Shown here: positions 1 through 42,437 of the stretch, one piece after another
How positions within the stretch are numbered: the stretch's first letter is position 1
How the letters are laid out: each line of letters starts with the position of its first letter
Assembly (NCBI RefSeq): GCF_900115365.1
Contig: NZ_FOWD01000034.1
Location: 1-42,437 of the forward strand
Reading direction: 5' to 3'
Source: Anaerocolumna aminovalerica
Lineage (GTDB): Bacteria > Bacillota > Clostridia > Lachnospirales > Lachnospiraceae
Length of the DNA stretch: 42,437 nucleotides
Position numbers and translations under genes: made by a program
The notes under the pieces: model-generated
The model's database searches: none
Told to the model about the DNA's origin: nothing
The model's input: only the letters and a program-made list of their open reading frames with translations

Positions 1-1236
1 TGAAAATTGCAAGTTTAAATGTCGTGTAAATATTTGGTATTCATTATTGTTATCATACACAATGTTATGCTATCTTTACTTCATTTGGAGTTCTATATCC
101 CAGTATCCGTCTCGGATAATTATTAAGCCAATTCTCTATATATTTTATCATAGATGGAGTCACATCATCTATGCTGCCCCCCTTCGGTATAAACCGTCTG
201 ATCAGTTTGTTTGTATTCTCATTTGTACCCCGTTCCCATGAACTGAATGGGTGGGCATAATATACCTTGGTCCGGGTCTTTTTCTTCCTTTTAACTGATT
301 TTTCTATGCCTCCAAAATCAAGGAACTCGCTTCCATTATCCACTGTTATTGTTTTAAACATTTCCACAAATCGCTCATACCCATGTTTCTTCTCCAGGCT
401 GTCCAGAGCCTTTTTAACACATTCCTGGGTTTTCCCTGTCATCTTGAAAATGATTTCCTCACGGCTCTTTCTCTCGCTCAATACAAGCAATACAGCCTTA
501 CCTTTGTTCTGTCCCCCAATTACACAATCCATTTCCCAGTGCCCGTATTCATCCCTATTCTCGATCTCATCAGGGCGCTCTTCTATGCTGGTGCCTTTCA
601 GATTCTTTAATGCCACTTTCGCCTTCCGGTAGATTCGCCTCTTTCCTTCTTTCTTTAACGGAAGATCTTTATTAGTCAAATGAAGAAATAATCCAGAGTC
701 AATGTAGTTATATAGTGTTTTTGTGCAGATAGATGTCTGAAACTTTCCTTCCAGTCTTATTCTGCCTATGACTGCATCAGGTGAATATTTCTCCTCCACG
801 ATCATTCGCTCAATATATCCTGCCAGCTCATGATCATTTCCAATCTTATAATTCCTTCCCTTATTTGCTGCGTTCTCGTCGTATTTACGCTGTGCAGTAT
901 CTGCGCAGTAGGTCTTGTACTCCCTTAACTCCGTATCAAGTAGTATTACAGTACCTCTTTTAATCTCACGCTGGATGGTGCGTTCACTCTTTCCAAGCAG
1001 CTGGGCTATTTGCCAGGCTTTCTTATTATCCTTGAGGTAAGCTTCAATTTTATATCTTTCGATTTCTGTTAAATGTTTATTTTTTGTGCTGTTTGTGGTA
1101 ATATGAATTAGACTCATGGTAGTTACTTTTTCCTTTGTAAATGTTTTTGTGGTGATTACATTATACAATAAAGAACTACCATGTTTCTTTTTATATTTAA
1201 TTATCCGTCACTTAATCTTACAACTTACCAATTTTT
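1..1236 (-). mobile_element. IS30-family insertion sequence, left edge at or beyond the window start
   Basis: One transposase gene fills almost the whole element. Imperfect terminal inverted repeats are visible. The left end, around positions 7-31, begins TTGCAAGTT; the complement of the right end, around 1206-1233, begins TTGGTAAGTT, and they share a loose TTG-AAGTT-AA-AT-GTG pattern. The window starts at or just inside the left end, so the outer base and any target duplication cannot be checked. The right boundary (about 1233-1236) is an estimate and lies just before the trxA terminator. The family assignment is firm from the protein; the exact ends are not. Confidence 0.75.
65..1117 (-). 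CDS. IS30-family transposase
   Basis: This is a DDE transposase that catalyses cut/copy movement of its own element. The N-terminal 60 residues hold a helix-turn-helix (LTEIERYKIEAYL, then WQIAQLLGKSERTIQREIKRG) that binds the ends. The catalytic core shows the IS30 motifs in order: HWEMDCVIGG (first Asp), TVDNGSEF (second Asp) and SSWERGTNENTNKLIRRF with the catalytic Glu. I chose the ATG at 1117, giving about 350 residues, because an AGGAAAAAG sequence precedes it; the reading frame stays open upstream to 1168 without a comparable site. No frameshift or stop is seen, so the gene may be active. It is transcribed toward the window edge. Confidence 0.93.
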   Translation of the reverse strand: MSLIHITTNSTKNKHLTEIERYKIEAYLKDNKKAWQIAQLLGKSERTIQREIKRGTVILLDTELREYKTYCADTAQRKYDENAANKGRNYKIGNDHELAGYIERMIVEEKYSPDAVIGRIRLEGKFQTSICTKTLYNYIDSGLFLHLTNKDLPLKKEGKRRIYRKAKVALKNLKGTSIEERPDEIENRDEYGHWEMDCVIGGQNKGKAVLLVLSERKSREEIIFKMTGKTQECVKKALDSLEKKHGYERFVEMFKTITVDNGSEFLDFGGIEKSVKRKKKTRTKVYYAHPFSSWERGTNENTNKLIRRFIPKGGSIDDVTPSMIKYIENWLNNYPRRILGYRTPNEVKIA

Positions 1237-1251
1237 TTATCATTCAAAACC

Positions 1252-1302
1252 AAAAGGCGAAGAATCCAGTATTTAAGTGCTTTCTGAGATCCTTCACCTT
1301 TT
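1252..1302 (-). terminator. Stem-loop terminator after trxA
   Basis: Arms at 1252-1266 (AAAAGGCGAAGAATC) and 1288-1302 (GATCCTTCACCTTTT) form a 15-bp stem with two G-U pairs. It begins 35 bases past the trxA stop and lies between trxA and the insertion sequence. The T-run is mostly within the stem, so it could act in both directions. Confidence 0.7.
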
Positions 1303-1336
1303 AAACCCTACGTTACTAAGAGTACTTATATTATAT

Positions 1337-1654
1337 TTACTTTAATTTCTCTAGTCTTTCTGTAATTTGAGCCTTAGGTATAACACCAACTACAGTATCA
1401 AGTACCTGGCCATTCTTAATAAATAACAAGGTTGGTATAGTCATAACTCTATATTTCTCAGCAGTCTTTGGTGATTCATCAACATTTAGTTTACCAACTT
1501 TAACTGAATCTTTATACTCTTTGGCTACTTCTTCAATAGTGGGTGCAAGCATTTTACATGGTCCGCACCAATCAGCATAAAAGTCTACCAACACCAGTTG
1601 GTTTGATTTCAGCACTTCTGCTTCAAAATTTTCGTCTGTAAATTTAAATTCCAT
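1337..1654 (-). CDS. trxA: Thioredoxin
   Basis: Small cytoplasmic thiol-disulfide oxidoreductase that keeps protein cysteines reduced and supplies electrons to reductases such as ribonucleotide reductase. The active site WCGPC is at residues 29-33, in the context VLVDFYADWCGPCKMLAP. The cis-proline region TIPTLLFIKNG and the C-terminal helix are present, and the length of 105 residues is normal for the family. The frame is open to a TTG at 1675, but AGGAGG lies seven bases before the ATG at 1654, so 1654 is the start. A stem-loop terminator follows. The neighbouring insertion sequence has not damaged the gene. Confidence 0.97.
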   Translation of the reverse strand: MEFKFTDENFEAEVLKSNQLVLVDFYADWCGPCKMLAPTIEEVAKEYKDSVKVGKLNVDESPKTAEKYRVMTIPTLLFIKNGQVLDTVVGVIPKAQITERLEKLK

Positions 1655-1731
1655 AATATTCCTCCTTCTGTACAATACAGATGTCTATGCTTATATTGCC
1701 ACATCTGTTCTAGATTATGCATTTTAACTTT

Positions 1732-1896
1732 TTAACATTTGTGTTTATGAGAATCACACTTTTTGGGGCATTTTCTTTTTCTGCAAAGAATTGCTTCTAC
1801 TTCATCCCATGAGCGCTTAATTAGTATTGCATGCTTGTTTAAACAAACATTACAGCAAAAAATTTTGGATATCTTTAATTTTATTGATTTTTTCAT
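1732..1896 (-). CDS. Small cysteine-rich protein, 54 residues, function unknown
   Basis: I do not recognise this protein. The frame begins at an ATG at 1896, preceded by GGGAG with about seven bases of spacing, and ends at TAA. The sequence starts MKKSIKLKIS and is very basic (many Lys, several Arg). It contains seven cysteines at residues 14, 15, 18, 38, 43, 47 and 54, arranged as CCxxC and later C-x4-C-x3-C-x6-C, with histidines near the end (SHKHKC). This pattern suggests metal binding, perhaps a zinc ribbon-like fold, but that is inference. It lies downstream of trmB on the same strand, with about 120 bases between them, and upstream of trxA. There is no signal peptide or membrane segment. 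The good ribosome site and coherent Cys pattern favour a real gene. Confidence 0.6.
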   Translation of the reverse strand: MKKSIKLKISKIFCCNVCLNKHAILIKRSWDEVEAILCRKRKCPKKCDSHKHKC

Positions 1897-2019
1897 ATGA
1901 GGCTCCCATTTGATACCTTATCAGATATAGCGGGATATTCACCTGATTTCATACTATTTCTTATCATAACATATTAAGTTAAATATATGAATAGTACCAT
2001 TACTTTAAGTCATCTGCTT

Positions 2020-2661
2020 TTATTTTTCCCGGTAAGTTACCAATCTGCATATTGGATTACCCATTGAAGAAAATTTCTCTTCATATTCCGTCATGACATT
2101 TCCCCCGGCATATTCGCTATGATGTAAATCATAAGTTTTATTTAGAAGCTTCCAATCTGCAAGTTCTACCTGTTCCAGGGAAAAATCAAATAAATCCCGG
2201 TTATCTGTTTTAAATATAACATATCCTTTTGGCACTAATAATTTATCATATCTGGCTAAAAATTCTTTTGAAGTGAGCCTTCTCTTAGCATGCCTGTCTT
2301 TTGGCCAGGGATCTGAAAAATTCAAATACACTCTGTCGATTTCATCTTCGTCAAATATATCATTAATATATTCCGCTTCAAATCGAATAAAAAATAAATT
2401 ATCAATATCTAATTCATTTCTTTTTTCAATGGCACGAATTAATACGCTGGAGTATTTTTCAATACCAATATAATTTATATTCGGATTCTCAATTGCCAGC
2501 TGGGTTAAAAATTTACCTTTTCCCATTCCTATTTCTATATGGATGGGATTATCATTTCCAAAGAATTCCTTCCATACACCTTTTAACTTTTCCGGTTCAT
2601 GGATTACATATTCATTGGAAGAAATGGTTTCTCTGGAGCCTTTTATATTACGCAGTCTCAT
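2020..2661 (-). CDS. trmB: tRNA (guanine-N7-)-methyltransferase
   Basis: S-adenosylmethionine-dependent enzyme that forms 7-methylguanosine at position 46 in the tRNA variable loop. The SAM-binding motif IEIGMGKGKFL is near residue 45. The family signature for catalysis and tRNA binding, NFSDPWPKDRHAKRRLTS, lies near residue 115-130, and the C-terminal TDNRDLF and TEYEEKF motifs are present. The length of 213 residues is standard. The start ATG at 2661 is preceded by AGGAG at a good distance. A clear promoter lies 54-80 bases upstream, so it is probably transcribed alone or with the small cysteine-rich gene downstream. Confidence 0.96.
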   Translation of the reverse strand: MRLRNIKGSRETISSNEYVIHEPEKLKGVWKEFFGNDNPIHIEIGMGKGKFLTQLAIENPNINYIGIEKYSSVLIRAIEKRNELDIDNLFFIRFEAEYINDIFDEDEIDRVYLNFSDPWPKDRHAKRRLTSKEFLARYDKLLVPKGYVIFKTDNRDLFDFSLEQVELADWKLLNKTYDLHHSEYAGGNVMTEYEEKFSSMGNPICRLVTYREK

Positions 2662-2714
2662 AAAACTTTTCTCCTATACTCTTCCTGTTAAGAAAAAATT
2701 GTATACTCTTTTTT

Positions 2715-2742
2715 ATTATAACACAGACCGGTTTATTGACAA
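2715..2742 (-). promoter_or_regulatory. Promoter of trmB
   Basis: On the minus strand TTGTCA (2742-2737), a 16-base spacer and TATAAT (2720-2715) form a near-consensus housekeeping promoter pointing at trmB. Confidence 0.7.
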
Positions 2743-3006
2743 GTTGTTTTTGTATCAATATGAAATTCCATTCATATGAAATAATGGCATCCATTTCTAT
2801 TTCAATCTTAAAATATTAATAATTCGTTACAATAATGCAGATACTTTTTTTAGCTATTTTTGTTCTCCTTTTTCATAAACATGTTGATATTGCACAATTT
2901 TCATAAAATAAACCAGTAATTTTGTCCATATTGACAGTAGCAAAAATGAAAAATGAGAGTATTATTTATTTATGAAATTTAAGTAAAAAATATAGGAGGT
3001 TAAGGA
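2743..3006. other. AT-rich intergenic region between divergent trmB and the V-ATPase operon
   Basis: No gene is seen. The region must hold the V-ATPase operon promoter, but none fits well. A perfect TTGACA at 2931-2936 is followed by TATTAT at 2960-2965, a spacing of 23 bases, which is too long for a standard promoter. The ribosome site AGGAGG of the first operon gene lies at its right end. Confidence 0.5.
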
Positions 3007-3318
3007 ATGGAAAAAGTGATTAATCTTCTTTCCGAAATAGAAGAAAAAGCCGATGAAATCATGAAGCGCGCTAACGAAGAGAAAATGGAACTTCATAAGA
3101 AATTAGAAGAAGACATAAAGCAGTTAGATAATTCTATAGCTGCAGACAAAGCAGACAGAATACATGCTCTACAAGCGCAAATCAACAAAGAATTGGCTGA
3201 GGAACGACAAGCTTTAATCAATGATTGTAATAAACAGCTGGAACATATGGAATCCCAATATCAGCACAATCATGATGCTCTTGTTAATAAAATATTCTTA
3301 AGTTTAATACAGTCATAA
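3007..3318 (+). CDS. V-type ATPase subunit G/H, peripheral stalk coiled coil
   Basis: A 103-residue, highly charged, almost entirely helical protein rich in Glu, Lys, Gln and Ala with heptad-like spacing (EIEEKADEIMKRANEEKMELHKKL). It has no membrane segment. This is the form of the small stalk subunit (called G or H) that pairs with subunit E to make the peripheral stalk joining V1 to subunit I. It is the first gene of the ATPase operon, as in many clostridial and archaeal clusters. AGGAGG precedes the ATG at a good spacing. Sequence conservation in this family is low, so the call rests on composition, length and operon position. Confidence 0.85.
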   Translation: MEKVINLLSEIEEKADEIMKRANEEKMELHKKLEEDIKQLDNSIAADKADRIHALQAQINKELAEERQALINDCNKQLEHMESQYQHNHDALVNKIFLSLIQS

Positions 3319-3454
3319 AGGAGTTAAGTTGAAAAAATATGTTTTTCAACTGGTTGTGCTCCGGCACAAAGTTGCTGCCATATAAAGCCCTAAAGCGCCT
3401 AAATTGAGGCTACTTGTTTTGTAAGCGTGCCAAAGCACGCAGATGGGAGTTCTT
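3319..3454 (+). repeat. Modular hairpin leader, copy A (before V-ATPase subunit C)
   Basis: Starts directly after the stop codon of the upstream gene and ends at the ATG of subunit C. In order: AAGGAG (3318-3323); hairpin 1 with perfect 10-bp arms AGTTGAAAAA (3327-3336) and TTTTTCAACT (3342-3351); hairpin 2, TTGTGC (3354-3359) with GCACAA (3364-3369); a degraded GCGC-type module ending AAATTGAGGCTA (3401-3412); then a second module with 6-bp stem GCGTGC (3425-3430) and GCACGC (3435-3440), followed by AGATGGGAGTT, which is the ribosome site of subunit C. A possible 18-codon peptide (MKKYVFQLVVLRHKVAAI) starts at TTG 3329, five bases after AAGGAG, and ends at 3385. Related copies lie before three other genes in the window. 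Confidence 0.75.
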
Positions 3455-4492
3455 ATGAATCGTTTATTAAACTATAGCGGAATAATTACAAAAGTTAAAG
3501 CTATGCAATCTAATTTAATAACTAAAACCGATTTCGAAAGAATAGCGAATCTGGAATCCATTTCTGATTTCATTACCTACTTAAAAAATCATAAAGGATA
3601 TCATAGCATCTTTTATAATATGGATGAACATCTATTGCACCGGGGCCAGGTAGAAGGGGTTTTTATAAACGCTTTATACCGGGACTTTTCCAGTGTTTAT
3701 AATTTTGCCAATATGGAACAGAGAAATGCTTTGGATTTAACATTCTTTCGTTATGAAATAAATGTATTAAAGACATGTATACAGCTTGTTTACAACAAAG
3801 ATAGTGACACCTACGACTTGTCTACTTTTTATACTTTTTTTGAACATCATTCAAAACTCAATATAAGTGCCCTTGCCGCTTCCCAAAGTATGGAGGAATT
3901 TGTGGACAATCTAAAAGGAACCGAATATTATTCTTTGTTTAATCATTTACAAAATCGAGATAATATCACCTCCTTTGATTATGAAATGCAGCTTGACATT
4001 TATTATTTTAAAAAAATGTGGAAGCTAAAGGATAAGAAATTAAAGGGAGATAATTTAAAAGTTTTCACCCATAGACTTGGTTCAGAAATAGATATTCTTA
4101 ATATTATGTGGCTGTACCGCTCTAAAAGGTTTTTTAATATTCATACAACGGATTCTTATTCTTATGTGATACCGATTCACTATAAGTTAAAAAATGAACA
4201 GTTGATGAAGTTAATAGAGGCTTCCTCCATTGACGAATTTATCGCCCGGCTGAATACTACTTATTATAAAAAAATTAGTTCCACCTTACTGGATGGTACT
4301 ATGGAGATTTACTATCAAAAAATAATGTTAAGTATAGCTGAGAATAATGCTGCCCGTTACTCTTCATCCATGGCTCCTGTTTATGCCTATCTGTTAAAGA
4401 AACAAATAGAAATCAAACGGCTCACCACTGCCCTTGAATGTATAAGATACAAGCTGGAACCGGAAGATACCCTTAGATATGTATTACAATAA
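3455..4492 (+). CDS. ntpC: V-type ATPase subunit C
   Basis: Central-stalk cap (subunit C, homologous to eukaryotic d) that links the rotating axle D/F to the membrane K ring. It is a 345-residue soluble, mostly helical protein with the family's repeated three-lobe pattern: an N-terminal NYSGIITKVKAMQSNLITKTDFERIA segment, RYEINVLKTCIQLVY in the middle, and a C-terminal YAYLLKKQIEIKRLTTALECIRYKL, which resembles the conserved end of the family. The frame is open from 3443, but GGGAG at 3445-3449 is the ribosome site and the ATG at 3455 fits it. Copy C of the same leader before the carboxypeptidase has the same layout, which supports this start. The gene lies before subunit I, rather than between E and F as in the Enterococcus operon. 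Confidence 0.92.
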   Translation: MNRLLNYSGIITKVKAMQSNLITKTDFERIANLESISDFITYLKNHKGYHSIFYNMDEHLLHRGQVEGVFINALYRDFSSVYNFANMEQRNALDLTFFRYEINVLKTCIQLVYNKDSDTYDLSTFYTFFEHHSKLNISALAASQSMEEFVDNLKGTEYYSLFNHLQNRDNITSFDYEMQLDIYYFKKMWKLKDKKLKGDNLKVFTHRLGSEIDILNIMWLYRSKRFFNIHTTDSYSYVIPIHYKLKNEQLMKLIEASSIDEFIARLNTTYYKKISSTLLDGTMEIYYQKIMLSIAENNAARYSSSMAPVYAYLLKKQIEIKRLTTALECIRYKLEPEDTLRYVLQ

Positions 4493-4512
4493 ATGAATTG
4501 GAGGTGTAAACA

Positions 4513-6414
4513 ATGATTGAAAAAATGAAGTTTATAAGCATTACCGGTCCCAAAAATGAATTTGATCGTGTTGTAAATGTATATCTGAATAAATATGAAA
4601 TACATCTTGAAAATGCTTTAACAGAATTAAGTTCTGTAAAAAACTTAAAACCATTTGTAGAAATCAATCCCTATAAAGAAGTATTAAGTAGGTCTGAAGA
4701 AATAATAAAAAAATTAGATAACACCGGGCCTTATAAGAAAAAGGACATGTCTGTAGAAGAGGCTTCTAATTATTTAAATTCCGTTCTTTCTCAATTGGAA
4801 GAGTTGAATGCCAAAAAGAAGGAATTAAAGGCACAAAGAAGTCATCTATATGAATTAATCAAGCAAATTGAGCCTTTTCGTCACTTAAACTATGATATCA
4901 ATAAAATTTTGCAATTTAAATTTATTAAATTTCGATTTGGAAGAATATCTTATGAATATTACACGAAATTCTCCAAACACGTTTATGATAATTTAACTAC
5001 GCTATTTATTGAATGTGACAGAGATGCTGAATATGTCTGGGGTGTATATTTTGTTCCGGAAAGAGATTCTGCAAAGGTAGATGCTATTTATTCTTCCCTG
5101 CATTTTGAAAAAATGTTTTTGCCAAATGAATATGAGGGAACACCGGAAGAAGCTTATAACACTATTATAGAGAAACAAAAGCAGATATCGGATCAAATAG
5201 ATACTCTGCGTGTACAAATTAAAGAACAATTACAAACGGTTAAAGATGATGTTTTATCCGCTTATAATACCTTAATAACTTTTTCCAATAACTTTGATGT
5301 TAGAAAAATGGCAGCCTGTACTAAGAAAAAAGAAGAGAGCAACCTGTATTTTATCTTATGCGGCTGGGTAACGGAAGCAAATTCCAATAGGTTGTTATCC
5401 GATATGGAAAAAGAAAATGATATCTATTGTATTGTAGAAGACGATCACGCCAGTTTAACTACAAAACCTCCTACAAAACTTAAAAACCTGAGGATATTCA
5501 AACCCTTTGAAATGTTTATAAAAATGTATGGAACCCCTGCATATAACGAAATTGACCCAACCTTCTTTGTAGCTATCACCTATTCCCTGCTGTTTGGTAT
5601 GATGTTTGGTGATGTAGGGCAAGGTATCTGTTTAATCCTTGGGGGTGCATTGATTTATAAACTTAAAAAATCCAATTTGGCTGCTATTATTGCTTCTGCT
5701 GGTATTTTTTCCACCATATTTGGATTTTTATACGGAAGTATCTTTGGATTTGAAGATGTCATACCCCATCTGTGGTTAAATCCAATGGAAAATGTTATGA
5801 CCGTATTACTGACAGCAGTAGGTTTTGGAGTTGCCTTGATTTTAATTGCAATGATTTTAAATATCATAAATGGTCTGAAAGCAAAAGATACAGAAAGAGT
5901 TTTATTTGACACCAATGGTGTTGCCGGACTTGTTTTCTATGGTGCTGCTATTACTTGCATTGCTTTAACTGCAACCGGAAAATCGTTACCTGCAACTATC
6001 ATACTGGTCATTTTCTTTGTAATACCTTTATTACTTATATTCTTCAAAGAGCCGTTAACTCACTTGATTCAAAAGAAATCCGAAATTTTACCGGATAGTA
6101 AAATCATGTTCTTTGTAGAATCATTATTTGAGCTGGTAGAAATTTTACTAAGCTATGTAACCAACACCATTTCCTTCCTTCGTGTTGGCGCATTTGCCAT
6201 GAGCCATGTGGCTATGATGGGAGTTGTAATGCTTCTGGGACAGGCAGAATCTGCTCATCCTAATATCTTTATCATTATCCTCGGTAACATATTCGTAGCC
6301 GGTATGGAAGGGTTAATTGTTGGAATTCAGGTTCTGAGATTGGAATATTACGAAATGTTCAGCCGTTTTTATAAAGGAACCGGTAAAGAGTTTAAACCAT
6401 TTAAAAATAAATAA
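4513..6414 (+). CDS. ntpI: V-type ATPase subunit I (membrane stator)
   Basis: Homologue of the a/I subunit. Its membrane half provides the ion half-channels beside the K ring, and its cytoplasmic half anchors the peripheral stalks. The protein has 633 residues. The first 330 or so are soluble with coiled-coil stretches (NSVLSQLEELNAKKKELKAQRSHLYELIKQIEP). The second half has about seven or eight membrane segments, starting near YSLLFGMMFGDVGQGICLILGGALIY. The conserved SFLRVGAFAMSHVAM helix, with the essential Arg, lies near residue 557-570. The C-terminal GLIVGIQVLRLEYYEMFSRFYKG is typical of the family. AGGTG-type ribosome site 8-10 bases upstream; 20 bases separate it from subunit C. Confidence 0.96.
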   Translation: MIEKMKFISITGPKNEFDRVVNVYLNKYEIHLENALTELSSVKNLKPFVEINPYKEVLSRSEEIIKKLDNTGPYKKKDMSVEEASNYLNSVLSQLEELNAKKKELKAQRSHLYELIKQIEPFRHLNYDINKILQFKFIKFRFGRISYEYYTKFSKHVYDNLTTLFIECDRDAEYVWGVYFVPERDSAKVDAIYSSLHFEKMFLPNEYEGTPEEAYNTIIEKQKQISDQIDTLRVQIKEQLQTVKDDVLSAYNTLITFSNNFDVRKMAACTKKKEESNLYFILCGWVTEANSNRLLSDMEKENDIYCIVEDDHASLTTKPPTKLKNLRIFKPFEMFIKMYGTPAYNEIDPTFFVAITYSLLFGMMFGDVGQGICLILGGALIYKLKKSNLAAIIASAGIFSTIFGFLYGSIFGFEDVIPHLWLNPMENVMTVLLTAVGFGVALILIAMILNIINGLKAKDTERVLFDTNGVAGLVFYGAAITCIALTATGKSLPATIILVIFFVIPLLLIFFKEPLTHLIQKKSEILPDSKIMFFVESLFELVEILLSYVTNTISFLRVGAFAMSHVAMMGVVMLLGQAESAHPNIFIIILGNIFVAGMEGLIVGIQVLRLEYYEMFSRFYKGTGKEFKPFKNK

Positions 6415-6440
6415 TTATTCATTTTAGGAGGATTCATATT

Positions 6441-6860
6441 ATGACAGCAAGAATTATTTTAGTTATCACTTTAATATTAAGTATTATAATACCTTTTGGA
6501 GCATTTCTTTTAAGTAAAAAAAGAAAAGGCGGCTTTAAAGCTTCTTTGGCATGCAACTCATTTTTCTTCTTTGGAACGTTAATTTTAGCTGATATATTAT
6601 TATTCAGCGGTAAAATTTCCGCTGCTGAAGTTACAGCTACTGCTGAAGCAGCTACTTCCGGATGGAAATACATTGCTGCTGCTTTATCTACAGGCTTATC
6701 CTGTATCGGTGGTGGTATTGCCGTTGCTTCTGCTGCTTCTGCTGCTTTAGGTGCAATCAGCGAAGATTCCAGCATCATGGGTAAAGCACTTATCTTTGTA
6801 GCTCTAGCAGAAGGTATTGCACTTTACGGACTAATCGTTTCCTTTACTATCTTAGGATAA
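6441..6860 (+). CDS. ntpK: V-type ATPase subunit K (rotor ring proteolipid)
   Basis: Proteolipid that forms the ion-translocating rotor ring. Its 139 residues predict four membrane helices, two hairpins. The second hairpin is conserved: a Gly/Ala-rich helix TGLSCIGGGIAVASAASAAL, the cytoplasmic loop GAISEDSSIMG, and a last helix ALAEGIALYGLIVSFTIL with the ion-binding Glu. The first hairpin is less conserved and lacks the PGTQ-type segment that contributes Na+ ligands in the Enterococcus protein. The sequence therefore does not support Na+ specificity, but ion choice cannot be settled by eye. AGGAGG precedes the ATG. Leader copy B begins right after its stop codon. Confidence 0.94.
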   Translation: MTARIILVITLILSIIIPFGAFLLSKKRKGGFKASLACNSFFFFGTLILADILLFSGKISAAEVTATAEAATSGWKYIAAALSTGLSCIGGGIAVASAASAALGAISEDSSIMGKALIFVALAEGIALYGLIVSFTILG

Positions 6861-6962
6861 AGGGTAGGTTGAAAAACAATGTTTTTTCAACCGGAAAGTT
6901 TGAGCTGGCAAACAAATTATTTTCGTTATCCAAGGCGCCAAGGCGCCAGAATCGAGGTTATT
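6861..6962 (+). repeat. Modular hairpin leader, copy B (before V-ATPase subunit F)
   Basis: Begins immediately after the K stop codon with AAAGGG and ends at the subunit F ATG. Hairpin 1 has perfect 10-bp arms GGTTGAAAAA (6867-6876) and TTTTTCAACC (6883-6892). Hairpin 2 is GTTTG (6898-6902) with CAAAC (6909-6913). The GCGC module is GGCGCC (6934-6939) with GGCGCC (6942-6947), followed by GAATCGAGGTTA (6949-6960), whose GAGG is the ribosome site. A TTG-AAA-AAC frame from 6869 stays open for 39 codons and runs out of frame into subunit F, ending at 6988. Confidence 0.75.
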
Positions 6963-7271
6963 ATGCGCATGTATTTAATCAGCGATAACGTTGATACCTA
7001 CACCGGTATGCGCCTGGCAGGTGTAGACGGTGTTATTATACATTCAAAGAAACATTTAAAAGAACAATTGGATAAAGCAATCAGTGATAAAACCATCGGT
7101 GTACTGCTCATTACAGAAAAATTAAGTCTTGAGTTTCCCCAGATTATCAATGATGTAAAATTAAATCGAAAACTTCCTTTGATCGTTGAAATACCGGACA
7201 GACATGGAACAGGCCGTAAACCGGACTTCATTACCTCTTATGTGAATGAAGCCATTGGAGTTAAACTATAA
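6963..7271 (+). CDS. ntpG: V-type ATPase subunit F (central stalk)
   Basis: Small central-stalk subunit that binds subunit D and couples rotation to the A3B3 head. The 102-residue protein has the Rossmann-like family pattern: MYLISDNVDTYTGMRLAGVDG at the N-terminus, IGVLLITEKLS in the middle and PLIVEIPDRHG near residue 75. The frame can be extended upstream to 6879, adding 28 residues, but those residues are encoded by the hairpin leader and have no family counterpart. GAGG lies five bases before the ATG at 6963, and the shorter protein matches the usual 100-105 residue length. The gene lies between K and E. Confidence 0.93.
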   Translation: MRMYLISDNVDTYTGMRLAGVDGVIIHSKKHLKEQLDKAISDKTIGVLLITEKLSLEFPQIINDVKLNRKLPLIVEIPDRHGTGRKPDFITSYVNEAIGVKL

Positions 7272-7289
7272 AGAGAGGAGATTTAAAAC

Positions 7290-7856
7290 GTGACTTTAGA
7301 TGAGAAATTAGAATTATTCTCCAAAGCAGTTATTGATAGTGCAACAAGCCAAAACATTGAAATCGTTCACCAGTACCAAGAATCTCTTCAGCAATTATAT
7401 GACGAACATAAACAAAATGCCTTAAAAAAAACAGAAGCTGCTTATCTTGCAGAATCTGAAAATTTAATGCGTGAGAAAAACCGTACACTATCAAGTGAAG
7501 CTATAAATATTAAAAGAAAAATAAATGAAAAATCTTCTGAATTAGCTGATAAACTTTTTCAGGATGTAGCTTTAAAATTAGAAGAATATATGAAAACACC
7601 TGAGTATTTTGATTTATTAATTACTCAGATTTCCAGAGCAAAAGAATTTGCCAGAGAGGATGAAATTATAATCTATATAAATTCTTCCGATGCAGGAATG
7701 AAAAAGCTTCTAGAAACCAATACAGGGGTAAACCTTACCGTAAGTACCAGAGACTTTATAGGTGGAACCAGAGCGGTTATTCATTCTAAAAACATATTGA
7801 TTGATAATTCCTTCTCAACAAAACTTTCAGAAGCGAAAAATTCTTTTTCCTTCTAA
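7290..7856 (+). CDS. ntpE: V-type ATPase subunit E (peripheral stalk)
   Basis: Peripheral-stalk subunit: the N-terminal helix pairs with the G/H coiled coil and the C-terminal globular domain binds the top of subunit B. The protein has 188 residues. The first 100 are strongly helical and charged (ALKKTEAAYLAESENLMREKNR), and the rest is the mixed domain ending in VNLTVSTRDFIGGTRAVIHSKNILIDNSFSTKL, where the FIGGTRA...NILIDNSF pattern is the family signature. The start is a GTG at 7290 behind AGAGGAG; a nearby ATG at 7300 is in another frame. A 190-base structured leader separates it from subunit A. Confidence 0.92.
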   Translation: MTLDEKLELFSKAVIDSATSQNIEIVHQYQESLQQLYDEHKQNALKKTEAAYLAESENLMREKNRTLSSEAINIKRKINEKSSELADKLFQDVALKLEEYMKTPEYFDLLITQISRAKEFAREDEIIIYINSSDAGMKKLLETNTGVNLTVSTRDFIGGTRAVIHSKNILIDNSFSTKLSEAKNSFSF

Positions 7857-8046
7857 GAATCAATCAAAGCGGATATTCCCGTATGCCTTTAGACAAGTTT
7901 ATCCGCTTACGCTACTTGCTAAGTAAACCTCATTGCCACTACGTGGCATTTCAGCAGATTAAGTTCCTGCTGAAACAGGCAAGTACGCTTCCCTGATGAG
8001 GTTAATATAGCTAGAATAAAGCTAAGAAAGGGGAGTTTTCTCCATT
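7857..8046 (+). promoter_or_regulatory. Structured leader before V-ATPase subunit A, with a four-way junction
   Basis: A first stem pairs AAGCGGATA (7867-7875) with TATCCGCTT (7900-7908). Then a closed junction: P1 AACCTCAT (7926-7933) with ATGAGGTT (7996-8003); P2 TGCCAC (7934-7939) with GTGGCA (7943-7948); P3 TTTCAGCAG (7949-7957) with CTGCTGAAA (7967-7975); P4 CAGG-C-AAG (7976-7983) with CTT-C-CCTG (7988-7995) and a TACG loop. Helices abut with no unpaired bases. An ATG at 7883 opens 37 codons across all of it, ending in TGA at 7994-7996. The ribosome site GGGGAGTTTTC resembles that of the hairpin leaders, and GGAG can pair with CTCC at 8040-8043. Function is unknown. Confidence 0.65.
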
Positions 8047-9813
8047 ATGAATATAACAGGAAAAATATCCGGCATAAATGGACCAGTTATTTACCTATCC
8101 GGTAATCTTGGATTTAAGATGGGTGAAATGGTTTTGGTAGGTAAAGACCGTTTAGTTGGTGAAGTAATTGCTTTAACCAAATCCAAAACAACCATCCAGG
8201 TTTACGAAGAAACTACCGGTCTAAAGCCGGGACAGGAAGTAATATCAACGGGAGCTGCCATATCCGTTACTTTGGCACCCGGTATTATTGGTAATATATT
8301 TGATGGTATTGAAAGACCATTAAAAGAAATCTCCAAACAATCAGGAGCTTTTATATCCAGAGGTGTTAGTGTTGAATCACTGGATACCGCCAAGATGTGG
8401 GATGTTCACATTACTGTCAAAGAAGGGGATAAGATTTATGGAGGTTCCATAATTGCAGAGGTGCAGGAAACTACTGCAATTCTTCACAAATCCATGGTTT
8501 CTCCGGACATTTCCGGTGTTGTTACAAAAGTTGCCCCTGACGGCAAATATACCATTACAGATACTATTGTTACCATAAAGGATAACAACGGTGTGGAAAA
8601 AGAATTATCTTTAACTCAAAAATGGCCTATCCGTATACCAAGACCGGTAAATAAAAGATTTTCCGCAGACAGGCCTTTAATTACCGGACAACGTATTCTT
8701 GATACACTTTTCCCAATTGCCAAGGGAGGTACTGCTGCCATTCCCGGAGGTTTTGGTACAGGTAAAACCATGACACAGCACCAATTGGCAAAATGGTCTG
8801 ATGCAGACATTATTGTATATATAGGCTGCGGCGAACGTGGAAATGAAATGACTGAGGTTCTTGAAGATTTCTCTAAATTAGTGGATCCTAAGTCCGGAAA
8901 TCCTCTTCTTGACCGAACCACTTTAATTGCCAATACTTCAAACATGCCCGTTGCTGCCCGTGAAGCAAGTATATATACCGGCATTACTTTGGCTGAATAT
9001 TATCGTGATATGGGATATCACGTGGCTATTATGGCTGATTCTACCTCCCGGTGGGCTGAGGCTCTTCGTGAATTATCCGGACGTCTGGAAGAAATGCCGG
9101 CGGAGGAAGGTTTCCCTGCTTACTTAGCCTCCAGATTATCTGCCTTTTATGAACGTGCTGGTTTTATGGAAAACCTTAATGGCACAGATGGCAGTGTATC
9201 CATCATTGGAGCTGTATCACCACAGGGCGGTGATTTTTCTGAACCGGTAACACAGAATACAAAGCGATTTGTAAGATGTTTTTGGGCATTGGATAAATCC
9301 TTAGCCTATGCAAGACATTTTCCAGCCATTCAATGGCTTACCAGTTACAGTGATTATTTAAATGACTTGGCTCCCTGGTACCTTACTAATGTAGGAGATA
9401 ATTTTGTAGAGTGCCGCGGTAAGATTCTGAATATATTAACACAGGAAAGCCAGTTAAATGAAATAGTTAAATTAATAGGCAGTGACGTATTACCTGATGA
9501 TCAAAAACTTGTATTAGAAATTGCCAGGGTCATCCGGCTTGGTTTTGTTCAACAGAATGCTTACCATCCATCAGATACTTATGTACCCCTAGAAAAGCAA
9601 TTAAAGATGATGGAAACTATACTTTATCTATACGATAAATCAAAACAATTAATTAATATGAATATGCCAATGTCTGTATTAAGAGCGGAAGATATATATG
9701 AAAAAGTTATCTCCATTAAATACGATGTGGCAAATGATGAACTTTATAAATTTGAAGAGTATAAAAAAATGATTGATACATTCTATCATAATGTAATGGA
9801 AAAGAATGGATAA
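8047..9813 (+). CDS. ntpA: V-type ATPase catalytic subunit A
   Basis: Catalytic nucleotide-binding subunit of the A3B3 head. The protein has 588 residues, the normal length including the A-type non-homologous insert (about residues 110-190). The Walker A motif GGFGTGKT lies at residues 234-241, and the catalytic Glu in GCGERGNEM is residue 263. The [27 protein letters not shown] segment with the arginine and adenine-contact region follows, and the [19 protein letters not shown] motif is present. The start ATG is about 11 bases from GGGGAG, a slightly long spacing. It is followed after 15 bases by subunit B. Confidence 0.98.
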
Positions 9814-9828
9814 GGAGGGACCATACCA

Positions 9829-11217
9829 ATGTCAATAGAATATTTAGGACTTAGTGAAATAAATGGCCCTCTAATCGTTTTAGAGGGTGTTAGAGATGCC
9901 TCCTTCGATGAAATTGTAGAAATAACCGTTGAAGGTAATAAGAAAAAAATCGGAAGAATCATTGAAATATATGAAGATAAAGCAGTTATTCAGGTATTCC
10001 AGGGAACGGACGATATGTCTTTATTAAATACCCATACTAAGTTAATGGGACACCCTATGGAAGTAGCTCTTTCCGAAGAAATTTTAGGCAGAGTATTTAA
10101 CGGAATCGGTCAGCCGATTGACGGACTTGGGAATATTATAGGAGAAGAAAAAAGGGATGTAAACGGCCAGCCTTTAAACCCTTGTTCCAGAGAATATCCA
10201 CGTAATTACATTAAAACAGGTATTTCATCCATAGATTGCCTGACTACTTTAATTCGTGGACAGAAGCTGCCTATCTTTTCCGGAAACGGTCTTCCACATG
10301 ATCAACTTGCTGCACAGATTGTAAAACAGGCTTCCCTTGGAGAAGACAGCAAAGAAGAATTTGCTATTGTATTTGCAGCAATGGGTATTAAGCATGACGT
10401 AGCTGATTTTTTCCGTCGTACATTTGAAGAAAGCGGTGTAAGCTCCCATGTTGTTATGTATTTAAACTTAGCCAACGATCCTGTAGTTGAAAGACTGATA
10501 ACACCAAAGGTTGCATTAACTGCCGCAGAATACCTGGCATTTGAAAAGAACATGCATATCCTTGTAATATTAACCGATATGACTTCTTATGCTGAAGCCA
10601 TGCGTGAAGTTTCCTCCTCCAAAGGAGAAATCCCAAGCAGAAAAGGTTATCCCGGTTACCTTTATAGTGAATTGGCTTCTTTGTATGAAAGAGCCGGTAT
10701 TGTAAAAGATGTAAATGGCTCCGTAACTCAAATTCCTATTCTTACAATGCCAAATGATGATATTACCCATCCTATTCCTGACTTAACCGGATATATTACA
10801 GAAGGACAGATTGTATTAGAGCGTTCTTTATATCAAAAGGGAGTATATCCCCCTATTAACATCCTTCCTTCTCTTTCCCGTTTAATGAAGGACGGTATTG
10901 GTAAAGGATATACCCGTGAAGACCATCAAGACCTTGCCAATCAGCTATTTTCCTCTTACGCAAGAGTAGGTGAAGCCAGAGCATTAGCAAGTGTTATCGG
11001 GGAAGATGAATTATCCGACATTGATAAGAAATATTTAGCTTTTGGTATTGCTATGGAAAAAGAATTCATTTCTCAAGGCCAGGCTGAAGACCGCTCTATT
11101 ATAGAAACATTGAATAAAGGATGGGAGCTGTTAGGCATTCTTCCAAGAGAAGAACTGGATCGTGTAGATACAAAGATATTGAATCAATATTATAAAGCAT
11201 CTGTTAGTAACGAATAG
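9829..11217 (+). CDS. ntpB: V-type ATPase subunit B
   Basis: Non-catalytic subunit of the A3B3 head that contributes the arginine finger. The 462 residues match the family. Walker A is degenerate ([15 protein letters not shown] instead of GxxxxGKT), as expected for a B subunit. Conserved blocks follow: [58 protein letters not shown] and the hallmark [32 protein letters not shown] precedes the ATG, and the intergenic gap is 15 bases, so translation is probably coupled to subunit A. Confidence 0.98.
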
Positions 11218-11277
11218 CAAATGTTTTGACAAAATAAGAATTCCATATTCTTTGAAGCTTATAGAAAAGAGGTATTT

Positions 11278-11892
11278 ATGAATCCCAATACGTTTCCAAC
11301 CAAAGGTAACTTAATTTTAGCAAAAAATTCATTGGCATTGGCAAAACAAGGCTATGATTTGATGGATAAAAAGCGTAATATATTAATCCGGGAACTTATG
11401 GATTTAATTGAGCAGGCAAAAGATATTCAATCTGAAATTGATACTACCTTTACTGCTGCCTATAGAGCTTTGCAGACAGCTAATATCGAAATGGGAATTC
11501 GTAACGTAGAAGATTTAAGCAGTACGATACCGGAAGAAAACTCTATACAAATTAAACAAAGAAGTATTATGGGTACGGAAATTCCTCTGGTGGAATTCGA
11601 CCGTTCCGGCAGTAAACCAACTTATTCTTTCTTTAATACCAGAGTTTCTCTTGATGAAGCAACCAATCAATTTAAAAAGGTAAAAGAACTGACCCTCCGC
11701 CTTTCCATGATTGAAAATTCAGCTTACCGATTGGCTGCCAATATTAAAAAGACCCAAAAACGTGCCAATGCTTTAAAAAATATTACGATTCCTTATTATA
11801 GTACTCTTACGGTTAATATACAAAATGCTTTAGAAGAAAAAGAACGTGAAGAATTTACAAGATTAAAGGTAATAAAGCGAAGACATGGATAG
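11278..11892 (+). CDS. ntpD: V-type ATPase subunit D (central axle)
   Basis: Axle of the rotor: two long antiparallel helices sit inside the A3B3 head. The 204 residues fit the family. The N-terminal helix begins PTKGNLILAKNSLALAKQGYDLMDKKRNIL, which matches the typical start (PTK..L..LK..L..A..G..LLK.KRd.L). The C-terminal helix, LRLSMIENSAYRLAANIKKTQKRANALKNI, is followed by a charged tail. AGAGG precedes the ATG. It is the last gene of the operon, with a strong terminator about 40 bases after the stop codon. Confidence 0.95.
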   Translation: MNPNTFPTKGNLILAKNSLALAKQGYDLMDKKRNILIRELMDLIEQAKDIQSEIDTTFTAAYRALQTANIEMGIRNVEDLSSTIPEENSIQIKQRSIMGTEIPLVEFDRSGSKPTYSFFNTRVSLDEATNQFKKVKELTLRLSMIENSAYRLAANIKKTQKRANALKNITIPYYSTLTVNIQNALEEKEREEFTRLKVIKRRHG

Positions 11893-11934
11893 ATTTCTGA
11901 GGCTATTTTGACTTGCAAATTAAAATATATGGAT

Positions 11935-11994
11935 TGCTCTAGTGTATATAACGAGTTTAAATACTTTCTTTATATACGTTAGAGCATTTTTTTT
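11935..11994 (+). terminator. Intrinsic terminator of the V-ATPase operon
   Basis: The left arm TGCTCTAGTGTATATAA begins at 11935 and the right arm TTATATACGTTAGAGCA ends at 11986. They pair over 17 bases with two G-U pairs, followed by eight T residues. A textbook strong terminator. Confidence 0.93.
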
Positions 11995-12067
11995 GCCTTC
12001 ATGCCATAATGTGCAGTATATTGTCATAATCTTTCATATTATTTTAGTAAATGTTTTCTTATTCTTC

Positions 12068-12096
12068 TTGATACAACCTCTAAAATAATCTATAAT
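12068..12096 (+). promoter_or_regulatory. Promoter of the D,D-carboxypeptidase gene
   Basis: TTGATA (12068-12073), a 17-base spacer and TATAAT (12091-12096). Initiation near 12104 would give a leader of about 125 bases that includes hairpin leader copy C. Confidence 0.8.
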
Positions 12097-12149
12097 ATAA
12101 TTATTATTTTCACATACTATCTATAAATTAGGTTAATATAAAAAGATAT

Positions 12150-12229
12150 GGAATAAATGAGTAAGTTGAAAAATAATTTTTTCAACATCTTGATTTAATA
12201 CGTGCTAACACACGCAGATAGGAGTTTTC
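12150..12229 (+). repeat. Modular hairpin leader, copy C (before the D,D-carboxypeptidase)
   Basis: Hairpin 1 has perfect 9-bp arms GTTGAAAAA (12165-12173) and TTTTTCAAC (12178-12186). It is followed directly by the GCGTG-type module: CGTG (12201-12204) with CACG (12211-12214), then CAGATAGGAGTTTTC up to the ATG. The last part matches copy A (CAGATGGGAGTTCTT). The TTG-AAA-AAT frame from 12166 gives only ten codons. Hairpin 2 and the GAATTGAGGTTA module are absent. This copy follows a promoter rather than another gene of an operon. Confidence 0.72.
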
Positions 12230-13669
12230 ATGAAAAAGTGTTTAATTTTAATGAGTTTAATTTGTATCACATTTAGCAATGTTATAACTGCAAAAGCGGA
12301 AGTAATAAATCCTTCTGCTATAAATTACAGTAAGTCTATAGATGAAAAAACAATAGTAAACGCAGAACAACCAAAGGTAAATGCCAGCGCTGCAATCGTT
12401 ATGGAGGCTTCTACCGGAGCTATTCTATATTCAAAAAATGTACATGATTCTTACTATCCTGCCAGTATTACTAAGATTTTAACTGCCTTACTGGCATTAG
12501 AGAATTCATCTTTAGGGGAAACGGTGACTTTCTCAAAAAAAGCTGTCTTTGATGTGGATTTAGACAGCAGCCGTATCGGCATAGATGTTGGAGAGCGGCT
12601 TACTATGGAAGAAAGTTTATATGGTATTATGTTAGAATCTGCAAATGAAGTATCCTACGCTGTGGCAGAACATATATCCGGAGATGTGGATTCTTTTTCC
12701 GCTCTTATGAATAAAAGAGCAAAAGAATTGGGTGCTACAGATTCCCATTTTATAAATCCTCATGGCCTTCCGGATCCGGATCACTATACTTCTGCATATG
12801 ATATGGCAGTAATATCAAGGGCTGCGATTAATAATCCTACTTTTCGCAAGATAACAAGCACAAGGACCTTTACAATACCTCCCACCAATATTCAGGAGAA
12901 AGCAAGACCATTGGCAAACCATCATAAATTTATTAATGGGGCAATGCCATTTGAAGGCGCTATTGGAGGTAAGACAGGATATACTACTAAAGCAAAATAC
13001 ACATTGGTAACCTTTGCAGAACGTAACGGAATGACCTTAATCAGCGTGGTTATGAGCTGCGATAGTATTAAAGATGAATATTCTGATACTTCAAATATAT
13101 TAAACTATGGTTTTAATAATTTTTCCGTATATAATATTGCAGAGATGGAAAATCCAATGGATACTGAGTCTATTTCCTTGTTTAGCAATAATAATGCGGT
13201 ATTTAGTACAACCAGAACTGCATTAAAATTAAACCCTGAAAGTAATATTATCTTACCAAATGGCGCTTCTTTAGAAGATGTAAAGAAAGAAATAGAATTC
13301 AAGCCTATAACTAAATTGGTAGAGGGTGAACATATTATTGGTACTATTTCATACTCCTACAATGGAATGTTTGCTGGTTCCTCGGATATTATATTTAATA
13401 ATGTTGCTTCGGATACCTTATTAAAGTCTTCAATTTTGCCTTTGCAGACTGTAGAATCCGAGAAAGGGGAAGATGGTAAGCCTATAATAGGAAAATCCAA
13501 TATAAGTATGAAATCCATCGTTATAGGGGTAATAGTAGGCGTAGTTGTTCTGGGTGCCGGATTATATGTTATATTCGTTGAGATTCCTTTCCGAAAACGC
13601 AGACAGGCATATCATCAGAAGAGGAACCGAAGAAAGCATTCCTCTGATACATCTTATATTGATTTATAG
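12230..13669 (+). CDS. dacF: D-alanyl-D-alanine carboxypeptidase (DacF/PBP5 type)
   Basis: Penicillin-binding serine peptidase that removes the terminal D-alanine from peptidoglycan stem peptides, outside the membrane. A signal peptide is visible (MKKCLILMSLICITFSNVITAKAE). The peptidase S11 motifs are in order: SxxK as PASITKILTAL near residue 77, SxN as LESANEVSYAVAEH near residue 135, and KTG as GGKTGYTTKAKYT near residue 247. A later domain is followed by a C-terminal membrane anchor (SIVIGVIVGVVVLGAGLYVIF) and a strongly basic cytoplasmic tail. Anchoring by a true transmembrane helix rather than an amphipathic one is noteworthy. It has its own promoter and terminator; GGAG in the leader decides the start. 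Confidence 0.94.
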   Translation: MKKCLILMSLICITFSNVITAKAEVINPSAINYSKSIDEKTIVNAEQPKVNASAAIVMEASTGAILYSKNVHDSYYPASITKILTALLALENSSLGETVTFSKKAVFDVDLDSSRIGIDVGERLTMEESLYGIMLESANEVSYAVAEHISGDVDSFSALMNKRAKELGATDSHFINPHGLPDPDHYTSAYDMAVISRAAINNPTFRKITSTRTFTIPPTNIQEKARPLANHHKFINGAMPFEGAIGGKTGYTTKAKYTLVTFAERNGMTLISVVMSCDSIKDEYSDTSNILNYGFNNFSVYNIAEMENPMDTESISLFSNNNAVFSTTRTALKLNPESNIILPNGASLEDVKKEIEFKPITKLVEGEHIIGTISYSYNGMFAGSSDIIFNNVASDTLLKSSILPLQTVESEKGEDGKPIIGKSNISMKSIVIGVIVGVVVLGAGLYVIFVEIPFRKRRQAYHQKRNRRKHSSDTSYIDL

Positions 13670-13705
13670 CATTATACTGATTTATATAGTCTGATTCTGT
13701 ACACG

Positions 13706-13752
13706 AGAAGCACCCTGCTATCTCATGAAAAAACAGGGTGCTTCTATTTAAC
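13706..13752 (+). terminator. Intrinsic terminator after dacF
   Basis: AGAAGCACCCTG (13706-13717) pairs with CAGGGTGCTTCT (13734-13745), a perfect 12-bp stem, followed by a T-rich stretch. It starts 37 bases past the dacF stop. Confidence 0.88.
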
Positions 13753-13809
13753 CTAATCTTATGTACCATTCGTAACAATGTAGACTATATTCCTAATTAT
13801 GCTGCTACA

Positions 13810-14580
13810 TCAGAGTTTCCTTGCCTTAAAGCATACTGAAATTGGTATCATTTTTGCTTTTTTGGTTTTGTCACTGTTATCGTCAACGGATTCCATGGTT
13901 TGCTTGTCATTCAGTTCAATCATTTGCTCTACAGCAAATCCGGCTTTTGCCAATGCATTTATATATGTTGAAATTTTTCTATTACATAAAACTATCTCCC
14001 TACCGTGAACGGGCATAGTAAAATAAGACTCATCAAAATAGCTTTTGCTGAAAACCAATTGGTCATTTTCTATCACATCTTGCCGCTGGCTACAAGACCA
14101 AGCTACACAGTAATTTAGCGTATGATGCCAACTAAATATAAATATACCGTCTTTCTTTAAGAAGGAAGCTATCTTATTGAATGTACCTTGTAAATCAGTT
14201 GTCCAACCTATGCCATATATGGAATAGACATAATCAAAATAGTCTTTCGGAATATTAAGCTCCGCTTCCATAGGTGAACAGATAAGCTTTGCGGTATATC
14301 CATTTTCTCGCAAGTAATTTTCTGCGTTTTCTAATTGCTTGTGGGATAGATCAACTCCCCATAATTCAGCAGCATTTCTATCAGCGAGATATTTGAGTGA
14401 ATGACCACTGCCGCAACAGATTTCCAATACTTTTTTGCCGGAAACATCTTTAAACAAATGCAAATCATCCTCAGAAACAAATTTAACACCATATGTAGGA
14501 AGTGCGGTTGTGCCAAACCATGAGTCTGCATTTTCGTTCCAATAATTTTTATTATTATCAATGATTTCATTTTGATGCAT
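13810..14580 (-). CDS. Class I SAM-dependent methyltransferase, substrate unknown
   Basis: Putative cytoplasmic methyltransferase with a Rossmann fold. Motif I is KVLEICCGSGHSLKYLAD near residue 55, the acidic residue ending strand 2 is in WGVDLSHKQLENAENYL, and the DYVYSIYGIGWT segment matches the motif after strand 4. The C-terminal half includes a Trp/Tyr-rich region (FSWHHTLNYCVAWSCSQRQD). The frame is open to 14628, but AGGAG lies about nine bases before the ATG at 14580 (MHQNEIIDNNKNYWNENADSW), giving 256 residues. It resembles UbiE/COQ5-type or type-11 methyltransferases. Its neighbours, a tRNA gene and a carboxypeptidase, give no clue to the substrate. Confidence 0.85.
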   Translation of the reverse strand: MHQNEIIDNNKNYWNENADSWFGTTALPTYGVKFVSEDDLHLFKDVSGKKVLEICCGSGHSLKYLADRNAAELWGVDLSHKQLENAENYLRENGYTAKLICSPMEAELNIPKDYFDYVYSIYGIGWTTDLQGTFNKIASFLKKDGIFIFSWHHTLNYCVAWSCSQRQDVIENDQLVFSKSYFDESYFTMPVHGREIVLCNRKISTYINALAKAGFAVEQMIELNDKQTMESVDDNSDKTKKAKMIPISVCFKARKL

Positions 14581-14664
14581 GGGTGATTCTCCTTGTACGA
14601 TAAATAATCTGATTCGAAACATAAACATATCCCGCCATCGGATATTTTAAGTATAACATAAACA

Positions 14665-14708
14665 ATCAGGCTGAAACAGATGCAATTTTGCATCTGTTTC
14701 AGCCTGAT
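14665..14708 (-). terminator. Perfect 21-bp stem-loop after tRNA-Arg
   Basis: A 44-base palindrome: ATCAGGCTGAAACAGATGCAA, two bases, then its exact complement. It lies nine bases beyond the tRNA 3' end. In the minus direction a T-rich stretch (TTGTTTATGTT) follows, so it can terminate tRNA transcription. A perfect 21-bp stem is unusually long for a terminator. Confidence 0.75.
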
Positions 14709-14716
14709 AATCTTGA

Positions 14717-14790
14717 TGCACCTAACTGGATTCGAACCAGCGGCCTACCGCTTAGGAGGCGGTCGCTCTATCCTACTGAGCTATAGATGC
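14717..14790 (-). tRNA. tRNA-Arg, anticodon CCT
   Basis: The complement reads GCATCTATAGCTCAGT... and folds as a standard cloverleaf of 74 bases. The acceptor arms GCATCTA and TAGGTGC pair with one G-U. The D arm AGCTCAGTAGGATAGAGC, an anticodon arm CCGC/GCGG with CTCCTAA in the loop, and the T arm CTGGTTCGAATCCAG are all present. The anticodon CCT reads AGG codons. The discriminator is A, and CCA is not encoded. It is flanked by its own consensus promoter and terminator and is therefore a single-gene unit. Confidence 0.97.
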
Positions 14791-14816
14791 AAGATGTCAA
14801 TAATGGCACCTTTTTT

Positions 14817-14845
14817 ATTATATGTTGAAACCTTTTTAAAGTCAA
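14817..14845 (-). promoter_or_regulatory. Promoter of tRNA-Arg
   Basis: On the minus strand TTGACT (14845-14840), a 17-base spacer and TATAAT (14822-14817), 27 bases before the tRNA 5' end. A strong stable-RNA-type promoter. Confidence 0.88.
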
Positions 14846-14935
14846 GGCTGACATATACTATGTTTTATCTATTTTATACTTTATTTTAAACTATTTTTTA
14901 TATGTGTATAGATTCTATATCTTATTCGGATATTA

Positions 14936-15826
14936 TTACAGGTTGCTTGTTGAAAAATCTATATTTCCCTGAAGCCATATATTTCCTTTAAATCGCCTTC
15001 CAATTGCAGGTTCCCCATATAAATCCTTTTGATTAATTATAACCTGTAAAATCGCATCATTACAATTAACAACTAAACCTACGATTTCTTCACCTGTTAT
15101 TTCATTTATACTTTTATCCATATCCATTATAGTACCTATTACAGTATAATTATCAGATTCTGAGCCAAATGGAGTAAAAGAGGTTTCCACTATAGAATAA
15201 ATATCTTCATACTTTGCCCTTCTAGAAATCATGGCATACATATCAATGTCATCAATTGTCAGACTATCAATAGCCTCTTGATTGCCTTTTTTTGCTTCAG
15301 CTATCAGTTGTCTTCTATATTGAATATCTGCTGTATTACTTTTTGTAAGCTTTTCATTATGCTCTAAAGGAAGCAGTATCTTTCCGGATATTGATAATGC
15401 AGATAAATTAATAGGCCATGTCATACCTTTCTTTTCTTTACCTTTGCCTTCATTTAAATAATCCACCACATTCTGAAGATAAAAGATTAAAGAAACCCCT
15501 AACCTAACATCATCACACATACCCGTATATGCTTCTGTATCGACTCTTTTAATAATGGATGTTTCTTCTTTGGTACTTATATAATGACTTTTTGAGTATG
15601 GATAGTAATGTTCCATATAAAACTTACCATCCAGGTCAACCTCTCCTCTTAAAGTAATACCTATATCTTTAGAAAAGTCTTTCGATATTTCAGTAAAATA
15701 CTTGCCATTTTGTAGATGAAAAGATTTTTTTTCCGTCGGCTGATCTATGATCATGCTAAATAATCGTTCCAACTCACTTCTATCTGTATATTCACTAAAT
15801 CCTACTGCTCTTAAATAACTATGCAT
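14936..15826 (-). CDS. DUF3881-like protein, function unknown
   Basis: A 296-residue soluble protein with no signal peptide or membrane segment. I recognise the layout of the uncharacterised DUF3881 family, which I associate with Lachnospiraceae: an N-terminal MHSYLRAVGFSEY, a central MTWPINLSALSISGKILLPLEHNE, then a stretch like AKKGNQEAIDSLTIDDIDMYAMISRR, and a C-terminal half with EDIYSIVETSFTPFGSESDNYTVIGTIMDM and GRRFKGNIWLQG. The first ATG is at 15832, but AGGTGG fits the second at 15826 better, and that start matches the family as I remember it. No catalytic motif is visible. The family name is from memory and should be confirmed by profile search. Confidence 0.75.
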   Translation of the reverse strand: MHSYLRAVGFSEYTDRSELERLFSMIIDQPTEKKSFHLQNGKYFTEISKDFSKDIGITLRGEVDLDGKFYMEHYYPYSKSHYISTKEETSIIKRVDTEAYTGMCDDVRLGVSLIFYLQNVVDYLNEGKGKEKKGMTWPINLSALSISGKILLPLEHNEKLTKSNTADIQYRRQLIAEAKKGNQEAIDSLTIDDIDMYAMISRRAKYEDIYSIVETSFTPFGSESDNYTVIGTIMDMDKSINEITGEEIVGLVVNCNDAILQVIINQKDLYGEPAIGRRFKGNIWLQGNIDFSTSNL

Positions 15827-16162
15827 AATCATTCACCACCTAACTTAATTGTATCATTTAAAAAATACAAAGTATTATTTCTATTTAAATTATTTAATTA
15901 ATATTTCCCTGTCACTTTATAATATACCTAATACTTATAACACATTTTACTATCATTAGCAATATATAAAAAATTGAATTTTTTATACTTGGATCACTAT
16001 TTATACCATTCTATTTATAACACTTATTATTACCATTTATTTTTGCTATTTTCTTATTAGTATTTAACTTAATATATAATGAACTAAAACATTAACAAAT
16101 ATAAGAGTTTAATTAAATAGAAATCTAGCTGAATATTTTAATAGAAATTGTATAAATTTGGT
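15827..16162. other. AT-rich intergenic region
   Basis: No gene is seen. A TATAAAAAA / TTTTTTATA stem-loop at 15965-15987 could be a weak terminator for the HD-GYP gene, although it lies about 180 bases past its stop. TACAAT just upstream of the DUF3881 gene could be a -10 element, but no convincing -35 is found. Confidence 0.4.
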
Positions 16163-17227
16163 TTATAACTCAATTGTATCCCATATGGCTATTTTAGTGT
16201 ACTTTGTCAAATCTTTTTCCAACCAATAATTATACTTATTACCCTGTATGTCCGTAATCATACGAATTACAGGTCGAGCTGGATTTCTAGGATTTTGTCT
16301 TAAAACAATACCGGTTTCACCTTCATTTGTTACAATCCCTATGCCATTTGGGTAATAAGCTATGGAATCTTTAAACGCATTTACCACATCAGGATCGAAT
16401 TTTATTCCACTCTGATTTATGATATAACGAATTGTGTCATGAACTTTCATTTTAGGCTCCAGATGACCATATACCTTGGAATCAAATTCATCACATACTC
16501 CTACAATTTTACTTCCTATCTTAATTTTATCTGCTTTTTTATGAAAAGGATAGCCGGAACCATCTAATCTTTCATGATGACATAATATAATGTCTTTAGA
16601 GGATACGGATATCCAACTCTCTCTTATTAGTAGAGAATAACCGTCAATTACATGGCTCATAAGCTCTTTCTGCTGTTCTTTCGTACAATTATTAAAAATA
16701 CTATCCATGTAATCAAAACTAACTAAATTATAACCAATATCATGTAGTAAACTACCAACGGCTATATCTCGTATTTTTGTTCTGGGGAGTTTCATTTTAA
16801 TAGCTATTAAAACAGAAAGGGAACACACATTGATACAATGAGAATAAATACTTTCACTTTTCTTCCTGATACCGTATATACTGAACATAACCTCGGGCTC
16901 TTTTAATATATCCCGTATAATTTCTTCTGCTATTTTTTTAATTTCTATTAACTCATCGACTGCTTGATATGAATATTTATCAATTATTTCTTTTACATTG
17001 GTAAGGCATTGATCTTGAATGAGTAATTCTTGAATTTGTTCATCGTCTACTCCTTCTGATAACTCGTCCTCCACGTATATATAATTTATACCTAATTCTT
17101 TTAATCTGTCTATGTATTGTTTTTTTAATACATTTCCATTTGCAATAATTATAGTTCCATTATCGTTTACTATATCTCTTGCCAGTTTTTCAGAACCTTT
17201 AATAGAATCAACTAAAATTCTTCTCAT
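16163..17227 (-). CDS. HD-GYP domain protein, probable cyclic-di-GMP phosphodiesterase
   Basis: A soluble 354-residue protein. The N-terminal 110 residues form an uncharacterised region (RRILVDSIKGSEKLARDIVNDNG..., helical). The HD-GYP domain follows: SHCINVCSLSVLIAIKM, the metal-binding HD in GSLLHDIGYN near residue 165, the HH pair and GYP signature in CHHERLDGSGYPFHKKADKI near residue 220, and GVCDEFDSKVYGH. An intact HD and GYP suggest active hydrolysis of cyclic-di-GMP, but activity is inferred. A C-terminal extension of about 70 residues resembles the region often found after HD-GYP domains in clostridia. AAGGAG abuts the ATG at 17233, so the ATG at 17227, six bases further, is the start. 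Confidence 0.9.
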   Translation of the reverse strand: MRRILVDSIKGSEKLARDIVNDNGTIIIANGNVLKKQYIDRLKELGINYIYVEDELSEGVDDEQIQELLIQDQCLTNVKEIIDKYSYQAVDELIEIKKIAEEIIRDILKEPEVMFSIYGIRKKSESIYSHCINVCSLSVLIAIKMKLPRTKIRDIAVGSLLHDIGYNLVSFDYMDSIFNNCTKEQQKELMSHVIDGYSLLIRESWISVSSKDIILCHHERLDGSGYPFHKKADKIKIGSKIVGVCDEFDSKVYGHLEPKMKVHDTIRYIINQSGIKFDPDVVNAFKDSIAYYPNGIGIVTNEGETGIVLRQNPRNPARPVIRMITDIQGNKYNYWLEKDLTKYTKIAIWDTIEL

Positions 17228-17410
17228 TGGCATCTCCTTACTAAAGTAATATTAGCCCATATCTCATCTTTCTTTCCTATCTATTATCTATTAAATACCG
17301 CAAAAATACAATAATCCAACTGACCTAATTATTTCAATATTTTCTTACATTTTAGAAATCTTATGTTATATAATTATTGTAGCACCACTGAATTTGGAAG
17401 AATAACACAT

Positions 17411-17455
17411 AAAATTATCCTCATCTTACTTTGATAAAGTAAAAAGAGGAATTTT
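17411..17455 (-). terminator. Probable terminator of the parA-parB-DUF4446 operon
   Basis: An imperfect stem pairs AAAATT, CCTC and TTACTTT with AAAGTAA, GAGG and AATTTT across a three-base loop. It lies 28 bases past the DUF4446 stop. The T-run is part of the stem, so strength is uncertain. Confidence 0.55.
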
Positions 17456-17482
17456 ATTAACTCTTTGTTTTACTTCTTACTC

Positions 17483-17995
17483 TTACTCCATATAATTATT
17501 TGAATTAATTGCCTGTTCCAAGGCAAGTTTTTCTTCTTCTGCTAGTACCACATAAGATTCTCCCTTTAATATTTCTTTTATGTATGTATAGCATCCTTCC
17601 CTACTGGAATGCATAGAGTTTATAATAAATCCATCATTATTATCATTCAGCAAAGCAAGAGAAAAACTTAATTTTCCCCCCATCTCTTTAAAAGCATCGT
17701 ATTTTACTATCCCAATTTTTTGATAAGTAGAAAGTAAGGTTTCGCTGATACCTTCTAGCTTTGTTTTAATCTTCTTGTTTTCTAATTTCAGGAAATCTAT
17801 TTCCGAAAATCTTGAAAGAATGATTTCTTCAAGATCTTTACCATTGGAACCAGACATAAAGCTTTTATAATTCTTTTTTAAGTTTTTATTTTTTACAAAT
17901 AAAATGATGACTAGTAAAAATAGAATAACTGAAAAACCCACTACCCCTAATAAGACATATCCAATATCAATACCCAATTCTTCAAAAACACTCAT
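17483..17995 (-). CDS. DUF4446 family membrane-anchored protein
   Basis: 170 residues with one N-terminal membrane helix (YVLLGVVGFSVILFLLVIILFV) and a cytoplasmic remainder. A coiled-coil-prone stretch (FLKLENKKIKTKLEGISETLLSTYQ) precedes the conserved core KIGIVKYDAFKEMGGKLSFSLALLNDNNDGFIINSMHSSREGCYTYIKEI, which I recognise as DUF4446. The family commonly follows parAB in Firmicutes, as it does here, 26 bases after parB. Its role is unknown; a membrane link to chromosome segregation is only suggested by context. GAGGAG precedes the ATG. Confidence 0.85.
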   Translation of the reverse strand: MSVFEELGIDIGYVLLGVVGFSVILFLLVIILFVKNKNLKKNYKSFMSGSNGKDLEEIILSRFSEIDFLKLENKKIKTKLEGISETLLSTYQKIGIVKYDAFKEMGGKLSFSLALLNDNNDGFIINSMHSSREGCYTYIKEILKGESYVVLAEEEKLALEQAINSNNYME

Positions 17996-18021
17996 TTTTT
18001 ATCTCCTCGTTTACTGTACTT

Positions 18022-18924
18022 TTATTCATGCAATGCTTCAAACATTTCAATAATTCGTTCTAACTCATCCGTAGAATAGTATTCTATTTCAATTCTTCCT
18101 TTATCCTTTGCTTTCCTTTTTATACTTACTTTAGTTCCGATAATTTTTTTCATTTTTTCCTCTATATTGTGATAAATAAAACTATCTTCTTTAGTAACTG
18201 CAATTTCTTCTTTTACTGGCTTGTCCTCTAATATTTTTTTAACTAACTTTTCGATTTCTCTAACACTTAACTTCTCATCAAATACTTTCATTGCAATCTG
18301 ATACTGTATATCTTTATCTTCAATAGAAAGAAGTGCCCGACCATGACCAGTAGATATCATACCATCTGTAATCATTTGCTGCACTCTTTCATCCAATTTC
18401 AGCAATCTCATTGAATTGGTTATAGCTACTCTGCTTTTTGACACTCGTTCAGCAACTTCATCTTGTTTTAAATTAAATTCCTTAATTAAATTTTGATAGG
18501 CCATAGCTTCTTCTATGGGATTTAAATCCTGTCTTTGTATATTCTCAATTAAAGCTATTTCCATACTTTCTTGAGGTGTATATTCTTTTATGATTGCCGG
18601 TACTTTCTTTAATCCGGCAATTCTTGCGGCTCTCCATCTTCTTTCACCTGCTATGATGGAATAATATTTACCTTTCTTCTGTAAAATTAAAGGTTGAATA
18701 ATACCATATTGTTTAATAGAATCTGCCAACTCCTGTAAGGTATCCTCTTCAAAACTTTTTCTGGGCTGCCCTCTATTTGGCTCAATTTCATTAATATTAA
18801 TTAATGTTTCACGTGAAACATTTTCATCTATCTCTTTTTTCCTATCCTTATTTGTATCATTATCAATTTTTTCGGGTATCATAGAATCTAGGCCTTTACC
18901 TAAACCTTTTTTTAAAGCTGCCAT
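18022..18924 (-). CDS. parB: Chromosome-partitioning protein ParB (Spo0J)
   Basis: CTP-dependent DNA clamp that loads at parS sites near oriC, spreads along DNA and recruits SMC; it also stimulates ParA. The 300 residues include a basic N-terminus (KKGLGKGLDSMIPE), the CTPase/ParB box with IEPNRGQPRKSF and IAGERRWRAARIAGL near residue 95, the helix-turn-helix NLKQDEVAERVSKSRVAITNSMRLLKL near residue 155, and a C-terminal dimerisation domain. AGGAGG precedes the ATG, and the gene lies 32 bases after parA. A parS site is embedded in its own 5' coding region, where it encodes NVSRET. Confidence 0.97.
   Translation of the reverse strand: MAALKKGLGKGLDSMIPEKIDNDTNKDRKKEIDENVSRETLININEIEPNRGQPRKSFEEDTLQELADSIKQYGIIQPLILQKKGKYYSIIAGERRWRAARIAGLKKVPAIIKEYTPQESMEIALIENIQRQDLNPIEEAMAYQNLIKEFNLKQDEVAERVSKSRVAITNSMRLLKLDERVQQMITDGMISTGHGRALLSIEDKDIQYQIAMKVFDEKLSVREIEKLVKKILEDKPVKEEIAVTKEDSFIYHNIEEKMKKIIGTKVSIKRKAKDKGRIEIEYYSTDELERIIEMFEALHE
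18805..18820. promoter_or_regulatory. parS site inside parB
   Basis: TGTTTCACGTGAAACA is an exact 16-base consensus parS; the palindrome extends to 20 bases (AATGTTTCACGTGAAACATT, 18803-18822). It lies in the coding sequence of parB about 11.5 kb from oriC. Confidence 0.97.
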
Positions 18925-18956
18925 CTTTCCTCCTACCTTTTCTTATAAATCAAAGT

Positions 18957-19715
18957 TTATCTATCAATTACCTCATCTGCCAAATCTCTATAACCTTCTG
19001 CACCTGCTGATCTTGGATCATATATGTTAATAGGCAGACCATGACTGGGTGCTTCTGCCAAACGTACATTTCTAGGAATAATTGATTTGTATATGTTTTG
19101 TTTTAAATTTTCTTTAACGTTCTCTACCACTTGTAAGGACAAATTAGTTCTTGCATCAAACATGGTAAATACTACACCTTCAATTTCTAAGTTCGGATTT
19201 AAACGTTTTTTCACTAAATTAATTGTATGTATCAATTGTGTTAACCCTTCTAATGCATAATATTCACATTGAATTGGCACTAAAACAGTATCAGCTGTTG
19301 TCATTGCATTTACTGTTAGTGTATTCAGGGATGGCGGACAATCAATTATTATGTAATCATAATTATTTCTTATCTTTTCGATATGTTTTTTTAAAATAAA
19401 CTCTCTTTCGTCAATTCCTATAAGTTCAATTTCCGCACCGGCCAAGTTTACATTGGACGGCAATATTGATAGATTTTCAAAGAGATTGTCTATAATACAA
19501 TCCTCAATAGGAGATGCTCCAATCACCAGTTGATAAACAGTATTTTCTAAACTGTTTTTATCCACGCCTAAGCCACTGGAAGTATTACCTTGTGGATCTA
19601 TATCAATCGTTAATACTTTCTTACCTTTTTCCGCTAAACAGGCCGATAAATTAATTGTGGTTGTTGTTTTACCAACTCCGCCTTTTTGATTAGCAACAGC
19701 TATGATACGTCCCAT
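18957..19715 (-). CDS. parA: Chromosome-partitioning ATPase ParA (Soj)
   Basis: Deviant Walker-type ATPase that dimerises with ATP on DNA, acts with ParB in origin segregation, and in Bacillus modulates DnaA. The 252 residues begin MGRIIAVANQKGGVGKTTTTINLS with the deviant Walker A, then DIDPQGNTSSGLGV, and IIIDCPPSLNTLTVNAM with Walker B. The chromosomal, short form without an N-terminal DNA-binding domain fits its position near oriC. GGGAG precedes the ATG. An extended -10 promoter and a parS site lie upstream. Confidence 0.97.
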   Translation of the reverse strand: MGRIIAVANQKGGVGKTTTTINLSACLAEKGKKVLTIDIDPQGNTSSGLGVDKNSLENTVYQLVIGASPIEDCIIDNLFENLSILPSNVNLAGAEIELIGIDEREFILKKHIEKIRNNYDYIIIDCPPSLNTLTVNAMTTADTVLVPIQCEYYALEGLTQLIHTINLVKKRLNPNLEIEGVVFTMFDARTNLSLQVVENVKENLKQNIYKSIIPRNVRLAEAPSHGLPINIYDPRSAGAEGYRDLADEVIDR

Positions 19716-19753
19716 GATATCTCCCCTTTTCTATAAACTATTACAATAATTGT

Positions 19754-19762
19754 ATTATATCA
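19754..19762 (-). promoter_or_regulatory. Extended -10 promoter of parA
   Basis: The minus strand reads TGATATAAT, an extended -10 (TGnTATAAT), about 40 bases before the ParA start codon. The -35 region is weak (TAGATT at 17-base spacing). Confidence 0.6.
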
Positions 19763-19823
19763 TCATTTGTACTATTAATCTATACTTTACGACATTCTTT
19801 TATATTTTTTTTGATTCATTTAA

Positions 19824-19839
19824 TGTTTCACGTGAAACA
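19824..19839. promoter_or_regulatory. parS site upstream of parA
   Basis: A second exact TGTTTCACGTGAAACA in the intergenic region 109 bases upstream of parA, also within a 20-base palindrome. The flanking TTTAATG matches the first site, so about 23 bases are identical. Confidence 0.97.
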
Positions 19840-19940
19840 TTAGAAATTACTAGAAATTTAGTTCTCCTTAATCTACCTAAGTAAATAGTTATCTTTCCAA
19901 ATGCATCACCGGTAGACATATTAAAAATTAAATTTAGAAT

Positions 19941-19976
19941 CAAAAAACGTACAAATTATTTCTAACTTGTACGTTC
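19941..19976 (-). terminator. Intrinsic terminator of the two-component operon
   Basis: AACGTACAA and TTGTACGTT form a 9-bp stem; in the minus direction it is followed by a run of T residues (TTTTTTG). It begins about 25 bases past the response regulator stop. Confidence 0.88.
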
Positions 19977-20000
19977 TACCTTCTAATAAGTTTCCATCAT

Positions 20001-20657
20001 TTAAAATAAAGTTACCAGATTGTTTTTAATTGCATATACTGCGGCTTGTGTACGATCAGAAACACCAATTTTCTTAAAGATATTAGAAACATGATTCTTT
20101 ACTGTCTTTTCACTAATGGATAATTGATATGCAATTTCTTTATTAAATAAACCTTCCGTTAATAATTTGAGAACTTCTATTTCTCTTCTGGTCAATATCT
20201 GATCTTCATCCTCTATATTTATTGTTCTATCCTTATTATCAAGCTTTTCCATTAAGGAAGGTACTAGTTCATTTTGAATAAATCTTTCTCCTCTATAGAC
20301 AGAGGCAATTGCTTTTTTTAGTATAGCTGAATCTGAATCCTTTAAAACATAACCATCTACACCTAACTCAATAGCTTTTTCCAGATATTCAATTTCGTTA
20401 TGGATAGTTAACATTAAAATTTTACTTGGGCATTTATGTTTCTTTAATGTTTTTAAAACATTTAAGCCATTCATTTGGGGCATATTAATATCTAACAATA
20501 AGACTTCCGGTTTATAAGTTTTCATCATATTTAAGCAAGTGACTCCATCTCCGGCTTCCCCTACAACCTCAATATCACCATCTATCTCTAATAATTGCTT
20601 TAAACCTTCTCTTACCATACAATGGTCATCTGATATCATTACTTTAATTGTCTTCAT
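20001..20657 (-). CDS. NarL/DegU-type response regulator
   Basis: Two-component transcription factor paired with the adjacent kinase. The receiver domain shows acidic residues near position 10-11 (ISDDHCMVREGL), the phosphorylation site Asp56 in VLLLDINMPQMNG, the Thr in MLTIHN and the Lys in VLKDSDSA. A LuxR-type helix-turn-helix fills the C-terminus: LTRREIEVLKLLTEGLFNKEIAYQLSISEKTVKNHVSNIFKKIGV. Length is 218 residues. Its ATG overlaps the kinase stop by one base (TAATG), indicating translational coupling. Target genes cannot be read from this window. The DegU likeness is by architecture only. Confidence 0.93.
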   Translation of the reverse strand: MKTIKVMISDDHCMVREGLKQLLEIDGDIEVVGEAGDGVTCLNMMKTYKPEVLLLDINMPQMNGLNVLKTLKKHKCPSKILMLTIHNEIEYLEKAIELGVDGYVLKDSDSAILKKAIASVYRGERFIQNELVPSLMEKLDNKDRTINIEDEDQILTRREIEVLKLLTEGLFNKEIAYQLSISEKTVKNHVSNIFKKIGVSDRTQAAVYAIKNNLVTLF

Positions 20658-21832
20658 TATTTATCCCCCACGTAATTTCTTATTGGTACTACAACCTTTA
20701 TTTTAGTTCCCTTATTGTAACCGGATTCAATATTTAATTGACCTGATAAAAGAAGAACTCTTTCCTTCATAATCGATAAACCAAATCCAGAGTTAATTTT
20801 ACCATCTGATACTTTAGGCGAACTTTCATTAAAACCAATTCCATTATCATTAATAGTCAGTACAATGGAATCATCATCATAAAAAAGATCAATTAATATC
20901 TTTTTTGCCTTACCATGCTTAATTGCATTATTAGTAGCTTCTTGAACAATTCTAAAAATCGTTAGATTAATAATCGGTAACACATCGTATTTTTCTTCAT
21001 TTACTTTAAATTCAATATTTACATTATGGCTTGACTTTTTTTCATTGATATATTTTTCAATAGTTGATACCAAACCCAAATCATCTAAGGACATTGGCCT
21101 TAAATCATAAATAATATTTCTCATATCAGCAATGGTACCTTTAATAGTTCGAATCATCGTTTGTAATTCAAGCTTGGCCCTTACTGAGTCAATATCTATT
21201 AATTTAGTACATAATTCCGTCTTATACATTAAATTTGTTAAATTCTGTACCGTTGAGTCATGTAAATCTCTTGCGATCCGCTTTCTTTCATTTTCATAAG
21301 ATTCCAGGGCACTAATACCAAAAGAAGAATCTATTTGATTTAGATTAATACTATTTAAATCATAAATATCTTCCTGTAATAAACTATTTTCTGATGTATT
21401 TTGATACTGATTATCAATATCATATGTATTCCATTCATTTATACTACAGAAGCAATCTCTTAAATTTTCTAACTCTCTCTTTTTAATTAGATGAAATTCC
21501 AAATCCGCTTGTAAATGAACTAATTTAAGATTACATTGTTCAATATCATCATTAATCTTTTTAAATCTACTTTTTTTATCTCTTACTAAAGTAGGAGTAA
21601 ATAATTCAGCATTTAAATTATTAGAATCTTTATCATCTATAATGCTTATATTTAATTCCTTTAAATTATCTTTTAAAAGTTCCATAGATGTTTGCAGATG
21701 TTTAATAATTTCATTTTCTTCATCATTTAAACTGTTTACAAAAAAATATGAACGATCCAAGTTGTTTTTTAATTGATCTTTTGCTAAAACATCGGAAGTA
21801 TCAATAAAACTATCTTTTTTTATATCTGCCAA
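20657..21832 (-). CDS. DegS-like cytoplasmic sensor histidine kinase
   Basis: A 391-residue kinase without membrane segments. The first 175 residues are helical and coiled-coil-prone, as in DegS. The HisKA_3 dimerisation domain contains the phospho-acceptor His191 in RKRIARDLHDSTVQNLTNLMY. The HATPase domain has the N box NAIKHGKAKKI, DNGIGFNE and GFGLSIMKERV. The start is unusual. The frame begins at TTG (21832) directly after an in-frame TGA, and GGAG is 11 bases upstream; an ATG five bases before the TTG is in another frame and gives only eight codons. The next in-frame Met is at residue 50. Confidence 0.92.
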   Translation of the reverse strand: MADIKKDSFIDTSDVLAKDQLKNNLDRSYFFVNSLNDEENEIIKHLQTSMELLKDNLKELNISIIDDKDSNNLNAELFTPTLVRDKKSRFKKINDDIEQCNLKLVHLQADLEFHLIKKRELENLRDCFCSINEWNTYDIDNQYQNTSENSLLQEDIYDLNSINLNQIDSSFGISALESYENERKRIARDLHDSTVQNLTNLMYKTELCTKLIDIDSVRAKLELQTMIRTIKGTIADMRNIIYDLRPMSLDDLGLVSTIEKYINEKKSSHNVNIEFKVNEEKYDVLPIINLTIFRIVQEATNNAIKHGKAKKILIDLFYDDDSIVLTINDNGIGFNESSPKVSDGKINSGFGLSIMKERVLLLSGQLNIESGYNKGTKIKVVVPIRNYVGDK

Positions 21833-21928
21833 TCATTGTCACTCTCCTCTCGTTACTATAATACAACAAAATTAGTAAAATTTAAAGAGTTATTTTACAA
21901 TAAGTTGTCAATATATAAAAGAAAAAGT

Positions 21929-22384
21929 CTATTTACCGCATTTTTTGAACAAATTACACTTATTTAGATTCATTATAACCCATTTATATTCCTTCTCATC
22001 AGGTACATTTTCTATAGCAGTGAATCCTATTTTGGCAAAAAATAGAAATGTGTTTTCATCTGCTTTTACCCAAATTTCCTGCCCATTATTCCTAAATACT
22101 CTATCTACCAACATCCGGACAACAAAATCTCCATAATACTTTCCTCGTTCTTCTTTTAAGACTGCAACCTGGCTAATCCAAAACTGTTTATCCATCAAAG
22201 TCAATCTTCCGGCAGCCACAATTTTATGTTCTTCATTATAAACTATCACATGCTCTGCTATAGAATCCCATTCATCCATTACACTTTCCACTGTAAAACC
22301 CATTTCTTCAACAAATACTTTTTTCCTTATTTTTAAACTATCCGAAAAACCATCCTCAGACCTTAAAAATTTACCTTCTACCAT
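21929..22384 (-). CDS. GNAT-family N-acetyltransferase
   Basis: Probable acetyl-CoA-dependent N-acetyltransferase of 151 residues. The acetyl-CoA binding motif A is ISQVAVLKEERGKYYGDFVVRMLVDRV, and the following WVKADENTFLFFAKIGFTAI is the family's motif B region. The N-terminus (KIRKKVFVEEMGF) matches the ElaA/GNAT entry. AAGGAGG precedes the ATG. The substrate is unknown. The gene stands alone between the two-component operon and a long non-coding palindrome. Confidence 0.85.
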   Translation of the reverse strand: MVEGKFLRSEDGFSDSLKIRKKVFVEEMGFTVESVMDEWDSIAEHVIVYNEEHKIVAAGRLTLMDKQFWISQVAVLKEERGKYYGDFVVRMLVDRVFRNNGQEIWVKADENTFLFFAKIGFTAIENVPDEKEYKWVIMNLNKCNLFKKCGK

Positions 22385-22697
22385 AGGAAACCTCCTTACT
22401 TGTCAATCCCTATTTTACTGCATCTATTGAATATTTCTAAGTATTTCTTTTATCAACAAAACAATTTATAATAAAAACTTCTGGTAATACGATTTACCTT
22501 GAAAGTCATTGGACTTTCAATAACTTCTATATCTATCTGCTTAAGTATAACTATAAACTTCTACAAATTAAAGTAAAGATATATATTGAATTAGATTTTA
22601 ATTTATTTTTCCTAATAAATAATAATAATTCATTAAGTATTACCATTATCTATACAACATAAAAAAAGTGTCTATAAAATAATTTCGGTAATAACAA
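22385..22697. other. AT-rich intergenic region upstream of the GNAT gene
   Basis: No gene is seen. A 9-bp hairpin TTGAAAGTC / GACTTTCAA lies at 22499-22520. A possible promoter for the GNAT gene (TTGATA, 17 bases, TATTCA on the minus strand) is weak. Confidence 0.45.
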
Positions 22698-22951
22698 CTT
22701 TGCTTCACAACACAAATTGAACTCAGAAAATACTTATTTGCCTTTCATAATATTTCCCACAAAACTAAATTAGGATAACAGGGTGTATATGATTAATTTT
22801 GCGTAATCCGGCCAACGAGGGTATCAGATGCTAAGCATCTGGGGTAGCAAAATTAATCATATACACCGAGTTATCCTTGAATATATAAATTGAGTCATTA
22901 TGAAAGCTTTTATAAGCACTTTCTGAGTTCCCAACAAACTACAGAGCAAAG
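22698..22951. repeat. Large nested inverted repeat, MITE-like or long-hairpin RNA element
   Basis: About 254 bases fold as one long interrupted hairpin. From outside in: CTTTGCT (22698-22704) with AGCAAAG (22945-22951); GAACTCAGAAA (22719-22729) with TTTCTGAGTTC (22920-22930); CTTAT (22733-22737) with ATAAG (22912-22916); CTTTCATAAT (22742-22751) with ATTATGAAAG (22897-22906); AGGATAAC (22772-22779) with GTTATCCT (22870-22877); a perfect 21-bp arm starting GGTGTATATG (22782-22802) with its complement (22847-22867); and an apical CAGATGC / GCATCTG. The tip (22803-22846) is much more GC-rich than the flanks. No reading frame or clear target duplication is seen. It ends 20 bases from the rsmG stop codon. 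Confidence 0.75.
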
Positions 22952-22970
22952 CATCCTACTCCGTTAAATG

Positions 22971-23690
22971 TTAACATATAGGCTCCCTTGAAGGTTTTCC
23001 CGAACTTCTGGGATATTGATTTGGAGTATGATTGGTCTTTTTTATTACAATCAGAGATCTTTCCATATCGGTATTGGGTAGCTGGAATTGTTCTACTTTC
23101 TCAAGGGTTCCACCTAAAATATGAATTGCTTTTTTCGATTCTTTCACTTCAGAATCAATATTACCAGCTTTATAAGGAATAAAATAGCCATTTACTTTAA
23201 CGTAAGGCAGGCAATACTCAGATAAGGTAGATAATTTGGCTACTGCCCTGGAAACACACAAATCATAGTTTTCTCTGTAATGTGAGTCTTTCCCATAATC
23301 TTCAGCACGTCCATGTATTGCTGTAATATTAGTTAATTTTAATTGGTTAATTACATCATTTAAGAAATTAACACGCTTATTTAAAGAATCCAATAAGGTT
23401 ATATTCCAGTTGGGAAATGCAATTTTTAATGGTATTCCAGGAAAACCTGCACCGGTACCCAAATCGATTACCTTAATATTTTCTTTACTTTCATACACCT
23501 TAGTAATAGAAAGGCTGTCAATGAAATGTTTATGGATAACTTCTTCGTATTCTGTAATTGCTGTAAGATTCATTACTTTATTACGTTCTATTAAAATTTC
23601 ATAATATGTCATAAATTGCTGAATTTGCGTATCTGATAATGTTAAGTCCAGTGTATTTAACAAATCAGTAAAAACTGAGATATCATACAT
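22971..23690 (-). CDS. rsmG: 16S rRNA (guanine-N7)-methyltransferase RsmG
   Basis: SAM-dependent enzyme that methylates N7 of G527 in the 16S rRNA 530 loop; loss gives low-level streptomycin resistance. The SAM site VIDLGTGAGFPGIPLKIAFPNWNITLLDS lies near residue 75, and the family motif NYDLCVSRAVAKLSTLSEYCLPYVK follows. The frame opens at a TTG (23702), but GGAGG is six bases before the ATG at 23690, giving 239 residues. It follows mnmG by 18 bases in the classic mnmE-mnmG-rsmG order. Confidence 0.96.
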   Translation of the reverse strand: MYDISVFTDLLNTLDLTLSDTQIQQFMTYYEILIERNKVMNLTAITEYEEVIHKHFIDSLSITKVYESKENIKVIDLGTGAGFPGIPLKIAFPNWNITLLDSLNKRVNFLNDVINQLKLTNITAIHGRAEDYGKDSHYRENYDLCVSRAVAKLSTLSEYCLPYVKVNGYFIPYKAGNIDSEVKESKKAIHILGGTLEKVEQFQLPNTDMERSLIVIKKTNHTPNQYPRSSGKPSREPIC

Positions 23691-23708
23691 AATTGCCTCC
23701 AAAAACCC

Positions 23709-25595
23709 TTATACTTTACTTCTTCTTAAATGCTCCAAGTATACCAACAATACGGATATATCTGCGGGAGAAACGCCGGATATTCTAGAGGCTTGTCCTA
23801 CAGATATAGGTTTGATTTTATCAAGTTTTTGTTTTGCCTCTATTCTAAGGCTTGGAACTTCATAATAATCCAAATCTTCCGGTATTTTTTTATTCTCCAG
23901 CTTTTTATATTGTTCTACTTGTCTTAATTGTCTTTGTATATAACCATCATACTTTATATTAATATTTACTTGCTCTATTACATCTTTAGGTAATTCAGGC
24001 CTGCTTTTATCTATTGGTGCAAGGATTTCATAACTTAACTCCGGTCTTCTGATCAATTCTGCTAATGTTGTACCGGTTTTTAATAATGTACTTTCATGTT
24101 TCATTAATAAATCCTGAACTTCTTTATTGGCCCCGATTGGTGTATTATTTAATCTTTCAATTTCCTTATTAATGGATGTTTCTTTTTGAACTACTTTTTG
24201 ATATCTTTCTTCATCAATCAGCCCAACCTTATAACCTATCTTAGTTAACCTAATATCAGCATTATCCTGTCTTAAAATTAACCGGTATTCTGCTCTTGAG
24301 GTCATCATACGGTAAGGTTCATGTGTTTCTTTTGTTACCAAATCATCTATTAATACTCCAATATAAGCCTCTGACCGATCCAAGACAATTTGCTCTTTTC
24401 CTAATAACTTCATACTTACATTAATACCAGCTATTAAACCTTGAGCTGCAGCTTCTTCGTAACCAGAACTTCCATTAAATTGACCGCCGCTAAATAGTCC
24501 TTCTATTTTCATAAACTCTAAAGTTGGTTTTAATTGCATTGGATTAATACAGTCATATTCAATTGCATAAGCATTTCGGACAATTTTTACATTTTCAAGT
24601 CCGGAAACACTGCGGTACATTTCATATTGGACATCTTCCGGTAATGAACTGGACATTCCTCCAACATACATTTCATTGGTATAATTACCTTCCGGTTCAA
24701 TGAAAACCTGATGCCTGTCTTTGTCCGCAAATTTAACAACTTTATCTTCAATAGATGGGCAGTATCTTGGGCCAGTACCTTTAATATTACCAGAGTACAA
24801 AGGTGATCTGTGTATATTATTTCGAATTATTTCATGAGTTTTTTCATTGGTGTAAGTAAGCCAGCAGGAAACTTGTTCTTTCCTTATCTCTTCCGGATTG
24901 GTAGTAAAAGAAAATGGTACAATTTCTTCATCACCAAATTGTTCTTCCATCTTACTAAAATCTATGGATCTTTTATCAATTCTTGCAGGAGTACCGGTTT
25001 TAAAACGGTACATTTCTATTCCCAATGCTTTTAAAGATTCTGTCAAATGATTGGCAGACTGTAATCCATTAGGCCCTGTATAATTACTTACCTCACCATA
25101 TACACATCTTGCTTTTAAATAAGTACCTGTACACAAAATAACTGCCTTACATGGATAAATTCCACCCGAAAATGTTTTTATCCCCGAAACCTTGTTATTT
25201 TCCGTTAAGATTTCCACAACTTCAGCTTGCTTTAAAGTTAAATTTGGGGTATTTTCTAATATTTTTCTCATTGACCTGCTGTAATCCTCTTTATCTGCCT
25301 GGGCTCTTAAAGAATGAACAGCCGGTCCTTTTGATCCGTTTAACATTTTGGATTGAATAAAGGTTTTATCAATATTCTTACCCATTTCTCCGCCTAATGC
25401 ATCTATTTCACGAACCAGATGTCCCTTTGATGTTCCACCGATATTAGGGTTACATGGCATTAATGCAATACTATCCGTGCTGATAGTAACTATTAAGGTA
25501 TTTAATGATAATCTTGCACATGCTAGTGCAGCTTCACATCCAGCATGACCTGCACCCACAACTACAACATCATATGACTCATAAGTATATGACAT
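23709..25595 (-). CDS. mnmG: tRNA uridine-5-carboxymethylaminomethyl modification enzyme MnmG (GidA)
   Basis: FAD-dependent partner of MnmE that installs the (carboxymethyl)aminomethyl group on wobble uridine 34 of several tRNAs. It has 628 residues, the full family length. The FAD-binding motif [14 protein letters not shown] is at the N-terminus, the family patterns [27 protein letters not shown] and [17 protein letters not shown] follow, and the C-terminal helical domain contains [43 protein letters not shown] precedes the ATG. It sits between mnmE and rsmG. Confidence 0.98.
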
Positions 25596-25700
25596 TCTTT
25601 ACTCCTCTTTTCTAATCTTAAAAATTAATACTTATCCTATATATATCTTTTCTTTACCCGTGTATAAGGTATTATTCTTTAATACACATACATAAAAAAT

Positions 25701-27074
25701 CTATTTACCCATACAGAATTTACAAAAGATTGTATTTACCAGATCTTCATCCACAGCTTCTCCTAATATTTCTCCCAGAACTTTATATGCATTCATCATA
25801 TCAATTGAGAAGAAATCTTCCGGCATGCCATCCTCAATACTTTGATTTACCATAAGTAAGCTATTTTTACTTTCCATTATAGCTTCTTTATGTCTTATAT
25901 TTGTAATATATATTTCATTGTTTAAATCAATCTTTCCTTGAAAATACATATCTGTAATCCATTTTTCCAATTTATCAATGCCCATGTTTTCTTTTGCAGA
26001 TATTTGTATAATATCCTTACCTGTTAAAGTTTCCATCTCTTTTGGATCAATAACCATGTTTAAATCAGTTTTATTTAATAAAATAATAGCTTTTCTATTT
26101 TTAATAAAATCTATAATTAAATGATCATTTCCATCCAAATTAGTGGAGGCATCCATTACATATATAATTAAGTCTGCATCCTCTGCAGATTTCATAGCTT
26201 TCTCAACACCTATTTTTTCAACAATATCCTCTGTATTTCGAATGCCTGCAGTATCTATAACATTCAAACATATACCGCCTATTTGAATGGTTTCTTCCAA
26301 GGTATCTCTAGTAGTACCTGCAATATCGGTTACAATTGCCCTATCAGTACCCACTAATACATTCAGTAAGGAGGACTTTCCGGCATTTGGCTTACCAAGG
26401 ATAACCGTTTTAATACCTTCCTTTAATAAACGTCCATTATCGGAAGACTTTAATAACTTATCAAGTTCAATAACATTAACCTCAATATGTTTAGCTAATT
26501 CATTGCTAAAATCATCAAGAGTAATGTGTTCCGGATCATCAAGTGCAGCTTCAATAAAAGCAATATCATCTATAATACTTTGACGAATGTCTTTTATTTT
26601 ATCTAATACATTGCCTCTTAACTGGTTCAGAGAATTCTTTAAAGCATATTCACTTTTAGCATTAATAATATCACTTACCGCTTCTGCCTGTGATAAATCT
26701 ATTCTTCCGTTTAAAAATGCACGCTTAGTAAATTCACCGGGATCCGCAAGCCTGGCACCATATTTTAAAACGGTTTCTAATATTTTCTTGGTTACTACAA
26801 TACCCCCATGACAGTCTATTTCAACAACATCTTCCTTAGTATAGGTATGAGGACTTCTCATAAGCAGTACCATAACTTCATCTATAACCGTATCCCCATC
26901 GGCTATATAGCCATAATGGACGGTATGGCTGCTGCAATCTGATAGCTTTTTGCCTTTTTTTGATTTATAAATTTTATCAATAATTGAAAATGCCTCATCA
27001 CCACTGATCCGAATAATGCTGATTCCCCCATTACTAACTGCAGTAGCAATTGCAGCTATGGTATCGGTTTTCAT
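25701..27074 (-). CDS. mnmE: tRNA modification GTPase MnmE (TrmE)
   Basis: GTPase partner of MnmG in wobble uridine modification; it binds a folate one-carbon donor in its N-terminal domain. It has 457 residues. The N-terminal domain begins DTIAAIATAVSNGGISIIRISGDEA, and the helical domain includes GEFTKRAFLNGRIDLSQAEAVSDII. The G domain inside it shows GKPNAGKSSLLNVL (P loop), DIAGTTRDT (switch), DTAGIR and NKTD. The C-terminal signature FCKFCMGK ends the protein with the catalytic CxGK. AAAGGG lies before the ATG. 105 bases of AT-rich spacer separate it from mnmG. Confidence 0.98.
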   Translation of the reverse strand: MKTDTIAAIATAVSNGGISIIRISGDEAFSIIDKIYKSKKGKKLSDCSSHTVHYGYIADGDTVIDEVMVLLMRSPHTYTKEDVVEIDCHGGIVVTKKILETVLKYGARLADPGEFTKRAFLNGRIDLSQAEAVSDIINAKSEYALKNSLNQLRGNVLDKIKDIRQSIIDDIAFIEAALDDPEHITLDDFSNELAKHIEVNVIELDKLLKSSDNGRLLKEGIKTVILGKPNAGKSSLLNVLVGTDRAIVTDIAGTTRDTLEETIQIGGICLNVIDTAGIRNTEDIVEKIGVEKAMKSAEDADLIIYVMDASTNLDGNDHLIIDFIKNRKAIILLNKTDLNMVIDPKEMETLTGKDIIQISAKENMGIDKLEKWITDMYFQGKIDLNNEIYITNIRHKEAIMESKNSLLMVNQSIEDGMPEDFFSIDMMNAYKVLGEILGEAVDEDLVNTIFCKFCMGK

Positions 27075-27227
27075 CTATATCAACCCTTTCTAAGAGCGAA
27101 TACTCTAATCAACTATATATTAAATGTAATTATTTTTGTAATTTTTACTTTATAGTGAACATAAAATAACGTAAAAATTATAATACGAAAAGATAAAAAT
27201 TGCTATATGAAAATAAAAACATTTTAG

Positions 27228-27271
27228 AAAAGAGTGTATCAAAGCATAATACTTTCAATACACCCTTTTTA
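27228..27271 (-). terminator. Terminator between jag and mnmE
   Basis: On the minus strand AAAGGGTGTATTGAAAG pairs with CTTTGATACACTCTTTT across a short loop, with one G-U pair and one bulge, starting about 15 bases after the jag stop. It would separate the rpmH-jag unit from the mnmE unit. Confidence 0.75.
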
Positions 27272-27286
27272 AAAAACTATATCATT

Positions 27287-28051
27287 TTATTCTTCTTCAC
27301 TATTTCCATGGCTTAATTCTCTGTTTTTTTGAAAATTTTGATTGTATTCTCTGTTCTTTTGAGAATTCTGATAACGGTCGCCATAAGAATATTTACTCTT
27401 GTTATGCTTATATTCCTTATTTGCAAAGCCCTTCTTTAAAGTTACTACTACTTTTCTATAAGGTTCTTCTCCTTCACTATGAGTTTCCACATATTTATCA
27501 TTTTGAAGTGCAGAGTGAATAATTCTTCTTTCATAAGGATTCATTGGCTCTAAAGACACTTGTTTTTTAGTTCTCTTTACTTTAAAAGCAATATTTCTTG
27601 CTAAATTTTCAAGAGTTTCTTTCCTTCTATTTCTATAATCTTCAGTATCTAATTTGATTTTTAGATAATTTTCACTATCTTTATTCACTACTAAACTAAC
27701 CAAATATTGCAGAGAATCTAAAGTTTGTCCTCTTTTTCCAATAAGAACACCCATTTCTTCTCCTTCTATATTGATATCTAAGGTGGAATTTTCTTCATCT
27801 AACACAGTATCAATATTAGCCGTGATATTCATGGCATGAAATACTTTACCCAGAAACTCTTTTGCAATGCCATCAACAGTAGCTTTAACTCTTACTCGTA
27901 TTTTAGCTGGCTTATTAAATAGACCTAAAAAGCCGCTGCTTTCCTTTTCAATTACTTCGTATTCCACATTATCACTGGTAGTTTTTAATTGAATCAATGC
28001 TTCTGTTAATGCCTCATCAACTGATTTTGCAGTAAAATCTAACCATTCCAT
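27287..28051 (-). CDS. jag: RNA-binding protein Jag/KhpB
   Basis: RNA-binding protein linked to cell elongation and sporulation in Firmicutes, usually encoded next to yidC. Domains in order: N-terminal Jag_N (WLDFTAKSVDEALTEALIQL..., residues 1-50), a KH domain with the loop MGVLIGKRGQTLDSLQYLVSLV near residue 100, and an R3H domain ending at EGEEPYRKVVVTLK near residue 210. A low-complexity tail follows, rich in Lys, Asn, Gln, Tyr and Arg, with an imperfect repeat (NSQKNREYNQ / NFQKNREL). This tail is longer than I expect for the family and probably disordered. The start is one base after the yidC stop region, so the two are coupled. Confidence 0.95.
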   Translation of the reverse strand: MEWLDFTAKSVDEALTEALIQLKTTSDNVEYEVIEKESSGFLGLFNKPAKIRVRVKATVDGIAKEFLGKVFHAMNITANIDTVLDEENSTLDINIEGEEMGVLIGKRGQTLDSLQYLVSLVVNKDSENYLKIKLDTEDYRNRRKETLENLARNIAFKVKRTKKQVSLEPMNPYERRIIHSALQNDKYVETHSEGEEPYRKVVVTLKKGFANKEYKHNKSKYSYGDRYQNSQKNREYNQNFQKNRELSHGNSEEE

Positions 28052-28052
28052 A

Positions 28053-29306
28053 CTATTTATCCCCCTTATTATTATTTCTGTTTTTTAGAAGATTCGCATA
28101 ATCGGCAATACCGCCTGACTTATAAGATGTATCACTATTGCTTTTTGAGGAATCATAGTTCTTTTTTACAGAATTAGCATATCCTGATGTAGATTTATTT
28201 ACCTGAGGTGCAGTATCAATGGACTTTGTTTGTTTCTTTGCTAACTCTTCAATAGAAGCATTGGGATTAATTCCTTTTCTTGCTCTCTTTTTCTTAGCTT
28301 TCATCTTATTTTTCTCTATTAAAGTATCAACATCAATTTTATCCATATGTTTATTAATAACTATTTGTTGAAGAATTGCAAATGCACTACCTGCAACCCA
28401 GTATAAACCAATACCCATAGGTAACATAACGCAGAATATACCGGACATAAGGGGCATTACCGTATTCATTGTTGACATGGAAGAAGCCATTGGGTTATCC
28501 TTGTCTGTAGGAGTATTAGCTGTCATTAATTTAGTTTGAAGAAATTGTAAACCTGCTGCAAGAACTGGAATTAATATACCAGGGAAAGAAAATCCTGGTT
28601 TATCTAGAATATTCAAACCGCCAATGAAACTGTTAATATGCATTATTTCACCAGATTTGCTAGCAATTAAATTCTGTATAGTAGGAAAATGTTCAGCCAG
28701 TTCTCCCCATTGTTCTGACGTGAATTTAGAAATAATATCAATAATATGATTAATGGACATAGGGCCACTTGCTATTTCTGTAAACTTAGTAGTACTTACA
28801 CCAACTTCTGTAGCAGCCTTCGTCAGCACCTCAACATGACCTGGTATATCAACAATTCCATTTGCAATACCCTCATATAATTTATAAATATCGTTAACAT
28901 ATGCAGGTATATTTCTAATAACTGCATATAAAGCAAACATAATCGGTAATTGAATCAGTAATGGAAGACAGCCTGCTGTTGGACTTGCTCCATATTTTTC
29001 GTATACAGCCTGTGTTTCAAGCTGCATTTTCTGCATAGATTCCGGATCTCTTTTTCCTTTATATTTTGCATTTATCTTCGTTATCTCCGGATTCATTTTG
29101 GAAGATAATTTAGTATATTTTTGTTGTTTAATGGTAAGAGGAATCATTAAACCTCTTGTAATAAAAGTAAATAATATAATAACTAAACCAACATTTGCAA
29201 TACCGAAGAAACTTAAGAATTCATATAAAGCATTCATTATCAATCCTAATATATATGAAATTGGGGCTAACATTCCGCCACTCTGCGTTAAAAATACACT
29301 ATACAA
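28053..29306 (-). CDS. yidC: Membrane protein insertase YidC/Oxa1
   Basis: Inserts and helps fold integral membrane proteins, with or without Sec. It has 417 residues with about five or six membrane segments: VGLVIILFTFITRGLMIPLTIKQQKYTKL (including the hydrophilic-groove Arg), PLLIQLPIMFALYAVIRNI, FPGILIPVLAAGLQFLQTKLM and VMPLMSGIFCVMLPMGIGLYWVAGSAFAILQQIVI. An extracytoplasmic insert of about 90 residues and a basic C-terminal tail are present. No lipoprotein cysteine is at the start. The start is a TTG at 29306 with AGGAGG eight bases upstream. Confidence 0.96.
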   Translation of the reverse strand: MYSVFLTQSGGMLAPISYILGLIMNALYEFLSFFGIANVGLVIILFTFITRGLMIPLTIKQQKYTKLSSKMNPEITKINAKYKGKRDPESMQKMQLETQAVYEKYGASPTAGCLPLLIQLPIMFALYAVIRNIPAYVNDIYKLYEGIANGIVDIPGHVEVLTKAATEVGVSTTKFTEIASGPMSINHIIDIISKFTSEQWGELAEHFPTIQNLIASKSGEIMHINSFIGGLNILDKPGFSFPGILIPVLAAGLQFLQTKLMTANTPTDKDNPMASSMSTMNTVMPLMSGIFCVMLPMGIGLYWVAGSAFAILQQIVINKHMDKIDVDTLIEKNKMKAKKKRARKGINPNASIEELAKKQTKSIDTAPQVNKSTSGYANSVKKNYDSSKSNSDTSYKSGGIADYANLLKNRNNNKGDK

Positions 29307-29362
29307 TTTTTTTTCCTCCTAAGATACCTTTTATTAGAACCGTATTTTCTAATATATAAATT

Positions 29363-29578
29363 TTATGGAACAGGATCGTACCCTCCCTTTGCAAAAGGAT
29401 GACACCTAAGAACTCTCCGGACTGCCAAATAGGACCCTTTAAAAGCTCCATACTTTTCCAATGCTTGAATTGCATACAAAGAGCAGGTAGGAGTATATAT
29501 ACAACTTGATCTTACCTTAAGAGGAGAAATAAATCTTCTGTATAAATTTATCAAAAATATTAAAACTCGTTTTATCAC
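29363..29578 (-). CDS. yidD: Membrane protein insertion efficiency factor YidD
   Basis: A 71-residue, basic, membrane-associated protein that aids YidC-dependent insertion. The conserved pattern is complete: [35 protein letters not shown], and [18 protein letters not shown] at the C-terminus, with three family cysteines. It starts at a GTG whose last two bases overlap the rnpA TGA (GTGA), a four-base overlap that indicates coupled translation. Confidence 0.97.
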
Positions 29579-29925
29579 GATTTTATCATCTCTTTTAAAA
29601 TTTGGTGCATTTTTGCCAGATGCAGCAATGCACTGTTTATTTCTTGATAATTTTTTCCTCTTGCGCCTACTCTTGCAATAACAACTATGTCTAAACCACT
29701 ATTAAACATATCTTCATTCAATCTGTAACTTTCCCGAATTAATCTTGTTACTCTGTGTCTTATAACACTATTTCCAACTTTTTTACTAACGGATATTCCA
29801 ATTCGATTTTTATCTGTTTGATTTTCTAAAACATACATTATTAGATACTTATTGGCAAATGATTTACCACTATGGTAAATTTCTTTAAACTTTAAGTTGT
29901 TTTTTATCGATTCAAAAGATTTCAA
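29575..29925 (-). CDS. rnpA: Ribonuclease P protein component
   Basis: Protein cofactor of the RNase P ribozyme, which trims the 5' leader of tRNA precursors. It has 116 residues. The first 25 residues hold the [19 protein letters not shown] region, and the RNA-binding RNR-like motif is [31 protein letters not shown] near residue 40-70. [18 protein letters not shown] is also typical. The start is a TTG at 29925 with AAAGGG nine bases before it. It is located between rpmH and yidD as usual. Confidence 0.96.
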
Positions 29926-29989
29926 ATTTTTAGGCCCTTTCTACAAACAAAAGTTTAACTAAGAGAAGAAAAGGCCACAATAATGCGAC

Positions 29990-30124
29990 CTAAGCTGATA
30001 ATTTATGTCTTCCTTTTGCTCTTCTGCTTGCTAAAACTTTTCTACCGTTTGATGTACTCATTCTAGCTCTGAATCCATGAACCCTGGATCTTGATCTTTT
30101 TTTAGGTTGGAATGTCATTTTCAT
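29990..30124 (-). CDS. rpmH: 50S ribosomal protein L34
   Basis: A 44-residue very basic ribosomal protein. The sequence [18 protein letters not shown] is followed by [20 protein letters not shown] and ends GRHKLSA, a full match to the L34 family. AGGAGG is nine bases before the ATG at 30124. It is the first gene of the leftward unit from oriC, with a consensus promoter upstream. Confidence 0.98.
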
Positions 30125-30207
30125 TCAGATGCACCTCCTTTATATATACCAAACCATATCGGGTAAGCGTATTTATTCTATTTTAATTAATTTAAAATAT
30201 CATGTCT

Positions 30208-30236
30208 ATTATATTCGCAAACTTCTCTCACGTCAA
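30208..30236 (-). promoter_or_regulatory. Promoter of the rpmH operon
   Basis: Minus strand TTGACG (30236-30231), a 17-base spacer and TATAAT (30213-30208), giving a leader of about 75 bases before L34. Confidence 0.88.
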
Positions 30237-30342
30237 GTCTATATTTTTATATAAGCTACATAAGAAATACTTTGAATATATTAAACATAAATCTAACAAT
30301 TTTGTTAACAAAAAAAATTAAAAACATTTCGTTAACATAAAG

Positions 30343-30555
30343 TTATCCACCAGTTGTTGATAAATTGTGGATAACTTGTTAAAATGGTGTTAATATTATA
30401 TACAATAGTGAAAAATTATCCTTTTCCCTGCTTATATTTTTTGTTGTTTATAATCTTTATAACTTATACACACAATTGTTTATGTTTTATTTTAAACTGT
30501 GGATAAACCGAATTTAAAACCCATGATTTTATAGATTTTAGTTGAAGTATCCACA
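30343..30555. other. Replication origin region oriC upstream of dnaA
   Basis: A very AT-rich interval with clustered DnaA boxes: TTATCCACC at 30343-30351, complement of TTATCCACA at 30366-30374, TTATACACA at 30464-30472, complement of TTATCCACA at 30498-30506, and GTATCCACA at 30547-30555. Two perfect boxes on the minus strand, one TTATnCACA variant, and two with single changes. The gene context rpmH-oriC-dnaA is the standard Firmicute origin. The T/A-rich stretches between boxes could include the unwinding element; I cannot place it. Confidence 0.93.
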
Positions 30556-30568
30556 ATTTTGTTATAAT
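30541..30568 (+). promoter_or_regulatory. Probable promoter of dnaA
   Basis: TATAAT at 30563-30568 with GTTGAA at 30541-30546 (16-base spacing). A DnaA box lies between the two hexamers, which would fit autorepression by DnaA. The -35 is weak. Confidence 0.55.
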
Positions 30569-30615
30569 ATATATATTAGGTATGTACGAAATTTTATATT
30601 AGGGAGATTAAGGTA

Positions 30616-31974
30616 ATGAATGAAATACAAGATAAATGGGATGAAATACTGGAATATCTTAAAATTGAACATTGTGTAACGGATGTATCTTTTAAAACTT
30701 GGCTGCTTCCTTTAAAAGTATATTCCGTTGATGATAATTTAATTACAATTTCAATTGATGATAAAATGATTGGTCCTGACAGTAAAAATTTCATAAGCAG
30801 AAAGTATGGCGTTCCTTTAAAGGTAGCGATTTCAGAGATTATGAACCATAATTATAACATAGAATTCGTTTTGAAAAGTCAATTAAAACCTGCAAATACT
30901 GCAACGGAGTCAGATAAGAAGAAGAATTCCACTAATAATAATTCTTGTTCTTTTTTAAATCCCAGATATACTTTTGACACTTTTGTTGTTGGTGCAAATA
31001 ATAATTTGGCTCATGCTGCATCACTTGCGGTTGCCGAATCTCCTGCTGAAATATACAATCCCCTATTTATATATGGAGGAGTTGGTTTAGGTAAAACACA
31101 CTTAATGCATTCTATTGCACATTATATATTGGAACAAAACCCACAAAGCAAAGTAATGTATGTTACCAGTGAAAAATTCACCAATGAATTAATTGAATCC
31201 ATTCGTAATGTGAATACGACTCCTACTGAATTCAGAGAAAAGTACCGTAATATAGACGTCCTACTAATTGACGATATACAGTTTATAATAGGAAAAGAAA
31301 GTACCCAGGAAGAATTCTTCCATACTTTTAATACTTTACATGAATCCAAAAAACAAATCATAATCTCCAGTGATAAGCCACCAAAGGATATTCTTACATT
31401 GGAAGAACGTCTACGATCCCGGTTCGAATGGGGTTTAACAGTAGACATTCAACAGCCGGATTATGAAACAAGAATGGCCATTTTGAAAAAGAAAGAAGAA
31501 CTGGATGGCTTACAAATTGATAATGAAGTTATGAAATATATTGCAACTAATATTAAATCAAACATTCGGGAATTAGAGGGTGCTTTAACAAAAATAGTTG
31601 CATTATCCCGATTAAAGAAAAAAGAAGTAAATGTAACATTGGCGGAAGAAGCATTAAAGGATTTAATATCTCCTGAAGATAAGAAGCAAGTTACACCGGA
31701 ATTGATTATTGATGTAATTGCAGAACACTTCAATATAACATCAGCAGATATTTATTCTGTTAACAAGAGCCGGAATATTGCATTTCCAAGGCAGATTGCC
31801 ATGTACTTGAGCCGTAAACTAACAGATTATTCTCTTGCGGAAATCGGTAAGCTTTTAGGCAATAGAGATCATACAACTGTACTTCATGGTATTGACAAAG
31901 TTGAAAAAACAATGAAAAAAGATTTAACCTTACAAAATACAATAGATGTATTAAATAAGAAGATAAACCCTTAA
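30616..31974 (+). CDS. dnaA: Chromosomal replication initiator DnaA
   Basis: AAA+ initiator that binds DnaA boxes at oriC, oligomerises with ATP and melts the origin. The 452 residues show domain I (WDEILEYLKIEHCVTDVSFKTWLLPL), a short linker rich in Thr, Ser, Asn and Lys, and domain III starting NPRYTFDTFVVGANNNLAHAA with Walker A GGVGLGKTHL near residue 154 and Walker B VLLIDDIQFI. Domain IV has the box-binding helix-turn-helix SLAEIGKLLGNRDHTTVLHGIDKVE. GGGAG precedes the ATG. It is co-oriented with dnaN and begins the rightward unit. Confidence 0.99.
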   Translation: MNEIQDKWDEILEYLKIEHCVTDVSFKTWLLPLKVYSVDDNLITISIDDKMIGPDSKNFISRKYGVPLKVAISEIMNHNYNIEFVLKSQLKPANTATESDKKKNSTNNNSCSFLNPRYTFDTFVVGANNNLAHAASLAVAESPAEIYNPLFIYGGVGLGKTHLMHSIAHYILEQNPQSKVMYVTSEKFTNELIESIRNVNTTPTEFREKYRNIDVLLIDDIQFIIGKESTQEEFFHTFNTLHESKKQIIISSDKPPKDILTLEERLRSRFEWGLTVDIQQPDYETRMAILKKKEELDGLQIDNEVMKYIATNIKSNIRELEGALTKIVALSRLKKKEVNVTLAEEALKDLISPEDKKQVTPELIIDVIAEHFNITSADIYSVNKSRNIAFPRQIAMYLSRKLTDYSLAEIGKLLGNRDHTTVLHGIDKVEKTMKKDLTLQNTIDVLNKKINP

Positions 31975-32252
31975 AAGTAATTTTAAGTATATAATATTTC
32001 TTCCACAACCTGTTGTTAACAGATTGTTATTTTTGTGTTAATTGCCATTGGATAACTATATATCTATATAGGTTTCCAATATCTGGGATCTGCATATTTT
32101 TTTTTCTTTACACATAGTTATCCTTCCAGTAAATACTTAGGCTTTAAGGGATAAGACCACTTATACACAAATTAACAGCCCCTATTACTACTGCTACTAA
32201 ATGTTAATATATATATCTTTACATACAAATTCGAAGGGAGTTATACACAATT
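31975..32252 (+). other. dnaA-dnaN intergenic region with DnaA boxes
   Basis: AT-rich spacer with two TTATACACA boxes, at 32161-32169 and 32241-32249. The second lies between the dnaN ribosome site (GGGAG, 32236-32240) and its ATG. Weaker box-like sequences (TTGGATAAC, AGTTATCCTT) are also present. A possible dnaN promoter is TTAACA (32172-32177), 17 bases, TACTAA (32195-32200). The interval may be the second half of a bipartite origin, as in Bacillus. Confidence 0.65.
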
Positions 32253-33362
32253 ATGAAGATTGTTTGTTCCAAAGGCGACTTATTAAATAGTGTTAATATT
32301 GTATTAAAAGCAGTTCCTACAAGAACTACTATGCCTATATTAGAATGTATAGTTATTGAAGTTAAAAATGAATCCATTAAATTAATAGCAAATGATATGG
32401 AATTGGGAATTGAAACTTTAGTAAAGGGAACCATAGAAGACTCCGGAATCATAGCAATCAATGCTAAAGTTTTTTCTGAAATTGTTAGGAAACTACCGGA
32501 TAATGATGTTTCTATTGAAACAGATGCTAATAATATGGCAACTATAATATGTGAAAAATCAAAATTTACAATTTCAGGAAGAAACGCCGATGAGTTTCCA
32601 TTTTTACCTAATGTAGATAAAAAAGATCCAGTTGTTTTATCTCAATTTAATTTAAAAGAAGTGATAAGACAAACTGTATTCTCCATTTCTGATAATGAAA
32701 GCAATAAAATTATGACTGGCGAATTATTTGAAATCAATAATGATAAACTGAGAGTGATATCTTTAGACGGTCATAGAGTATCTATTAGAAAAATTATGCT
32801 AAATAATCAATATGAGCATATAAAAGTAATTGTTCCAGGGAAAACTTTAATTGAAGTAAGTAAAATTTTATCAGGTGAAGTTGCTGACGAAGTAAATATA
32901 TATTTTACAGATAAACATATAATTTTTGAATTTGATGATACCATTGTGCTATCCCGTTTAATTGAGGGAGAATATTACAAAATTGATCAGATGTTATCCA
33001 GTGATTATGAAACAAAAGTAAATATTAATAAAAAAGAGCTATTAAACTGTATTGACAGATCTACCCTTTTAGTTAAAGAAACAGATAAGAAGCCTATTAT
33101 TATTAATATTGATGATAAAAAAATGGAATTAAAAATTAATTCTGCTATTGGTTCCATGGATGAAGAAATTGACATTACAAAAGAGGGTAAAGATATACTG
33201 ATTGGATTTAATCCAAAATTTCTAATTGATGCTTTGAGAGTTATTGATGATGAAGAGGTTGACATTTACTTAATCAATCCGAAAGCACCATGTTTTATAA
33301 AAGATAAAGAAGAATCTTATATTTATTTAATTCTGCCGGTTAATTTTAATGCTGCAGTATAA
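32253..33362 (+). CDS. dnaN: DNA polymerase III beta subunit (sliding clamp)
   Basis: Ring-shaped processivity clamp that tethers polymerase to DNA. The 369 residues contain three repeated clamp domains. Typical features are the N-terminal AVPTRTTMPILECIVIEV, then FTISGRNADEFPFLP, SLDGHRVSIRK near residue 170, and a C-terminal FNPKFLIDALRVIDDEEVDIYLINPKAPCFIKDKEESYIYLILPVN. GGGAG lies 12 bases before the ATG, longer than usual, with a DnaA box between. Expected position after dnaA. Confidence 0.98.
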   Translation: MKIVCSKGDLLNSVNIVLKAVPTRTTMPILECIVIEVKNESIKLIANDMELGIETLVKGTIEDSGIIAINAKVFSEIVRKLPDNDVSIETDANNMATIICEKSKFTISGRNADEFPFLPNVDKKDPVVLSQFNLKEVIRQTVFSISDNESNKIMTGELFEINNDKLRVISLDGHRVSIRKIMLNNQYEHIKVIVPGKTLIEVSKILSGEVADEVNIYFTDKHIIFEFDDTIVLSRLIEGEYYKIDQMLSSDYETKVNINKKELLNCIDRSTLLVKETDKKPIIINIDDKKMELKINSAIGSMDEEIDITKEGKDILIGFNPKFLIDALRVIDDEEVDIYLINPKAPCFIKDKEESYIYLILPVNFNAAV

Positions 33363-33466
33363 AATTAAATAATTTTTTTTGGATTGCGAAAAGAGACATT
33401 GTTTAAAGGTTGAAAGAAAATTAATACAGAAAGAATACCACGATGTGATATGCAATGGGTGCAAAG

Positions 33467-33676
33467 ATGGAAATCATAAAATTGAGAGAAGAATATATAA
33501 AATTAGGGCAGGCCTTGAAAGCTGCTGGTCTGGTAGAATCCGGTGTAGATGCTAAATTTGTGATACAAGATGGTTTAGTAAAAGTAAACGGAAGTGTGGA
33601 ATTACAAAGAGGCAAAAAATTATACTCCGGTGATACAGTAGAGTATAATAATCAAACAATAAGAATTGAAAAATAA
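33467..33676 (+). CDS. yaaA: S4-domain RNA-binding protein YaaA
   Basis: A 69-residue S4-like RNA-binding protein that lies between dnaN and recF in most Firmicutes; it is thought to bind structured RNA, perhaps in ribosome assembly. The sequence matches the family core: YIKLGQALKAAGLVESGVDAKFVIQDG, then VKVNGSVELQRGKKLYSGDTVEY. An ATG at 33455 would add four residues. Neither start has a strong ribosome site, so I use the one nearest the family norm, MEIIKLREEYIK. Upstream, 33363-33466 is AT-rich without clear signals. Confidence 0.92.
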   Translation: MEIIKLREEYIKLGQALKAAGLVESGVDAKFVIQDGLVKVNGSVELQRGKKLYSGDTVEYNNQTIRIEK

Positions 33677-33694
33677 TAGATAGTTGGTGCATTT

Positions 33695-34783
33695 ATGTTT
33701 ATAAAATCTCTTGAACTGCAAGATTACAGAAACTATGATAGTCTTTCTATGGAATTTCATAACGGTATTAATATTTTGTATGGAGATAATGCACAGGGAA
33801 AAACTAACATTTTGGAAGCTATCTATATATCCGGAACAACAAAATCTCACAGAGGAAGCAAAGATAAAGAAATTATAAAGCTGGGCAAAGATCAGGCTCA
33901 TATCAGAACTTTTGTTGAACGGGATAATGTTCAGCACAAAATAGATATGCATTTGAAAAAAAATAAACCCAAAGGTGTAGCAATAGACGGAATACCAATT
34001 AAAAAGTCCAGTGAATTATTTGGTATTCTTAATTTAATATTTTTTTCTCCGGAAGATTTATCCATTATCAAGAATGGCCCATCGGAAAGAAGAAGATTTA
34101 TTGATTTAGAATTATGCCAATTAGATAAAGTATATCTCCATAATTTATCTAATTATAACAAAGTGATTACTCAAAGAAATAATTTATTAAAGCAAATCAG
34201 TTTTAATAACCAATTAATGGATACACTTAGTATATGGGATATTCAGCTGGTAAAATACGGAACTGAGGTAATGAAAAGAAGAGATCTTTTTTTAAGACAG
34301 TTAAATGAAATTGTCTACCACATACATAGTAAATTATCTGGTGGTAAAGAAGAATTATTTATAAAGTATGAACCTAATGTAAACGTAGAAGAGTATAGTA
34401 AAAAGTTAGGTAATTCAGTAAGCAGAGATGTGGCTCAAAAGATTACCAGTGTTGGACCTCATCGGGATGATATATGTTTCTTAATTGGTTCCATTGATAT
34501 TCGTAAATTTGGTTCCCAGGGTCAGCAAAGAACATCTGCTTTATCTTTAAAACTGGCGGAACTGGAATTAGTTAAGAATATGACTCATGATAATCCCGTT
34601 TTATTATTAGATGATGTATTGTCTGAATTAGACAGAAAGCGTCAAAATTATTTGCTTAATAGTATTCATGATATTCAAACCATTATTACTTGTACAGGTT
34701 TAGAAGAATTCATTGCAAATAGATTGAATTATGATAATATTTATAAAGTGGTAAATGGAACAGTAACAAATGAGGATAGTTAA
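33695..34783 (+). CDS. recF: DNA replication and repair protein RecF
   Basis: SMC-like ATPase that loads RecA at single-strand gaps with RecO and RecR. The 362 residues begin MFIKSLELQDYRNYDSLSMEF. Walker A is LYGDNAQGKTNILEAIYI near residue 30-37; the ABC signature is FGSQGQQRTSALSLKLAELEL near residue 275, and Walker B is NPVLLLDDVLSELDRKRQ near 305. It starts 18 bases after yaaA and ends 25 bases before gyrB. The remB (DUF370) gene that lies between recF and gyrB in Bacillus is absent. Confidence 0.98.
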   Translation: MFIKSLELQDYRNYDSLSMEFHNGINILYGDNAQGKTNILEAIYISGTTKSHRGSKDKEIIKLGKDQAHIRTFVERDNVQHKIDMHLKKNKPKGVAIDGIPIKKSSELFGILNLIFFSPEDLSIIKNGPSERRRFIDLELCQLDKVYLHNLSNYNKVITQRNNLLKQISFNNQLMDTLSIWDIQLVKYGTEVMKRRDLFLRQLNEIVYHIHSKLSGGKEELFIKYEPNVNVEEYSKKLGNSVSRDVAQKITSVGPHRDDICFLIGSIDIRKFGSQGQQRTSALSLKLAELELVKNMTHDNPVLLLDDVLSELDRKRQNYLLNSIHDIQTIITCTGLEEFIANRLNYDNIYKVVNGTVTNEDS

Positions 34784-34790
34784 TCCATAG

Positions 34791-36719
<1,929 letters not shown>

Positions 36720-36842
36720 CTTCAATATAGTCTCAGTTTGTTGATAAAAGTTATGTTTTTAGATATATATGTGAATTAAATTAACGTGTAAAACATCATA
36801 TTTGTAAAATGCAGTAAAAATCGAAAAATTTCAAAAAAATCT

Positions 36843-36867
36843 CCATCTTCGCCTTCGGCGAAGATGG
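36843..36867 (+). promoter_or_regulatory. Perfect 11-bp hairpin between gyrB and gyrA
   Basis: CCATCTTCGCC (36843-36853), TTC, then GGCGAAGATGG (36857-36867), in the 195-base gyrB-gyrA gap. It is much more GC-rich than its surroundings and lacks a proper T-run on the plus strand, so it looks more like an attenuating or RNA-processing hairpin than a strong terminator. It ends 47 bases before the gyrA start. Confidence 0.6.
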
Positions 36868-36914
36868 TTTATAAGACAAACAAGTTTGACGATTGGATAG
36901 ATGGAGGAAAATAA

Positions 36915-39518
36915 ATGGACGAGAAAATCTTTGACAAAGTTCATGAGGTTGATCTGAAGAAGACAATGGAAACATCTTATATTGATTATGCCATGTCAGT
37001 TATCGCGGCCCGTGCACTTCCCGATGTAAGAGATGGTCTGAAACCGGTACAAAGAAGAATATTATATGCAATGATAGAATTAAACAATGGTCCTGACAAG
37101 CCACACCGTAAATGTGCGCGTATTGTCGGTGATACAATGGGTAAATACCACCCTCATGGTGATAGTTCTATTTACGAAGCATTGGTAAAATTAGCACAGG
37201 ATTTCTCAACAAGATATCCATTAATAGATGGTCACGGCAATTTTGGTTCTGTTGATGGTGATGGAGCTGCGGCTATGCGTTATACGGAAGCCCGCTTAAG
37301 CAAAATATCTATGGAGATGCTGTCTGATATTAACAAGGATACCGTAGATTTTACTCCTAACTTTGATGAAACAGAGAAAGAACCAAGAGTACTTCCATCC
37401 AGATATCCCAATCTTTTAGTTAATGGTACTTCCGGTATTGCAGTTGGTATGGCAACTAACATTCCTCCCCATAACTTAAGGGAGATTAGTAATGCTGTCT
37501 TAAAATTAATTGATAACCGTATTGATGAAGACAGAGATACTTCCATGGAAGAACTATTAGAAATTGTAAAAGGACCGGATTTTCCAACTGGTGCTACTAT
37601 TTTAGGAACCAGGGGAATTGAAGAGGCATATCGTACCGGACGTGGAAAAATTAAAGTACGCGCGGTTACGGATATTGAAGCAATGCCAAATGGTAAAAAT
37701 CGTATTATTGTAACGGAATTACCATACATGGTTAATAAAGCAAGATTAATCGAAAAAATTGCTGAACTGATTAAAGATAAAAAAATAGATGGAATTACAG
37801 AATTAAGAGATGAATCCGATCGTACCGGTATGAGAATCTGTATTGAGCTTCGCCGGGATGTTAATGCAAATGTAATATTAAATCAATTATATAAACATAC
37901 TCAGATGCAGGATACTTTCGGCGTTATTATGCTGGCTTTAGTCAACAATGAACCAAGGGTTCTAAATCTGCATGAAATGCTAAAATATTATATACAGCAC
38001 CAGGAAGAAGTTGTAACAAGAAGAACCCAGTACGATTTAAATAAAGCAGAAGAAAGAGCCCATATATTACAAGGCTTACTAATTGCATTAGATAATATTG
38101 ATGAAGTTATTAATATTATAAGATCATCTCAAAATGGTAGTATAGCAAAGACCAGATTAATTGAGAGATTTGCCTTGTCAGATGCCCAGGCTCAGGCAAT
38201 TATTGATATGAGACTTCGTGCTTTAACAGGTCTTGAAAGAGAAAAACTGGAAAACGAGTTTGCAGAATTGACTGCAAAAATTGCGGAATACAAAGCTATC
38301 TTAGCCGATATTAAAAAATTACTTGGAGTAATTAAGGATGAGCTTATTATTATTCGGGATAAATACGGTGATGACAGAAGAACTGATATTGGATTTGATG
38401 AGTATGATATTTCCATGGAGGATTTAATTCCAAATGAAAATACAGTTATCGCAATGACACGATTAGGCTACATAAAGAGAATGACTGTGGATAATTTTAA
38501 GAGCCAGCATCGTGGCGGTAAAGGTATTAAGGGAATGCATACCATTGATGAAGACTTTATTGAAGAATTATTAATGACTTCAACCCATCATTATATCATG
38601 TTCTTTACCAACAAAGGCCGTGTATACCGTCTGAAAGCATATGAAATTCCTGAGTCCGGCAGAACTGCCAGAGGAACAGCAATTATTAACCTTCTTCAGT
38701 TAGTACCGGAAGAAAGAATAACAGCTATTATACCATTGAAAGAATATCAGGAAAATAAATTCTTATTTATGGCCACAAGAAAAGGTATCGTGAAAAAGAC
38801 ACCGATTAAAGATTATGAAAATATTCGTAAATCAGGATTACAGGCAATTAATCTAAGAGAAGATGATGAATTAATTGAAGTAAAAGCAACCAATAATCAA
38901 AAAGATATTATTTTAGTTACAAAACACGGGCAATGCATCCGCTTTAACGAAAGAGATGTAAGAGCAACGGGACGTACTTCCATGGGCGTAATCGGTATGA
39001 ATCTGGAAGATAATGATGAAATCATTGGAATGCAGATTAATACACAAGGAGAATACCTGCTGTTTGTATCGGAATATGGTATGGGCAAACGTACTATGAT
39101 TGATGAGTTCTCGGTACAAAGAAGAGGTGGAAAAGGCGTTAAGTGCTATAAGATTACGGAAAAAACAGGTTATGTCGTGGGTGTAAAAGCAGTAAGTGAT
39201 GATAACGAAATTATGATCATTACCACGGAAGGTATTATAATCCGTTTAATGATAAATGATATTTCAAATTTAGGAAGAATTACTTCCGGTGTTAAACTAA
39301 TTAATATGGACAATGATATTAAAGTTGCAAGCATTGCCAAAGTCAAAGAAAGCAATGAACAAAAATCAGATGAAGAAGTAATCAAACAATTGGAGCAAGA
39401 ACTGGAAGAGTCTGAAATTGCAGGTGAAAGTATACCGGAAGAAGATTATGATTTTGAAGAGACAGATGATGAAATATTAAACGAAGATGAAAAATCTGAT
39501 GAGGGCGAAAACATTTAA
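36915..39518 (+). CDS. gyrA: DNA gyrase subunit A
   Basis: DNA-cleaving subunit of gyrase. The 867 residues begin with the breakage-reunion domain: [29 protein letters not shown], then [19 protein letters not shown], and [10 protein letters not shown] with the active-site Tyr. The quinolone-resistance region carries Ser and Glu at the two usual positions (GDSSIYE), so no typical resistance change is visible. The C-terminal beta-pinwheel contains the GyrA box [11 protein letters not shown], which marks true gyrase rather than topoisomerase IV. The last 55 residues are strongly acidic. GGAGG precedes the ATG. Confidence 0.99.
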
Positions 39519-39598
39519 TTTAAATTTAATCTCTGTTCTAGAAAATAATAATTAATCCATACTCTTTAAAATATTTTTATGGATTTAAGTCAATAGTT

Positions 39599-39630
39599 GA
39601 GGTGGGAATTCTTAGAATTCCACCTCTTTA
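39599..39630 (+). terminator. Intrinsic terminator after gyrA
   Basis: GAGGTGGGAATTC, TTA, GAATTCCACCTC forms a 12-bp stem with one bulged G, followed by TTTATTG. It begins 80 bases after the gyrA stop. Confidence 0.85.
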
Positions 39631-39983
39631 TTGTATTTGTGGATTATTAAAGAATAATACAGCTATTGTGTTAATGGAAGATTATTCGAATATACACTGT
39701 TTTATTAGTAAAATACTATTGAAGAATATTACATTAGTAGAGGATTATAAAAAATATAAGCTTATTATTTGTTAGTAAATGCACATAAAAGTGTATAAAA
39801 TTAAAAAAATATAGAGTTTTGTGGATATACAATAATAAAAATAGGGATAAGGTAAATAAGACTTAATATTAGAGTATTTTAGAATGGAAAACTAATTTGC
39901 ATAATAATAAATATTAATAACCAATATTTATTTACAGAAATGGATGGAAATAGTATTATGTATTTAAGAAAATTTCTGCAGCC
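39631..39983 (+). other. AT-rich intergenic region upstream of fumarase
   Basis: No gene is seen. The stretch is over 75 percent A+T with no clear promoter; TATAAA near 39798 has only a poorly spaced -35 candidate (TTGTTA or TTAGTA). Two DnaA-box-like TTGTGGAT sequences are present, near 39647 and 39820, but without the last bases of the consensus. Confidence 0.45.
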
Positions 39984-40093
39984 ATAAAGGATGGGAAAAT
40001 AGGTTGAAAAAACTTTTACAACCTACAATTTGTGGAATCCACAAAATATCCATCGTTATTAAAAGGCGCTAAAGCGCTGGAATTGAGGTTAGG
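39984..40093 (+). repeat. Modular hairpin leader, copy D (before fumarase alpha)
   Basis: Begins ATAAAGGATGGG, like the ATAAAGGAG that begins copy A. Hairpin 1 pairs TAGGTTG (40000-40006) with CAACCTA (40019-40025) and inner A/T pairs. Hairpin 2 is TTTGTGG (40029-40035) with CCACAAA (40039-40045). The GCGC module is GCGC-TAAA-GCGC (40066-40077), followed by GGAATTGAGGTTAGG up to the ATG; GAGG is the ribosome site. A TTG-AAA-AAA frame from 40004 gives 22 codons and stops at the TAA in the GCGC hairpin loop. AACCTACAATT (40020-40030) can also pair with AATTGAGGTT (40081-40090), hiding the ribosome site. Confidence 0.75.
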
Positions 40094-40936
40094 ATGAGAA
40101 CTATAAACACTGATACAATAACAGCAAACATAAAGGAAATGTGTGTTGAGGCCAATTATCAATTATCTGAGGATATGAAATGCGGTATCCATAAAGCCTA
40201 TGATTCAGAATGTTCTTTTTTAGGAAAACAAATACTGGGCCAATTAAAAGAAAATATGGAAATTGCTAAAACAGAAAATATTCCAATATGTCAGGATACC
40301 GGAATGGCAGTTGTATTTATTAAATTAGGGCAGGATGTACATGTAGAAGGAGTATCATTAGAACAGGCAATCAACCAAGGAATAAGAGAAGGATATAAGG
40401 AAGGTTATTTAAGAAAATCCATAGTAGGAGATCCCCTGATCAGAAAAAATACGAATGATAATACTCCGGGTGTAATCCACTATGAGATAATTCAAGGTGA
40501 CAAAATGGAAATTACAGTAGCTCCAAAGGGATTTGGCAGTGAAAATATGAGTAGAATATTTATGCTTAAACCTGCTGATGGCGCAGAAGGGGTTAAGAAT
40601 GCAGTTTTAGAAACTGTAAAATTAGCAGGGCCTAATGCTTGTCCTCCAATGATAGTAGGTGTTGGTATTGGAGGGGATTTTGAAAAGTGTGCTATACTTG
40701 CTAAGAAAGCATTAACAAGAAATATTAACGAATATTCAGAAATTGACCATATAAAAAATCTTGAAATAGAATTATTGGATCAAATTAATAAATTAGGTAT
40801 TGGGCCGGCAGGACTTGGGGGAACCAATACAGCCTTAGGGGTAAATATTGAAACCTATCCTACCCATATTGCCGGATTACCGGTAGCCGTTAATATTTGC
40901 TGTCATGTTAACCGTCATATAACAAGAATAATTTAA
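40094..40936 (+). CDS. Class I fumarate hydratase, alpha subunit
   Basis: Iron-sulfur hydro-lyase subunit; with the beta subunit it converts malate and fumarate. The 280 residues match the alpha part of two-subunit anaerobic enzymes. The three cysteines expected to ligate the [4Fe-4S] cluster appear in ENIPICQDTGMAVVF near residue 65, KLAGPNACPPMIVGVG near residue 183 and VAVNICCHVNRH near residue 268. GIGPAGLGGTNTALGV is another family signature. The related tartrate dehydratase cannot be fully excluded by eye, although fumarase is more common in this lineage. The start follows leader copy D. Confidence 0.92.
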   Translation: MRTINTDTITANIKEMCVEANYQLSEDMKCGIHKAYDSECSFLGKQILGQLKENMEIAKTENIPICQDTGMAVVFIKLGQDVHVEGVSLEQAINQGIREGYKEGYLRKSIVGDPLIRKNTNDNTPGVIHYEIIQGDKMEITVAPKGFGSENMSRIFMLKPADGAEGVKNAVLETVKLAGPNACPPMIVGVGIGGDFEKCAILAKKALTRNINEYSEIDHIKNLEIELLDQINKLGIGPAGLGGTNTALGVNIETYPTHIAGLPVAVNICCHVNRHITRII

Positions 40937-41074
40937 AAGGTACAAGATAAGTAAAGAAGGTAATTAAAAAAATGATATTTATCAAGAAAACTTTATCAAA
41001 AAGAATATTTTATCAACATATTTAAGAAAAAGTAATAGTAATTGTGGATAATAGATTTATTTTGGAGGCGGGAC

Positions 41075-41623
41075 GTGGATAAGTATATTACAACACCATT
41101 AAATATAACTGCAATAAATAATTTAAATGCCGGTGATTATGTATATATTACCGGAACTATATATAGTGCCAGAGATGCTGCTCATAAAAGAATGTATGAA
41201 AGTATATTGAAAGGTGAAGAAATACCCTTTGATCTTAAAAATAGTATAGTATATTATCTTGGTCCTACTCCTGAAAGAGAAGGCCAGGTTATTGGATCGG
41301 CAGGTCCTACTACAAGCAGCCGAATGGATAAGTATACTCCATTGTTAATGGAGCATGGTTTAAAAGGAATGATAGGAAAAGGCAAAAGAAGTGTGGAAGT
41401 TATAGACAGCATTATAAAACACAAAGGAGTATATTTAGCAGCAGTAGGTGGCGCAGGAGCATTATTATCAAAAAAGATTATTCGTTCAAAAATAATCGGA
41501 TATGAGGATTTAGGTACAGAAGCTATCAGAGAAATGTATGTAGAAAATTTTCCAACTATCGTAGTAGTAGATAGTAAAGGGAATAATTTATACGAAACAG
41601 CAGTAAAAGAATTTTCCTGCTAA
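41075..41623 (+). CDS. Class I fumarate hydratase, beta subunit
   Basis: Small subunit of the same Fe-S hydro-lyase, 182 residues. The family pattern is clear: NLNAGDYVYITGTIYSARDAAHKRM, then IVYYLGPTPEREGQVIGSAGPTTSSRMDKYTP, GLKGMIGKGKR and YLAAVGGAGALLSKKI. The frame begins at a TTG at 41042, but GGAGG lies six bases before the GTG at 41075 (VDKYITTPLN), which gives the normal length. 138 bases of AT-rich DNA separate it from the alpha gene, so the two are probably co-transcribed but not tightly coupled. Confidence 0.93.
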   Translation: MDKYITTPLNITAINNLNAGDYVYITGTIYSARDAAHKRMYESILKGEEIPFDLKNSIVYYLGPTPEREGQVIGSAGPTTSSRMDKYTPLLMEHGLKGMIGKGKRSVEVIDSIIKHKGVYLAAVGGAGALLSKKIIRSKIIGYEDLGTEAIREMYVENFPTIVVVDSKGNNLYETAVKEFSC

Positions 41624-41777
41624 TGATTTTAGTATTAAGACTTAATAATTTTAAGAATATATATTCCATATTATTGTAATAATATAATAGAATGGAAATA
41701 CCAACTCTAATATTATGCCTTAAATCTGTTTATATGCATGAAAGAACAGAAAAAAGTAAAATAGTTTCAGAAAGTTG

Positions 41778-41806
41778 TTGACAAATGTTTTTTCATTTGC
41801 TATACT
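41778..41806 (+). promoter_or_regulatory. Promoter of tRNA-Ser
   Basis: TTGACA (41778-41783), 17 bases, TATACT (41801-41806). The transcript would begin near 41814 and form at once a 6-bp hairpin CTGACG-GGAA-CGTCAG (41818-41833). Confidence 0.88.
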
Positions 41807-41870
41807 AACTAATGCGTCTGACGGGAACGTCAGTAAGCTAATTAAATATGTGAATGATAATTCAGATATT

Positions 41871-41958
41871 GGAGAAATACTCAAGAGGCTGAAGAGGCGC
41901 CCCTGCTAAGGGTGTAGGTCGCTCACGCGGCGCGAGGGTTCAAATCCCTCTTTCTCCG
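41871..41958 (+). tRNA. tRNA-Ser, anticodon GCT
   Basis: An 88-base class II tRNA. The acceptor arms GGAGAAA and TTTCTCC pair fully, the anticodon loop is CTGCTAA in the arm CCC/GGG region, the long variable arm characteristic of serine tRNA is TCGCTCACGCGGCGCGA-like, and the T arm is GAGGGTTCAAATCCCTC. The discriminator is G, as usual for serine. CCA is not encoded. A run of T residues follows and may end transcription, although the rRNA operon has its own promoter just downstream. Confidence 0.96.
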
Positions 41959-42049
41959 TTTTGTTTTTTTCACATATTAAATAGTACGAAAACATCTAAT
42001 GAATAAGGATGCATTTGATACTAAAAAAATAAAATAATTAAAAAAGTGC

Positions 42050-42078
42050 TTGACATTCCAACACTCGCATGATAGAAT
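42050..42078 (+). promoter_or_regulatory. rRNA operon promoter
   Basis: TTGACA (42050-42055), 17 bases, TAGAAT (42073-42078). The transcript start would be near 42086, where a hairpin GCTGAC (42086-42091) with GTCAGC (42105-42110) begins. The pre-16S leader is about 255 bases and contains further short AT-rich stem-loops. Confidence 0.88.
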
Positions 42079-42342
42079 AGTTTCTGCTGACGTGAGGACA
42101 GGTAGTCAGCAAAAAACCTTGAACATTGATAACTGAACAGTGAAACAACCCTGAAAATTCTAATAAAATTTTCATATTATAGAAAAGCATTGAACTTGAT
42201 TCAATGACTGATTTATAACGAACCGTATCTATTTGTTATAGGTACAACCTTAAAAACAGTAATGAATTAATAATTCATTGGATTTAACGTTTGTTTTAAT
42301 TCTTAAAACAAGCCAATGTTAATTCTGAACGATTAAACTTTA

Positions 42343-42437
<95 letters not shown>

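Follow-up and report, generated by a model that had tools for sequence, protein, structure and literature searches.

Hairpin leaders at start codons of Anaerocolumna aminovalerica are probably mobile repeats that carry their own Shine-Dalgarno sequence

Short hairpin-rich units appear to have inserted repeatedly in Lachnospiraceae, exactly between the ribosome-binding site and the start codon of genes, and a gene with such an inserted unit is probably still translatable thanks to the replacement ribosome-binding site. In the window, the whole 42,437-nucleotide stretch of Anaerocolumna aminovalerica DNA analyzed here, a sequence-only reading had singled out four leader intervals, all of which we find again, each stopping 2 to 3 nt short of an ATG (Table 1). 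We consider it highly likely that these leaders are mobile repeats akin to MIRUs, the mycobacterial interspersed repetitive units reportedly described by Supply et al. in 1997, which enter between the Shine-Dalgarno sequence (SD) and the start codon in the orientation of the gene and supply a new SD. The earlier suggestion of a dispersed element that inserts before starts and donates a ribosome site is supported by the many copies, by their gene-strand placement at a constant spacing to the start, and by the compensatory changes in their hairpins.

The genes downstream of the four leaders are those named in the sequence-only reading, and Pfam agrees with each of them (V-ATPase C/AC39, V-ATPase F, carboxypeptidase S11, and fumarase). 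The leaders had been taken for one family, which holds for their common architecture and 5′ hairpin, but they belong to two families, A and B, and one interval (3319-3454) is a stack, in which the 3′ part of a B unit comes after a decayed A unit. The TTGTG/CACAA hairpin that had been noticed in three copies marks the three A units, with the unit at 6867-6960 carrying it as GTTTG/CAAAC and the B unit having none.

Table 1. Leader units in the window. The A units at 3327-3412, 6867-6960, and 40002-40091 belonged to the training set of covariance model (CM) R2, and their bit scores are not independent; the extent of the B unit at 12164-12226 was set from B tandem arrays.
Feature	Coordinates	Strand	Downstream start	Match or remark
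Older SD, GGAG + TTA, directly upstream of the stack	3320..3326	+		left in place
Family A unit, decayed: 5′ hairpin 3327-3351, TTGTG/CACAA hairpin, degenerate 3′ hairpin + SD	3327..3412	+		CM R2 60.3 bits
Family B unit, 3′ part: hairpin GCGTGC-CAAA-GCACGC, SD GGGAG	3413..3451	+	vatC ATG 3455	0 mismatches at 3425-3451
Family A unit, complete	6867..6960	+	V-ATPase F ATG 6963	CM R2 78.1 bits
Family B unit: 5′ hairpin, ATCTTGATTTAAT, 3′ hairpin, SD GGAG	12164..12226	+	carboxypeptidase ATG 12230	3 mismatches at 12200-12226
Family A unit, complete	40002..40091	+	fumarase ATG 40094	CM R2 79 bits

Both families share a layout of a 5′ hairpin, a middle part, a GC-rich hairpin with a YAAA loop, and an SD whose distance from the start codon is fixed. 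Family A is about 93 nt long and is built from the modules GGTTGAAAAA..TTTTTCAACC, TTTGTG..CACAAA, GGCGC-TAAA-GCGCC, and GAATCGAGGTTA; 25 full copies align to the consensus GGTTGAAAAACAAnnTTTTTCAACC GGCAATTTGTGCTnGnGCACAAATTGCT nTCnTTATTAAAA GGCGCTAAAGCGCC AGAATCGAGGTTA, with ATG normally coming 2 nt later. For family B, tandem arrays together with single copies give a consensus of approximately GGTTGAAAAAAC..TTTTTTCAAC ATCCTGATTTGCAT GTGTGCTAAAGCACAC AGATGGGAGTT, usually followed by 2 to 5 nt and then ATG. We observe that the 3′ end is constant and that many copies are without the 5′ hairpin, a frequent truncation that simple insertion of units leaves unexplained.

The sequence-only reading had named many same-strand copies just before start codons as the supporting outcome of genome searches, and this outcome was obtained; relatives additionally show empty sites. 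With at most 3 mismatches allowed, the A 3′ module has 92 matches in the A. aminovalerica genome and 61 in that of a sister Anaerocolumna (G013), against 0 for the reversed pattern, and it has 0 matches in 96 other genomes searched across genus, family, and order. When the best 150 candidates per genome are scored with the family A covariance model R2, there are 108 matches in the A. aminovalerica genome and 76 in G013. On the same basis, R2 matches are found in 10 of the 15 genomes of the genus, with weaker ones in 8 of the 13 besides these two, and the 22 weaker loci that were fetched are subfamilies with the same layout and different hairpin sequences. Exact matches to the A pattern are also present in two Lachnoclostridium phytofermentans genomes. 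In viral contigs we found 0 exact matches to the A pattern, and phage-borne spread was dropped as a candidate on that ground. The B module, with 6 matches in the A. aminovalerica genome (reversed control, 0), occurs in 11 of the 15 genomes of the genus in up to 31 copies (22 in G009, 31 in G011) and in 8 of 394 Lachnospiraceae genomes of other genera (e.g., 24 copies in G158, 11 in G399, and 9 in G178; controls, 0). G005 has 0 matches for either family. Since the reversed-pattern controls are 0 for the A and B modules alike, chance is excluded as the origin of the repeats.

Position at gene starts was scored in a sample of 835,834 bases of the A. aminovalerica genome, comprising the window and 40 stretches picked around matches, so that density in it is not unbiased, and with start codons called by a simple script and no gene finder. 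The sample holds 76 A modules with at most 6 mismatches (reversed control, 1). An open reading frame (ORF) of 50 or more codons starts 1 to 4 nt after 66 of them, the gap being exactly 2 nt in 61 cases, compared with a baseline of 18% of random ATGs that open such an ORF. Six of the 10 remaining copies precede a further unit, and one has a 46-codon ORF at 2 nt. At L061 and L196, an ATG follows the unit at 2 nt on a 12- or 7-codon ORF that heads a larger frame (the frames beside L058, L061, and L196 we take, from their translation, to be FeoB-associated, topB, and lon), while L056 is an orphan A copy with no start codon after it, the only clear orphan among the 76. The same placement is seen in the other Anaerocolumna genomes, where all 22 fetched units have an ATG at 2 to 3 nt, which in 20 cases begins an ORF of 50 or more codons, and in family B (L216-L271), where an ORF of that length starts after 48 of 60 distinct copies and at least 9 of the other 12 run into a further unit. 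Native SD-ATG distances mostly spread over 4 to 9 nt, which indicates that the fixed distance belongs to the element. In the match-enriched sample, 423 SD-led ORFs reach at least 150 codons, and 61 of these carry a unit. An element gene shares its strand with the nearest upstream ORF in 46 of 58 cases, and a native gene does so in 260 of 336; with shares this similar, no special operon position is seen.

These figures weigh heavily against the idea that units insert anywhere and that selection retains only the copies that give a usable SD. It is true that insertions breaking the expression of important genes would be lost, but copies between convergent genes or ahead of an SD should persist, and a single clear orphan is seen. 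Random insertion also has to contend with units that keep to one distance where native spacing varies, with a preference for TA in the left flank (see below) that it does not explain, and with the finding that an ATG 2 nt on without an ORF of at least 50 codons follows only 4 of the 76 copies, whereas the sample contains 753 intergenic TANNATG sequences that are not called starts (some perhaps true starts missed by the script). We therefore regard random insertion as very improbable; by virtue of the same 753 sequences, TANNATG alone is hardly the target.

Left flanks were compared for 64 near-full A copies (65 distinct copies of at least about 60 bits, minus one at a locus start). An SD-like tetramer lies within 13 nt upstream in 39 of the 64 and is absent in 25; the control windows, which lie farther upstream, give counts of 4 and 8. 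Among the 44 copies without a recognized left-hand unit, 26 have the upstream tetramer, versus 3 and 7 in the controls, the split by left neighbor being rough, since several of these "native" flanks end, by eye, in a decayed unit. The same 44 copies are immediately preceded by A in 38 cases and by TA in 26, compared with 164 (A) and 47 (TA) of 362 native starts. With regard to MITEs, which have terminal inverted repeats and a target duplication, the unit ends GGTTG.. and ..GAGGT are by eye not inverted repeats, and TA is common at both junctions, which could be a 2-nt duplication. A longer target-site duplication that includes the SD was considered and dropped: L029 has GAGGATA on both sides, and most other full copies do not.

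Orthologous sites are seen in both the empty and the filled state. At the vatC start, the A+B stack of the A. aminovalerica genome faces an empty site in G013, which reads ataaggaggtttcctATG (acagtcataaggaggtttcctATG); elsewhere in the genus, G008 carries a different subfamily and nine genomes look native by eye. The vatF site has no A unit, again by eye, in the 11 other Anaerocolumna genomes shown, with G003 having another SD hairpin, and L029 reads GAGGATA-[unit]-agATG versus GAGGATAcaATG in G013. Across ortholog pairs of the two genomes, sites are shared, empty on one side, or differently filled (A versus B, or B versus type D, a further leader type described below). A partner was found for 10 of 87 A. 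aminovalerica and 7 of 27 G013 elements among the loci compared, a comparison biased by the choice of G013 loci for carrying elements and with "empty" and "native" called by eye. Two B leaders precede the same genes in each of G011, G012, and G014, one of them with an SD-like stretch upstream (by eye), and such shared leaders can be old. Tandem arrays occur, as do stacks of different families. From these patterns, we infer that the copies moved as units.

Several other repeats and leaders came to light in the same loci. Type D, about GGAGATTTnTGC..GCACAAAGTCTCC AGACTTTGAAAGGAGCAGGTTATAAAT and then ATG, is found at L187, L191, L049 (minus strand), L098, and L137, and at L049 and L137 it sits behind a 5′ hairpin starting GGTTGAAA. 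The type C hairpin TCTGCAAGCAGATGCGGCATGCAATGGGAGCTA has five matches in the sample (L049, L053, L056, L177, and L193), three of them directly before an A unit; in the scan for leader types, 25 matches classed as "neither" are mostly antisense readings of palindromic arms. Between two V-ATPase genes of the window (7854-8009) lies a second dispersed repeat of about 140 to 155 bp, with 15 further matches in the A. aminovalerica genome and 13 in G013 at 77 to 87% identity; G013 has no such repeat at the corresponding position, the matches to its two flanks lying 2 bp apart there. L215, presumably a microcompartment-like locus, contains at 3206-3360 a 155-bp insertion in G011 that is exactly missing from G012 and G014 and whose 3′ half carries the inverted pair CTAGTACTACCTTG/CAAGGTAGTACTAG. 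L096 of G013 has, at about 1642-1836, a short tandem array around AAGCCCAAGCATGCCATACTAAG before a gene whose A. aminovalerica ortholog has a truncated A unit (L063). Finally, a B tandem array of G010 has a 6S RNA gene (Rfam RF00013; L242 1057-1235) roughly 0.1 kb upstream.

With respect to structure, the first covariance model, R1, held only 4 pairs, and R2 was for that reason built with the hairpins given by hand. In the 70-copy alignment (A2), 85.7% of cells are paired, versus 33 to 53% when slid, and both partners have changed in 25 of 27 base pairs, counts that lean towards structure, as the alignment was fitted to the structure model; 0 of 500 shuffles reach any of five structure measures. 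RNAalifold on an unfitted MAFFT alignment kept only 4 pairs, a loss probably due to variable arm lengths. The 3′ hairpin changes from C-G to U-A in 15 copies, and whole arms are swapped among subfamilies (GGTTG/CAACC, GTGTG/CACAC, and GAGTG/CACTC), with CTGC/GCAG in other genera.

A structure kept with compensatory changes and with its 3′ hairpin adjoining the SD would also suit the second proposal of the sequence-only reading, a shared post-transcriptional regulator, here a cis-regulatory leader (a riboswitch- or protein-bound 5′ UTR) governing a regulon after transcription, and the retention of B leaders at the same gene in G011, G012, and G014 (two sites) speaks for it as well. However, 20 genes drawn at random from the 61 downstream genes have many unrelated functions, several of them housekeeping-like; by our own reading of Pfam matches, they include metK, pheT, holA, accA, PFL, ilvD, maf, spoVAD, and two transporter parts. 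Sister species moreover swap A for no leader, A for B, or B for type D at the same gene, arrays and stacks of units exist, and Rfam covariance models gave no match on the units (window at the gathering score; 13 loci at E up to 1). Because the downstream genes are unrelated and the leaders are gained and lost between sister species, we disfavor the regulon and consider it unlikely.

Folding predicts an SD accessibility of 0.44 for units and 0.46 for native genes, i.e., no difference. The notion that units expose the SD better than native genes was dropped on these equal values, which leave a translational benefit of the unit unsupported. The simplest reading is a safe insertion, in which the unit rebuilds an SD at the proper distance and the gene is still made; translation would be driven by the unit's own SD, which would render the insertion nearly harmless.

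In the mechanism that we propose for such insertions, a short noncoding hairpin-rich mobile repeat would have the translation-initiation region of a gene as its insertion site, entering between the native SD and the start codon in gene orientation, frequently behind a TA and with 2 nt left to the ATG. The native SD would stay upstream while the unit's SD, 5 nt from the ATG, takes over, and further units could insert at the same place and give rise to tandem arrays and stacks of different families. The junction between adjacent units, GAGGTTA/GGTTGAAA, resembles a native ribosome-binding site and start, GGAGGTTA/NNATGAAA, which suggests integration by recombination between the two, be it by some recombinase or by homology. 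The hairpins may aid mobilization or the stability of the leader.

Known movers were weighed against this recombination. Hairpins near both ends and a strict orientation bring to mind nonautonomous IS200/IS605-type elements (hairpin ends, oriented, no long target duplication) mobilized by a Y1 transposase, and Y1 genes are present in both A-rich genomes (17 matches in A. aminovalerica and 1 in G013). The B carriers G009 (one contig, 99% complete) and G011, however, have 0 Y1_Tnp matches, and a short sequence target alone would not select start codons; we rate this origin as improbable. Many of the 17 A. aminovalerica Y1 matches (L282 and L284-L299) lie at contig ends, and a repeated IS200/IS605-type element probably breaks this assembly. 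Retro-elements, whose unit RNA is copied back by a reverse transcriptase, would account for the fixed 3′ ends and the 5′ truncation, in keeping with the constant 3′ end, the 5′ hairpin missing from many copies, and one RVT_1 match in the A. aminovalerica genome, but with 0 RVT_1 matches in G013 (81% complete), G009, and G011 we give this route still less credence. Y1 transposase and reverse transcriptase were both set aside as likely movers, as neither is found in G009 or G011, though both are in the A. aminovalerica genome, and the Y1_Tnp and RVT_1 searches of these four genomes did not point to a gene that mobilizes the units.

A true MIRU mechanism, in which the former start position opens a short ORF within the unit whose translation is coupled to that of the gene, would fit the observation that most near-full A units begin NN-TTG-AAA after the older SD (TTG in 43 of 64, AAA next in 51 of 64), as well as versions in G003 and G009/G011 that are readable as GTG-AAA. 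Of 27 NTG ORFs, 11 run on without an early stop, and six of these end 2 nt before the end of the unit or 3 nt after it, overlapping the start. Against this, 16 of the 27 ORFs stop more than 20 nt before the end of the unit, unit lengths fall in all three phases, and one unit in another genus is readable as GTG-TGA, and we find such coupling doubtful, if somewhat less so than the other alternatives considered here. A conserved leader peptide from the 5′ TTG was dropped, since the reading frame is not kept.

Insertion between SD and start codon may have a wider meaning, which we advance tentatively. The units could represent a class of mobile elements that integrate into the translation-initiation signal itself and that occur, as many diverged families, in several Lachnospiraceae genera: the unit-unit junction would mimic SD, spacer, and start codon, such that any gene start is a target and a working start is rebuilt, and a noticeable part of the ribosome-binding sites of the A. 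aminovalerica genome would have been replaced via some recombination system. If true, start-codon insertion arose in an unrelated phylum, in several families and by a different trick, SD donation. The units would then be a natural library of ribosome-binding sites swapped at the same genes between sister species and a possible tool to tune gene starts, and they would call for caution in start-codon annotation and 5′ UTR analysis in Lachnospiraceae.

To our knowledge, insertion at start codons is otherwise known only from MIRUs, which lie in the same orientation as the gene and form tandem arrays. Hairpin repeats of the REP/PATE type have end hairpins, insert in an oriented manner, and are moved by Y1 transposases, and we know of no SD donation by them; the Lachnospiraceae units share the end hairpins and oriented insertion and differ in that two B carriers are without a Y1 gene. 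BOX repeats are modular. According to the abstract of one study, the BOX, RUP, and SPRITE elements of Streptococcus pneumoniae are small interspersed repeats with extensive secondary structure that are likely to affect cotranscribed genes and that its authors judge parasitic (PMC3049150). That abstract states no start-codon targeting or SD donation (PMC3049150), whereas the Lachnospiraceae units are fixed in position and orientation. The earlier statement that no element with such a layout has been described holds for Rfam and for the open-licence PMC papers searched, none of which we recognized as describing these units, but it is qualified by the mycobacterial MIRUs, which one review presents as short, apparently mobile repeats whose insertion at start codons hardly affects the gene (PMC12548453). 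Like MIRUs, the Lachnospiraceae units are short dispersed or tandem repeats at start codons in gene orientation. MIRUs have an internal ORF coupled to the gene with −4 nt spacing, whereas frame and stops vary among the 27 A units and such a coupled internal ORF is not kept in them; in contrast to MIRUs, the Lachnospiraceae units enter between SD and start codon, form several families, and combine structured hairpins with an SD of their own at a fixed distance.
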